43,789 nucleotides of DNA from a virus: the IMG/VR virus record IMGVR_UViG_3300036861_000467, positions 1 to 43,789 of that record. One strand, 5' to 3'. A program made the position numbers and the translations under genes. Positions 1-43,789 of this stretch are shown here, piece by piece; the first letter of the stretch is position 1, and every line of letters begins with the position of its first letter. The notes beneath the pieces were generated by a model. The model made no database searches. It saw only the letters and a program-made list of their open reading frames with translations, and was not told where the DNA came from.

Positions 1-46
1 AGTTTTCGCGAGTGTCAGAAGCGAAGTTCCTGCATAGGGGAGATTT

Positions 47-1555
47 GTGACCGCGACTGCGTATGCGGGGAAGGGGCTGTCGCCGCCGCGGCGTGTGCCT
101 GGCAAGCCGTTCACGGTGTCGCATTTTCGGGCGTGGTCGGCGCGGTTTCGGTTGAAGGATGGGAAGCGGTTTGTCCTTGAGGAGTGGGAAGCGCGGTTCT
201 TGGAGGATCTGTTTGCTAGGGAGTTGGGGCGGCCGGTGTTTTCCGAGTTGTGGCTGGTGGTTCCGGAGGGGAATGGCAAGACGACGTTTTTCGCGCTGGT
301 GGTGCTGTACACGGTTGAGTTTGCGCGGGAGGCGTGGGTTCCGGTGGCTGCGTCGGCGCGTGATCAGGCGGTTGATCTGACGTACCGGATCGCGGCGGGG
401 TTTGTGCAGCGGAATGGGCTTGAGGTGCCGAGGGGCCAGTTCAGGCTGCACCCGGGTTACCGGACGATCGTTCATGAGGAGTCGCGTGGCGCGGCGAAGA
501 TTTTCGCTTCGGATGCGGCGTCGGGTGATGGGGTCGATCCGACGTTGGCGCTGATCGAGGAGCTACACCGGTTGGCGTCGATGGAGCTGTACGAGACGTG
601 GGCGGGGAAGCTTGACAAGTCGGGCGGCCAGTTGGTGATCGCCTCGACGGCCGGCGAACCGGGCGGGCCGTTTGAGGAGTTGCGGGAACGGATTCGCCAG
701 TCGGCGGACGAGTATGAGCGGGACGGGTGTTTTGTGCGCGCCGCGTCGGCGGGTGTGGTGCTGCACGAGTACGCGATTCCGGAAGACGGCGACCCGGAGG
801 ATCTTGAGCTTGTCGCTGCCGCGAACCCGTTTTCGGCGATTACGGTCGAAACGTTGGCGAGGAAGCGGGCGAAGCCGTCTTGGAGGTTGAACCATTGGCG
901 TCGCTTCACCTGCAACCTCCCGACGAGGGCGGAGGAGGCAGCAATCCAGGAGGCGGAATGGTTCGCCGCGGCTACCGAAGAGAGGATCCCCGTCGGGGAG
1001 TCTGTCTGGGTTGGGATGGATGTCGCGTGGAAGTGGGACACGACCGCGATTGTTCCGCTCTGGATCCGAGACTCGGAGTTCCGGCTTCTGGGTCCGGCGT
1101 CGATCATTGAGCCGCCGCGCGACGGTACTTCAACGCATCCCGACGAGGTGAAGCGGGCGCTCTATGAGATCCATGCTGTGAATCCGATCCACACGGTTGT
1201 GATGGACATGTCCTATGCCGATGACGTGGCGGCCTGGATCAGCGATGAGCTCAACGCGACGGTGATCGATCGCAGCCAAACGAACACTGCAGCTATTGAG
1301 GATTACAACTCGTTCATGGAGGCACTACGAAACGGGTGGCTTCGCCACTCGGGTGACCAGGGTCTCACGAAACATGCTTTGAACGCGGCTGCGAGGATGC
1401 TGCCGCAAGGTGACATTCGTTTCGACCGTCTGAAGAAGGGTCGGCTTGCTGAGCAGGATCGGCGAGTGATTGATGCGTTGACGGCGGCGGCGATGGTGCA
1501 CTGCCTCGCATGTCAGGAGACTCCGATGCTGGAGCCTATGTTCGCATGGACATAG
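47..1555 (+). CDS. terL: Terminase large subunit (TerL)
   Basis: This is the ATP-driven motor and nuclease that cuts concatemeric DNA and pumps it into the prohead through the portal. The 502-residue length is normal. The N-terminal ATPase shows a Walker A-like VPEGNGKTT at 72-80, a Walker B region ending LALIEE at 167-172 and a coupling motif ASTAG at 199-203. The C-terminal RNase H-like nuclease shows acidic residues at D325 (VGMDVAWKWD), D387 (VVMDMS) and D476 (VIDAL). The start is a GTG with AGGGGAG just upstream. The portal gene overlaps its end. No small subunit gene precedes it in the window; it may lie outside or be unrecognised. Confidence 0.96.
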   Translation: MTATAYAGKGLSPPRRVPGKPFTVSHFRAWSARFRLKDGKRFVLEEWEARFLEDLFARELGRPVFSELWLVVPEGNGKTTFFALVVLYTVEFAREAWVPVAASARDQAVDLTYRIAAGFVQRNGLEVPRGQFRLHPGYRTIVHEESRGAAKIFASDAASGDGVDPTLALIEELHRLASMELYETWAGKLDKSGGQLVIASTAGEPGGPFEELRERIRQSADEYERDGCFVRAASAGVVLHEYAIPEDGDPEDLELVAAANPFSAITVETLARKRAKPSWRLNHWRRFTCNLPTRAEEAAIQEAEWFAAATEERIPVGESVWVGMDVAWKWDTTAIVPLWIRDSEFRLLGPASIIEPPRDGTSTHPDEVKRALYEIHAVNPIHTVVMDMSYADDVAAWISDELNATVIDRSQTNTAAIEDYNSFMEALRNGWLRHSGDQGLTKHALNAAARMLPQGDIRFDRLKKGRLAEQDRRVIDALTAAAMVHCLACQETPMLEPMFAWT

Positions 1556-2952
1556 TCGTCAGACGAGACAGCCTGCTCGGCCGCGTCGCGAGCCGGTTCG
1601 AGAAGCAACGTGCCGCATCCCCGTTGTCGTTGCAGCAGTGGATTGAGCAGTTCACGTTCTCGGGGGTTCAGTACCAGTTCGTGCCGTCGATGGCGTATCC
1701 GGGTGAGAAGCAGGAGCCGCCGGAGGCGTCGTTCAACGGCTACGTCAGCGCGGCCTATAAGCAGAACGGGGTCATCTTCGCCTGTCTGGAGACGCGGCGG
1801 TTGTTGTTCTCGGAGGCACGGTTCCAGTACCGCAGGTTGCGGTCGGGTCGGCCGGGCGAGTTGTGGGGGAACTCGGAGCTGCAGGTGCTGGAGCAGCCGT
1901 GGCCGTCCGGGACGACAGGGGATTTGTTGTCGCGGATGGAGCAGGACGCGTCGCTTGCCGGGAATGCGTACATCTACCGGGAGGGTTCGCGGTTGAAGCG
2001 GCTGCGGCCGGACTGGGTCGCGATTCTGCTCGGCTCCCAGTACGACCTTGACCCGGAGAACACGGGCGAGCTTGATGTGCTCGGCTACGCCTACTACCCC
2101 GGCGGCGTCCATTCGGGGAACGATCCGGTGCCTCTGTTGCCGCAAGACGTGGCGCATTACGCGCCGATCCCTGATCCGTGCGCGCGGTTCCGCGGCATGT
2201 CCTGGCTAACGCCGATCATCACCGAGTTGATGGCGGACCAGGCGGCGACGACGCACAAGCTGAAGTTCTTCGAGAATGGTGCGACACCGAACTTCGCGAT
2301 CAAGTACGACCCGAACGTTGTCAAGGACAATCTGGGCTGGCAACGCTGGGTCGAGATGTACGAGCAGCGGTTTGGCGAGGCGACTGCGAACGCCTACATG
2401 AACGCGTACAAGACGTTGCATCTCGGGCTCGGCGCGGACATCGTTCCGGTAGGGACGGACCTGCGGCAGCTTGAGTTCAAGATTACGCAGGGCGCGGGCG
2501 AAACACGGATCTGCGCCGCTGCCCGTGTGCCGCCGGTCGTCGTCGGCGTCTCGGAGGGGTTGCAGGCCGCGACGTACTCGAACTACGGTCAGGCGAGACG
2601 GCATTTCGCCGATGGCACGCTGCGCCCTCTCTGGCGGAACGCCGCCGGGAGCCTCGCGACGATCATGAACGTCCCTGCCGACTCGGAGCTTTGGTACGAC
2701 GACCGCGACATCCCCTTCCTGGCCGAGGACGTGAAGGACGCGGCGGAGGCGCAGCAGAAGGACGCGCAGACGCTAAGGACGCTCGTCGAGGCAGGCTGGG
2801 AGCCGGACGCAAGCATCGACGCGGTAATCGCCGGTGACCTTGCCCGGCTGAAGGGGAAGCACACCGGGCTGACCTCGGTGCAGCTTCAACCGCCCGGCAC
2901 CGCGTCATCGAATGGCAGCGGCGACCCGAGCTCGGTTCCGCAGCCCGCGTAG
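1546..2952 (+). CDS. Portal protein
   Basis: Portal subunit of the HK97/SPP1-like type, forming the dodecameric ring at the head vertex that binds TerL and the connectors. About 468 residues, the usual size. Supporting features are the position between TerL and the protease, the N-terminal NGVIFACLETRRLLFSEA segment typical of these portals, the long central helix region, and the ICAAARVPPVVVGVSEG stretch near residue 330 with the following YSNYGQARRHF. I prefer ATG 1546, which overlaps the TerL stop by 10 bases. An in-frame ATG at 1510 would add 12 residues but has no ribosome binding site. The C-terminal 30 residues are Ser/Gly/Pro-rich and probably disordered. Confidence 0.93.
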   Translation: MDIVVRRDSLLGRVASRFEKQRAASPLSLQQWIEQFTFSGVQYQFVPSMAYPGEKQEPPEASFNGYVSAAYKQNGVIFACLETRRLLFSEARFQYRRLRSGRPGELWGNSELQVLEQPWPSGTTGDLLSRMEQDASLAGNAYIYREGSRLKRLRPDWVAILLGSQYDLDPENTGELDVLGYAYYPGGVHSGNDPVPLLPQDVAHYAPIPDPCARFRGMSWLTPIITELMADQAATTHKLKFFENGATPNFAIKYDPNVVKDNLGWQRWVEMYEQRFGEATANAYMNAYKTLHLGLGADIVPVGTDLRQLEFKITQGAGETRICAAARVPPVVVGVSEGLQAATYSNYGQARRHFADGTLRPLWRNAAGSLATIMNVPADSELWYDDRDIPFLAEDVKDAAEAQQKDAQTLRTLVEAGWEPDASIDAVIAGDLARLKGKHTGLTSVQLQPPGTASSNGSGDPSSVPQPA

Positions 2953-2973
2953 ACAAGACACGTAGGAGGAGAA

Positions 2974-4626
2974 ATGACCGAAGCCCGCCCACACCGCGGA
3001 GAGTTTGGCCGCGCGATGCCGAGCGGTTTCGACCTCATCCGCTCCCAGAACGGCGGGCCGCGCAGGCTCGCGGGGCACTTCGCGGTCTTCAACGAGTGGA
3101 CTGAGATCAACTCGCGGATCGAGGGGCACTTCATGGAGCGGATCGTCCCTGGGGCGTTCGCGAAAACGATCCGTGAGCGCGGCGACCGGATCAAGTTGTT
3201 GCTCGAGCACGGGATGCACCCGCAGTTGGGGAAGAGCCCGATCGGGAAAATCACGCTGCTCAAGGAGGACGACACGGGCGGCTACTTCGAGGCCGAGCTG
3301 TTCCCGAGCGTCCCTGAGCTCGTGATGGAGGGTCTGGAGGCAGGCGAGTACGGCGCGTCATTCTGGTTCGGAATCCTGCACGCGAACTGGGAACAGCGTC
3401 CGCCAAAGTCGGCGCACAACCCGCAGGGAATCTCGGAGCAGTCGCTGACCGAGCTGATGCTGAAGGAGTTCGGGCCAGTGACGTTTCCGATCTACGACAG
3501 CGCAACGGTCGGTGTTCGTTCGTTGACGGACGAGGCTGTCGTGCACGAGTTCGCGGAGGATCCCGCCTGGCTGACGAAGGTCGTCGAGCGCGAGGGACTT
3601 GAGGTTGTCGCTGGGGAGGAGACTCAGCGCAAGCGGTCTTACATGCGCGCGGCTGAGGCGATCGGCGACTCGGCCTGGGCTATTCACCCGACGATGCTGA
3701 GCACGATTCTTCAGATCGTCGGTGAACGCCGGGCAGGCTATCGGCCCAGCGACGAAGAAATTCGCGAACGAGTCGGGACGCGACAGGTCCCCGAAGAACC
3801 AAAGCCGGAGGAGCGCTCGACCCAGTCGGTTGCGGTCATTCCGATTCAGGGGCCATTGTTTCCGAAAGCGAATCTGATGACGGAAATGAGCGGCGCCACG
3901 AGCGTCGAGACCGTTGCAGGCGCGTTCCGGGAAGCCGTTGCCGATGGGAGCGTCAAGGCGATCGTTCTCAACATCGATTCGCCTGGCGGGGTCGTTGACC
4001 TGATCCCTGAGTTCGCCAGCGAGATCATGGAAGCCCGCGGCACCAAACCGATCGTGGCTGTCGCGAACACGTTCGCGGCAAGCGCCGCCTACTGGATCGC
4101 CAGTGCAGCGGACGAGATCGTCGTTAGCCCGAGCAGCGAAGTCGGATCGATCGGCGTCTACTCCGCCCATGACGACATCAGCGCGGCACAAAAGAAGCTT
4201 GGGATCAAGACGACCTTGGTGTCGGCTGCGAAATACAAGGTTGAGGGGAATCCATACGAGCCGCTGAGCGATGAGGCAGAGGCCGAGATGCAGCGCAAGG
4301 TCGATGCCTACTACCGCATGTTCGTTGCTGCGGTTGCTGCGGGTCGTGGTGTTCCTGAAAAGACTGTCCTGTCCGGCTATGGGCAGGGCCGGATGGTGAT
4401 GGCCGAAGACGCGGTTTCGCGTGGCATGGCGGACCGTGTTGCCACCATCGAACAGACGATTGCGCGGCTGGAGCGGAAGCAAGAGCCTGCGCAGACCAAC
4501 AAAGCCGTGGAGCCGGAGCCCGCTGAGGCCACCACTCCTCTCGAGCCGGAGCCCAAGGCGGCCACCACTCAAACCCGGCAATTCCGAAGCAGAGAGGAGT
4601 TCCTGGCATGGATTTCAGGGACCTGA
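2974..4626 (+). CDS. Fused prohead protease: HK97-type (S78) plus ClpP-like (S49)
   Basis: A 550-residue protein carrying two protease domains that normally occur as alternatives. Residues 25-195 match the HK97 prohead protease family (S78), with RIVPGAF, the likely catalytic His79 in LLLEHG and Ser129 in YGASFWF. Residues 285-500 match the S49/SppA-like phage proteases (lambda C type), with NIDSPGG at 333-339, the nucleophile Ser370 in FAASAAYW and the probable Lys422 in KYKVEGNPYEP. A 70-residue linker joins them, and a charged Pro/Glu/Ala tail ends the protein. Both domains appear catalytically intact. Family knowledge says it cleaves scaffold or capsid delta domain during head maturation. 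A strong AGGAGG precedes the start. Confidence 0.92.
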   Translation: MTEARPHRGEFGRAMPSGFDLIRSQNGGPRRLAGHFAVFNEWTEINSRIEGHFMERIVPGAFAKTIRERGDRIKLLLEHGMHPQLGKSPIGKITLLKEDDTGGYFEAELFPSVPELVMEGLEAGEYGASFWFGILHANWEQRPPKSAHNPQGISEQSLTELMLKEFGPVTFPIYDSATVGVRSLTDEAVVHEFAEDPAWLTKVVEREGLEVVAGEETQRKRSYMRAAEAIGDSAWAIHPTMLSTILQIVGERRAGYRPSDEEIRERVGTRQVPEEPKPEERSTQSVAVIPIQGPLFPKANLMTEMSGATSVETVAGAFREAVADGSVKAIVLNIDSPGGVVDLIPEFASEIMEARGTKPIVAVANTFAASAAYWIASAADEIVVSPSSEVGSIGVYSAHDDISAAQKKLGIKTTLVSAAKYKVEGNPYEPLSDEAEAEMQRKVDAYYRMFVAAVAAGRGVPEKTVLSGYGQGRMVMAEDAVSRGMADRVATIEQTIARLERKQEPAQTNKAVEPEPAEATTPLEPEPKAATTQTRQFRSREEFLAWISGT

Positions 4627-6107
4627 ACGAGCTCCGGTCGATCGAGGAGCTCGCGACCTACCAGAAGGAACTGCAGGCGAGGAAGGACGAACTGAACCAG
4701 GAGTTCGACGGCCTGCCGTTCACCGACGACGCACGCGAGGAGTACGCTCGCTGCGACGTCGACGAGAAGGAGATCGACAAGCGTGTGACCGAGCTGCGTG
4801 CGCGGCTCGAGGACATCACACGGCGTGCGCAGCGGTCGGAACAGCTGGAGCAGACAACGGACGTGTTCCAGACCACGCGGCCTGGCGTCGTGAAGGGAGA
4901 CGCGATCTACGACCTGTCGACCGTCCGCCGCAGTTGGGACGACCCGTCGGTCGAAGGTTCGCAGCTTCGCGACCGTGCGCTGCGGGCGGTCGAGATCGCG
5001 CAGTTCCCGCACGAGCGGGCGAACCGGGAGGACTGCCAGACGCACGTTGAGCGGCTGGTTGCCCGGATCGACGACGAGCAGGGCACATTCAGCCGCTACC
5101 TGATCGAGACCGGGTCGCCGCAGTATCGGCGGGCGTTCTCGAAGTACCTGGCTGACGGTGGGGTCGCGAACACTCGCACCCCGGCGGAGAACCAGATGCT
5201 GCAGCGTGCCGCGTCGCTGACGACGACGGCCGGCGGCTTCGCGGTCCCATTCGTTCTGGATCCGACGGTGATCCCGACCGGGTCGGGTGCGATCAACCCG
5301 TACCGGGCGATCTCGAACGTGAAGACGCAGAGCGTCGACGAGTGGCGCGGGGTGTCTTCGGCGGGGATCACGGCGGCGTTCCAGGCGGAGGCGGCGGCGG
5401 TAACGGATGCTGCTCCGACGCTGGCGCAGCCGACGGTGTCGACGGAGATGGCGCGCGCGTTCGTGCCGTTCTCGATCGAGATCGGTCAGGACTGGGGCTC
5501 GTTCGCCTCGGAGATGGCGTCGATGATCCAGGACTCGAAGGACGTGCTTGAGGCGACGAAGTTCGCGGTCGGATCGGGCACGAACGAGCCGTTCGGCGTC
5601 ATCACCGGCGCGACGACGGTGTACACGGCGGCGGGCACGAACGCCCTCGTGGTGGCGGACGTCTACGGTGTCCACAACGCGTTGGGGCCTCGGTTCCGGG
5701 CGCAGGCGGTGTGGACGTTCAACAACGCGGTCACCGATCGGATCCGGCAGCTCGACACCGCCGGCGGCGCGAACCTGTGGGTGCAGAACCTGCAGTTGCG
5801 TTCCGCTGCGGTGCCGAACGGGTTCACGGACGGCCGGATGGGCGCCGATCTACTCGGCAAGCCAGCGTATGAGGCGTCGGCGCAGTCGGGGACGTTCACG
5901 ACCGGCCAGCTGATCGGTGTGATCGGCGATTACGGCCGCGGCTACGTGATCGTCGACCGGATCGGTTTGAACATCGAGACGATCCCGCACATCTTCGGCG
6001 CAGCACAGGGGAACCTGCCCACCGGTCAGCGTGGATTGTTCGCGTACTGGCGTGTCGGCGCGAAGGTCGTTGACGCGAACATGTTCCGCACGCTGAAGCT
6101 GGCGTGA
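4608..6107 (+). CDS. Major capsid protein, HK97 fold, with N-terminal delta domain
   Basis: Main head subunit, 499 residues. Residues 1-80 are a charged coiled coil (QKELQARKDELNQEF) typical of the scaffolding delta domain that the adjacent protease removes. From about residue 200 the sequence follows the HK97 capsid family: LTTTAGGFAVPFVLDP, then VSTEMARAFVPFSIEIGQDW (E-loop and spine region), SGTNEPFGVIT, and the closing GLFAYWRVGAKVVDANMFRTLKLA. The gene overlaps the protease by 19 bases and has GAGAGGAG upstream. The natural cleavage site is probably between residues 100 and 200 but cannot be fixed from sequence. Confidence 0.96.
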   Translation: MDFRDLNELRSIEELATYQKELQARKDELNQEFDGLPFTDDAREEYARCDVDEKEIDKRVTELRARLEDITRRAQRSEQLEQTTDVFQTTRPGVVKGDAIYDLSTVRRSWDDPSVEGSQLRDRALRAVEIAQFPHERANREDCQTHVERLVARIDDEQGTFSRYLIETGSPQYRRAFSKYLADGGVANTRTPAENQMLQRAASLTTTAGGFAVPFVLDPTVIPTGSGAINPYRAISNVKTQSVDEWRGVSSAGITAAFQAEAAAVTDAAPTLAQPTVSTEMARAFVPFSIEIGQDWGSFASEMASMIQDSKDVLEATKFAVGSGTNEPFGVITGATTVYTAAGTNALVVADVYGVHNALGPRFRAQAVWTFNNAVTDRIRQLDTAGGANLWVQNLQLRSAAVPNGFTDGRMGADLLGKPAYEASAQSGTFTTGQLIGVIGDYGRGYVIVDRIGLNIETIPHIFGAAQGNLPTGQRGLFAYWRVGAKVVDANMFRTLKLA

Positions 6108-6394
6108 TCGCGATGGCGGCGAAGAAGAAGACCAAGGAAGCCGCGGAGGCGAAGCTCGCGAAGCAGCAGGCCGAAGCGGCTGGCGCTGGTCGTGCGGTCG
6201 AGAAGGACCGAACGGAACGGAAAAGTGCTCCTGCCGACAAGGGGCCGGGCTTCGAGACCGAGACGCCGTCGGCGTTGGCGTTGGCGAAGGTCGGCAACCT
6301 CGACGGTGAGGACGTGAAGCCGGACGGGTACGAGGCCGCGAGCAAGCACGGCGAGCGCTACCAGGCGGAGAAGAAGAAGCACCGCTGGGGCTGA
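6104..6394 (+). CDS. Small Lys/Ala-rich charged protein, unknown
   Basis: 96 residues from the GTG that overlaps the capsid stop (GTGA), or 93 from ATG 6113. The N-terminus is a run of Lys, Ala and Glu (AAKKKTKEAAEAKLAKQQAE) and the C-terminus ends KKKHRWG. No domain recognised. The position directly behind the capsid gene, where small head-associated or head-tail proteins sit, suggests a virion or assembly role, but nothing in the sequence proves it. Confidence 0.6.
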   Translation: MIAMAAKKKTKEAAEAKLAKQQAEAAGAGRAVEKDRTERKSAPADKGPGFETETPSALALAKVGNLDGEDVKPDGYEAASKHGERYQAEKKKHRWG

Positions 6395-6530
6395 CGCTCT
6401 ACTAGCCAAACGACGGGGGCGGTTCGCGCCGAGCCACAGCGGTCGAACCGTCCTCGTGTCCCCCGTGGGGGCTGGCGGCGCCGACCTCACCGGCCCAGTC
6501 CAGCCCCCGCTCCCATGAAGGAGGAACGCA
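6395..6530. other. Structured intergenic segment with competing hairpins
   Basis: 136 bases without a gene between two late genes. A 10-bp stem forms between 6417-6426 and 6444-6453 (one G-U pair). A perfect 9-bp inverted repeat, GGGGGCTGG at 6467-6475 and CCAGCCCCC at 6500-6508, follows. CCCCC at 6460-6464 can instead pair with GGGGG at 6467-6471, so the two downstream folds exclude each other. The segment ends in a strong AAGGAGG before the next ATG. No T-run follows either stem, so it is not a typical terminator. Confidence 0.5.
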
Positions 6531-6821
6531 ATGCCGAGTACAACCACAGACCGAAACAAGAACATGGTCGCCGCACGCGAGGCGATCGTGATCAACGTCG
6601 GCGGAAGGCCGACCGAGTACCGGAAGATCACGGTGCGGGACAAGCGGTCGGGCGAGATGAAGGAGATCCTCGACACCGACAACGACCCTGTCGACCCCGG
6701 GGATCCAGGCACGCCTTACGCGTTCAAGGCGTTCCAGCGGGTGCACAAGAGCCACCCGGCGGTGAAGGAGTGCCCGGGCGCGTTCGTCGGCGCGGACGAG
6801 CTCGACGAGGACAGCGAGTGA
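6531..6821 (+). CDS. Hypothetical protein, 96 aa
   Basis: Preceded by an ideal AAGGAGG at 6518-6524, so it is very likely translated strongly. The sequence is hydrophilic with a predicted beta segment (AIVINVGGRPTEYRKITVRD) and an acidic end (GADELDEDSE). No family recognised. It opens the inserted block between the capsid and connector genes, and the strong start site suggests an abundant product, perhaps a head accessory protein. That role is inference from position only. Confidence 0.65.
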   Translation: MPSTTTDRNKNMVAAREAIVINVGGRPTEYRKITVRDKRSGEMKEILDTDNDPVDPGDPGTPYAFKAFQRVHKSHPAVKECPGAFVGADELDEDSE

Positions 6822-6834
6822 TCCCATTCGACTG

Positions 6835-7491
6835 ATGCGGGATCTTCTCGTGATCTTGAACCCGCGCCGGATCGGCGAGTGCATGCGCGCGTTCGCCGAG
6901 CTGGCGATGGATCGGCTCTGGCTGAGGAACATGGACGAACTGGACATCGAAAAGAGCTGGCCAGAAATCCTCGGTGCGGCAAGCGCGTACGACCGGATGA
7001 TCCTGATCAGCGACGATGGAGTTGTCCGCCAGCACGCGCTCGACGCGGTCGTTGAGCTACTCGACGATGGGCGCCCGGTCGTGACCGGCTATTCAAACCT
7101 GGACGCGACCGACTTCCGCGTCAACCTGAACCGTGCACCGCTTCTCGAGCAGTCCGAGCCAGATGAATACGACTTCTACACGCTCGGTGAGGTGCTTTGC
7201 TGGCCAGACCGGGCCGTGCCGACGACGTTCTGTGGGTTCGCGCTTACCGGCATGAGCCACGAGCTCTGGTCGCGGTTCCCGTTCAACGCGAACTACGGCT
7301 CCGACTTCAGCCTTTCGAGGCGGCTAGGTGCACAGGGGATCCCGATTGTCGGTGCGCGCGACGCGTTCGTCTGGCATGTCAAGGAGAAGTGGAGCCAGCG
7401 CGACCAAGACCCGCGCAAACGGTCGCATGTTGCGCTGTATCCCGGCGACGGGTCGGAACCCGCGGCGATCGAGCTTGAGGTCGTGCAGTGA
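6835..7491 (+). CDS. Glycosyltransferase-like protein (GT-A type), first of cassette
   Basis: 218 residues. Features consistent with a GT-A glycosyltransferase are DRMILISDDGVV (a DxD-like acidic motif after a beta strand, residues 54-63), FCGFALTGMSHELW (like the acceptor-side motif of family 2 enzymes) and the ending DAFVWHVKEKW, common in phage-encoded enzymes of this kind. It would transfer a sugar from a nucleotide sugar to a virion protein or cell-wall target. It overlaps the acyltransferase gene by 4 bases, so the cassette is translationally coupled. Substrate unknown. The exact family assignment is moderate. Confidence 0.65.
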   Translation: MRDLLVILNPRRIGECMRAFAELAMDRLWLRNMDELDIEKSWPEILGAASAYDRMILISDDGVVRQHALDAVVELLDDGRPVVTGYSNLDATDFRVNLNRAPLLEQSEPDEYDFYTLGEVLCWPDRAVPTTFCGFALTGMSHELWSRFPFNANYGSDFSLSRRLGAQGIPIVGARDAFVWHVKEKWSQRDQDPRKRSHVALYPGDGSEPAAIELEVVQ

Positions 7492-7979
7492 AGCCGTACG
7501 GGATCCACGAGACGGCGGTCGTCGGGTCGCCGCCTGAGCATCGGGACTGGCAGTTCGGCGACCGGATGTTCTATCCCGAAATCCATGAGACGGCGCGGGT
7601 GAACGCGTTCTGCACGATCGACGCCGGGCTGCACAAGCCGACGCGGATCGGCCCTCGCACCTTCTGCATGGCACGGATACACGTAGGGCACGATGCGCAG
7701 ATCGGCGCTGACTGCGAGCTCGCGCCCGGGACGGTAATCGGCGGCCACGCCGTATTGGAGGACGGGGTGCGCTGCGGGATCGGCGTGCTCGTGCTGCCGT
7801 TCAAGCATGTCGGTGCGGGCGCAAGGCTCGGCGCTGGCGCGGTCGTGACGAAGGACGTCCCGGCCGGTGAGGTGTGGTGCGGCAATCCGGCGCGCAAGCT
7901 CGTGAAGAAGGCAACCGGGGTATTCCTGACGGAGTGTGAAGAACGTGGCTGGGACGAATACGCGGAGGCGTTCGCATGA
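7488..7979 (+). CDS. Hexapeptide-repeat acyl/acetyltransferase (left-handed beta helix)
   Basis: 163 residues with clear hexapeptide repeats from about 55 to 140: IGPRTFCMARIHVG, AQIGADCELAPGTVIGGHAVLEDGV, GAGARLGAGAVVTKDVPAGEVWCGNPAR. The last stretch is the standard closing motif of sugar O- or N-acetyltransferases, and the His in HVGHD is a candidate catalytic residue. It uses acetyl-CoA or another acyl-CoA to modify a sugar. The gene lies between two glycosyltransferase-like genes with 4-base overlaps on both sides, so a sugar donor or attached glycan is the likely substrate. Confidence 0.85.
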   Translation: MKPYGIHETAVVGSPPEHRDWQFGDRMFYPEIHETARVNAFCTIDAGLHKPTRIGPRTFCMARIHVGHDAQIGADCELAPGTVIGGHAVLEDGVRCGIGVLVLPFKHVGAGARLGAGAVVTKDVPAGEVWCGNPARKLVKKATGVFLTECEERGWDEYAEAFA

Positions 7980-8632
7980 ACGGCGGCACGATCGGTGTCT
8001 GCAGCGGCGAAGTTGTGCGATACGCCGACTTCTGCCAGGCGCTGACGATCCTCGGCAAGCCCGACGCGACGCGGCTGATCTGGGCGAAGACGAGCGACAT
8101 TGCTGGCAACTGCAACATGATCTTTCGGAACTTCAAGGGCGACTGGGTTTGGCTGATCGGCGACGATCACGTCTTCGACCCGGCGATCCTGCTGCGGCTG
8201 CTCGCCCATGACGTCGATGTGGTGGTGCCGTTGTGTCTGAAGCGGTCGCCGCCGTACGACCCGGTTGTCTACTCGCACCAAAACGCCGACGGACACTACG
8301 TCGGCCAGACGGACATGCCGGAGCACGGCCTGGTCGAGGTGTACGCGTGCGGCCAGGCCGGAATGCTGATCCGCCGTGAGGTGATCGAGGCGATCGAGGA
8401 TCCGTGGTTCGAGATGCACGGCGGCCCGAACGAAGACCTGAACTTCTGCGCAAAAGTCCGCGACGCCGGGTTCCGGCTCTGGTGTGACCTAGACAGCCTG
8501 CTCGGCCACATGGCGTCGCACACTGTCTGGCCTGCCTATCGCGAAGAGGGCTGGCACGCCGACCTCCATGTCGATCACCAATTGACGTTGCCGCTGCGAC
8601 GCTACGTGAAGGAGCCGGAATGCGTCGCCTGA
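7976..8632 (+). CDS. Glycosyltransferase family 2-like protein
   Basis: 218 residues. The GT-A signature is GDWVWLIGDDHVF (residues 55-67), in which GDDH supplies the metal-binding acidic pair. It is followed by VVPLCLKRSPPYDPVVY and by a C-terminal GGPNEDLNFCAKVRDAGFRLWCDLDSLLGH, which resembles the ED catalytic-base region of family 2 enzymes. It is the last gene of the three-gene sugar cassette, overlapping its neighbours by 4 and 13 bases. Family knowledge says such phage enzymes can glycosylate capsid or tail tube subunits. The acceptor here is inference. Confidence 0.78.
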   Translation: MNGGTIGVCSGEVVRYADFCQALTILGKPDATRLIWAKTSDIAGNCNMIFRNFKGDWVWLIGDDHVFDPAILLRLLAHDVDVVVPLCLKRSPPYDPVVYSHQNADGHYVGQTDMPEHGLVEVYACGQAGMLIRREVIEAIEDPWFEMHGGPNEDLNFCAKVRDAGFRLWCDLDSLLGHMASHTVWPAYREEGWHADLHVDHQLTLPLRRYVKEPECVA

Positions 8633-8862
8633 TGATCAACCTCGCGCACGGCGAGATCCTTGATGTAGGCATGGAGTGGTACGGCGAGTTCATCTGCGCG
8701 CCCAGCTACGCGCGCGAACTACTCGCCGGCGGGATGACGCGCGTCGACGGACGTCAGGGATGGCTGTCAGTGATCGAGGAGTTCGAGAACGCGGTGCAGT
8801 TGCGGTGGACGTTTACGGGGCAACCGTCGCGTGTGGCGTCGCCGCTTCGGAGGGCAGCGTGA
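8620..8862 (+). CDS. Hypothetical protein, 80 aa
   Basis: Starts at ATG 8620 with AAGGAG five bases upstream. An in-frame ATG at 8632 overlapping the previous stop is the alternative. The sequence is mixed alpha/beta with several aromatics (MEWYGEFICAPSYARELL) and ends in basic residues. No family recognised. It is coupled by overlap to the glycosyltransferase before it and by GTGA to the zinc-knuckle gene after it. Confidence 0.55.
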   Translation: MRRLMINLAHGEILDVGMEWYGEFICAPSYARELLAGGMTRVDGRQGWLSVIEEFENAVQLRWTFTGQPSRVASPLRRAA

Positions 8863-9140
8863 GCCACGCGCTTCGTCTGGTGCTAGGTGGCAGTGCGAAG
8901 GTGTTCTGCGTTCACGACCGCGAAAAGCGAGTCGTTACCGATCCAGAGCATGTGCGGTTCCTGGGCAGCGTCCTCGGCCTGGAGTACGACGCGCGGCGGC
9001 ACAAGCTCCAATTGTGCGCCTGCTGTCAAAACCTGTTCCCGACGTTCGATGACACGCCGCAGCTATGTGCCCCCTGTAGAGGCCGGAACGTTCACACGCT
9101 CGCGGCGTCCGTTCCTGACCCGATCGAAGGAGCGATCTGA
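8859..9140 (+). CDS. Zinc-ribbon protein, 93 aa
   Basis: The GTG at 8859 overlaps the previous stop (GTGA). A longer reading frame extends upstream but lies inside the previous gene. The C-terminal half holds CACC then CAPC about 15 residues later, a treble-clef or zinc-ribbon spacing, flanked by LQLCACCQNLF and PQLCAPCRGR. The role is unknown. It sits directly before a second small zinc-knuckle gene, which suggests a pair acting together or on the same partner. Confidence 0.65.
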   Translation: MSHALRLVLGGSAKVFCVHDREKRVVTDPEHVRFLGSVLGLEYDARRHKLQLCACCQNLFPTFDDTPQLCAPCRGRNVHTLAASVPDPIEGAI

Positions 9141-9322
9141 TGGCGAAGACCTACCAATGCACCAATCCAGCCTGCACGCTCGGCACACCCGGCCAGCCGG
9201 GGCTATTCACGGGCGGAATGTCGAAGGAACAGGCGACGCTGCTGACCGGCAATCCCGAGCCCGACCATCACGGTCCCGGCGTATGCCCAAACTGCGGTCA
9301 GCCAGGGAAGGAGGCGAAGTAG
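9140..9322 (+). CDS. Small zinc-knuckle protein, 60 aa
   Basis: Begins with its ATG overlapping the last base of the previous stop. Two Cys pairs are visible: C7 and C12 (CTNPAC) and CPNC near residue 50, with HH between them (EPDHHGPG). The protein ends in basic residues after GQPGKEAK. It is probably a metal-stabilised miniprotein. Small Cys-pair proteins of this sort are frequent in actinobacterial phages without known function. The next gene starts immediately after its stop (TAGATG). Confidence 0.6.
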   Translation: MAKTYQCTNPACTLGTPGQPGLFTGGMSKEQATLLTGNPEPDHHGPGVCPNCGQPGKEAK

Positions 9323-9757
9323 ATGGCCCAGATGTGCCCGGACGAGGGTCTTGATCTCTGGCTCGGCCAGTTCCCGCTCTCAACCGTCAAGTACACGTCA
9401 CCGCTGAACCTCTGTCTGTTCACATCGCAGACAGCAACGACGGTGATCACGCACGCCCAAACGCTCGCGAACATCACTGAGACGACCTACACCAACTACG
9501 CCCGCCAGTCGCTCGCCGCCGCAACCTGGGGTGCGCTTGCTGAGCGGCCAACGAACCTTGGCCGCCAGTCGACCTATCCGCAGGTGACGTTCCCAACGGT
9601 CGGCGCGACAGGTGCAACGATCAACGGCTTCCACATCACGAACAACGCCAACACCGTTCTTTTCCCCGGCCAGGCGAACTTCGACGACGGACTCGCTGTG
9701 GTGTTGGCAACAAACGATGTCTTGAAATGCACGCCAACACTCGCTCTTTTGCATTAG
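9323..9757 (+). CDS. Probable virion protein, beta-rich, 144 aa
   Basis: Rich in Thr, Ala, Asn and Gly with alternating hydrophobic residues, a composition typical of phage beta-sandwich structural proteins. After residue 90 there is a repeated Gly/Asn turn pattern (GATGATINGFHITNNANTVLF). No enzymatic motif seen. It starts right at the previous stop and is followed the same way by the next structural gene, so the run 9323-15291 is probably one translation unit of capsid- or tail-attached proteins. Confidence 0.6.
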   Translation: MAQMCPDEGLDLWLGQFPLSTVKYTSPLNLCLFTSQTATTVITHAQTLANITETTYTNYARQSLAAATWGALAERPTNLGRQSTYPQVTFPTVGATGATINGFHITNNANTVLFPGQANFDDGLAVVLATNDVLKCTPTLALLH

Positions 9758-10471
9758 ATGCCGATCGGTACGCCAGTTAACCTCGGGTCGAGCGCGATCT
9801 TTGACGCTGGGTCGACATCGATCAACCTGCCGATCGTGGGTTCGGTCGCAGTCGGGGAGAAGATCCTTGTCTTCGCCGGCACCGTCACGGCCAGTACGAC
9901 GGTTACGAACGTCACCGACACGGGGAGCAACACTTACACGGTTGATGTCTCGGCGAACGCGACCCAAAACGCGTGTTTCTTTATCAGCTCGGCAGAGTGC
10001 ACCACCGCGCTTGAGGATACCTTCGCGGACGCCATCACCGTCACCTTCAGCGGTTCGCGCACCAACCGTCTGATCGCGGCCGTCAAGGTTAGCGGGCTCG
10101 CCACCTCGAACGCGTTCGATAAGTCGGCAACAAGCAACGGTACGGTCAATACCTGGACGTCGAGCGCGACACCGGCGACGACGCAGGCGGACGAGATCGT
10201 TGTCGGCGGCTGCACCTACAACGCGGCTAGCGCGTCATCGAACACGCCGGACACAGGGCTAACCGAGATTCACGACTTCGGCACCTCCGACTTCGTGTTT
10301 CTGTTCAGTGAGTACAAGATCGTCAGCGCAACTGGCGCCCAAACCGTTAGCGGCACGGGAACGAATGTCAGCCAGGTCTGGAACGCCGCTGCTGCGACCT
10401 ATAAGGCCAGCAGCCCACCGTCCGCGTCGCCGCCGCTGAGGACGGTGCGGAGCAACCTCCGCCAAGGCTAA
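9758..10471 (+). CDS. Probable virion protein, beta-rich, 237 aa
   Basis: Thr/Ser/Ala-rich with many short strands (SINLPIVGSVAVGEKILVFAGTV) and a low-complexity tail (SSPPSASPPLRTVRSNLRQG). The pattern of strand plus GxxTxxx turn resembles beta-sandwich decoration or fibre domains, but I recognise no named family. The ATG directly follows the previous TAG. It is separated by 10 bases, with AAAGGAG, from the next gene. Confidence 0.6.
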   Translation: MPIGTPVNLGSSAIFDAGSTSINLPIVGSVAVGEKILVFAGTVTASTTVTNVTDTGSNTYTVDVSANATQNACFFISSAECTTALEDTFADAITVTFSGSRTNRLIAAVKVSGLATSNAFDKSATSNGTVNTWTSSATPATTQADEIVVGGCTYNAASASSNTPDTGLTEIHDFGTSDFVFLFSEYKIVSATGAQTVSGTGTNVSQVWNAAAATYKASSPPSASPPLRTVRSNLRQG

Positions 10472-10481
10472 AGGAGAACCG

Positions 10482-10922
10482 ATGGCACGCTACTCAGCAG
10501 GCGCTCGTACAAGCGCGGGTTCTACGACGCTGCCGATCATCAGCCTTTACGCCGCCGCGGCAGTGGACGGGCACATCCGCGAGATCGGCGTCACTAACAC
10601 AACCGTGACCGCGGTAGCGTTGAAGCTGATCCGGTTGACATCGACGGGGACGCAGGGCGCCGCGCTGACCGAGACATCGCATGACCCGGCCGGCGCCGCG
10701 TCATCGTGCCAGGCGTTCAACACCCATTCCGCGAACCCAACACTGGGCGGTGATCTTGGCTACAACGTGACGCTGGGTGCCGCGATCGGATCAGGGGTGA
10801 TCTGGACGTTTGGCGGCGACCTTGGACTGATGATCCCAACCGGTGTCGCTAACGGCCTGGGTGTGATCGTGGCCACCGGGACAGGGCAAATCTGCGACGC
10901 GTGGATCGTATGGGAGGAGTAA
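10482..10922 (+). CDS. Probable virion protein, 146 aa
   Basis: A compact Ala/Gly/Thr-rich protein with strands such as IREIGVTNTTVTAVALKLIRLT and a conserved-looking ending GICDAWIVWEE-like (QICDAWIVWEE). The opening ARYSAGARTSAGSTTLPIISLYA resembles phage structural proteins that form small beta barrels on heads or tails. Good AAAGGAG upstream. Exact location in the virion unknown. Confidence 0.6.
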   Translation: MARYSAGARTSAGSTTLPIISLYAAAAVDGHIREIGVTNTTVTAVALKLIRLTSTGTQGAALTETSHDPAGAASSCQAFNTHSANPTLGGDLGYNVTLGAAIGSGVIWTFGGDLGLMIPTGVANGLGVIVATGTGQICDAWIVWEE

Positions 10923-10926
10923 CTCA

Positions 10927-12633
10927 ATGGCGCGGCTAGTGACATCCGGTGGTGAGCTTCGCGATCACATCACCGTCGACATTGGCTCTCCTGACGGCTA
11001 TTCCGCGGGCGCGGCTGCGACGGCTACGGAGACGACCGTGGTGCGGACTGGTGTTTCTACAAAGTGCGCGGGGACAGCAGCGAACACGTCGTTTCGGGCG
11101 TTTCCGCTGGGAACGGTGGCGCTCGGCACGAGTATCTTCTTCCGCGCCTACGTCAACTTCAGCGCCCTCCCGTCAGCGACGAAGAAGGTTGCGGCGATCG
11201 TCGGTGGCGCGGGCGGCGTCACCGCTCTTGTTTCGGCGCGGCTGACGTCGGCCGGGCTACTGCAGTTGTGGAACGACGTCGCTGGAACACAGATCGGCTC
11301 TGACAGTGTGGACGTCCTCGCTGTTGACAGCTGGTATCGAGTCGAGCTGAAGCTGACGATCGGTACGGGCGCAGTCGATGACGCGGAGCTTCGGCTTGCC
11401 TTGCCGAGCGACCAATGGGATGCAGTGGGAGCCACGATCGCAGCGACCTCCGCGGTTTCTATCTCGGACGCGGTGCCAACACAGGCGCGTGTCGGCTGGA
11501 TCGACGCGCCCGGCGTCACCTCAAACCTGTTCTTCGATGACTGCGCGGTCAATGACTCGACGGGAACGAACCAGAGCACATGGCCCGGCGGCGGCCAAAT
11601 CAGCCTCGTCCTTGGCCTTGTCGCCGATGCGAAAACGGGCTGGCCAGACTGCCGCAACTCAGAGGCATATGACGTTGCACCTGAATTGCTGGATGCGCTG
11701 GGACGCATGCCCCCGACGGCGCACGCAGACTCGACAAGCGACACGACGGGACATCAAGTGCGGACGGCGGTAACGTCGGCGGGTCAGCATTTACAGGTGA
11801 TGCTCGACTCGTACTCGCGTTATGGGCTAATCGGAAACGTGATCTGCGATGAGGGCGGCGCCTCAGATGAACTAGTCGGACCATCGGCGACGCTCGCTCG
11901 TGTTGCATGGTCATTCTTCATGGTCGGCACGGTCGACTATGCCGAAGTCTTGTTGAAACGGCTCGGTTCACCAACCGATGACTTGATTGTTGAACTCTTG
12001 ACCGACACGGGGTCGAATAACCCTTCCGGAACGGTCCTTGCGACAGCGACGCTCGCAGCAGCAGGCATCACTACCGCGGCGTTTGGCGCCTGGTATCGCC
12101 TGCCAGCATGGGACGTACCGCTCACGACGGGGCAGCGGTACTGGTTGGCCTTCCGCCGTAGTGGCAGCTACGACAACGCGAATGTGATCGCCGTTCAACG
12201 GCTAGACACGCGAGTCGGCAACCACCAAGTCGCGTCTTATGTGGACCCGACCGGTTGGAGTGGCGCTGGCGCGTATTCAAAGCCGGGGATGCGTCTCTAC
12301 AACACGCAGGGCTACGCAACTGTGAAAGTGTTGCAGTCATGTGTGCTGCATGGTGAGGCGATCGCGACCGGAACGAAGACGGGGACTGTGCAGCTTACCG
12401 CTCGCCCCGCGGAACCGTCAGTAACAACCTTCGACTTCGGTAACAACGTTGGCGCGGCGGGGACATACCCGACGAACTGGCGTTGGAAGCGTGGCAACGT
12501 CACCTACGACTACAACCCCAAGTCGTCAGCGTACAGCCCGACCATAGTGGTGGAGAAGACGGACGGGACAACTCGGGTCGCGTTGACAGCTTTTCTGGGC
12601 GCGATGTTGGAGTTCACGCCGCCCCCTTTTTAG
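10927..12633 (+). CDS. Large probable virion/adhesion protein with LamG-like N-terminus
   Basis: 568 residues in the zero frame. Residues 60-210 look like a concanavalin/LamG-type jelly-roll: FFRAYVNFSALPSATKK, LLQLWNDVAGTQIG, DSWYRVELKLTIG, SNLFFDDCAVND. A second beta domain at about 315-430 (VDYAEVLLKRLG to GQRYWLAFRRSG) resembles choice-of-anchor or carbohydrate-binding modules seen in phage fibres. The zero frame ends at a TAG placed directly after CCCCCTTTTT. Reading shifts cleanly into the -1 frame there, adding 73 residues, so products of 568 and about 641 residues are expected. A head fibre or side fibre is the most likely role. Confidence 0.7.
   Translation: MARLVTSGGELRDHITVDIGSPDGYSAGAAATATETTVVRTGVSTKCAGTAANTSFRAFPLGTVALGTSIFFRAYVNFSALPSATKKVAAIVGGAGGVTALVSARLTSAGLLQLWNDVAGTQIGSDSVDVLAVDSWYRVELKLTIGTGAVDDAELRLALPSDQWDAVGATIAATSAVSISDAVPTQARVGWIDAPGVTSNLFFDDCAVNDSTGTNQSTWPGGGQISLVLGLVADAKTGWPDCRNSEAYDVAPELLDALGRMPPTAHADSTSDTTGHQVRTAVTSAGQHLQVMLDSYSRYGLIGNVICDEGGASDELVGPSATLARVAWSFFMVGTVDYAEVLLKRLGSPTDDLIVELLTDTGSNNPSGTVLATATLAAAGITTAAFGAWYRLPAWDVPLTTGQRYWLAFRRSGSYDNANVIAVQRLDTRVGNHQVASYVDPTGWSGAGAYSKPGMRLYNTQGYATVKVLQSCVLHGEAIATGTKTGTVQLTARPAEPSVTTFDFGNNVGAAGTYPTNWRWKRGNVTYDYNPKSSAYSPTIVVEKTDGTTRVALTAFLGAMLEFTPPPF
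12624..12630 (+). other. Slippery heptamer C CCT TTT for -1 frameshift
   Basis: In the zero frame the codons read CCC CCT TTT TAG, so bases 12624-12630 give a canonical X XXY YYZ site (CCCTTTT) immediately before the stop. Six bases downstream, GGCAGC at 12637-12642 can pair with GCTGCC at 12687-12692, with a smaller GCG-AAA-CGC hairpin inside the loop. Spacing and placement fit programmed -1 frameshifting. A base-count error in the run of C and T is the alternative. Confidence 0.6.
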
Positions 12634-12851
12634 GTTGGCAGCAATTCCAGAAGACCAGTGACTCAACGCTGTGGTGGGCGAAACGCGCTGCCTCCACGAT
12701 CGACGCGATGCGCGCGGACGGCGCGACCATCACGGCCAACTCCGGTGACTGGTTGATCTACCCCGATCCGCAAATTACCGAAGGCGAACTGCCGAACACG
12801 CTCACGACGGAAACAAACGACAACATCGACACGCTCTACACGCTCTTGTAG
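12630..12851 (+). CDS. -1 frame C-terminal extension of the preceding protein
   Basis: An open frame of 73 codons with no usable start codon at its head; the first ATG is 27 codons in. It reads as a sensible protein: FQKTSDSTLWWAKRAASTI, NSGDWLIYPDPQITEGELP and an acidic end NDNIDTLYTLL. Codon choice has the same G/C third-position bias as neighbouring genes. It is therefore most likely made only as a fusion to the upstream protein by slippage at 12624-12630. The stop is followed by the folded RNA candidate. Confidence 0.6.
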   Translation, partial: LGWQQFQKTSDSTLWWAKRAASTIDAMRADGATITANSGDWLIYPDPQITEGELPNTLTTETNDNIDTLYTLL

Positions 12852-12871
12852 ATGAGTACGTTCAGAAGTAA

Positions 12872-12953
12872 CGGTCCTCCCGCCTTCGGTGCTGACGGTC
12901 GGGAGAAAGCAGCACCGACATAACGGTGATCGTTATGAAGAACGGGAGGACCG
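12872..12953 (+). ncRNA. Candidate structured RNA, three-way junction
   Basis: Three perfect nested stems fill the intergenic space. P1 is CGGTCCTCCCG (12872-12882) with CGGGAGGACCG (12943-12953), 11 bp. P2 is TCGGTGCTG (12886-12894) with CAGCACCGA (12910-12918), 9 bp, closing a 15-base loop. P3 is ATAACG (12920-12925) with CGTTAT (12931-12936), 6 bp. Junctions are CCT, C and GAAGAA. The P2 loop contains CGGGAG (12900-12905), which can compete with the P1 3' strand for CTCCCG. The next ATG is 21 bases downstream. No known riboswitch or ribozyme core recognised. Strand is chosen from gene direction. Confidence 0.65.
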
Positions 12954-12973
12954 ATCGAGAGGATAACCGCTAG

Positions 12974-14251
12974 ATGGCCCTGGCGACGAAGAAAGGAACG
13001 TTCAATTGTCCCACCGCGGTGACGAATCCCTTCACCGTTAGCGGAGTCGGGTTCCAACCACTGGCAGTGATCTTGTGGTCGGCGTTCAACACCGCCGAAG
13101 GTAACGGAGTGCGCGCGAATAGCACTTTCGGGATCGCCACAGGATCGACGCAGCGCGTCACCCTTGCCGGCTGTTCCGATGATGCTGTCGCTGCATCGAA
13201 TACCGGCAAGACATCACGGACAACAGCTGCTTTCGTTGGCCTCTCGAACGGGACACCAACCGTGGACTGCATCGCCGACTTCGTAGCTTTCACCGCCGAT
13301 GGGTTCCAACTCAACTACAGCGACGCGGCCGGGGTCGCGAATCAGGTCGTTCACTACTTCGCGATAGGCGGGACGGATTTGAGTAACGCATTCGCGGGTT
13401 CGTGGACGATAGTGCGAACCACCGCTGGCACGGAGGCAACGACCGGGGTCGGGTTTATGCCCGATGCTGTCCTGTTCTTCTCCGCCACTTTCGCGGCACC
13501 CACGACGGCCGTCGACGACCAAATCTCAATCGGATATGCGATCCGCCAAACCGGGGAGCAGGGATCAATCTACTGGTTCGACAACGACGCCACGACCGCG
13601 ATCGACCTCGCCCGCTACCAGAACTCGACGCACTGTCTGGCGTTGGCGGCGGCGACAGCGGTGACTGAGGGTACAGCCACGATGTCGAGTTTCGACTCGG
13701 ATGGATTCACGCTGAACTGGGATGATCCCGTGTCCGCCGCCAGCCGGGTCTTCTACTACCTCGCCCTGAAGGGCGGCAACTACAAGGGTGGAGTCGGCAC
13801 GCAGCCAGCGACGAACACGACCACGACGCACACGACGGGGTTCCAGCCGAAGGGGACATTGGTGTTCGGGACGGACGCGACCGCGGACGGGCAAACCAGC
13901 GTGAACGGCGACCGGATGTTCATGTTCGGCGCCTCAGACCGCGGCTCGCAGGGAACACCCGCCGAAGGCGTGATCGCGAACGTCAACCGCGACGACTCCG
14001 CCACCGCCGCGAACGCAGTTGCCAAGAAACGACACCTGACAAGCGCGACGGCGACGATGATCAAAACGTCCGGCACCTCTATTGTGACCGCCGGCGACGC
14101 GAGCCTCACCGCCACCTCCACCAACGACTTCACATTGACCTGGACAGGCGTCGACGCGACGCAACGCCAGTTCTTCTGGTTGGCGTTCGGTGACACGCCG
14201 CCGCCGCCTGTCCCGCCAGTGTTCGCCTTGACAGCGGAGACACGGACATAG
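12974..14251 (+). CDS. Probable virion protein with three tandem beta repeats
   Basis: 425 residues built from about three copies of one module. Each begins with a GxGFQPxAVLFW-like strand (GVGFQPLAVILW, GVGFMPDAVLFF, TTGFQPKGTLVF) and ends with a DGFxLNWxD...FYYLALKG-like segment (DGFQLNYSDAAG, DGFTLNWDDPVS, NDFTLTWTGVD). The middle module has acidic turns around SIYWFDNDAT. No enzyme motif seen. The likely role is a surface-exposed head or tail fibre subunit. The C-terminal DTPPPPVPP linker-like tail stops at a TAG overlapped by the next gene. Confidence 0.65.
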   Translation: MALATKKGTFNCPTAVTNPFTVSGVGFQPLAVILWSAFNTAEGNGVRANSTFGIATGSTQRVTLAGCSDDAVAASNTGKTSRTTAAFVGLSNGTPTVDCIADFVAFTADGFQLNYSDAAGVANQVVHYFAIGGTDLSNAFAGSWTIVRTTAGTEATTGVGFMPDAVLFFSATFAAPTTAVDDQISIGYAIRQTGEQGSIYWFDNDATTAIDLARYQNSTHCLALAAATAVTEGTATMSSFDSDGFTLNWDDPVSAASRVFYYLALKGGNYKGGVGTQPATNTTTTHTTGFQPKGTLVFGTDATADGQTSVNGDRMFMFGASDRGSQGTPAEGVIANVNRDDSATAANAVAKKRHLTSATATMIKTSGTSIVTAGDASLTATSTNDFTLTWTGVDATQRQFFWLAFGDTPPPPVPPVFALTAETRT

Positions 14252-15291
14252 CCCGCCTACACAAGATTCAGCAGTACACGCGGCCGGAACTGGTCAGAGT
14301 CTCGCAACTGCTGGCGGCGCTTGAACCTTCCGCTGGCGGCCCGGTCACCTATACCAAGGCGGGTGCGCTGATAGCGGGGACGGTTACCGCTGGCGCTGAC
14401 GCGTTCTCGGCGACCGAAACGGGAGCATTGTTGGCCTCTGGGCTCTCGTCTGGGACGGATGCCGCTACATATGCGGAGATGGGTGCGCTACTTGGCGGTT
14501 CGCTGCTGAGCGGCGCGGATGTCTACACCGCAGCCGAAACCGGGGCGCTTATAGCTGGGGCTCTGCTGGCGGGCGCGTCGCAGAAGATCGGTGGCGGCAA
14601 GACTGGCTCGCTGACCGCGGGGACGCTCACTGCAGGCGAGGACGCGGCCACTGTTAACCGAACCGGCGTTCTTGTCACCGCTGCGCTTTTGGGGGGCGCG
14701 GACGCGTATACGAGCGCCGAAACAGGGGCCCTTGTCGCTGCAGCGTTGACGGCCGGCGGGGATGCCTACACGGCCGTGGAGACAGCCACCTTGGCCGCAG
14801 GCAGCCTGCTTGCTGGCGCCGATGTTCGTATCGCTGCGGAGGCGGGTTCGCTGCTCGCGGGGGCGCTGCTCGCGGGGGTCTCGGCGAAGGAGGCCGGCGC
14901 CAAGTCCGGCTCGCTCACGACCGCCGCGCAAGTGCGGGCCGCCGACGTTGTCGAGTACAGCGAAACTGGTGCGCTGATCGCGAGTGCGCTCACTTCCGGC
15001 GCAGATGCTCGCACGGCGGCGGAGACGGGTGCGTTGGTCACGGGCGCGTTGCTGCTCGGCGCCGACATCTACACCGCAATCAAGACCGGTGCCTTGTTCG
15101 TTGCCGCCCGGTTGTTCGGGACGGGGACGAAACGGGTGCCACCGCCGTTTCTTGAGGGCGGCGAGGTCTCCCTGGGCGTGGACGGGTTCGCAAGCAGCAT
15201 CCGCGGTGACGGGCGCCCACAGTCGAGCGGCGCGGACGCTGCCGCCTCAACCGCCGAGCTGGAAGGCACTCCCGCTTCGATCGGAGTCTGA
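14248..15291 (+). CDS. 20-residue tandem-repeat protein, unusual start
   Basis: About 347 residues if read from the ATA at 14248, which overlaps the previous stop (ATAG) and has GGAG eight bases upstream. The frame is open from 14194 but holds no ATG, GTG or TTG before TTG 14428, while the repeats clearly begin near 14360. Residues from about 38 to 300 are roughly 13 copies of a 20-residue unit, consensus TGALxAGALLAGADxYTAAE, forming a regular amphipathic solenoid-like pattern. The end is a distinct 50-residue segment after VPPPFLEGGE. Function unknown; fibre or spacer in the virion is plausible. Confidence 0.6.
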   Translation: MARLHKIQQYTRPELVRVSQLLAALEPSAGGPVTYTKAGALIAGTVTAGADAFSATETGALLASGLSSGTDAATYAEMGALLGGSLLSGADVYTAAETGALIAGALLAGASQKIGGGKTGSLTAGTLTAGEDAATVNRTGVLVTAALLGGADAYTSAETGALVAAALTAGGDAYTAVETATLAAGSLLAGADVRIAAEAGSLLAGALLAGVSAKEAGAKSGSLTTAAQVRAADVVEYSETGALIASALTSGADARTAAETGALVTGALLLGADIYTAIKTGALFVAARLFGTGTKRVPPPFLEGGEVSLGVDGFASSIRGDGRPQSSGADAAASTAELEGTPASIGV

Positions 15292-16128
15292 GTGGCCGAG
15301 CACATCCTGAAGAACACGAGCGCGACCTTGAGGATCACCTTCTCCGCTGGTGACGCTGATGCAGGGGTCACGATTACGGTCACTCGCGCCGACGGGACAG
15401 CGATAGCGACGAACGCCGCAACGACGGACTCGGGCGTCGGCGTCTACACCTACGTGCTGCCTGTCCAGTCGGAACTCGATTCGCTGACCGCCGTCTGGAC
15501 GGGTGCGTGGAGTGGGATAACTCAGTCGATTACCACGTATGCGGAGATCGTCGGCGGGACGTTGTTCACGCTCGCCGATTTGCGCGCATTCGGCGACAAG
15601 GCCCTTGTGAGTCCGACGACGTACCCGGACACGGATTTACGCGCCGCGCGTGACCGGATCACCGATCTGTTCGAGCGAGTCTGTCGCGCGTCGTTCATTC
15701 CGCGCTTCTACCGTGAGACCCTGGATGCGTCCGGCAACTTGCGGATGTGGCTGAGCAAGAAACGCGTCACGCGTTTGATCTCGGTGACCGTAGACGGCAC
15801 GGCGCAGGATCTCTCCCTGATCTCTGTCTACAACACTGGGCGGATCGAGCGGGACGCCTGGTTCTCATCGTCGAACCGCCGCTCGGTCGTGGTCGCATAC
15901 GAGTACGGATGGCCGTCGCCGCCGCCCGACATCCAGCGCGCCGCGATGACCCTTGCCCGCTACGAGCTCGTCACGAACGATATCTCGGATCGGATGATCG
16001 CGTTCGAGAACGATCTTGGCTCTGTCCGCTTGTCGGTTCCGGGCCGAAACTTCCCCACCGGCATCCCGATCGTCGATGCAACCCTGGCACGCTACGACGA
16101 GACGGAGCCGGTGGGGATGCTCGTCTAA
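15292..16128 (+). CDS. Head-tail connector (gp6-like adaptor) with N-terminal beta domain
   Basis: 278 residues starting at a GTG directly after the previous stop. Residues 1-90 form a small Ig-like or bacterial-adhesin-like domain (ATLRITFSAGDADAGVTITV...GVYTYVLP). Residues 95-278 resemble phage gp6-type adaptors: TLADLRAFGDKAL, ITDLFERVCRASFIPRFY, then YEYGWPSPPPDIQRAAMTLARYELV. Adaptors bind below the portal and close the neck. The fused N-terminal domain is unusual for this family and links it to the decorated block upstream. Confidence 0.75.
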   Translation: MAEHILKNTSATLRITFSAGDADAGVTITVTRADGTAIATNAATTDSGVGVYTYVLPVQSELDSLTAVWTGAWSGITQSITTYAEIVGGTLFTLADLRAFGDKALVSPTTYPDTDLRAARDRITDLFERVCRASFIPRFYRETLDASGNLRMWLSKKRVTRLISVTVDGTAQDLSLISVYNTGRIERDAWFSSSNRRSVVVAYEYGWPSPPPDIQRAAMTLARYELVTNDISDRMIAFENDLGSVRLSVPGRNFPTGIPIVDATLARYDETEPVGMLV

Positions 16129-16581
16129 ATGGCCTCCTCGACCGTGGCAACGTTCCTCTCAACCCTGCGCACGAACCTCGCGGCGCGCCCCGGCCTGTCA
16201 GGTGTGCGCGTCGATCTCGTGCCACCGAAGGACCAGTCGCAGATCGAGGCGATTCTGCTGATGAGCGGCAGGATCGCTGGCGAACAGACGTATGAGGGTG
16301 CGGCGATGGGACGGCGGCGCGACACCTACAGGATCCCGGCGAAGATCGACACGTTCGCGTCCGGGGCGGACATCGAGGCGGCGTTCCAGACGGGAATGGA
16401 TCGGGCGGCGGCGATCCTCGACGAGGTGATCCTCGAGCTTCGCGACAACAAGCCTGTCGTCGGTACAGCGATGTTGCAGGCGCTTGTTACCGACATCGGA
16501 TACACGGCGCTGGCGCCGGACGACGGCGGGATTGTTGCGCGGTGTGATTTCACGATCGAGTACGGGGCGCACGTCGCCTAA
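16129..16581 (+). CDS. Neck or tail-terminator protein, probable
   Basis: 150 residues, alpha/beta, with the pattern of a tail-completion protein: an N-terminal helix (VATFLSTLRTNLAARPGL), a long helix (DIEAAFQTGMDRAAAILDEVILEL), and a final strand IVARCDFTIEYGAHVA. Position between adaptor and tail tube supports a joining role where tail meets head. No invariant motif allows a firm assignment. Confidence 0.55.
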   Translation: MASSTVATFLSTLRTNLAARPGLSGVRVDLVPPKDQSQIEAILLMSGRIAGEQTYEGAAMGRRRDTYRIPAKIDTFASGADIEAAFQTGMDRAAAILDEVILELRDNKPVVGTAMLQALVTDIGYTALAPDDGGIVARCDFTIEYGAHVA

Positions 16582-16597
16582 CGAAGGAGGAGGAGGT

Positions 16598-16945
16598 ATG
16601 GCAACACTCACGACGCAGAACATCACTCGGGCCGGACTGAACGAGTCGTTCACGGCCGCGGCTGGCGGCGGCGACGCGATGGAGGTCGGCTCGGGGATGT
16701 TCTTGTACATCAAGAATGGCGGCGGCTCGCCGATCACCGTCACCCTCACGGTTCCGTCCGGTAGGACGTATGAGCCGAATGTGGCGATCACGTCGCCGGC
16801 GATCTCGGTGACGAATGCGCAGAACCGGATGGTCGGGCCGATCGACGCGGGGACGTTCGCGGATCCGACGACGGGGCTTTGCACGATCACCTACAGCGGC
16901 GTCACGTCGGTGACGGTTGGCGCCTTCAAACTTACCCAGCCCTAG
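16598..16945 (+). CDS. Small beta-sandwich virion protein, 115 aa
   Basis: Starts at ATG 16598 with a very strong AAGGAGGAGG upstream; the frame runs further upstream but inside the previous gene. Features include GMFLYIKNGGGSPITVTLTVPSG, NRMVGPIDAGTFADPTTGLCTITYS and VTVGAFKL, a pattern I associate with small head- or tail-associated beta-sandwich proteins in actinobacterial phages. The strong start site suggests many copies per virion. Confidence 0.65.
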   Translation: MATLTTQNITRAGLNESFTAAAGGGDAMEVGSGMFLYIKNGGGSPITVTLTVPSGRTYEPNVAITSPAISVTNAQNRMVGPIDAGTFADPTTGLCTITYSGVTSVTVGAFKLTQP

Positions 16946-16954
16946 GAGACGTTC

Positions 16955-17110
16955 ATGAGCAAGTACTGGATCGCGTCCGAGGAGGGCGCACAACTGTATG
17001 GGGCGGAAATCGGGAGCGAAGTGGAGTTGAAGCTCACCGCCGAGCAGGAGCGTGCGCTGCTCGCCGCCGGATGGCTCGACGAGAAGAAGTCGAAGGAGGC
17101 GAAGAAGTAG
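16955..17110 (+). CDS. Small hypothetical protein, 51 aa
   Basis: ATG 16955 with TAGGAGA upstream. It ends at a TAG directly followed by the tail tube ATG. The sequence is acidic then basic (LKLTAEQERALLAAGWLDEKKSKEAKK), with one amphipathic helix. The phrase LTAEQERALLAAGWL recurs in small proteins next to phage tail tube genes, but the function is not known to me. Confidence 0.6.
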   Translation: MSKYWIASEEGAQLYGAEIGSEVELKLTAEQERALLAAGWLDEKKSKEAKK

Positions 17111-17530
17111 ATGGCGATCGGACCACTTACTGACGGTTACGTACTCATCAACGGTGTTGTCCTCTCCGATCACGCGAACAAGATCACGGTCGAAGACACA
17201 CGCGACACCGTCGACATCACAGCGTTCGGTGCAACGAGCAAGGCGGTCACGAAGGGTCTCGGTGACGCGAAGATCACGATCGACATGTACCAGGACTTCG
17301 CTGCCGGCAAGACCCACGCGACCTTGCAGCCGCTGATCAGTTCAACAACGCCCGTGACAGTTGAGGTACGTCAAACGAGCGGAGCCCGCTCGGCGACGAA
17401 TCCGGCTGCTGTGATGTCGGCCTTGTTGATGAACTACAACATGATCGACGGTGGAATCGGTGAAGCGTCGATGATCACGGCCGAGTTCGTGAACGCCTCG
17501 CAGGCCGGTATCACCTACCCGACCGCGTAG
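17111..17530 (+). CDS. Major tail tube protein
   Basis: 139 residues. It opens DGYVLINGVVLSDHANKITVEDTRDTVDITAFGATSK and continues GLGDAKITIDMYQDFAAGKTHATLQPL, a pattern typical of short tail tube subunits of actinobacterial siphophages. These stack as hexameric rings around the tape measure. Being immediately upstream of the tail chaperones and tape measure (one small gene between) supports the call. It may also be a target of the sugar cassette, by analogy with glycosylated phage tail tubes. Confidence 0.85.
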   Translation: MAIGPLTDGYVLINGVVLSDHANKITVEDTRDTVDITAFGATSKAVTKGLGDAKITIDMYQDFAAGKTHATLQPLISSTTPVTVEVRQTSGARSATNPAAVMSALLMNYNMIDGGIGEASMITAEFVNASQAGITYPTA

Positions 17531-17899
17531 ATGGCGGACACAATTGAGGTGCGTTTTGAGGGTGTTGCCGAGACGGTTGCGGCGTTCAACGAGCTCGGAA
17601 GTTCCGCGAAGCGCACTGTCCAGACAGGGTTGAAGAAGGCAGCCGAGCCGGTTGCTGCGTCGGCACGCCAGAAAATTTCTCGCTATCGGGGCGCGTCATT
17701 GAGCACGATCGTACCGCGGTCGGCGGGTATGTCGGTGTTCGTGACGCAGCGAGCACGGGAGGTGACAGGGATACGCGGCGACTACGGCGAATTGCAGATG
17801 ACCCGCGGGATGATCCCAGCGCTCGAAGAGAACGAAGGTGCTGTTGTTGCGGCGGTCGACGCGGCGCTGGATGACCTAATCAGCGACGCAGGGTTCTAA
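17531..17899 (+). CDS. HK97 gp10-like neck/tail-completion protein
   Basis: 122 residues: EVRFEGVAETVAAFNELGSSAKRTVQTGLKKAAEPVAASARQKI is the characteristic first half of the gp10-like family, in which a helix lined with Ala and Lys follows a beta strand. It is thought to help join tail to head. Its place after the tail tube gene, rather than before, differs from the usual order. Confidence 0.72.
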   Translation: MADTIEVRFEGVAETVAAFNELGSSAKRTVQTGLKKAAEPVAASARQKISRYRGASLSTIVPRSAGMSVFVTQRAREVTGIRGDYGELQMTRGMIPALEENEGAVVAAVDAALDDLISDAGF

Positions 17900-17908
17900 G
17901 GAGGAACG

Positions 17909-18340
17909 ATGGCAGACGAAGTCGGTCTCAAGATCGGCGGTGTGCTGTACCCGCCGCCCACCGGGTACACGCTCGGTGAAGCGCGGACGATCAAGCAAAT
18001 GACGGGACTTGAGCTACCCGCGTTTGCTGCGGAACTGGAGCGGATCGCTACAGCGAACGAGGCGGCGCAGAAGACAGGAGCGCCGACGGAGATGAACTCG
18101 GACGCGTTCACCGCGTACGTGTGGGTGTCGATGCACCGCGTCAACCCATCCGTGACACCCGGGGACGTAGACAACCTCGACTTCTCCGAGATCGACGCTA
18201 TCGGTGCAGAACGCCCCCCGGCCGTGGCGGGCGAAACGCCCGCGAGCGGTTCCAGTTCGGAGACCTCTGCCGCCGAGTCGAACGGTTCGCAGGAGTCAAG
18301 CTCGGATGTGATCCCGTTCTCTTCTGGAATCCCGCAATAG
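17909..18340 (+). CDS. Tail assembly chaperone, zero-frame product (gpG-like)
   Basis: 143 residues. Acts with its frameshifted form to keep the tape measure soluble and start tube assembly. It begins DEVGLKIGGVLYPPPTGYTLGEARTIKQMTGLELPAFA, typical of these chaperones, and the second half becomes Ser/Gly/Glu-rich and probably disordered. Good AAGGAGG upstream. A canonical slippery site at 18214-18220 diverts some ribosomes into the -1 frame to make a product of about 176 residues. Confidence 0.85.
   Translation: MADEVGLKIGGVLYPPPTGYTLGEARTIKQMTGLELPAFAAELERIATANEAAQKTGAPTEMNSDAFTAYVWVSMHRVNPSVTPGDVDNLDFSEIDAIGAERPPAVAGETPASGSSSETSAAESNGSQESSSDVIPFSSGIPQ
18214..18220 (+). other. Slippery heptamer C CCC CCG for tail chaperone frameshift
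   Basis: Zero-frame codons read CGC CCC CCG GCC, giving a CCCCCCG X XXY YYZ site. A -1 slip here joins residues 1-104 of the upstream chaperone to the 72-codon frame ending at 18438. Programmed frameshifting between the G and T chaperone genes is widely conserved in siphophages, so this site is expected. Confidence 0.85.
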
Positions 18341-18438
18341 GCCACTGGTTCCCAAGCGTGCATTGGCGCGACATGGAGGACTGCTTCTTGGACTGGTACG
18401 GCGGGATGGCGCAGACGATCGAGAAGGCGGCGAAGTAG
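18220..18438 (+). CDS. Tail assembly chaperone, -1 frame extension (gpT-like)
   Basis: The 72-residue extension has no start codon near its head and reads RERFQFGDLCRRVERFAGV, CDPVLFWNPAIGHWFPSVHW and DCFLDWYGGMAQTIEKAAK. This is rich in aromatics and unlike the disordered zero-frame ending, as expected of a domain that binds tail subunits. It is made only as a fusion through the slippery site. The tape measure gene starts 3 bases after its stop. Confidence 0.82.
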   Translation, partial: GRGGRNARERFQFGDLCRRVERFAGVKLGCDPVLFWNPAIGHWFPSVHWRDMEDCFLDWYGGMAQTIEKAAK

Positions 18439-18441
18439 CGG

Positions 18442-20466
18442 ATGGGTAAGAAAATCGAAGTTGAGATCGTCGGCCAGGCCGCATCGTTCGTAAGAGCGAC
18501 GAGAGAGGCGGCTGGAGCGGCGGGGAAACTCGACGGGCACTTTTCCCGTGTGCGCGCCGCCGCCGGTGTCGCGGGCCTCGCGATCGGTGGTGCCCTGGTC
18601 GTCGCTCTGAAGGATTCTGTTGCTGCGGCGGAGGCGGGGCAGGTCTCACAGGCGGCACTCGACACTGCGCTGCAGAACACGGGGCAGTCGCTCGACAAAA
18701 CAAAATCAGCGCTGGAGGCCGCGGAGGCGGCGAGCCGGAAACTCGGGTTTGCGGACAACGACACAAGGGACTCGCTCGCTCGGCTTGAGATGGTCACCGG
18801 CAACACGAAGGCCGCGATTAGCGACCTCGCGCTGGCGGAGGACATCGCCCGCGCCAAAGGCGTTGACCTGGAGTCGGCAACGAAGATTGTCACGCTGACC
18901 CTGGCGGGAAGCACGAAAGCAGCGAAGCAGCTCGGCGTCGCTGTTGTTCCCGTGACGAAGAACATGGACGCGTTGAAGGCGAAGTACAAGAAGCTCGGAG
19001 AGGCAATTCCCGCGGCGGAAGCGGCACAGGCAAAGCTGCTCGACAAGCAGGCGACTGGGGCGGCGACGATTCAAGCGTTGACGGACAAGGTCCACGGCCA
19101 AGCGGCGGCGTATGCGGACACTGCCGCTGGAGGGATGGAGCAGTACCACGCGCAGATGGAGCATTTGCAGCAGACAATGGGCGCCGGGTTGCTGCCAGCA
19201 TTAACGGCGATCGCGATGAAGCTGAGCTCGGTCGCTACCTTCCTCTCCCAGCACAAGACAGTGACGATGGCGCTCGTGGTCGGGGTTGGTGTACTGACGG
19301 TTGCGATGCTTGCTCTCAGCGTTGCGACGACGATTGCGGCCGCTGCGGAGATGGCGTTTTTGCTGCCGGTTATCGCTGTCGTCGCCGCGATTGCGTTGCT
19401 CGCTGCTGGGCTGATTCTTGCCTGGCAGCACTCGGAGACGTTTCGCGCCATTGTCATCGGCGCGTTCGACGCGGTGAAAGAGGCGGGCGAGCAGATCGCC
19501 AGTTTCGTGACCGATACGATCCCGGCCGCGTTCCAATCAGTCATTGACTGGTTGAGTTCTAACTGGCCGATTATCGCCACCATCATCGCTGGCCCCTTCG
19601 CTCCCCTCGTCGCGTTAGCGACTAACGCGTTCGGAATCCGAGACAAGTTGCTGGAAGCATTCGACGCCATCCTCGCCTTCACAGCCACGGTCTGGGGAGA
19701 AATCAAGACCGTTATCACGACGATCTGGGACGCAACCAGCGCCGCAGTGATGGGAATCGTCAATGCGCTCGCGCTTGCCCTGTCGACAGCTTGGAACGGG
19801 ATTAAGTCCGCCCTGGCCGCGATCGTGGAAGCAACCAAGACGGTGATCATCACCACCTGGGAAGCAATCAAGACAGGTGTCGCAACGGTCGTCGACGCGA
19901 TCGCGACGGTCGTCTCAACAGAATGGAACGGGATCAAGACGACAGTCTCAACGATTGTGCATGCAATTGAGACGATCGTCACTGCGACCTGGGGTGCGAT
20001 CAAAATCACCGTGACCAACGAGGTAAACGGATTGAAGACAGCGGTGGGTCTCGCGTGGAGCGCGGTCAAGAAGATCGTCGCGGACGCTGTCGGGCCGATC
20101 AGCACTAGCGTTGATGCGATCGTGGGTGTGTTTCAGGCGGTCGTCGATGTCTTGCAAGCCATCATCGAGGCGGCCCAAGACGCGATCGGCTGGCTGGGCA
20201 AGATCCATGCGCCTCATATTTCGCTTCCGAGCATTCCGCATCTCGCAAGCGGCGGGATCGTCACTCGGCCGACACTCGCGCTGATCGGCGAACGGGGCCC
20301 GGAAGCGGTTGTACCGCTATCTGGTGGCGGTAGCCGGATGGGCGGCGTGACCGTGAACGTCTACGGAGCAGTTGGCAGCCCCGCCGAGATCGCGCGGGTG
20401 ATCAAGAACGAACTGGTGAATATCGGGCGGTTGAATGGTGGCAGCGCACTGGGCGGGTACGCATGA
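18442..20466 (+). CDS. Tape measure protein
   Basis: 674 residues; fixes tail length and is ejected with DNA. The N-terminus is a coiled-coil, Ala-rich helix region (ATREAAGAAGKLDGHF). Hydrophobic membrane-like helices lie at about 272-330 (LVVGVGVLTVAMLALSVATT, LLPVIAVVAAIALLAAGLIL). From about 416 to 540 there are regularly spaced Trp/Ile repeats (TWEAIKTGVATVV, EWNGIKTTVSTIV, TWGAIKITVTNEV). The C-terminus has the standard LASGGIVTRPTLALIGERGPEAVVPLSG. At about 1.5 angstroms per residue of helix the tail would be near 100 nm, fairly short. No peptidase or lysozyme domain seen. Confidence 0.93.
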   Translation: MGKKIEVEIVGQAASFVRATREAAGAAGKLDGHFSRVRAAAGVAGLAIGGALVVALKDSVAAAEAGQVSQAALDTALQNTGQSLDKTKSALEAAEAASRKLGFADNDTRDSLARLEMVTGNTKAAISDLALAEDIARAKGVDLESATKIVTLTLAGSTKAAKQLGVAVVPVTKNMDALKAKYKKLGEAIPAAEAAQAKLLDKQATGAATIQALTDKVHGQAAAYADTAAGGMEQYHAQMEHLQQTMGAGLLPALTAIAMKLSSVATFLSQHKTVTMALVVGVGVLTVAMLALSVATTIAAAAEMAFLLPVIAVVAAIALLAAGLILAWQHSETFRAIVIGAFDAVKEAGEQIASFVTDTIPAAFQSVIDWLSSNWPIIATIIAGPFAPLVALATNAFGIRDKLLEAFDAILAFTATVWGEIKTVITTIWDATSAAVMGIVNALALALSTAWNGIKSALAAIVEATKTVIITTWEAIKTGVATVVDAIATVVSTEWNGIKTTVSTIVHAIETIVTATWGAIKITVTNEVNGLKTAVGLAWSAVKKIVADAVGPISTSVDAIVGVFQAVVDVLQAIIEAAQDAIGWLGKIHAPHISLPSIPHLASGGIVTRPTLALIGERGPEAVVPLSGGGSRMGGVTVNVYGAVGSPAEIARVIKNELVNIGRLNGGSALGGYA

Positions 20467-21665
20467 CGTTCGTGTCGATGGGGCCGAACCTGCCGGAGCT
20501 CGAGGTCGCATGGTCACCGACGACGGCGGCGACGGCGACGCCGAGTTATCAGGACATCACGCCTTGGGTGCGTAGCCTCGAGATCAGACGTGGACGTAAT
20601 GACGAGCTCGCCAGGTTCGAAACGGCAGAAGCCTCCGGTGTACTCGACAATCGCGCGCGCACATTCGACCACGAATACGACTTTGGGCCGTTCTATCCGT
20701 GGGAGTTCGTGATGCGCAAGATCCGTGTTCGGGCACGCTGGGATGGCACCATCTACGACCGCTTTGTGGGGTACACCGGGGACGAGTTCCCGCAGCAGTA
20801 TCCGGCTGGTGGCCGTGACGCGATCGTGCCGTTCACTGCCTATGACGGATTTGGTGTGCTTGCGCTTGCTAGACCATCCCTCGCTTTCTCACGACCCGCC
20901 GAACTTTCCGGTGCTCGTATCGCCGCGGTTCTCGACGAGATTGGCTGGCCGGCCGGCGACCGTTCAATCGCTACAGGTGTCGCAGGAGTCTCCGCCTTCG
21001 CGGCGGGTACCGACACGAACGCTCTCCAGCATCTCCTCGACGTGAACGATGCCGAAGGCGGCGCGCTCTTCTTCGATCGCTCCGGGATCCTTGTCTTTCA
21101 GGATCGTCACCATCGCAACGTAAACGAACGAACCTCGCGATACACGTTCTCAACTGTCGAAAGCGGTAACCCTGGCCTCCACTTCCAAGACATTGATGTG
21201 CGCTATGGCGGACGCGTATGGAACGCAGCCCAGATCACCCCCAACTCCGGGAACGTCCAGGAGTGGCTCGACACGAGCAGCAAACCGAACATGTTCCCGC
21301 GCGTCTTTACGAAGTCACTGCCGATGTCTTCTGACACGGACGCGCTCGCGCTCGCCCAATACATCGTGCAGATGAACAAGACACCGACTAACCGTTGCTA
21401 CTCGATGAACCTCGCTGGTGCGGCTGACGCCGTGACGCTCTGGCCCGCGCTCCTTTCGCTCGAGGTTTCGCATCACGTCACCGTCAAGGTCACACCTCCA
21501 GCACGAACGGGTACCTACACGTTCGAGCAGTCGATTGAAGGCAGCGATGAGACAATCCTCCCCGGCGATTGGCGGCTCGTGTTCAGGATGTCCCCTGCCG
21601 ACCTGAACAGCTATTGGACTTTGGGCACGTCGACGCTCGGCGTTGACACGATCCTCGGCTACTAA
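20463..21665 (+). CDS. Distal tail / minor tail protein
   Basis: 400 residues, overlapping the tape measure by 4 bases, the usual slot for the distal tail or hub protein. Features are the opening TPWVRSLEIRRGRNDELARFETAEASGVLDN, FYPWEFVMRKIRVRARWDGTIYDRFVGYTG (a beta domain found in actinophage minor tail proteins), a middle domain with ALQHLLDVNDAEGGALFFDRSGILVFQDR, and a C-terminal beta domain around HHVTVKVTPPARTGTYTF. It forms the tail tip to which fibres attach. Confidence 0.8.
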   Translation: MTFVSMGPNLPELEVAWSPTTAATATPSYQDITPWVRSLEIRRGRNDELARFETAEASGVLDNRARTFDHEYDFGPFYPWEFVMRKIRVRARWDGTIYDRFVGYTGDEFPQQYPAGGRDAIVPFTAYDGFGVLALARPSLAFSRPAELSGARIAAVLDEIGWPAGDRSIATGVAGVSAFAAGTDTNALQHLLDVNDAEGGALFFDRSGILVFQDRHHRNVNERTSRYTFSTVESGNPGLHFQDIDVRYGGRVWNAAQITPNSGNVQEWLDTSSKPNMFPRVFTKSLPMSSDTDALALAQYIVQMNKTPTNRCYSMNLAGAADAVTLWPALLSLEVSHHVTVKVTPPARTGTYTFEQSIEGSDETILPGDWRLVFRMSPADLNSYWTLGTSTLGVDTILGY

Positions 21666-21671
21666 CAGAGA

Positions 21672-22100
21672 ATGATTAGAGACTCTCGCACCCTGTATGG
21701 GCCGCAGCCGCATGAGACGGCTGAGCAGATCGAGGCGCACTGGGCCTGGTTCGCTGAGAAGCATGGCCGCTATAACGTGATCCTCGGCGTACGCGAGCCG
21801 CCAAGCGAGCTGCGGCAGAGCAAGCAGGTTCTGCAGGCTTATGTGAGCGACTCGCGTTGGGTCGCCGATTGTCCGTGTGGTGGCGGGATCGGTTGTTGGC
21901 CCGAGCATGACAAGGGCTGTTGCTACGACTGCCTGACCGTCTACCGGATTGCGTTTCCGTCGCCGAGTGAACGTGCTGCGGCAGAGACGGTATTGCTCGC
22001 GCGCCTCGAACCATCGACTCGCAACTGGCGGCCTGACCTTGGCGAAGAACTGATCGACTTGAAGGTCGAGAACGTAACGCATGGGGAGGGGTTGAGTTAG
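21672..22100 (+). CDS. Cys-rich protein, probable zinc-binding, 142 aa
   Basis: Weakly placed start (ATG 21672 six bases after the previous stop). The centre holds DCPCGGGIGCW followed by GCCYDCLTVYRI, six or seven cysteines plus His in PEHDKG, probably binding one or two zinc ions. The N-terminus has HWAWFAEKHGRYNVILGV. Proteins with this WVADCPCGGG pattern occur in other actinobacterial phages near tail genes. Function unknown. Its 3' end overlaps the antisense HNH gene by 4 bases. Confidence 0.65.
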   Translation: MIRDSRTLYGPQPHETAEQIEAHWAWFAEKHGRYNVILGVREPPSELRQSKQVLQAYVSDSRWVADCPCGGGIGCWPEHDKGCCYDCLTVYRIAFPSPSERAAAETVLLARLEPSTRNWRPDLGEELIDLKVENVTHGEGLS

Positions 22101-22645
22101 TGAGCGCGTTGACTGCGCGGCTTGCCGCGACGCCATGCGTAGCGGCAGTCCTTAGAACAAAAGAGCCTGTTTCGCGTGATTTGTGGGCGAGTCAGCGGAG
22201 CGTCGCACTGTACGCAGTTGCGGCCGGGTTTCCGGCCGCGAGCATCCCACATCTTCACAGCGCGAGCGCGGAGCACGGCTCGCTCTTCCGGATGTGCTTC
22301 GACGTACGCACGCCGCGCTTCGCCAATCTTCTGTCTCGTTTGCTCAGAGCGTGGAACGCCTCGCGGTGCGCCGCTCGGTCTGTGCCCTCGCTTGTGGTCG
22401 TGCTTCATGTGGCACGAACGGCACATCGCGATGCCGTTGTCAGGATCGAACCGCAGGTCCGGGCGCCGTCGCTTGGGAATCAGGTGGCACGCATCAAGCG
22501 CTGTCTGCGTCCCGCACTCCTGACACTTTCCTCCTGCACGGGCAATCACCGTAAACCGCCATGCCCAGAGCAGTTCGAAGTTACTGGCATTGGCCTGAAT
22601 CGGGACGATGTATGAGAAAGGTAGCGTAGTCATGCTGCCAATCAT
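22097..22645 (-). CDS. HNH endonuclease with NUMOD3-like segment, antisense in tail operon
   Basis: About 182 residues from ATG 22645 (an in-frame TTG lies at 22678). HNH core: GKCQECGTQTALDACHLIPKRR then DPDNGIAMCRSCHMKHDH. After it comes RSEQTRQKIGEARRAYVEAH, like the NUMOD3 DNA-binding helix of homing endonucleases, and a C-terminal CVQC...FCSKDC finger. It is probably a free-standing homing endonuclease. It is the only minus-strand gene in the virion half of the genome. Its 5' end abuts the start of a tail gene whose reading frame is broken. Confidence 0.85.
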   Translation of the reverse strand: MIGSMTTLPFSYIVPIQANASNFELLWAWRFTVIARAGGKCQECGTQTALDACHLIPKRRRPDLRFDPDNGIAMCRSCHMKHDHKRGHRPSGAPRGVPRSEQTRQKIGEARRAYVEAHPEERAVLRARAVKMWDARGRKPGRNCVQCDAPLTRPQITRNRLFCSKDCRYAWRRGKPRSQRAH

Positions 22646-22678
22646 CTCACATCTTCCAGACGAAGGGGGTGATGCCAA

Positions 22679-23172
22679 ATGGCGTGGACAGAACCCAGGA
22701 CATGGGTAACTAGCGAGACTGTTACGTCTACCTGACCATCATGAACACTGACGTGCGCGACAACATGCGCGAGGTCTGGCACGAGGTCGCCTACGCGGAG
22801 GTGACATCGAACACGACGATCACGGCAACGACTGCGGCGACGGCGAACACGATCGTCACCGCTGGCGCGGTCAGCTTTGATGGCAGCGACCTCGCTCTCG
22901 TCGAGTTCAATTCTGGCCGGATCTCAATCGGGACAGCTGGGCAGCTCGTGTTCGAGCTTTATGACAGTTCGACGGGCGTGGGCGAGATGGGCTTCGCGAA
23001 GACCTCTGATCGCGACACGCACCAGGTCTACCGCTTCACCCCCTCGAACGCGTCGCACACGTACAGCGTCAGGGCATGGGTCGACACTGGTAGCGCCACG
23101 GTCTATGCAGCAGGTGGCGGGAGTGCCGGCAACCTAATCCCAGCTTCGGTTCGCGTGCTGAGGAAGGGCTAG
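22679..23172 (+). pseudogene. Tail protein with reading frame broken by 5 bases
   Basis: From ATG 22679 (AGGGGG nine bases upstream) the frame reads MAWTEPRTWVTSETVTST and stops at TGA 22733-22735. From ATG 22741, one frame back, it continues MNTDVRDNMREVWHEVAY and runs 143 residues to 23172. Phage tail proteins of this family start WTxPRTWVTGExVTAAxMNTxVRDN without a break, so one gene has been split. Removing 22733-22737 (TGACC, within ACCTGACC) restores the frame exactly. The downstream part may still be made by reinitiation at 22741, six bases after the stop. The remainder is a beta-rich domain (ISIGTAGQLVFELYDSS). Confidence 0.75.
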
Positions 23173-23182
23173 CTGTGAGCGC

Positions 23183-23416
23183 ATGTTCGGATGGACACAA
23201 CCTGCTGAGCAGCCGGAGATGCCAGTCGAAACCGAGTTCGACGCCGAGCTTCCGGGCCTGGAGGCGTGGCGGCTGCTTTGCCTCCTCAAAGCCGGATACG
23301 AGCAGCATCGAGCCGAGCTGCTCGCCGCAAGGACAGACATCGACTTGCATCTCGCGGTGGACCTGCTCGAGAAGAAGCATTGCGACCAGAAGCTTGCGCT
23401 GAAAATCCTGCTCTAG
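23183..23416 (+). CDS. Hypothetical protein, 77 aa
   Basis: Acidic first half (PVETEFDAELPGLEAWRLL), then helical (AGYEQHRAELLAARTDIDLHLAVDLLEKKHCDQKLALKILL). No family recognised. It lies between the tail genes and the lysis genes. The ribosome binding site is weak, so coupling to the upstream gene is likely. It could be a small tail or lysis accessory protein. Confidence 0.55.
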   Translation: MFGWTQPAEQPEMPVETEFDAELPGLEAWRLLCLLKAGYEQHRAELLAARTDIDLHLAVDLLEKKHCDQKLALKILL

Positions 23417-23431
23417 CTGAAAGGAGAAACG

Positions 23432-23563
23432 ATGCGGGTTGTTCTCGCCGCTGGTTCGGTAGTGCTCGCGTTGCTCGCCGCCTTTGCGGCTACGGACGTG
23501 TCGCAGGTGAAGCTGCTTGCGGCTGCGGTGATCGCGTTGGCCGTTGCGCTGGTCGCTCCGTGA
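23432..23563 (+). CDS. Small membrane protein, 43 aa, holin-like candidate
   Basis: ATG 23432 with AAAGGAG upstream. Nearly all hydrophobic with two short transmembrane stretches (VVLAAGSVVLALLAAFAA and LLAAAVIALAVALVAP) separated by TDVSQVK. Its stop overlaps the endolysin GTG (GTGA), so the two are co-translated. Size and position suit a holin or a holin partner, but four other small membrane proteins follow the endolysin, so which one forms the pore is uncertain. Confidence 0.6.
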   Translation: MRVVLAAGSVVLALLAAFAATDVSQVKLLAAAVIALAVALVAP

Positions 23564-24168
23564 CGAAACACGCTGCCGCGCACATCTGGGCGGTGCAGCA
23601 GATCGGGAAGCGCGAGGATCCAATGGGGTCGAACACAGGCGGGTTCGTGCGTTTCTGCCAGCAAGCGACGTGGCTCGGCGGAACGAACTGGCCGTGGTGC
23701 GTCGCGTTCGTGATGCGCGCGTACGTGCAGGCGGGGTTCAAGTTGCCGTGGCGCGGCGCCGGAGCGTACGCGTTCCTGGATTGGGCGCGCAAGGCGGGCT
23801 GGGCGAAGGCGCTCTCGGAGTGCGAGCCGGGTGATGCGGTGGTCTTCAACATCGGTGCGGGACACGTTGGGATGCTCGATGAGCCGTACACGCAGACCGA
23901 TCCGTATGTGGTGACGGTGGACGGAAACGTGTCGGATTCGGTGCAACGCCGGCGGCGCCACATTTCTGAGGTGCGCGGCTCGATTCATGTTCCGGAGGCG
24001 CACAAGGTTGCTGCGGTGAAGCCTCCGGTCTACGAGGTCGTGACGAGCGCGTCTGGGCACGTCGTTGTCGTGTACGTGTCCGGTGCGAAGGCGATCTCGA
24101 AGCGGCTGGACAGGATGCTGCGGAGGCACGGGAAGCTGACGATCCGACGCCGCCGAGGGAAACGGTAG
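23560..24168 (+). CDS. Endolysin, CHAP/NlpC-P60-type peptidoglycan hydrolase
   Basis: 202 residues from GTG 23560; the open frame extends further upstream but inside other genes. The catalytic centre of a CHAP amidase/endopeptidase is visible: Cys47 in NWPWCVAFVM, His102 in GAGHVGML, and D121 or N123 in VDGNVSD as third residue. C-terminal residues 145-202 are basic (RRRRHISEV, KLTIRRRRGKR) and may bind the wall. It cleaves peptide bonds of host peptidoglycan to release progeny. No signal peptide, so it needs a holin. Confidence 0.88.
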   Translation: MTKHAAAHIWAVQQIGKREDPMGSNTGGFVRFCQQATWLGGTNWPWCVAFVMRAYVQAGFKLPWRGAGAYAFLDWARKAGWAKALSECEPGDAVVFNIGAGHVGMLDEPYTQTDPYVVTVDGNVSDSVQRRRRHISEVRGSIHVPEAHKVAAVKPPVYEVVTSASGHVVVVYVSGAKAISKRLDRMLRRHGKLTIRRRRGKR

Positions 24169-24170
24169 GT

Positions 24171-24201
24171 GCCGGGGATGGGACTTGCCCCCACCCCCGG
24201 C
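24171..24201 (+). terminator. GC-rich hairpin after endolysin
   Basis: GCCGGGG at 24171-24177 pairs perfectly with CCCCGGC at 24195-24201, with further G/C pairing inside. It begins 2 bases after the endolysin stop. No T-run follows, so it may be a weak or factor-aided terminator or a mRNA-stabilising element. Confidence 0.45.
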
Positions 24202-24255
24202 AGGGCAGCAACACATGTCCGGCAAGCAATCAGGCGTCGGAAGGAGAAACGTTGA

Positions 24256-24423
24256 GTGGCAACCAATGGGAACCGCATCTGGCGGTGGCGCAAAGTCGAC
24301 ATCCTGTTCCTGGTCGGCTTGGGGCTGATCGTGTATGGCGCGGCGATCGTGAAGATCGAGATCATCGTCGCGGGCGCGGGGATTTCCGGCATCCCGTTGA
24401 CGCAGAGAGGGGACAAGCCGTGA
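24256..24423 (+). CDS. Small membrane protein, 55 aa
   Basis: GTG 24256 with AAGGAG about nine bases upstream. A basic N-terminus (NRIWRWRK) is followed by one transmembrane helix (ILFLVGLGLIVYGAAIV) and a short IVAGAGISGIPLTQRGDKP tail. The charge pattern places the N-terminus in the cytoplasm. Its stop overlaps the next GTG. Probably a lysis accessory protein. Confidence 0.6.
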   Translation: MATNGNRIWRWRKVDILFLVGLGLIVYGAAIVKIEIIVAGAGISGIPLTQRGDKP

Positions 24424-24527
24424 GGGAGTTCTTCCGCCACTGGCCGCAAGAGAACCCGCGAACCACGTGCTTGATCTTGGCGACGAACCTGCTCGGCTGG
24501 ATCCTGACGGTGCTCTCATGTCATTGA
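24420..24527 (+). CDS. Very small membrane protein, 35 aa
   Basis: GTG 24420 overlaps the previous stop. REFFRHWPQENPRTTCLILA is followed by a hydrophobic helix TNLLGWILTVLS. A longer reading of this frame from 24252 is out of frame with the preceding real gene and unlikely. It overlaps the next gene by 10 bases. Probably part of the lysis region; function unknown. Confidence 0.5.
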   Translation: MREFFRHWPQENPRTTCLILATNLLGWILTVLSCH

Positions 24528-24856
24528 AACGGGTCGTCCATGGAGACTGGCTCGTCGTCCGCCACGTCCTGCTCGCCTGGATCGTCCTGTTCACGTTGGC
24601 GATCGGCTACTCCGTGCGCACGAACAACAGCCTGATCCGGGAGAACAAACAACGGATAGCCGACATCCAGGAGCAACGGCTCGCGTCGTGCAGGCAAACC
24701 TACGAGGGTGTCCGTCAAGTGTTCCTGCCGTTCTTCCCGCCGCCGAAGGGGCGAACGGCCGCGCAGCAGAAGAACCTGGACAAGTTCAACCGCACCGTCG
24801 ACCGGCTGAAAGGTCGATGCGAAACACAGGTACGAATAGGAGGCGAACATGGCTAA
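24518..24856 (+). CDS. Membrane-anchored coiled-coil protein, 112 aa
   Basis: One N-terminal transmembrane segment (HVLLAWIVLFTLAIGYSV), then a charged helical stretch (NSLIRENKQRIADIQEQRLASC) and a Pro-rich turn (FLPFFPPPKGR). Topology is inside N-terminus and outside coil, similar to spanin-like or lysis-regulating proteins in phage lysis regions, although spanins proper are not expected for a host without outer membrane. It could span to a mycolate or wall layer. Confidence 0.55.
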   Translation: MSLKRVVHGDWLVVRHVLLAWIVLFTLAIGYSVRTNNSLIRENKQRIADIQEQRLASCRQTYEGVRQVFLPFFPPPKGRTAAQQKNLDKFNRTVDRLKGRCETQVRIGGEHG

Positions 24857-25037
24857 CCCCGCAACCAACAACCCGAACGCAACCGCCGCAACCGTGTCCG
24901 GCGCGACCGCAGTAGTCCTCGTCTACCTCCAAGGCATCTTCGGCCTCGACGTCCCCGTCGAAGTCGCCGCCGCCGAGACCACGCTGGTCATCGCGCTGGT
25001 GCTGTTCATCGGCAGGCTCTGGCCGAAGCGTCAATAG
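24849..25037 (+). CDS. Holin-like membrane protein, 62 aa
   Basis: AGGAGG lies just before ATG 24849. An Asn/Ala-rich N-terminus, one or two hydrophobic segments (VVLVYLQGIFGLDV and TTLVIALVLFIGRLW) and a basic end (PKRQ) fit small actinophage holins. It is the last plus-strand gene of the lysis group and converges with a minus-strand gene, overlapping it by 7 bases. Confidence 0.6.
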   Translation: MANPATNNPNATAATVSGATAVVLVYLQGIFGLDVPVEVAAAETTLVIALVLFIGRLWPKRQ

Positions 25038-25375
25038 CGGTTCTTCGCCGTCAGCTTGCTGTGCTCGAAGCAGAGCTGGTAGCTCCCCTTCGACGACAAG
25101 ATCCCGTAGTACCAGCACGTCTGCTTGAACCCCTGAACCTCGGTCACGTTCGTCCGTTCCGGCTTCCCGAACCGTGCGCGGACGACGCTCGCCGGTGTGC
25201 CGATCTTCAACGCGGCGAACGCCTTCGGGTCGACCTGCGCCGAGGAGCGGTCGCTTTTCTCGCCGGCTGAGCCGAGGCCGACGATCACGGCGATCACGAC
25301 CGCCACGACGAAGAGGCCGCTGAGGATCAACAGCCACTTGAGCGTCTTGCCGACGCCACGGGCAATCCTCGTCAT
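25031..25375 (-). CDS. Membrane-anchored protein with BamE/SmpA-like fold, 114 aa
   Basis: Basic N-terminus, one transmembrane helix (LLILSGLFVVAVVIAVIVGL), then an external domain: ALKIGTPASVVRARFGKPERTNVTEVQGFKQTCWYYG...YQLCFEHSKLTAKNRY. The pattern GTPxxxVRARFGKP followed by WYYG and a final LxFxxxKL strand is that of SmpA/OmlA (BamE-like) domains. Two cysteines could form a disulfide outside. Its ATGA overlaps the end of the upstream exported-protein gene, so both form one minus-strand operon. Surface exposure suggests an effect on the lysogenic host. Confidence 0.65.
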   Translation of the reverse strand: MTRIARGVGKTLKWLLILSGLFVVAVVIAVIVGLGSAGEKSDRSSAQVDPKAFAALKIGTPASVVRARFGKPERTNVTEVQGFKQTCWYYGILSSKGSYQLCFEHSKLTAKNRY

Positions 25376-25956
25376 TTCGTCCAGCCGTTCAGGTACACGG
25401 CGATCGCGGCCGAGTCACCCTCGACGCGGGTGTATCCCCACGAGTACTCGACGCGGCCGTTAGTGCTCGGCACGATTGCGTAGGACCAGTTTCGTTGCGC
25501 GTCGCGGGGAAGCTGCGCGACCGACTGCGCAACGAGACCTTGAACGCGTGTGCCCCACCAGGCACCATCAGCGGGAAAGTTCGGTGCATCGGGCCCTCCG
25601 AGGCAACAGTTAGATCCTGGTGGCCGGACGTGCGCGAACACGGCGGCGGTGCCGTCGTTGAGGCCCTTGGTGAGGACGGCCTTGAACGCGAGGACGACGC
25701 CGGTCGCGTCGGTGGGTACTCCGTAGGGGGTGAGGTCGAGGGTGCGGTAGCGGGCGACGTGGCGGGGGGCGTTTCCGTCGTCGGGAACAATGATGGTAGT
25801 GCCATCGTCTGTGCTGGCGGTGTCGACCGCGACGAGGGTGACGTTCGGTGGTAGTAGCACGGAGCGGGTCGCCTCGACGCCAGTGGAGCGGGCGACGGCG
25901 GTTGCCGCGCCGCTGGCGGTGAGTAGGGCGATGAGGATGGTCAGGATCGCTTTCAT
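25372..25956 (-). CDS. Exported protein with signal peptide, 194 aa
   Basis: Start chosen at ATG 25956, which has AAGGAG upstream on the minus strand and opens a clear signal peptide (MKAILTILIALLTASGAATA with a likely cut after AVA). The mature part is beta-rich: VTLVAVDTASTDDGTTIIVP, VTFAxx-like strands, VFAHVRPPGSNCCLGG with adjacent cysteines, and YAIVPSTNGRVEYSWGYTRV. I do not recognise the family. Transcribed against all neighbours and secreted, it is a good candidate for a prophage-expressed host-modifying protein. Confidence 0.65.
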   Translation of the reverse strand: MKAILTILIALLTASGAATAVARSTGVEATRSVLLPPNVTLVAVDTASTDDGTTIIVPDDGNAPRHVARYRTLDLTPYGVPTDATGVVLAFKAVLTKGLNDGTAAVFAHVRPPGSNCCLGGPDAPNFPADGAWWGTRVQGLVAQSVAQLPRDAQRNWSYAIVPSTNGRVEYSWGYTRVEGDSAAIAVYLNGWTK

Positions 25957-25974
25957 GCGTGAGACTCCTTTTCC

Positions 25975-25995
25975 TGTGGACAAGTCTGTGGATTT
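25975..25995 (-). promoter_or_regulatory. Two tandem DnaA-box-like sites
   Basis: TTGTCCACA (minus strand, 25975-25983) matches the DnaA box preferred in high-GC actinobacteria, and AAATCCACA (25987-25995) three bases away is a weaker copy. They lie in the intergenic region upstream of the exported-protein gene, so they could bind host DnaA for replication or transcription control. Two short matches can arise by chance. Confidence 0.35.
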
Positions 25996-26103
25996 ACGGT
26001 TGTCATCTTGCATCACGGGTCGCGATCGTTTAGAAGTGGCTTGAAGCGGCACCCTGCGGCCCGCCTAAACCAAGACAACCCGTTTGGTCGAGGAGGGATC
26101 CGT

Positions 26104-26337
26104 ATGGCAGGCACACCTGAAGAACAACGTCTCGAGGTGGCAACCATGGAACTCATCCGCGTTGCATGGCGGTTACGAGCCGCTGTAGGTCATCTCGAAG
26201 AGTTCGTAGCTCAGCAACGAGAGATTTCTGGTCTTCTAGGAGAGGTTGGAGCTGCTCTAAGGCCACCGAAGCCCGCGCACCTGTCGCTGCCAGAATCTCG
26301 ATTCCCTCTGCGAGTTGTCGCTGGATCTGGTCCATAG
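26104..26337 (+). CDS. Small helical protein overlapping the leftward regulator antisense, 77 aa
   Basis: Strong AGGAGG (26091-26096) and ATG 26104. Residues 5-50 are helical (EEQRLEVATMELIRVAWRLRAAVGHLEEFVAQQ), the tail PALSLPESRF-like is irregular. The last 185 bases lie opposite the 3' end of the minus-strand regulator. Both frames look like plausible proteins, so one may be spurious; the strong ribosome site argues for this one being translated. Confidence 0.4.
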   Translation: MAGTPEEQRLEVATMELIRVAWRLRAAVGHLEEFVAQQREISGLLGEVGAALRPPKPAHLSLPESRFPLRVVAGSGP

Positions 26338-26566
26338 CGGTTTCCTTTCGAAACGCCTCCTCGGGCCAGCTCGAAAGGGCAGCGAGCTTCTGCTGATAGG
26401 GCCTGCTGATGTTCCCCCGGGCGTTGGCCCACCTGTTTACGGTCTCTCGAGGAGCGTTGAGGGCTAATGCAAGCCGTTGCTGCCAATCCCCTTCCGTCCC
26501 GAGGCGGTCCGCGATCACCCTCAGGCGATTCGGCAGGCTCAGCTCCCGCCACTCGTTTCTCGTCAC
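26153..26566 (-). CDS. Leftward HTH regulator, candidate immunity repressor
   Basis: 137 residues from GTG 26566, or 140 from GTG 26575. Residues 28-62 look like a helix-turn-helix (WQQRLALALNAPRETVNRWANAR then ISRPYQQKLAAL), and 78-133 are a long coiled coil (QIQRQLAEGIEIL...VAELRTLRDDLQRLV) suited to dimerisation. It diverges from the XRE-type gene across a 4-copy operator region. The GTGACG start lies inside an operator copy, so binding would block its own expression. No peptidase domain for RecA-driven cleavage. It could equally be the Cro-like partner. Confidence 0.65.
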   Translation of the reverse strand: MTRNEWRELSLPNRLRVIADRLGTEGDWQQRLALALNAPRETVNRWANARGNISRPYQQKLAALSSWPEEAFRKETAMDQIQRQLAEGIEILAATGARASVALEQLQPLLEDQKSLVAELRTLRDDLQRLVTAMQRG

Positions 26567-26656
26567 GTGACGCACTTTCCCGCATAGAGCGGGGCCTGTA
26601 AAGAGACGCTGGACTTGACACGTGACGACCCGTGACGTATAACACGTCACGTGACG
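26561..26656. promoter_or_regulatory. Divergent operator/promoter region of the lysogeny switch
   Basis: Perfect 12-bp palindrome CGTCACGTGACG at 26561-26572 and 26645-26656; partial copies at 26616-26627 (9 of 12) and 26626-26637 (10 of 12). A near-consensus rightward promoter, TTGACA (26615-26620), 17 bases, TATAAC (26638-26643), predicts a transcript starting at about 26650, at the GTG 26651, hence a leaderless mRNA. Operator copies cover the -35, the spacer and the start site. The leftward promoter is less clear (TATGCG just before GTG 26575). Confidence 0.75.
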
Positions 26657-26983
26657 CCCCGTACGCAAGTTCAGCGGCTGCCCCTTCACGAACGAATCGT
26701 CTGGGCCAGGAAGCGGAAAGGCCTCTCGCAGGAGCGGCTGGCCGAGAAGATCGGCACCTCGCGGCGGCACATGATCCGGATCGAGAAGGGCCGCGAAAAT
26801 GGCGGCCATCGTCCCGGCCCGGAACTGATCGCTCGGATCGCGGAGGCGACGGGTCAGCCTGTCGCGCTGTTCGCGGACGACGAAGAGGAGGACGACGACT
26901 TGGCCGCCTCGCTCGTCGGGATGTTTCGCACTGTCATACGCCGCGAGATGGCGTCGCTGCAGAACGATGAGGTGGTCGCGTGA
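26651..26983 (+). CDS. XRE-family HTH regulator (Cro/CI-like)
   Basis: 110 residues starting at GTG 26651 inside an operator palindrome and probably at the first base of its mRNA. A classic HTH_3 domain spans residues 13-75: RIVWARKRKGLSQERLAEKIGTSRRHMIRIEKGRENGG, PELIARIAEATGQPVALFADD. An acidic linker and a short helical tail follow. It binds DNA as a dimer, most likely the CGTCACGTGACG sites. It is the first gene of the rightward early operon, the usual Cro position, but it could be the repressor. Confidence 0.85.
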   Translation: MTPRTQVQRLPLHERIVWARKRKGLSQERLAEKIGTSRRHMIRIEKGRENGGHRPGPELIARIAEATGQPVALFADDEEEDDDLAASLVGMFRTVIRREMASLQNDEVVA

Positions 26984-27372
26984 TCTATGCGATCCAAGCC
27001 GTGAACGGGGGTCCGATCAAGCTTGGGCTCTCTGTGCATCCAGACAAGCGGCGCAGCACTCTTCAAGGTGCGCACTACGAACCGCTCCGGCTTCTCGCTG
27101 TTCTGCCTGGAACAGTGGCCCAGGAACGCGAACTGCATAAGGAACTCGCAGACGACAGGCTTCGGGGCGAATGGTTCAAGGACACACCTCGCGTCCGTAA
27201 GGCGATCAAATGCCGCGAGCATGCCATCACTGGCGGGCCACGCGAGCAGTTGGAGTTCGCTGCTGAGCACATCGGTTTCGCTGCTGACGCGATCGGTCGT
27301 GACAATGCCGATGCGGCTGTCGATTGGCTGGCATTCACTACTCGCTCGCTACGGGAGCTGCTGCGGCGATGA
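26980..27372 (+). CDS. GIY-YIG/T5orf172-like protein
   Basis: 130 residues from a GTG overlapping the previous stop. The N-terminus IYAIQAVNGGPIKLGLSVHPDKRRSTLQ follows the T5orf172/MUG113 branch of the GIY-YIG nuclease fold: YAI for the YxI strand, IKLGLS for the second motif, Arg25 as candidate catalytic Arg, and a Glu in AQERELHKEL. The usual tail GEWFKDTPRV is also present. The family may cut DNA or bind it; activity here is not proven. It sits just behind the early regulator. Confidence 0.75.
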   Translation: MIYAIQAVNGGPIKLGLSVHPDKRRSTLQGAHYEPLRLLAVLPGTVAQERELHKELADDRLRGEWFKDTPRVRKAIKCREHAITGGPREQLEFAAEHIGFAADAIGRDNADAAVDWLAFTTRSLRELLRR

Positions 27373-27518
27373 CGGTCACGTCGTTTCTATTCAAAGCAGC
27401 GCGCCTCTCCGCCGACGCGCGCGCGATCAGGCGCGGCCCCAAGGCCACCGGGAAACGGCTAGTCCGTAAAGGGATCGGTCGGGCCTGGGGTCGCGCCTGG
27501 GGAGGTTGGCCGCGGTGA
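27369..27518 (+). CDS. Small basic protein, 49 aa
   Basis: ATG 27369 overlaps the previous stop (ATGA), and its own stop overlaps the next GTG. Very basic: FKAARLSADARAIRRGPKATGKRLVRKGIGRAWGRAWGG. Similar short Arg/Lys/Gly proteins are common in actinobacterial phage early operons; nucleic-acid binding is plausible. No named family known to me. Confidence 0.6.
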   Translation: MTVTSFLFKAARLSADARAIRRGPKATGKRLVRKGIGRAWGRAWGGWPR

Positions 27519-28045
27519 CGGTTGTTGCGCGGATCGAGCGGACGGTATCGACTGACGAAGCGGTTGAACTGATCTGGGAACGTGTGCTCGCTGGTGAGTT
27601 CGCCGATTCAGCTGAAGCTGCTCGTGCGATGTGGCACTCGTTTTCCTTCGCCGCAGACGACAGAGATTTTCTTGCACTCTACGGTCTGATCGAGCTCGCG
27701 AAGAAAGAACAGCGCCAAACGCGGAGCTATGAATCTCCGCGACCTGCGCTTGGCTGGGGCGTCCCGCATGGCAGAAAGTGGGACCAGTACATCGCGCTCA
27801 CATGGGTCTATGCAGGCGCGGATGGTTCAGCCAAACCGTTGTTTGATTTCGATGATGCGGATGTGGCGGCGTTCACGGTCGCATGGGCCACTGCTGAGGA
27901 TGCAGCTCGGCGCCGTCGCGAGTTCGGAGAACTGATAGCGCGCCATCTCAAGGAACACGAGGTTAAGCGCGTCCGTGATCTTCCGCTAGCAGTTCTTGCG
28001 GAGGTCAATCAGGCTGCACTTGAGGCGATGGGGAGACAACCATGA
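27515..28045 (+). CDS. Hypothetical protein, 176 aa
   Basis: GTG 27515 overlaps the previous stop; an upstream TTG at 27506 is less likely. Mostly alpha-helical and acidic (DEAVELIWERVLAGEFADSAEAARAMWHSF; DDADVAAFTVAWATAEDAARRRREF). No catalytic motif seen. Placed between a small basic protein and the IS110-like protein in a tightly overlapping early operon. Confidence 0.6.
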   Translation: MTVVARIERTVSTDEAVELIWERVLAGEFADSAEAARAMWHSFSFAADDRDFLALYGLIELAKKEQRQTRSYESPRPALGWGVPHGRKWDQYIALTWVYAGADGSAKPLFDFDDADVAAFTVAWATAEDAARRRREFGELIARHLKEHEVKRVRDLPLAVLAEVNQAALEAMGRQP

Positions 28046-28965
28046 GCGTCGCCGAGCTCCGTGATGTGACCGAAGTTCTCGATGGCGGCGCTCCTCCCCG
28101 TCACATCGACCTCACAACAGCGCAACTCGATCGTCTCGCGCGCTCCTGGATCGACGTGCAGCAGACGCGGAAGGCGTTGGCGCAGCGCGAACTAGACGAC
28201 GACGTCATCGCCGCGTTCCTGACGGCTGAGCAGAAGCTGTCGCGCGCGCTTACCAAGACGCTGCGCTCGCATGTGCTCTGGCCGTGGCTGTCGCAGTTCC
28301 CTGGCCTCGGGGGCGCGCATACGGCGCTTGTGATCGGGCGTATCGGCGATCCGCGGCGGTTTCCTGGTCAGCGTTGCAGTGAGGGTCATTATTTGCCGCC
28401 GCTGTACGCGGTTGGCGCACCATGTCCGATCGCCGGTCCTTGGCCTGAGAGCGACGTACTCGCTGGCGATTCGGACGACGTCGGGGCAGACGAAAGTTCC
28501 GCTGAGAGCGAAAGCCGGGATGTCTGCCCCGGCGTCATGCTTCCCCCGCGCGAGACAACCGGCGTTCGCTCCCTCTGGCACTGGGCAGGACTTCACGCCG
28601 ACACAGACAGCCGCGCACCACGCAAGCGCAAGGGCGTCCGGTGCGACTGGGAGCCGCGTGTGCGCGCGAGCGTGATGCAGCCCGGCGGGATCGCAGAACA
28701 GATCGTCAGGTTGAGCGTTCCGCACTACGTTGATGAGTACCGTGCCGCGAAGGAGCGGCTGAACCTTCGCGTCGTCGAGAAGCAGCTTGAGGGCCTTCGC
28801 GTCCGTGGCGACGCGAGCAACGGAGCGGCGACCGAGACCTCACCTGAGAGCGATAGGTGGACTGGTCGTCCGCTCCGTCCCTTCGAAGCCGACCGAATCG
28901 CCCGCAAGGTCGCAGCCAAAGCATTCCTCGGCGACCTCCTCACCACATGGAAAGAACTCGCATGA
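28042..28965 (+). CDS. IS110-like transposase C-terminal domain protein, nuclease domain absent
   Basis: 307 residues. FPGLGGAHTALVIGRIGDPRRFPG (residues 86-109) is a helix-hairpin-helix like that opening the Transposase_20 domain of IS110/IS116/IS902 enzymes. It is followed by a Cys-containing insert, TGVRSLWHWAGLHA, RKRKGVRCDWEPRVRASVMQPGGI and the ending ADRIARKVAAKAFLGDLLTTWKEL, which matches that family's last helices. The N-terminal RuvC-like DEDD domain is missing; residues 1-85 are helical instead. No IS ends are seen. It is probably a co-opted DNA-binding or recombination protein, as its place just before recT suggests. Confidence 0.65.
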   Translation: MSVAELRDVTEVLDGGAPPRHIDLTTAQLDRLARSWIDVQQTRKALAQRELDDDVIAAFLTAEQKLSRALTKTLRSHVLWPWLSQFPGLGGAHTALVIGRIGDPRRFPGQRCSEGHYLPPLYAVGAPCPIAGPWPESDVLAGDSDDVGADESSAESESRDVCPGVMLPPRETTGVRSLWHWAGLHADTDSRAPRKRKGVRCDWEPRVRASVMQPGGIAEQIVRLSVPHYVDEYRAAKERLNLRVVEKQLEGLRVRGDASNGAATETSPESDRWTGRPLRPFEADRIARKVAAKAFLGDLLTTWKELA

Positions 28966-29201
28966 CGTTCCTTCGTGTTGTTGGTGAGGAACGCAAGCTG
29001 TCGCGGCGTGAGCGTCATTTCATGCGTGAGTGCAAGCGACTGGACGCGTTGGTGTCGTCGGCGCAGGGCGAGCTGCAGAAGGGATTGCGGCATGAGGACG
29101 TCGAGGTGACGTACAGGGCGTCGAAGCGGCTGTTGGCGGTCGGCGTGTTGTTCAAGGACGTCGCGGACGTGTACCTGAGCGATCTGGGAGACGCATCGTG
29201 A
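28962..29201 (+). CDS. Hypothetical protein, 79 aa
   Basis: ATG 28962 overlaps the previous stop and the next GTG overlaps its own. Helical and basic at first (KLSRRERHFMRECKRLDALVSS), ending acidic (FKDVADVYLSDLGDAS). No family recognised. Co-translated with recT, so possibly a recombination accessory. Confidence 0.58.
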   Translation: MTFLRVVGEERKLSRRERHFMRECKRLDALVSSAQGELQKGLRHEDVEVTYRASKRLLAVGVLFKDVADVYLSDLGDAS

Positions 29202-29986
29202 CAACCGCCGTCGCCGTTCGCGACAAAGTGAAAGAGGTGTGCGGGATCCTCGACCGCACCGAGTTCCAGCAGCAGCTCCGCGAAGCAATGCCGCCAGGAC
29301 TCAGCCTCGAGCGGTTCGTGCGGACGACGAAGGTCGCGATCCAGATGCAACCCGAGATCGTCGACACCGACCGCGCTTCCCTGTTCCGCGCGATGGTGCG
29401 TTGCGCGCAAGATGGGCTGCTCCCCGACGGGAGAGAAGCAGCACTCGTCAAGGTCAAGGTGAAGGGAAAGGACTGCGCGGCGTATTGGCCGATGATCGGC
29501 GGGTTCCGGAAGAAGGCGGCGGAGCATGGGTTCGCGATCGAGGCGCACGCGGTCTACGAGCGCGACTTGTTTACCTACACGTTGGGGTTCGACCCAGTGG
29601 TGACGCACAAGCCGCCGGGACTCTCCGATGACCGGGGGGAGCTGATCGGCGCGTACGCCGTCGGCACACGGTTGGCGGATGGCCGGAAGTTCGTCGAGGT
29701 GATGGGTAAGGCCGAGATCGAGGCTGTGCGCGCCACCTCACCGTCGATCAATTCGGAGTACAGCCCGTGGCGGAAGTGGCCGGCGGAGATGTATCGGAAG
29801 ACGGTGGCGCGCCGCCTGTTCAAGCAGTTGCCGCTCGGGTGGAACAACGAAGGCTTGGCGCGACTCGCTGACGCCGATGAGGAGCGAGCGTTGGAGGAAT
29901 CGACGGCGCTGGTTCCTGAGATTGCTGGCCTGCCGATTCTGGATGGGCCGGAGGAGACTTTGGTGGGGGAGGTGGTCGAGGAGTGA
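29198..29986 (+). CDS. recT: RecT/Red-beta family single-strand annealing protein
   Basis: 262 residues from GTG 29198. The core is typical of RecT: LERFVRTTKVAIQMQPEIVD, ASLFRAMVRCAQDGLLPDGREAALVKVK, YWPMIGGFRKKAAEHGF, YTLGFDPVVTHKP, and SPWRKWPAEMYRKTVARRLFKQLP. RecT anneals complementary single strands, working on ends resected by a partner exonuclease, here probably the Cas4-like enzyme two small genes downstream. It serves phage genome recombination and repair during replication. Confidence 0.93.
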   Translation: MTTAVAVRDKVKEVCGILDRTEFQQQLREAMPPGLSLERFVRTTKVAIQMQPEIVDTDRASLFRAMVRCAQDGLLPDGREAALVKVKVKGKDCAAYWPMIGGFRKKAAEHGFAIEAHAVYERDLFTYTLGFDPVVTHKPPGLSDDRGELIGAYAVGTRLADGRKFVEVMGKAEIEAVRATSPSINSEYSPWRKWPAEMYRKTVARRLFKQLPLGWNNEGLARLADADEERALEESTALVPEIAGLPILDGPEETLVGEVVEE

Positions 29987-30063
29987 GAGCGCAGGTGATC
30001 TTGTGGCTGCTCCTGCTCGCGCTGTTGTTCGCGGATGGCGAGTGGGCCGCGTGGGGCCAATGA
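29983..30063 (+). CDS. Very small hydrophobic peptide, 26 aa
   Basis: GTG 29983 overlaps the recT stop. RAQVILWLLLLALLFADGEWAAWGQ, a single hydrophobic segment. Its stop overlaps the next ATG. It could be a real membrane peptide or only a translational link between recT and downstream genes. Confidence 0.35.
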   Translation: MRAQVILWLLLLALLFADGEWAAWGQ

Positions 30064-30212
30064 AAATCTCGGGTGCGTTGATACCTTCCGGCGCGTCTGA
30101 GAGCCGCAGCGGGGAGAGGCCTATGGCGGCGGGAACTGCCTTGGGGACCGTGCGCTATGCGTGCCTGAAAGAGGCGGTCTGTCTCCGGCTCCCCGCACGA
30201 AACTGTCGATGA
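30060..30212 (+). CDS. Small ORF linking recT and exonuclease, 50 aa
   Basis: ATG 30060 overlaps the previous stop and its own TGA overlaps the exonuclease ATG (ATGA at 30209). Sequence is Ser/Gly/Arg rich (GALIPSGASESRSGERPMAAG) with two cysteines near the end. The exonuclease has no ribosome site of its own, so translation through this frame may deliver ribosomes to it. Protein function unknown. Confidence 0.4.
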   Translation: MKISGALIPSGASESRSGERPMAAGTALGTVRYACLKEAVCLRLPARNCR

Positions 30213-31162
30213 GCGTCTTCGAGCAGACAGCCGTCCGCGCGTCCGAGTTGGCTCGGTGCGCCCGCATGGCCGCCTACCGTGGCCTAGGCGTCACCCCGCG
30301 CGAACACGACGAACAAACCCGACGCTACTTCTCGCGCGGGCGTCTGTACGCGCACTACGTCTGTGACCAGCTACGTGCGAAGCACGGCGCCGAGAACGTC
30401 GAGGAAGAAGTCGAGATCGAATGGCCTTTGGGTGTCGGGCATGCGGACGCGTACATCATTCCGGCGAAACTGCTCGTTGAGATCAAGAGCACGGTCACCC
30501 CATCAACGTCGAGTCCGATGTTCGAGATGGCCGTCGCGCAGCTCCAGATTTATCTCCGCTACCACCCGGAGGCCGAACGCGGCGCGCTCTATCTCCTCAA
30601 TCCTTCTGACCTTCGCGGCGAGGACGTGTTCCAGGTTGTCCTGATCGAAGAGGATCGAGAGCGGATCGATGCCGCAGTGGCCGCAGTGCGGAACGCTCTC
30701 GACGGAGGCGACCTACCCCCGCGCGTCTGCTCCCGACCCGGGCAGGCGCGCGGCCGCCTCTGCCCCTTCGCCGAACCATGCTTCGAAGACTGGGCGCCGC
30801 CAGCACCCTCGCTCTCCTCGGATCCGGAGGTGCTTGAGGTCGTGACCCGCCTTGTGGCGATCAAGGCGGAGGAGCGGACTCATAAGCAGGCTGTCCAGGG
30901 TCTCGCGGCGGGCAAGGAGCTTGCGCAATCAGAGCTTGCGGAGCTCCTGCCCGTCGGTGAGACGGTGGTGGGGCCGTGGAAGGTGACGCGCACGCACGTC
31001 CAAAAGCAGCCGGTGTTCCAGCCGAAGGTCGCGCGCGCTGCGGGGTTCCCAGTCGAAGCGCTAGAGGAGTTCATGCGTCCAGGGGCGGTCTACGACCTTT
31101 GGAAAGTCGGACGGGCCGAAGAGTCCGGCGATATCGACTTTGGTGAGGAGCCTCCGTTTTGA
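30209..31162 (+). CDS. Cas4/RecB-like exonuclease with Fe-S cysteines
   Basis: 317 residues from ATG 30209. PD-(D/E)xK core: Asp80 in GHADAYI, Glu91 and Lys93 in VEIKST, then the motif Q111xxxY115 (QLQIY). One early cysteine (C17 in LARCARM) and three late ones (C174, C185, C191 in VCSRPGQ, LCPFAEPCF) fit the [4Fe-4S] cluster of Cas4 and AddB enzymes. It would resect DNA ends to single strands. Paired with RecT it makes a complete two-part recombination system. No cas genes or repeats lie nearby, so a CRISPR role is not supported. Confidence 0.85.
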   Translation: MSVFEQTAVRASELARCARMAAYRGLGVTPREHDEQTRRYFSRGRLYAHYVCDQLRAKHGAENVEEEVEIEWPLGVGHADAYIIPAKLLVEIKSTVTPSTSSPMFEMAVAQLQIYLRYHPEAERGALYLLNPSDLRGEDVFQVVLIEEDRERIDAAVAAVRNALDGGDLPPRVCSRPGQARGRLCPFAEPCFEDWAPPAPSLSSDPEVLEVVTRLVAIKAEERTHKQAVQGLAAGKELAQSELAELLPVGETVVGPWKVTRTHVQKQPVFQPKVARAAGFPVEALEEFMRPGAVYDLWKVGRAEESGDIDFGEEPPF

Positions 31163-31581
31163 CCGCCAGCGAGTTCATTCGGCATACACGTGTCATGTCG
31201 AGCGGCTGCGTGGAATGGACACGAAGCCGATGCAGTATTCCGCGCAACGGTGGGCCAGGACAATATGGGCAGGTAGTTGTTAAAGGCAAGAACTGGACAG
31301 CTCACCGATACGCCTATTTCCTTTTCGTCGGAGATCCCGGGGCCTTGGTTGTGGATCACCTTTGCCGCAATGGCCTGTGTGTCAACCCGCTCCACCTTGA
31401 GGCTGTCACCCAAGCAGAGAACTCACGTCGTGGACTGGCCGGACGTCTGCGTACTCACTGCAAGCATGGGCACTCGCTGAGTGATGCCTATATCGATCGT
31501 GATGGGCATCGCGTTTGTCGTGAGTGCACGCGAATCAAGAATCGCATTGGTCGTGCACGTCGGAAAGCGTTGCGGTCTTGA
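31159..31581 (+). CDS. HNH_3 homing endonuclease
   Basis: 140 residues, beginning at TTG 31159 overlapping the exonuclease stop. Core: GCVEWTRSRCS, AHRYAYFLFVG, VVDHLCRNGLCVNPLHLEAVTQAEN (HNH_3 with His in DHLC and HLE), then a second metal site CKHGH...CRECTRIKNR. Closely like the protein at 35261-35707. Such genes are mobile, cutting uninfected alleles to spread by repair. No intron or intein is seen around it. Confidence 0.88.
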   Translation: MTASEFIRHTRVMSSGCVEWTRSRCSIPRNGGPGQYGQVVVKGKNWTAHRYAYFLFVGDPGALVVDHLCRNGLCVNPLHLEAVTQAENSRRGLAGRLRTHCKHGHSLSDAYIDRDGHRVCRECTRIKNRIGRARRKALRS

Positions 31582-31751
31582 TCGCCTGGATCATCATGGC
31601 GCTCGCGTTCACCGGAGGAGTCCTCTGCGGCGTCCTCCTCTCCTTCGGCCTCGTAATGGACACGATCCGTCGTACTCGCTCACGAGCCAGCGTGGACATC
31701 AGCGAGGTGCTGCAGCCGCACCGGATCGAAAAGGGAGGGGCGGGGCGTTGA
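31578..31751 (+). CDS. Small membrane protein, 57 aa
   Basis: TTG 31578 overlapping the HNH stop, or ATG 31596. One transmembrane helix (IAWIIMALAFTGGVLCGVLLSFGLVM) and a basic cytoplasmic tail (IRRTRSRASVDISEVLQPHRIEKGG). Unknown function; possibly superinfection-related, but only membrane location is supported. Confidence 0.5.
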   Translation: MIAWIIMALAFTGGVLCGVLLSFGLVMDTIRRTRSRASVDISEVLQPHRIEKGGAGR

Positions 31752-31972
31752 TGGCGGGGGACGTCAGCGGGGCGACTGAGGCGTCCCTCGCCATGAGCGC
31801 CCTGACCAAGCGAGAGCGGGAAGAGATCGAGATGGACCTGGCCATCCTCCGCGACGGCCTGAACGGGGCGCTCAACGGCACCGCTCGCGTGATCCACTGG
31901 GAGCGCCGCGGCGAATGGATCGCCCGGACGATGCGCGAGATCCTGCGGCTTGAGGGGCTGCTCGCACGGTGA
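31751..31972 (+). CDS. Helical protein preceding integrase, 73 aa
   Basis: ATG 31751 shares a base with the previous stop. Charged helices: LTKREREEIEMDLAILRDGLNG and IHWERRGEWIARTMREILRLEGLL. It overlaps the integrase start by 4 bases. An excisionase or recombination-direction role is possible from location, but no winged-helix motif is evident. Confidence 0.55.
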   Translation: MAGDVSGATEASLAMSALTKREREEIEMDLAILRDGLNGALNGTARVIHWERRGEWIARTMREILRLEGLLAR

Positions 31973-32877
31973 GCGCCGCGGCCGTAGGGTACGACCTCGA
32001 ACTCGTCTTGCGCGACCTCCGCCACATGGAGGCACGGGCCGCAAGCGATCTCGCCGACTGGCTCGTGCATCTCGATCTGGAAGGCAAGGCGGATCGCACC
32101 ATCTACGGCTACACCCGCGCGGTCGCGCCGCTGCTGCGCGCCCACCCGGAGAAGAGCATCGGCGAGTTCACCACGACCGACATCAACGACCAGCTCCGCC
32201 TCGTCCCCGATCGATCACGGCATATCAGCCGCAGCATCTACAACCGTTTCTTTGACTGGGCTGAGTTCGATGAGCGGATCGAGCGGAACCCGATGCACAA
32301 GGTTCCGAAGATGCGCCATCCCCGCCGGCGGCCGAAGGACATCTTCTCCGAGGCAGAAGTCGCGTTGCTTGAGGCGTTGCCGTCGCCGGATGGGCCGTTG
32401 TGGACGCTGCTGTTCGGCTCGGGGATCCGTCGCGGCGAAGCACGTCGGCTCAAGCTCGGCCACATCGACCTGGGTCGGAAGCGGCTGATCGTTTACTCCG
32501 GGAAGGGCGACAAGGACCGGATCGTCCCCTTGCCGCTTCCAGTGCTGACCGCGATCGCTGATCTCGAAAAGCTTGAGGGGCTCGGCAACGACGACCACCT
32601 CTGGTACTCCCGCCGCGGCAAGCACAGGCGGCTCCGGCGAACACCGATCGGCGACACCACGTTTGAGGGTTGGTACAAGCGCGGCATCCGCGACGCCGGC
32701 GTCCGCTATCTGAACCCGCACCAGACGCGCCACACGTACGGGCACAGGCTCCGCGAACTCGGCTTCGACCTCGAGGAGCGACAGCTATTGATGGGTCACG
32801 AGGACGTCGCGACAACGCAGAAGTATTACGGGCATTTGACGATCGAGGACGTGGCGCGGAAGGTGGCGGCGCTGTGA
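31969..32877 (+). CDS. int: Tyrosine integrase (XerC/D-like)
   Basis: 302 residues from GTG 31969. SAM-like core-binding domain at 25-110. Catalytic domain carries R154 (GSGIRRGEARRLKL), K179 (SGKGDKDRIVPL), H251 and R254 (HQTRHTYGHRL), H277 (LMGHEDV) and the nucleophile Tyr286 (TTQKYYGHL). It is short, Xer-like, without an arm-binding N-terminal domain. It should integrate the phage at a bacterial attB. No attP core could be identified, though the gap at 33102-33227 is a reasonable place to look. Confidence 0.93.
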   Translation: MSAAAVGYDLELVLRDLRHMEARAASDLADWLVHLDLEGKADRTIYGYTRAVAPLLRAHPEKSIGEFTTTDINDQLRLVPDRSRHISRSIYNRFFDWAEFDERIERNPMHKVPKMRHPRRRPKDIFSEAEVALLEALPSPDGPLWTLLFGSGIRRGEARRLKLGHIDLGRKRLIVYSGKGDKDRIVPLPLPVLTAIADLEKLEGLGNDDHLWYSRRGKHRRLRRTPIGDTTFEGWYKRGIRDAGVRYLNPHQTRHTYGHRLRELGFDLEERQLLMGHEDVATTQKYYGHLTIEDVARKVAAL

Positions 32878-33101
32878 TCGTTGGTGACGTCGGCATTACG
32901 GTTCATCAGCGGAAAGATGGAGTTATCACCACAGTGTCGGTGACGCTTCCCGCTGTTCTAAGTCGTGCGCTTCGTGACAAGGGCTACACACGCGTCAAGG
33001 TCGAGGTTGTTGCAGATGGCATCTTGCTACGGCCCTATAAGGGTGCGCCGGCTGGGCGAGTGCTGAGCGAGATCGAATTGCCCGAATGGGGTGAGACGTA
33101 G
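32874..33101 (+). CDS. AbrB-like small protein, 75 aa
   Basis: GTG 32874 overlaps the integrase stop. The middle ITTVSVTLPAVLSRALRDKGYTRVKVEVVADGILLRPYKG has the strand-helix-strand-hairpin layout of AbrB/MazE-type DNA-binding folds (compare the usual LP..LR...L...V.v...g..i.i.p.). It could be a transcription regulator or antitoxin-like protein; no toxin gene is adjacent. Last gene before a 126-base gap. Confidence 0.5.
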   Translation: MIVGDVGITVHQRKDGVITTVSVTLPAVLSRALRDKGYTRVKVEVVADGILLRPYKGAPAGRVLSEIELPEWGET

Positions 33102-33227
33102 CCGATGCTGGCAACGGCCTCCCCACTTCGTTTCGCTCAACCAGGCGCGCTGTTGAGCCATTCGGGTTCTAAAGGCGTATTCCACCCATTGGGCGGTTTC
33201 CCGTGAATCTACCCGGAGCCTGACCTG
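33102..33227. other. Intergenic gap with 7-bp hairpin
   Basis: Contains GCTCAAC (33135-33141) and GTTGAGC (33152-33158), a perfect inverted repeat with a 10-base loop. There is no T-run. The region follows the integrase operon and might hold attP or a promoter for the next operon. I see no clear -10/-35 pair and no tRNA-like segment. Confidence 0.4.
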
Positions 33228-33764
33228 ATGCCGTCCTGGCACCAAGACCCGCAGCAGGAACCCCAGGCGAAGAACGGTTCGCTGTTCGGCCTGCTCCTGT
33301 TCGTCGCCGGGCTGATGACGGTTGTGCTCGTGCTTGTGCTGCCAGCGCGTGGCGAGACACCGCCGATCAGCCACACGATCCCGGCTTCGGAACCGGCTGC
33401 GATGTTTCAGGGGCATAGCGCCCTTTGGTGGGCGCATCGGACGACGTACTGGAAGCGTGAGGCGATCGATCGCGGCCGTATTCTTCGTGCGCGTGGGACA
33501 GTGCGCGAGGCGATCAACCTTGCCTGCACGATCTACGGGAACTGTTCGACGTTGTGGCGGAAGGCGCGCTGCGAGACCGGCGGGTCGTTCAATCCATATT
33601 CGTTGAACCGGAGCTCGTACGCGTCGGGGCTGTTCCAGTTTTTGGGTTCGACGTGGCGGTCGACGCCGTTCGGTGGTTTCTCGGTTTGGTCACCGTACGC
33701 GAACGCGCTTGCGGCCGGGTGGATGCACACGCATGGACGTAGCGGAGAGTGGGTGTGCCGATGA
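33228..33764 (+). CDS. Membrane-anchored lysozyme/transglycosylase-like protein
   Basis: 178 residues. Residues 18-40 are a transmembrane anchor or uncleaved signal (LFGLLLFVAGLMTVVLVLVL). The C-terminal domain, ARCETGGSFNPYSLNRSSYASGLFQFLGSTWRSTPFGGFSVWSPYANALAAGWM, matches the transglycosylase/Rpf-like lysozyme fold, with Glu116 the likely catalytic acid, the GLFQF strand and the closing aromatic pattern. Cys100, 106, 115 and 177 could form external disulfides. It is placed after the integrase, 9 kb from the endolysin. Roles could be wall remodelling or entry-related, not the main lysis enzyme. Confidence 0.78.
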   Translation: MPSWHQDPQQEPQAKNGSLFGLLLFVAGLMTVVLVLVLPARGETPPISHTIPASEPAAMFQGHSALWWAHRTTYWKREAIDRGRILRARGTVREAINLACTIYGNCSTLWRKARCETGGSFNPYSLNRSSYASGLFQFLGSTWRSTPFGGFSVWSPYANALAAGWMHTHGRSGEWVCR

Positions 33765-33853
33765 TCGCGTGGATCGCACTCGTGGTCGCGATCGTGGATC
33801 TCGTCGGTCTGGTCGCGTTTCGGCTTTACATCCTCCGCCGCGAGGGGATCTGA
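33761..33853 (+). CDS. Very small membrane protein, 30 aa
   Basis: ATG 33761 overlaps the lysozyme-like gene stop. IAWIALVVAIVDLVGLVAFRLYI is one transmembrane segment, followed by LRRREGI-like basic end (LRREGI). Co-translated with the wall enzyme and may be its partner. Confidence 0.45.
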   Translation: MIAWIALVVAIVDLVGLVAFRLYILRREGI

Positions 33854-33855
33854 TT

Positions 33856-34284
33856 GTGGATACGGACAGGCTCAAGGAACTGCTGGCAAAGGCGACGCCC
33901 ACCCCCTGGGCTGGACTCTCTGTCAGCGCGCGAGGATGGGGGATCGGAAAGATTGAAGATCGCGACTTGATTGTCGCAGCGGTGAACGCGCTTCCCGGGT
34001 TGCTGGCAGAAAACAACCTCTTGCGAGAGCAAATCACCGGCTACAAAGGCACGCTGAAGATGCGATTGAAGGCATTTCGCGAGGTTCGGCAGGAGCGTGA
34101 CCAATATCGCCGGGACTTGAGCGACGCCATTGTCGACGATCCGACGAATGGACTCGCGGTCATCGAAGTTCAGCGCTTACGGCGAAAGAACGAGAAGCTT
34201 CGCTACGCCCGCAACAAGGCCGTACGCGAACGTGATGAGGCCCGCGCCGCTCTTTCTGTGGGCGCAGACAAGGACAGGGAATGA
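33856..34284 (+). CDS. Coiled-coil early protein, 142 aa
   Basis: GTG 33856, two bases after the previous stop. The opening DTDRLKELLAKATPTPWAGLSV and DLIVAAVNALPGLLAENNLLREQI are shared by many phage early proteins of the Ead/Ea22-like type. The rest is coiled coil (KMRLKAFREVRQERDQYRRDL; LRRKNEKLRYARNKAVRERDEA). No enzymatic motif. Function unknown. Confidence 0.62.
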   Translation: MDTDRLKELLAKATPTPWAGLSVSARGWGIGKIEDRDLIVAAVNALPGLLAENNLLREQITGYKGTLKMRLKAFREVRQERDQYRRDLSDAIVDDPTNGLAVIEVQRLRRKNEKLRYARNKAVRERDEARAALSVGADKDRE

Positions 34285-34454
34285 GCACGGTCATCATCCG
34301 CAATGGTGACAAGCTTTGCGCCAAATGCCGCGACAAGGGCTGCAACCGCTACCTCATCGCTGGCCGGGCGGACATCGAGGAGGAGTACGTCTCTGACGAA
34401 CCGTGCGTCTGTTGCGAACTCGACTTCGAGGTGGACGATGACTTTGGTAGCTGA
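34281..34454 (+). CDS. Small zinc-finger protein, 57 aa
   Basis: ATG 34281 overlaps the previous stop. Two cysteine pairs, CAKC at 13-16 and CVCC at 43-46, plus an extra Cys in KGCNRY, and an acidic tail (FEVDDDFGS). Probably one zinc site. Function unknown. Confidence 0.55.
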   Translation: MSTVIIRNGDKLCAKCRDKGCNRYLIAGRADIEEEYVSDEPCVCCELDFEVDDDFGS

Positions 34455-34484
34455 GTCCTCGCTGGCTGCGGGTGGGGAGAGCGC

Positions 34485-35234
34485 GTGACCCCGATAAATT
34501 GGTACTTCCTCGGGGAAAACGTGTCGGTGGAAGCGACGAAGCCGAGACTGCTTGACTTGTTCTGCGGCGTTGGCGGCGCGGCGATGGGCTACTACCGCGC
34601 GGGCTTCGAAGTTGTCGGGATAGACATCAAACCGCAGCCGAACTATCCATTCGACTTCCACCAAGGTGACGCGCTGGAGTTCGCGGCAGCGCTGGGGCTC
34701 GGAGTTTTCGACGCGATCCACGCGAGCCCGCCCTGTCAGGCGTTTACACAGATGAGCGCGCGCTGGCGCGGTAAGGGGACAGCGGCGGACGACCACGTTG
34801 ACCTGTTGACGCCCACGCTCGAGCTTCTCCGTCAGATGGACCTCCCATGGGTCGTCGAGAACGTGCCGGGCGCCAAGAACTACATGAGCCCGACACTGAT
34901 CCTTCACGGCGGCATGTTCGGGCTCGGTGTTCACCGTCCCCGCCTGTTCGAGTCGAACATCCTCCTACTCGCCCCTCGGGCCGCGCAGACCGAGTCACCG
35001 CTCGGCGTCTACGGCAAGGTCGACGGTCGAACGACTTATCGCTACCGCAACAACGGCAACTACAAGGGCAAGAGCCTAATCCGCGCATGGAAATCCGTTG
35101 AGGAGGGCCAGGTCGCGATGGGGATCGACTGGACCGACGACGAGCGCGAGATCGCCGAGGCGATCCCACCGGCGTACACGGAGCTGATCGGCCACCAGCT
35201 GCTTTCGTTTCTGCGTTCACAGGCGGCGGCGTGA
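34485..35234 (+). CDS. C5-cytosine DNA methyltransferase
   Basis: 249 residues from GTG 34485 (GTG 34521 is an alternative). Motif I LLDLFCGVGGAAMGYYRAGF (residues 22-41), motif IV SPPCQAFTQMS with catalytic Cys84, motif VI ENV at 125-127, and a shortened motif VIII RPRLFESN. The target recognition region is very short, so the enzyme is smaller than typical Dcm/HhaI proteins. It transfers methyl from S-adenosylmethionine to cytosine, most likely protecting phage DNA from host restriction. An HNH gene follows after 26 bases. Confidence 0.88.
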   Translation: MTPINWYFLGENVSVEATKPRLLDLFCGVGGAAMGYYRAGFEVVGIDIKPQPNYPFDFHQGDALEFAAALGLGVFDAIHASPPCQAFTQMSARWRGKGTAADDHVDLLTPTLELLRQMDLPWVVENVPGAKNYMSPTLILHGGMFGLGVHRPRLFESNILLLAPRAAQTESPLGVYGKVDGRTTYRYRNNGNYKGKSLIRAWKSVEEGQVAMGIDWTDDEREIAEAIPPAYTELIGHQLLSFLRSQAAA

Positions 35235-35260
35235 CCACGGAAAGGAAACCCGAATGAGCG

Positions 35261-35707
35261 ATGCCACCTAAGGGCTACCGCATACCGATGGAGATTCGCT
35301 TCTGGCGGCACGTCAACAAGGACGGCCCGAACGGATGCTGGAAATGGACGGGCACAAAAGGCCATGCTGGTCACGGTCTGATGTACCGCGCTCCGCACAA
35401 GAAGGTCGCGGCCCATCGCTTCTCCTACGTGCTTCACGGCGGCGTTATCCCCGAGGGTCTTGTCCTCGATCACCTTTGCAGAAATACGAACTGCGTCAAT
35501 CCAGCTCACCTTGAGCCAGTCACGCGCGGGGAGAACACGCTTCGCGGTGACACGATCACTGGGAACAATCTTCGAAAGACGCATTGCAAACGCGGCCACC
35601 CGTTTACGCCGGAGAACCTCTGGGCGCATCCGACGGGGGCGCGGCGCTGCAAGACCTGCGAAAGCGAAAACCAGCGCAAGCGACGCGCAAGGAAGGCGAT
35701 GGCATGA
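35261..35707 (+). CDS. HNH_3 homing endonuclease, paralogue
   Basis: 148 residues. Core GCWKWTGTKGHAGHG, AHRFSYVLHGG, VLDHLCRNTNCVNPAHLEPVTRGENTLRG, then CKRGHPF and CKTCESENQRKRRARK. It aligns with the protein at 31159-31581 over most of its length (DHLCRNxxCVNPxHLExVT, THCKxGH, RxCxxC). The start codon is ATG 35261 with a poor ribosome site. Placed beside the methyltransferase, but the HNH_3 type points to homing, not restriction. Confidence 0.87.
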   Translation: MPPKGYRIPMEIRFWRHVNKDGPNGCWKWTGTKGHAGHGLMYRAPHKKVAAHRFSYVLHGGVIPEGLVLDHLCRNTNCVNPAHLEPVTRGENTLRGDTITGNNLRKTHCKRGHPFTPENLWAHPTGARRCKTCESENQRKRRARKAMA

Positions 35708-36309
35708 GTGCCCCGTACTGCGTTTCCCCGCCGACCCTGGAACAACAGGGCGACAAGCTGATAGCCCACAACGGTGCATGGCGCTGTGACTCGGGGCCGA
35801 TCGACGGCTACGTGTTTGCGTTCCTGCGTGACGGTGGGCTGTACGCAGGACAGACTCCGCCGCCATTCCTCGACGTGAACAAGATGCAACCACTGCTAGA
35901 CGAGAACGGGCAAGGGATCCTCCCCGTAGATTACGGACGCTCGTTCCAGGTCGAGGTGTTCGCGCGGACGTACTCCCGCTACGTGCACCAGGATGGCACC
36001 GTCGCCTACGACGGCTACGAGTACGGCCGTTTCATCAACGGCGACCCGGCCAAGCCTGCGCTATCGAACGTCGTTGTGCCACAGGCTGTGGAGTCCGCGC
36101 CCGAGCCATCAAAACCGACCGTCCTCCAGTACATTGCGATTGCGCGTGAGGCGTCGGACAACGCGGTCGCAACAATGGAACAAAACGGTGTGTCTCTCTT
36201 GGACAGGCGTAAGAGCCGGGCGGGAATGGCCGCACGGATTCTGCACGCGACGGATGGGGAGAAGGCGCGGGCGTTTGAGGCGCTGAAAGGAGTGTTCGGG
36301 TGGCAGTGA
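35704..36309 (+). CDS. Hypothetical protein, 201 aa
   Basis: ATG 35704 overlaps the HNH stop. The first 120 residues are mixed alpha/beta with many aromatics (GYVFAFLRDGGLYAGQTPPPFLD; VEVFARTYSRYVHQDGTVAYDGYEYGRF). The last 80 are helical (YIAIAREASDNAVATMEQNGVSLLDRRKSRAGMAARIL). No known domain. Early gene of unknown role. Confidence 0.55.
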   Translation: MSAPYCVSPPTLEQQGDKLIAHNGAWRCDSGPIDGYVFAFLRDGGLYAGQTPPPFLDVNKMQPLLDENGQGILPVDYGRSFQVEVFARTYSRYVHQDGTVAYDGYEYGRFINGDPAKPALSNVVVPQAVESAPEPSKPTVLQYIAIAREASDNAVATMEQNGVSLLDRRKSRAGMAARILHATDGEKARAFEALKGVFGWQ

Positions 36310-36458
36310 AGGCCCGAGTCGATATCGAGATCATCGTTGATGTTCCGCTGGACGACGAGTTGAACTACGCAACCGTGCAGCAGGCTGTGCAGGACGCGAT
36401 CGGCCATACCGGGGCGGTTGTCCTTGACGTGGTGGAGTACGAGCAGGTGTCGACGTGA
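36300..36458 (+). CDS. Small alpha/beta protein, 52 aa
   Basis: GTG 36300 (or GTG 36306) with AAAGGAG upstream. KARVDIEIIVDVPLDDELNYATVQQAVQDAIGHTGAVVLDVVEYEQV reads as strand-helix-strand, a common compact phage miniprotein. Its stop overlaps the next GTG. Unknown function. Confidence 0.58.
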   Translation: MAVKARVDIEIIVDVPLDDELNYATVQQAVQDAIGHTGAVVLDVVEYEQVST

Positions 36459-36811
36459 CCTCTGTCTCAAACACAGAGGTGCTGGCAGACCCAACGTTCG
36501 AGGAACTATCTGCGACCATCGCGCGCTACCCCGACCCTGACGACAAGCTGACCATTGCGCTCGGGAACTTCAATCGTGTGCGAGGCGAACGGGATGCGGC
36601 GCTGGCCCGCCTCGCAGAGACGGAGGAGGCGCTGCGACAATACAAAGAAGCCCGCCGCGAGATCGAGGAAGTTCTCGATGAATCGGCTGCGGGGCATATT
36701 ACCGACGCCTCGGCGGTGCTCGAAGTCGAGCGGCATTTCATGGATCTAACCGCCGCACTCGCGGCTTCGTCGGGAGAAGGCCCGGAGGCGGGAGGCGAAC
36801 AAGATGGGTGA
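36455..36811 (+). CDS. Coiled-coil protein, 118 aa
   Basis: GTG 36455 overlaps the previous stop. Charged helix with heptad spacing (RVRGERDAALARLAETEEALRQYKEARREIEEVL), acidic second half. Similar in style to other small early proteins here. No domain recognised. Confidence 0.55.
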   Translation: MTSVSNTEVLADPTFEELSATIARYPDPDDKLTIALGNFNRVRGERDAALARLAETEEALRQYKEARREIEEVLDESAAGHITDASAVLEVERHFMDLTAALAASSGEGPEAGGEQDG

Positions 36812-36899
36812 GGCGCGCGCGAGCAGCATGGAGAACTTCGCTGGCTGGCTTCTCTCGAAGTTGCTGAGGCTTGCTCATTGGTGGAGTGAGAGCGAGTGA
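36804..36899 (+). CDS. Very small amphipathic protein, 31 aa
   Basis: ATG 36804 inside the end of the previous gene, with GGAGGCGAAC upstream. SSMENFAGWLLSKLLRLAHWWSESE is one amphipathic or membrane-touching helix. Its stop overlaps the next GTG. A membrane-active early peptide is possible, not shown. Confidence 0.4.
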   Translation: MGEARASSMENFAGWLLSKLLRLAHWWSESE

Positions 36900-37201
36900 G
36901 CGCAGAGGCGCTAACACCGCTCGGGAAAAGACTCGCCAGGCTTCAAACCGAGCGCGACGAGTACCTGCGCGTTCTTACGTTGATCGCGGAGTCGCGGAAC
37001 CTCGGCGTCAACCCCGAGGACGTGGAGATCGTGCGGAGTTTCATTGACGCGGTAGCGCCGCTTCATCCCCTACACCCCCACAGGTCGGGAGAATGGATAA
37101 CGCTGCGCCGCGCGGTTGCCCTCGACGCCCTGGACAGAATGTCAGGTAGTACCGCTTTCCAGGTGATCGAGCTGGCAAGAAAGGCGGTCGAAGATGGATA
37201 G
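36896..37201 (+). CDS. Hypothetical protein, 101 aa
   Basis: GTG 36896 overlaps the previous stop. Helical N-terminus (LGKRLARLQTERDEYLRVLTLIAESRN), PEDVEIVRSFIDAV, then helices ending LARKAVEDG. No family recognised. Overlaps the next gene by 8 bases. Confidence 0.52.
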   Translation: MSAEALTPLGKRLARLQTERDEYLRVLTLIAESRNLGVNPEDVEIVRSFIDAVAPLHPLHPHRSGEWITLRRAVALDALDRMSGSTAFQVIELARKAVEDG

Positions 37202-37400
37202 CGAGCAGCGCGCGAAGATTTCGAAGTCGCAGCGCGCAGGCTATGAGCGCGAGCGGCAGGAGCAGACGCGGCTGAGGAACGCGTTGCACGACTTCGCGTT
37301 GTGGCTGCACCCAACGTGGGACGCTGGCAATGAGGACGACGTAGCGGCTGCGCTCGCCGCTGTCGATGCGTTCTTGGCAAGAAAGGCGGTAGAGGAGTGA
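37194..37400 (+). CDS. Hypothetical helical protein, 68 aa
   Basis: ATG 37194. Very charged first half (EQRAKISKSQRAGYERERQEQTRL) and acidic second (DAGNEDDVAAALAAVDAFLARKAVEE). The endings of this and the previous protein, ARKAV-E, are alike (LARKAVEDG, LARKAVEE), hinting at a short duplicated tail. Unknown function. Confidence 0.52.
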   Translation: MDSEQRAKISKSQRAGYERERQEQTRLRNALHDFALWLHPTWDAGNEDDVAAALAAVDAFLARKAVEE

Positions 37401-37858
37401 GCGAGATTCCGCGCGACGAATGGAAGTGGTTTGGCAGCGCCGCGCACCTGATCGTAGCCCAGGACTGCCGCTTCCACCTGGCGACGCTCGTTGGCCCGTG
37501 GCTCGTATCGACAGTAGGCGAGTACCTGCCGGACGCACCTGTCCGTGAGATTCTGGCCGAGCGCCGCGGGATGACGCTGGAAGGGATCGGCGATTATCGC
37601 CGCGCGTCGTACATGAAGCAGGTCGGTTTCGAGGAGATCGGCGCAGGCCGCAAGTACGAAACGATGGTGTTCCGAGCGGGCGAGCCTTGCACAAGCGAGG
37701 ACTGTAGTTGCGGTCTTCCGTCGGCGGCGGACTGGATGGAACTCGACGCGAATGGCTACAACGATGCGGGAGCTGCGACTGCGGGGCATTACGCGATATG
37801 CGAGAAGTGGGCTGCGCTTCCGGTTGAGTCGGCGCGGGCAGCGGTGGAGGAGAAATGA
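37397..37858 (+). CDS. Hypothetical phage protein, 153 aa
   Basis: GTG 37397 overlaps the previous stop. WKWFGSAAHLIVAQDCRFHLATLVGPWLVSTVGEYLPD is a pattern I have seen in many phage early proteins of unknown function, where a conserved His and Cys precede a GxxLVSTVGEY strand. CTSEDCSCGLPS near the end may bind a metal. The family could be an enzyme of nucleotide or DNA metabolism, but I cannot name it. Confidence 0.58.
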   Translation: MSEIPRDEWKWFGSAAHLIVAQDCRFHLATLVGPWLVSTVGEYLPDAPVREILAERRGMTLEGIGDYRRASYMKQVGFEEIGAGRKYETMVFRAGEPCTSEDCSCGLPSAADWMELDANGYNDAGAATAGHYAICEKWAALPVESARAAVEEK

Positions 37859-38250
37859 GCGGCAAGCGATACGAGATTTCGGTGCTGTTCGGGCCATGTT
37901 CAAAACGCAAGGCCGAGGACTACCTACTCGAATTGGCGACGGCGTATGAGGATTACGGGTCGTTGTGGGCGATGCGCGGCTGGGAGGACGAGGCCGTGCC
38001 CGAGTCTCGTGTCGAGGAGTTGGAACGTCTGCTGGCATACAGGACGCGCGAACGCGACGAGGCTTTCCAGGCATACGCTTCTCTGTCGGAGTCGTATCTG
38101 TCGTTGGGGCGTCTGCTGGCCGAACGCGACGAGGCGCTGCGGGAGATCGCCAACAATGTTCCAGAGCATGAAGGCGAAGACGATTTCTCATACGAGATTT
38201 GGGCTCGTGCGTTCGCCGCCACTACCGTCTCCAAGAAAAACGCACCGTGA
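37855..38250 (+). CDS. Hypothetical protein with coiled coil, 131 aa
   Basis: ATG 37855 overlaps the previous stop. A small alpha/beta start (KRYEISVLFGPCSKRKAEDYLLELATAYEDYG), a long charged helix (RVEELERLLAYRTRERDEAFQ), and an acidic end. No known domain. Confidence 0.52.
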   Translation: MSGKRYEISVLFGPCSKRKAEDYLLELATAYEDYGSLWAMRGWEDEAVPESRVEELERLLAYRTRERDEAFQAYASLSESYLSLGRLLAERDEALREIANNVPEHEGEDDFSYEIWARAFAATTVSKKNAP

Positions 38251-38552
38251 GAGCGCGCATCGAGCAAAACTTCGCCACCGCGGGGCATCGCATCTGGCTG
38301 TACGACCGTGTGATGGGCAAGCTCCACGTCTTGCGCCTGAACGACCGCGGCTGGATCAAAGAGTGGGAAACGGTCGATGAGGGTCAGGCTGACGTCGCTC
38401 CGACTCTTGAGTTTCCAGATGGAGCGTTTGAGGCGCTGCTTGATGAGGCGCGCGCCCATGTGTCTGCGACGGACGCGACGGTGGATGCGTTGCGTGATGC
38501 GCGCGAGGTTCGGGACAGGCTGTTGGCGCTTGTTGAGGATGGGTGGTCGTGA
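38247..38552 (+). CDS. Hypothetical protein, 101 aa
   Basis: GTG 38247 overlaps the previous stop. HRIWLYDRVMGKLHVLRLNDRGWIKEWETVDEGQ is a beta hairpin-like segment, followed by helices (GAFEALLDEARAHVSATDATVDALRDAREVRDRLL). It resembles small phage proteins of unknown function. The next ATG overlaps its stop. Confidence 0.52.
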   Translation: MRARIEQNFATAGHRIWLYDRVMGKLHVLRLNDRGWIKEWETVDEGQADVAPTLEFPDGAFEALLDEARAHVSATDATVDALRDAREVRDRLLALVEDGWS

Positions 38553-38794
38553 TGGCTTCTGTTCTTGTGCGTCTACGCGAACTACAGGAGAGTCAATGGG
38601 GCTGGACAATCGCCGAAGAACGCGAAGTGCGGGAGACGTTCGATGCGTTGTTGGAGGTCGCAGAAGCAGTCGAGGATCCGTTCCTTGTTCTGCTCGAACA
38701 GCATCCAGATTGTGATGCAGTAGCGAATGCTGAAATGGGGCGTGCTGCGAAGCGTCTGCGTGTGGCGTTGGCCCGGCTCGAGGAGCAGACGTGA
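38552..38794 (+). CDS. Hypothetical helical protein, 80 aa
   Basis: ATG 38552 shares a base with the previous stop (TGATG); GTG 38543 is an alternative. Helical throughout (VLVRLRELQESQWGWTI, REVRETFDALLEVAEAVED). Unknown function. Confidence 0.5.
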   Translation: MASVLVRLRELQESQWGWTIAEEREVRETFDALLEVAEAVEDPFLVLLEQHPDCDAVANAEMGRAAKRLRVALARLEEQT

Positions 38795-38934
38795 ACGCCT
38801 GGACGATGGAGGGTCTAACGATTTTGTTTTCCCTTCTCGCGTTTTCGTGGAAGCTAGGCGGGTTCAAGGAATGGGCGCGTCGTCTTCGCAGGATCTGGCG
38901 TCTTCACAGAGCCTGGCTTGAGGAGGCGGAGTGA
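38791..38934 (+). CDS. Small membrane-associated protein, 47 aa
   Basis: GTG 38791 overlaps the previous stop. A hydrophobic helix (GLTILFSLLAFSWKLGGF) and a basic amphipathic end (WARRLRRIWRLHRAWLEE). Its stop overlaps the HNH start. Unknown function. Confidence 0.45.
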   Translation: MNAWTMEGLTILFSLLAFSWKLGGFKEWARRLRRIWRLHRAWLEEAE

Positions 38935-39176
38935 GCGCCCTTCCGCATTCGGGGTTCCATCGCAGAGTTGGACCGCTACCGGTAGAGGTGAAGCGTGCGG
39001 TTAAAAGCCGAGATGGGAACCGCTGCGTCGATTGCGGCGCTTCGGAGCAACTCACGATTCATCACATACGGCCGCTATCTGCTGGTGGTGAAGCGATGGA
39101 TCTGCGGAACATGGAGACGCTCTGTAAGCCCTGCCATGCAGCTCGCCACGGCCAACTGTGGAAAGGCGACGCATGA
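38931..39176 (+). CDS. HNH endonuclease, small, 81 aa
   Basis: GTG 38931. Complete HNH fold: RAVKSRDGNRCVDCGASEQLTIHHIRPLSAGGEAMDLRNMETLCKPCHAARHG, with CxxC, the HH pair, Asn and CxxCH all present. It is of the classic McrA-like type and different from the two HNH_3 proteins. It may be a homing nuclease or one used in DNA processing. It is embedded by overlaps in the early operon, so it is expressed with replication genes. Confidence 0.85.
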   Translation: MSALPHSGFHRRVGPLPVEVKRAVKSRDGNRCVDCGASEQLTIHHIRPLSAGGEAMDLRNMETLCKPCHAARHGQLWKGDA

Positions 39177-39370
39177 TCTTTCGTCCACCTTATCGCTACG
39201 AGATGTCCAGGCACGGCCCGGCGACGATTTATGACGCTGTAGACGTGGGGTGGATCGCTCGCATCAAGGAATCGTTGCCGCACAAGGAAGAACTCGCTAA
39301 GGCGATGGTCGACGGGTTGAATGAAGCTGCTCTTAGAGAATTGGCGGCCAGGCTCGAGGAAACACAGTGA
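39173..39370 (+). CDS. Hypothetical protein, 65 aa
   Basis: ATG 39173 overlaps the HNH stop; a longer reading from 39158 is less likely. IFRPPYRYEMSRHGPATIYDAVDVGW is followed by helices (KEELAKAMVDGLNEAALRELAARLEE). No family recognised. Confidence 0.5.
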   Translation: MIFRPPYRYEMSRHGPATIYDAVDVGWIARIKESLPHKEELAKAMVDGLNEAALRELAARLEETQ

Positions 39371-39699
39371 CGAACTCATCCAAGAGAAAAGGAGACAGGG
39401 CCGAACTCGAAGTTCAGGCACTCCTTCGCGAGCATCTCGGCGTCCCGGCACGCAGAGCATTGGGCGCCGGTCGCAAGGACGACTGCGGCGACATGTCCGG
39501 TGTACCGCACACCGCGATCCAAGTGGTAAACACACAGAATCTCACGCGCGCCGTTCGTGTGAAACCGTTGGAGTGCGAGCTGCAGCGTGCGAACGCTGGC
39601 GTCCCATTCGCCGCCACCTTCGTTCGCCTGCGCGGCGGTGACTACCGCGTCGTGATGACACCGGAGCAGTTTTTTGTTCTCTGGCGTGAAGCGGCATGA
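39367..39699 (+). CDS. Holliday-junction-resolvase-like PD-(D/E)xK protein, motif altered
   Basis: GTG 39367 overlaps the previous stop, 110 residues. NSSKRKGDRAELEVQALLREHLG is the usual N-terminal helix with Glu, ALGAGRKDDCGDMSG supplies the Asp, but the following strand reads IQVVN where the family has ExK (for example vEvKn). The final helices (RRANAGVPFAATFVRLRG-like, YRVVMTPEQFFVLW) fit the Hjc-like fold. Without the Lys, catalysis may be lost or changed. The fold assignment is moderate. Confidence 0.6.
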   Translation: MTNSSKRKGDRAELEVQALLREHLGVPARRALGAGRKDDCGDMSGVPHTAIQVVNTQNLTRAVRVKPLECELQRANAGVPFAATFVRLRGGDYRVVMTPEQFFVLWREAA

Positions 39700-39947
39700 G
39701 CACGCAGCAGCTTCCCCCCTATGTCGGCCGCGCCTGCTGGTGGACGCCGGCCCGAATCGTCGACGCGATCCGACTGCACGTCACTGAACGTGGCGAGCCT
39801 CCCCAGAGGATCGATTGGTCGTTCGCAACGGTCGAGCATCCCTGTCACAACACGATCTATAGGTTCTGGGCGAGCTGGGATGACGCCGTTCGCGCGGCGG
39901 GTTTTGAGCCGCGGCGATATGCGAACGCGCGGAGAGTGACAATGTGA
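39696..39947 (+). CDS. Putative DNA-binding HTH protein, 83 aa
   Basis: ATG 39696. WWTPARIVDAIRLHVTERGEPPQRIDW...CHNTIYRFWASWDDAVRAAGFEPR matches the homing-endonuclease-associated repeat in which W..E.I..A...A...G..P....W......P...T....FGSW..A...AGF recurs; one copy is present. It likely binds DNA, perhaps with a nuclease partner. Confidence 0.62.
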   Translation: MSTQQLPPYVGRACWWTPARIVDAIRLHVTERGEPPQRIDWSFATVEHPCHNTIYRFWASWDDAVRAAGFEPRRYANARRVTM

Positions 39948-40228
39948 TCGTCCCGACGGCCCGCCTCGCGCCACTCTTGGCCCCTTGGATCGCTGAGTTC
40001 AATGCCGGTGCGATCAGTGATCGCCGCCAGCTGGATTACGTCTACCGCGGCGCATACGCCACCTTGGCCGAACGGGCCCGGCTGCAGCCGGAGCAAGTGC
40101 GCCGAATCGCCACCGAGCGCCAAGCGACCTGCCACGACACGACAGCAGACAAGCTGCTGTGCGCGATCGGCCGCACCGACGTCTGGCACGTCGAGCTAGC
40201 CGACCTGTATGAGGAGCCGGTGGCGTGA
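39944..40228 (+). CDS. Putative HTH DNA-binding protein, 94 aa
   Basis: GTG 39944 overlaps the previous stop. RGAYATLAERARLQPEQVRRIATERQATCHDTTADKLLCAIGRTDVWHVELADLYEE follows a pattern common in actinobacterial phage proteins: a helix-turn-helix (LAERARLQPEQVRRI) and a TADKLLCAIGRxDVW helix. Probably regulates or helps replication genes downstream. Confidence 0.6.
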   Translation: MIVPTARLAPLLAPWIAEFNAGAISDRRQLDYVYRGAYATLAERARLQPEQVRRIATERQATCHDTTADKLLCAIGRTDVWHVELADLYEEPVA

Positions 40229-40527
40229 TCAAGGGCCACCGCTTCTATGGGATGCGCGAACCCGGCGACGAAAACGACCACTGCACCTGTCCTGTCGACG
40301 CCGCGAACTGTCCTCGGCATGGTCACGGCGTTCGTCTGGTCCTCGATAACCGGGCGTCGGAACTCGACCCCAGGAACATGCCCAATCTAGACGCCTGCAC
40401 CTGTCGTCGCTACGCGATCGACCCCGAATGCCCGCGCCATGGCAGGCCAGGACAGCTCACGCTCGACGAACCACCCGAACCGGGAGACGAGCCCTACGAC
40501 CCCGCGACGGGAGAAATCCCTTACTGA
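40225..40527 (+). CDS. Protein with duplicated CxC...CPRHG zinc motif, 100 aa
   Basis: GTG 40225. Two copies of one motif: HCTCPVDAANCPRHG (residues about 19-33) and ACTCRRYAIDPECPRHG (about 57-73), each with CxC, CPRHG and a following aliphatic strand (RLVLDN, QLTLDE). Each could bind one zinc. Acidic Pro-rich tail. The duplication suggests binding to two identical sites. Last gene before the gap upstream of dnaB. Confidence 0.6.
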   Translation: MIKGHRFYGMREPGDENDHCTCPVDAANCPRHGHGVRLVLDNRASELDPRNMPNLDACTCRRYAIDPECPRHGRPGQLTLDEPPEPGDEPYDPATGEIPY

Positions 40528-40605
40528 AGGGGGCCGAATGAACTAGCAACCCCGGACTTGCCACGGGAACCTCGCACTATCAGCACACCAACGAGGAGCA
40601 AAGGG

Positions 40606-40650
40606 TTGTCCGACACCGCCGCGGCGGCTGCATCCGCCGACCCAACATGA
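40606..40650 (+). CDS. Possible 14-codon leader ORF before dnaB
   Basis: TTG 40606 with GAGGAG eight bases upstream opens SDTAAAAASADPT, whose TGA overlaps the helicase ATG (ATGA at 40647). The helicase ATG itself has no ribosome binding site, so ribosomes may arrive by this leader. The surrounding 40528-40646 gap shows no other gene. Confidence 0.4.
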   Translation: MSDTAAAAASADPT

Positions 40651-41963
40651 ACGTCGCGCCCGTACCACCGCAGAATCTTGAGGCCGAGGAATCGGTGCTC
40701 GGGGCGGTCCTGCTCAGCCCGCGCGTCCTTGTCAGCGTCGCCGAGCTGATCGGACCCGGAGACTTCTACCGTTCCAGCCACGGCGAGCTGTTTAGGGCTC
40801 TACTTGAAATGGATGCCAGCGACATTCCGATCGATTCGATCTCCACAGTCGACTGGATGGACGAACACGGCACGCTCGAGGAAGCCGGCGGCAAGGATCG
40901 CATCCACGAACTCGCGTCGCTCGTCCCCGCGACCGCCAATGTCGCGCATTACGCCAAGATCGTCAGGGAGATGTCCGGGCTGCGCGGCCTAATCCGCGTC
41001 GGCTCCGAAGTAGCTCAACTCGGATGGGACAGGCCCGGCGAACTCGAAAACCTCAACGACCGCGCCGAGCAACTGATCTTCCAAGCTACCCAAGAGACGT
41101 ATCGCGGCGATCTCGAGCTGCTCGACCGGGCAGCTCAGGAAGCGTATGAACGAGTTGAGCGGATCGCTAGCCTCGATGGGAAGGTAATCGGCCTCAGCAC
41201 CGGCTTCCCCTCCGTCGACCGTGTCCTCGGCGGCATCGAGAACGGAAACCTTGTTGTCCTCGCCGCTCGCCCCTCAATGGGCAAATCCGCGTTCGCGCTG
41301 TCCCTCGTCGCCAAGCTCGCGATCCGCGAACAACAACCCGTCGGCCTGTTCAGCCTTGAAATGAGCCGCCACGAACTCTCGCTTCGTCTCCAGTCGTCAG
41401 GCAGCCTGATCCCGCTTGAGCGGCTACGCCGTGGCGACCTCCAAGAAGACGAATGGGAACGCCTTCGCGACGCCACACAACAAATCCGCGAAGCACCGAT
41501 CCACGTCGACGACACCTCCGACGTCACCCTTGCCGAGCTCCGCTCAAAGGGGCGTCGGCTGAAGATGCGACACCCCGAACTCGCGTTGATCATCGTCGAC
41601 TACCTGCAACTCATGTCCGCGGAAGGCGAGAATCGCAACGCCCAAATCGCGGCGCTCTCACGCGGCCTAAAAGTGCTGGCCCGACAACTCGAGCTCCCGA
41701 TCGTCTGTCTCGCCCAGCTCAACCGGCAGCTCGAGCAGCGCACGAACAAGAGGCCGATCCTCTCTGACCTTCGTGATTCAGGGGCGATCGAGCAGGACGC
41801 CGACATCGTCCTCTTCCTCTACCGCGATGACTACTACCATGCCGACTCGGCTCAGGCTGGCACAGCCGAGGTGATCGTCGCGAAGCACCGGATGGGGCCG
41901 ACGGACACGGCCAGGTTGTCGTTCCACAAGGCGCAGGCGAAGTTCCAGGAGCACGCCGCATGA
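40647..41963 (+). CDS. dnaB: Replicative DNA helicase, DnaB-like
   Basis: 438 residues, the standard length. N-terminal primase-interaction domain opens PPQNLEAEESVLGAVLLSP and includes DFYRSSHGELFRALL. RecA-like domain: Walker A ARPSMGKSAFALSL (207-220), FSLEMSRHEL, Walker B LIIVDYLQLM (314-323), LSRGLKVLARQLELPI, and the arginine-finger region KHRMGPTD (413-420). The hexamer unwinds the fork. Phage control of replication is therefore at the helicase-loading step, with the initiator-like protein two genes on as probable loader. Confidence 0.96.
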   Translation: MNVAPVPPQNLEAEESVLGAVLLSPRVLVSVAELIGPGDFYRSSHGELFRALLEMDASDIPIDSISTVDWMDEHGTLEEAGGKDRIHELASLVPATANVAHYAKIVREMSGLRGLIRVGSEVAQLGWDRPGELENLNDRAEQLIFQATQETYRGDLELLDRAAQEAYERVERIASLDGKVIGLSTGFPSVDRVLGGIENGNLVVLAARPSMGKSAFALSLVAKLAIREQQPVGLFSLEMSRHELSLRLQSSGSLIPLERLRRGDLQEDEWERLRDATQQIREAPIHVDDTSDVTLAELRSKGRRLKMRHPELALIIVDYLQLMSAEGENRNAQIAALSRGLKVLARQLELPIVCLAQLNRQLEQRTNKRPILSDLRDSGAIEQDADIVLFLYRDDYYHADSAQAGTAEVIVAKHRMGPTDTARLSFHKAQAKFQEHAA

Positions 41964-42175
41964 GCCGGATGCTTCCCTGCTGGTCGTGCGGAGTCGTCGA
42001 CGGCCCCTGCGAAGAACCATGCGAATGCGCGAAGTGCATGGACATGGACGGTTACGAACAGTGGCGTCACAACAACCCGCGCTCCTACGCACTCTGGATG
42101 GCCAGAAACATTGAGGATGAGGGCGAGGCGCAGACCTGGCTCGATCGTGCCGCGGATCTTGAGGACTACGGCTAG
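41960..42175 (+). CDS. Cys-cluster protein, 71 aa
   Basis: ATG 41960 overlaps the dnaB stop. CWSCGVVDGPCEEPCECAKC packs six cysteines in 20 residues; the rest is helical (WRHNNPRSYALWMARNIEDEGEAQTWLDRAADL). Probably a zinc-binding adaptor. Its stop shares a base with the next GTG. Coupling to dnaB suggests a replication role. Confidence 0.6.
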   Translation: MSRMLPCWSCGVVDGPCEEPCECAKCMDMDGYEQWRHNNPRSYALWMARNIEDEGEAQTWLDRAADLEDYG

Positions 42176-42636
42176 TGGCCCGCCTTCTCTACGTCCGCAA
42201 CTTTCACAAATATCAGCACTACAAGGGCGAGACCCGTCAACGACCACCATGGGTGAAGCTCCATCGGCAGATCCTCGAAGACGAGGCGCTGATGGCCTTG
42301 CCGCCGGAGCAGCGATGGGTTGCGCTCGGGCTGCTCATTCTCGCATCAGAATCTCCACCCCCGCCGCCTGAGTGGGGAGGGAGTCGACGAGTAGTGGCGG
42401 GTGAGAGAGAGGTGAGTCGCCGACTAGGGACGCATCCGTCGACAACGAGAGTTGCGATAAAGAACCTGCTCAGAATAGGTTTCCTTGCTAGCAGCCCGAT
42501 AGCAGGACGCAAGCAAAAAGGCTCCCTAGATACAGAGGAAGAGACAGAGACAAACCATAGAAATGGACCCTTATCTAAAGACGAAGCTAGGGACGTAACG
42601 AAACCGCGACCGATTGAACAGGAAATCCCATTTTGA
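42175..42636 (+). CDS. Replication initiator / helicase-loader-like protein
   Basis: GTG 42175, 153 residues. RLLYVRNFHKYQHYKGETRQRPPWVKLHRQILEDEALMALPPEQRWVALGLLILASES is the N-terminal winged-helix type found in phage replication proteins of the O/DnaD-like group. A Pro run (PPPPPEW) is followed by VAGEREVSRRLGTHPSTTRVAIKNLLRIGFL, a second HTH. The 3' part of the gene is unusually AT- and purine-rich with inverted repeats, as when an origin lies inside an initiator gene. Confidence 0.7.
   Translation: MARLLYVRNFHKYQHYKGETRQRPPWVKLHRQILEDEALMALPPEQRWVALGLLILASESPPPPPEWGGSRRVVAGEREVSRRLGTHPSTTRVAIKNLLRIGFLASSPIAGRKQKGSLDTEEETETNHRNGPLSKDEARDVTKPRPIEQEIPF
42523..42593. other. Candidate origin: AT-rich segment with inverted repeats
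   Basis: Within the initiator-like gene, TCCCTAG (42523-42529) pairs with CTAGGGA (42587-42593), and TAGATA (42527-42532) with TATCTA (42572-42577). The plus strand between them is nearly all purines (AGAGGAAGAGACAGAGACAA), in contrast to the GC-rich flanks. This resembles lambda-type origins inside the O gene, but no direct iterons are visible. Confidence 0.4.
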
Positions 42637-42857
42637 GCTGGGCCACCCTTGAACCCGAACTCCGCGAGCTGATCATGGACACGCTGACCGAGAAGGAAAT
42701 CGACGTGCTCGTCTACCGGATGGCGAACCTTGGCTGGCGCCCGATCGGCCGCGCCCTGGGAATCAGCCCACGCGCAGCAAGGGACCGCTACGACAACGCG
42801 CTCAGGAAGCTGGCGGCGCGAGAGGAGGAGATCACCGAATGGCTACCGAGCATCTGA
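42633..42857 (+). CDS. Sigma-region-4-like HTH protein, 74 aa
   Basis: Start near 42633 overlapping the initiator stop. LTEKEIDVLVYRMANLGWRPIGRALGISPRAARDRYDNALRKLAA is a sigma70 region 4/LuxR-type helix-turn-helix (IGRALGISPRAARDRYDNALRKL). Without a region 2 it is unlikely to be a full sigma factor; it may bind promoters or the polymerase to switch to late transcription. Confidence 0.72.
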   Translation: MSWATLEPELRELIMDTLTEKEIDVLVYRMANLGWRPIGRALGISPRAARDRYDNALRKLAAREEEITEWLPSI

Positions 42858-43096
42858 TGGAAGAGGATCGATCGGCACGCCTCCTCGATGCATTCCGCCG
42901 ACAGGTCGACGCGCAGTCCGACGAACCCGATGTGATCGACGTCACACCCTTCGGGTCGAGTGAACCGCAATACCTCCCAGGGCTCGGGCCGCGCCGCCGG
43001 CCTTATGCGATCGCCCTCGCGCAGCACATGTTCTTGACCGATCAATTTACTCTCGACGAGTTCGAGCAGGCGCTTGAGTACGCCCTTCAATGCTGA
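42839..43096 (+). CDS. Hypothetical protein, 85 aa
   Basis: ATG 42839, or ATG 42857 sharing a base with the previous stop. Acidic first half (EEDRSARLLDAFRRQVDAQSDEPDVIDVTPFG), then PYAIALAQHMFLTDQFTLDEFEQALEYALQC, helical. The closing TDQFTLDEFEQALEYAL is like short phage helper proteins acting near small terminase or tail-assembly genes. Function uncertain. Confidence 0.5.
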   Translation: MATEHLMEEDRSARLLDAFRRQVDAQSDEPDVIDVTPFGSSEPQYLPGLGPRRRPYAIALAQHMFLTDQFTLDEFEQALEYALQC

Positions 43097-43338
43097 TGGC
43101 TACCTTTCCCCTGATCCTCAAACACGCCCTCGAACGCCAACACTCAGCCCAAGTCCAAGCCCGCATCGCACGCGAAACCGGCACCACCGAACCGCACCCG
43201 AACAACGCACAGCACGGACTACCCGGAGACCCATGGCGCTTACGCGGCATCCCTATCGTCGGAGTCCACGGAGGAATCGGAGGCGCGATCAACGGCAGCC
43301 GGCCAGGCACAAGACTGGACAACGTCCGACAGAGGTAG
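43090..43338 (+). CDS. Hypothetical protein, 82 aa
   Basis: ATG 43090, or ATG 43096 at the previous stop. TFPLILKHALERQHSAQVQARIARETG, then Gly-rich PWRLRGIPIVGVHGGIGGAINGS. The coding strand here is strongly C/A-rich. No family recognised. Last gene before the terminator. Confidence 0.45.
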   Translation: MLMATFPLILKHALERQHSAQVQARIARETGTTEPHPNNAQHGLPGDPWRLRGIPIVGVHGGIGGAINGSRPGTRLDNVRQR

Positions 43339-43352
43339 GCATCATTCCGACT

Positions 43353-43390
43353 GAGTTGCACCTCGTTCTGGACAGGGCGAGCAGCAACTC
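43353..43390 (+). other. Hairpin in the terminal gap
   Basis: GAGTTGC (43353-43359) pairs with GCAACTC (43384-43390), and inside it CTCG (43362-43365) with CGAG (43378-43381). It lies 50 bases before the terminator hairpin in a 127-base gap without a gene. Possible RNA or DNA recognition element; a packaging-site role is conceivable because terminase-linked genes flank it. Confidence 0.4.
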
Positions 43391-43439
43391 AGGGCGCGCG
43401 CTAACCCGCACCCCTTACCCCTAGCCGAGCTATCCCCAC

Positions 43440-43465
43440 AGCCCGCCACCGAGCGGGCTTTCTTC
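43440..43465 (+). terminator. Rho-independent terminator of the early/replication operon
   Basis: AGCCCGC (43440-43446) and GCGGGCT (43453-43459) form a 7-bp stem with a 6-base loop, followed by TTTCTTC. It separates the replication genes from the HNH gene that leads toward the terminase. Confidence 0.75.
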
Positions 43466-43789
43466 ATGCCCCCAATCCTCAAAACCTGCGCCCACCCAGG
43501 CTGCTTCACCCTCGTCACCCACGGCCGCTGCCCCATCCACCGCCTCGAGCCAAGAGGAAGAGCGCACCGCAGGCTACGCGCCCAAGTCCTCGCCGAAGAA
43601 CACCTCTGCTGGCGCTGCGGCAAACCACCAACACACAACGACCCACTCGTCATGGGACACATACTCGCAAGAGCCCTAGGCGGAACGCTCACACGGACAA
43701 ACGTACGAGCCGAACACCGCTCATGCAACGCGCGAGCAGGCGCCGGGGGGCACCCCATCGCTCGAAGTTTGCGAAGTCCGAACGGATAC
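43466..43789 (+). CDS. HNH endonuclease, terminase-associated type, 3'-truncated by window end
   Basis: ATG 43466 and open to the last base (108 codons). HNH features: KTCAHPGCFTLVTHGRCPIHR (zinc pair), LCWRCGKPPTHNDPLVMGHILARALGGTLTRTNVRAEHRSCNARAG, with a His in GHILARALGG and Asn before RAEHRSCN. This ending is typical of HNH proteins encoded beside terminase genes of cos-type phages, where they take part in DNA packaging cuts. The start lies just after the terminator. Missing C-terminus cannot be judged. Confidence 0.75.
   Translation, partial: MPPILKTCAHPGCFTLVTHGRCPIHRLEPRGRAHRRLRAQVLAEEHLCWRCGKPPTHNDPLVMGHILARALGGTLTRTNVRAEHRSCNARAGAGGHPIARSLRSPNGY

Follow-up and report, generated by a model that had tools for sequence, protein, structure and literature searches.

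A three-way junction of perfect stems between late genes of a probably temperate tailed phage, tentatively read as a structured intercistronic spacer

Cluster K mycobacteriophages carry Extended Start Associated Sequences (ESAS), multi-copy start-associated inverted repeats that are tied to the 13 bp repeat GGGATAGGAGCCC and have imperfect 17 bp arms (PMC3203893). Stem-loop terminators followed by T-rich tracts have been described in cluster O mycobacteriophages (PMC4351075), and HK022 putRNA is a two-stem RNA of early operons that acts in cis on RNA polymerase (PMC9378689). A search of the literature on intergenic stem-loops of phage late operons returned no direct precedent.

The element analysed here comprises 82 bases (12872-12953) of a viral record of 43,789 bases, a single virus sequence without further contigs that was analysed over its whole length (the window). 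It resembles ESAS in that both are inverted repeats of actinobacteriophages placed just 5' of a translation start, but its arms are perfect; membership in that group was rejected given that the element is present in a single copy in its own genome and the SAS 13-mer does not occur in the gap. The cluster O terminators have similar stem lengths and also lie near virion genes, whereas no T-tract follows the element. Like HK022 putRNA (about 70 nt), it has two side-by-side stem-loops; in contrast to that RNA, it sits in a late operon and has a closing stem.

Genes for terminase, portal, protease, capsid, adaptor, tape-measure, RecT, DnaB, and tyrosine integrase were identified in the window, and the source virus is therefore probably a temperate tailed phage. 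The best-listed capsid relatives among phages belong to Gordonia, Mycobacterium, and Rhodococcus phages (33-37% identity), and capsid relatives in prophage regions of Streptomyces and Mycobacterium share 32-39% identity. Uncultivated viral contigs are closer than cultured phages, the nearest (L059) having 70% identity in the capsid and 62% in the adaptor. The three-way junction is placed between the capsid and adaptor genes, amid virion-type proteins mostly without a family match. Late genes are all co-directional and their junctions are mostly tight (-46 to +43 nt, except for two larger overlaps). Two gaps of 120-122 nt occur in the late operon up to the gene downstream of the element, and stems fill both; the other one (6395-6514, + strand) follows the gene after the capsid gene and has two stems.

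The gap that holds the element measures 122 nt (12852-12973). Upstream of it, an ORF on the + strand (12483-12851), in the -1 frame relative to ORF 10927-12633, ends in TAG 20 nt before the element; downstream, a virion-type repeat-domain gene (12974-14251, + strand) begins 20 nt after it. The start of this gene is conserved in distant homologs (about 23-36% identity) that do not have the spacer, most of which begin 0-13 nt after the preceding ORF, and no comparable stem was seen upstream of them.

The element consists of three nested stems without mismatches, 11, 9, and 7 bp long, all delimited on the + strand from sequence and fold. P1 pairs CGGTCCTCCCG (12872-12882) with CGGGAGGACCG (12943-12953) over 11 bp, P2 pairs TCGGTGCTG (12886-12894) with CAGCACCGA (12910-12918) over 9 bp, and P3 pairs CATAACG (12919-12925) with CGTTATG (12931-12937) over 7 bp. 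The junction strands are CCU, none, and AAGAA, and 27/27 base pairs are Watson-Crick, with no G-U. The P1 3' strand includes GGGAGGA, which is at no usable distance from any start codon, and the P2 loop (12895-12909, + strand) includes CGGGAG (12900-12905), a partial copy of the P1 3' strand. An earlier note on this DNA had correctly reported a compact three-way junction between virion genes, that copy, the 11 and 9 bp stems, the CCT strand, the distance of 20 bases from the upstream gene, and the occupation of most of the 122-base gap; it had described the third stem as 6 bp, the remaining junction strands as C and GAAGAA, although no unpaired base separates P2 from P3, and the distance to the next start as 21 rather than 20 nt.

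The minimum free energy of the element is -46.9 kcal/mol (z -7.6; 0/200 shuffles equally good), and a 90-nt segment around it is the strongest fold of the whole window when both strands are ranked. Arrangements with P1 of at least 11, P2 of at least 9, and P3 of at least 6 bp and junctions of at most 8 nt occurred in 0/400 order-2 simulated windows, a looser 9/8/6 arrangement in 1/400, and 1.2 Mb of fetched sequence, drawn mostly from related phage loci, contained no such three-stem arrangement. The fold far exceeds what chance would give. When the flanking sequence was included in the folding, P1-P3 stayed intact and the downstream ATG was predicted to be about 82-84% unpaired; weak pairing involved part of the Shine-Dalgarno region and the bases immediately 5' of the ATG. 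The Shine-Dalgarno-like GAGAGGA of the downstream gene (12957-12963, + strand), placed from the sequence and this context fold, lies outside the three-way junction.

Structured gaps also occur in related phages. At loci with related capsid or adaptor genes, 18/122 gaps folded at z<-3 against 0/114 coding controls, counts that are approximate, with simple gene calling. Strong hairpins following the capsid gene or preceding the adaptor gene were found in L004, L046, L048, L050/L006, L059, L070/L007, and L071, and the late gaps of L004, L046, L048, L050, L059, L070, and L071 have, as here, perfect long stems within the virion operon. Where measured, the relatives' hairpins end 15-24 nt upstream of the next start codon, and the element ends at 20 nt. 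In the nearest relative, the gap in the same place as the other long gap of the window (6395-6514) is also structured (1773-1916 of L059); the two differ in sequence and both have strong stems. The relatives' gaps carry single hairpins, often directly past the capsid gene, whereas a three-way junction of this kind was seen only here, and some of their hairpins are terminator-like with T-rich tails, which the element does not have. Given the shared placement, the best reading of this comparison would be that the element is an elaborate member of the relatives' structured-gap habit, a likeness of placement and not of descent.

The element was compared with Rfam, phage and plasmid records, actinobacterial genomes, and IMG/VR. 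In line with the earlier note, which recognised none, it corresponds to no known riboswitch, ribozyme, or packaging RNA: the window gave 0 Rfam matches at the gathering threshold, and the best sub-threshold score was 17 bits, against 70 required, for a miRNA family. Phage and plasmid records yielded no homologous DNA, matches to Streptomyces plasmids having E about 4. Apart from the window itself, a covariance model built from the one sequence found nothing convincing among 69 fetched loci and 18 whole records including the nearest relatives; its weak matches (12-21 bits) scored lower than the reverse strand of the model itself (23.5 bits). With the 122 nt as query, blastn gave short matches in 71/395 actinobacterial genomes at per-genome E-values near chance, and such a fold was absent from the matches inspected. 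Scans of IMG/VR with the P1 arms and with the P2 arms plus P3 matched five contigs, none of which had the fold.

The P1-arm scan accounted for one of these contigs (L045), the interior of which is different. Its gap at 1380-1458 contains a 13 bp perfect stem in which GGTCCTCCCG/CGGGAGGACC is common to P1. This contig was rejected as a homolog, its stem being without a three-way junction and a capsid-profile match not being found in its record. A dispersed mobile element or MITE was likewise rejected, since the lone P1-arm match has an unrelated interior and the P2/P3 matches are without the fold.

Because homologs are absent from the searched collections and the downstream-gene homologs have no comparable stem, the element appears to be lineage-specific within the limits of these collections. 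It belongs to no known family. Nor is it established as a new family, because there is one copy without homologs and the simpler structured gaps of relatives provide an ordinary context. A self-cleaving ribozyme was rejected, with neither a core motif nor an Rfam match present. The hammerhead core consists of three stems with CUGANGA and GAAA strands at the junction, and the strands CCU, none, and AAGAA do not give it. An intrinsic terminator is unlikely, because the sequence after the P1 3' end, ATCGAGAGGATAACC, has no U-tract and there was no + strand terminator call.

We propose that this 82-base element serves the late polycistronic mRNA as a structured intercistronic spacer, with a rough probability of 0.45; this is the most likely reading, ahead of a new kind of switch. 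The strong fold is confined to the gap between co-directional late genes and leaves the next ribosome site mostly free. As a start codon that is not hidden and a stem that is not terminator-like suggest, a barrier, a processing boundary, or an insulator would fit best. The + strand transcript would fold into the three-way junction within the late mRNA and occupy the space between a ribosome terminating on the upstream gene and a 30S subunit initiating on the following one. It would leave 20 nt free on each side, which is about what a ribosome needs. The stable fold would then most likely act as a roadblock to exonucleases or as a boundary for endonuclease processing, and would insulate the downstream virion gene so that it initiates on its own Shine-Dalgarno sequence. 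The sequences themselves show fold potential, placement, predicted start-codon accessibility, and the similar placement of single hairpins in relatives; we infer transcription, folding in vivo, and an effect on decay, processing, or coupling.

Several points weigh against the structured spacer. No homolog was found that would display selection for the fold, and the downstream-gene homologs appear to manage spacer-free. The comparison with relatives may mix functions, because these have single hairpins of which some are terminator-like with T-rich tails. The predicted weak pairing of part of the Shine-Dalgarno motif and of the bases before the ATG would also count against it. From a single late transcript, phages produce virion proteins at widely differing levels, which structured spacers could plausibly bring about. 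The element is unusually elaborate and self-contained and is therefore easy to test; should it turn out to have no function, it would illustrate how misleading an isolated perfect fold can be.

A translation-coupled leader is an unlikely alternative. A ribosome stopping at the TAG that ends at 12851 would restart at ATG 12852 on a putative 23-codon mini-ORF (12852-12923, + strand), pass through P1 and P2, and end in P3. A putative 12-codon ORF (12935-12973, + strand), whose ATG lies in the P3 3' strand, would then hand the ribosome to ATG 12974, and formation of the three-way junction would report translation of the upstream gene. Both handovers use TAGATG, the six + strand copies of which (6/6 in the window) all stand at ORF junctions, both gap ends included, and the two candidate ORFs span nearly the whole gap. 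The downstream start, however, is preceded by a Shine-Dalgarno motif of its own and is itself mostly unpaired in the fold; the motif of the second ORF is weak by inspection, and there is no homolog for a check of codon constraint. The case for a leader peptide is one of layout.

A role as DNA is about equally doubtful. The site would be protein-binding or cruciform-forming, or would be the remnant of a small mobile element with a TAGATG duplication on its flanks. Both strands, and the DNA as well, fold with equal strength and G-U pairs are absent, so that RNA and DNA readings are indistinguishable by sequence. The two TAGATG copies 122 nt apart at the gap ends and the missing spacer in downstream-gene homologs would suit an insertion, but TAGATG is the usual stop/start junction in this phage, and terminal inverted repeats are absent at the gap edges. 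The single genomic copy, without copies in phage or plasmid records, and the different interior of the one contig found by the P1-arm scan of IMG/VR also argue against it. An RNA reading of the element is likely.

More improbable is a translation-sensing junction, in which ribosomes on the upstream gene would, via the stop/start-linked mini-ORFs, melt or permit the fold, and the next mRNA segment would be kept or cut accordingly. If true, it would fix the stoichiometry of late phage proteins.

An independent small RNA or bistable riboregulator acting through the CGGGAG/CTCCCG alternative is given as little credence. The earlier note had taken this alternative pairing as switch-like, a suggestion that is not supported: forced pairing of CGGGAG with CTCCCG (12877-12882) gave -30.2 instead of -46.9 kcal/mol, and the final fold leaves the start codon mostly unpaired. 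The alternative hairpin is predicted when only the 5' half has been transcribed (-15.4 kcal/mol to about 12913) and is the minimum free energy fold until about nucleotide 12913-12916, but it is outcompeted once P2 is complete. Two near-equal exclusive folds, as in a bistable riboswitch, were therefore rejected; with the alternative 16.7 kcal/mol worse in the full RNA, a switch role is predicted to be unlikely. A search limited to promoters of the sigma-70-like type found none nearby, an Rfam match is absent, and there are no homologs from which to seek a conserved ligand-like core.

An antitermination or elongation-control RNA is the least probable of the alternatives. In its neighbouring stem-loops, separated by hardly any linker, the element is like the two-stem putRNA, but put elements lie downstream of early promoters (PMC9378689), and the element is closed by the 11 bp P1 deep in a late operon.

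Two forms of recoding were also rejected. As a stimulator of -1 frameshifting, the element would be too far from the candidate slippery site near 12624-12633, about 240 nt upstream. Ribosome bypassing of the T4 gene 60 type is countered by the TTG codon before the TAG, for which no matching landing codon exists near 12974, and by the downstream gene's own conserved start.

Several features of the window stand apart from the element. ORF 10927-12633 terminates in CCCCCTTTTTAG (window 12600-12660), and the -1 frame, open at 12444-12851, is a plausible C-terminal continuation of it without a clear start of its own; 12600-12660 may hold either a homopolymer error or a programmed -1 frameshift at C CCT TTT. 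For the repeat protein whose listed start is TTG 14428, repeat units also occur 5' of this start, in a reading frame that is open from 14194, is -1 relative to gene 12974-14251, and has no ATG/GTG/TTG upstream of 14428; a second -1 frameshift or a non-AUG start is possible at 14194-14428. Near copies of the palindrome CGTCACGTGACG lie within about 100 bases at 26560-26662 and are operator-array-like. The next strongest RNA folds of the window are at 31741-31830 and 30886-30990, in the recombination/integrase region.
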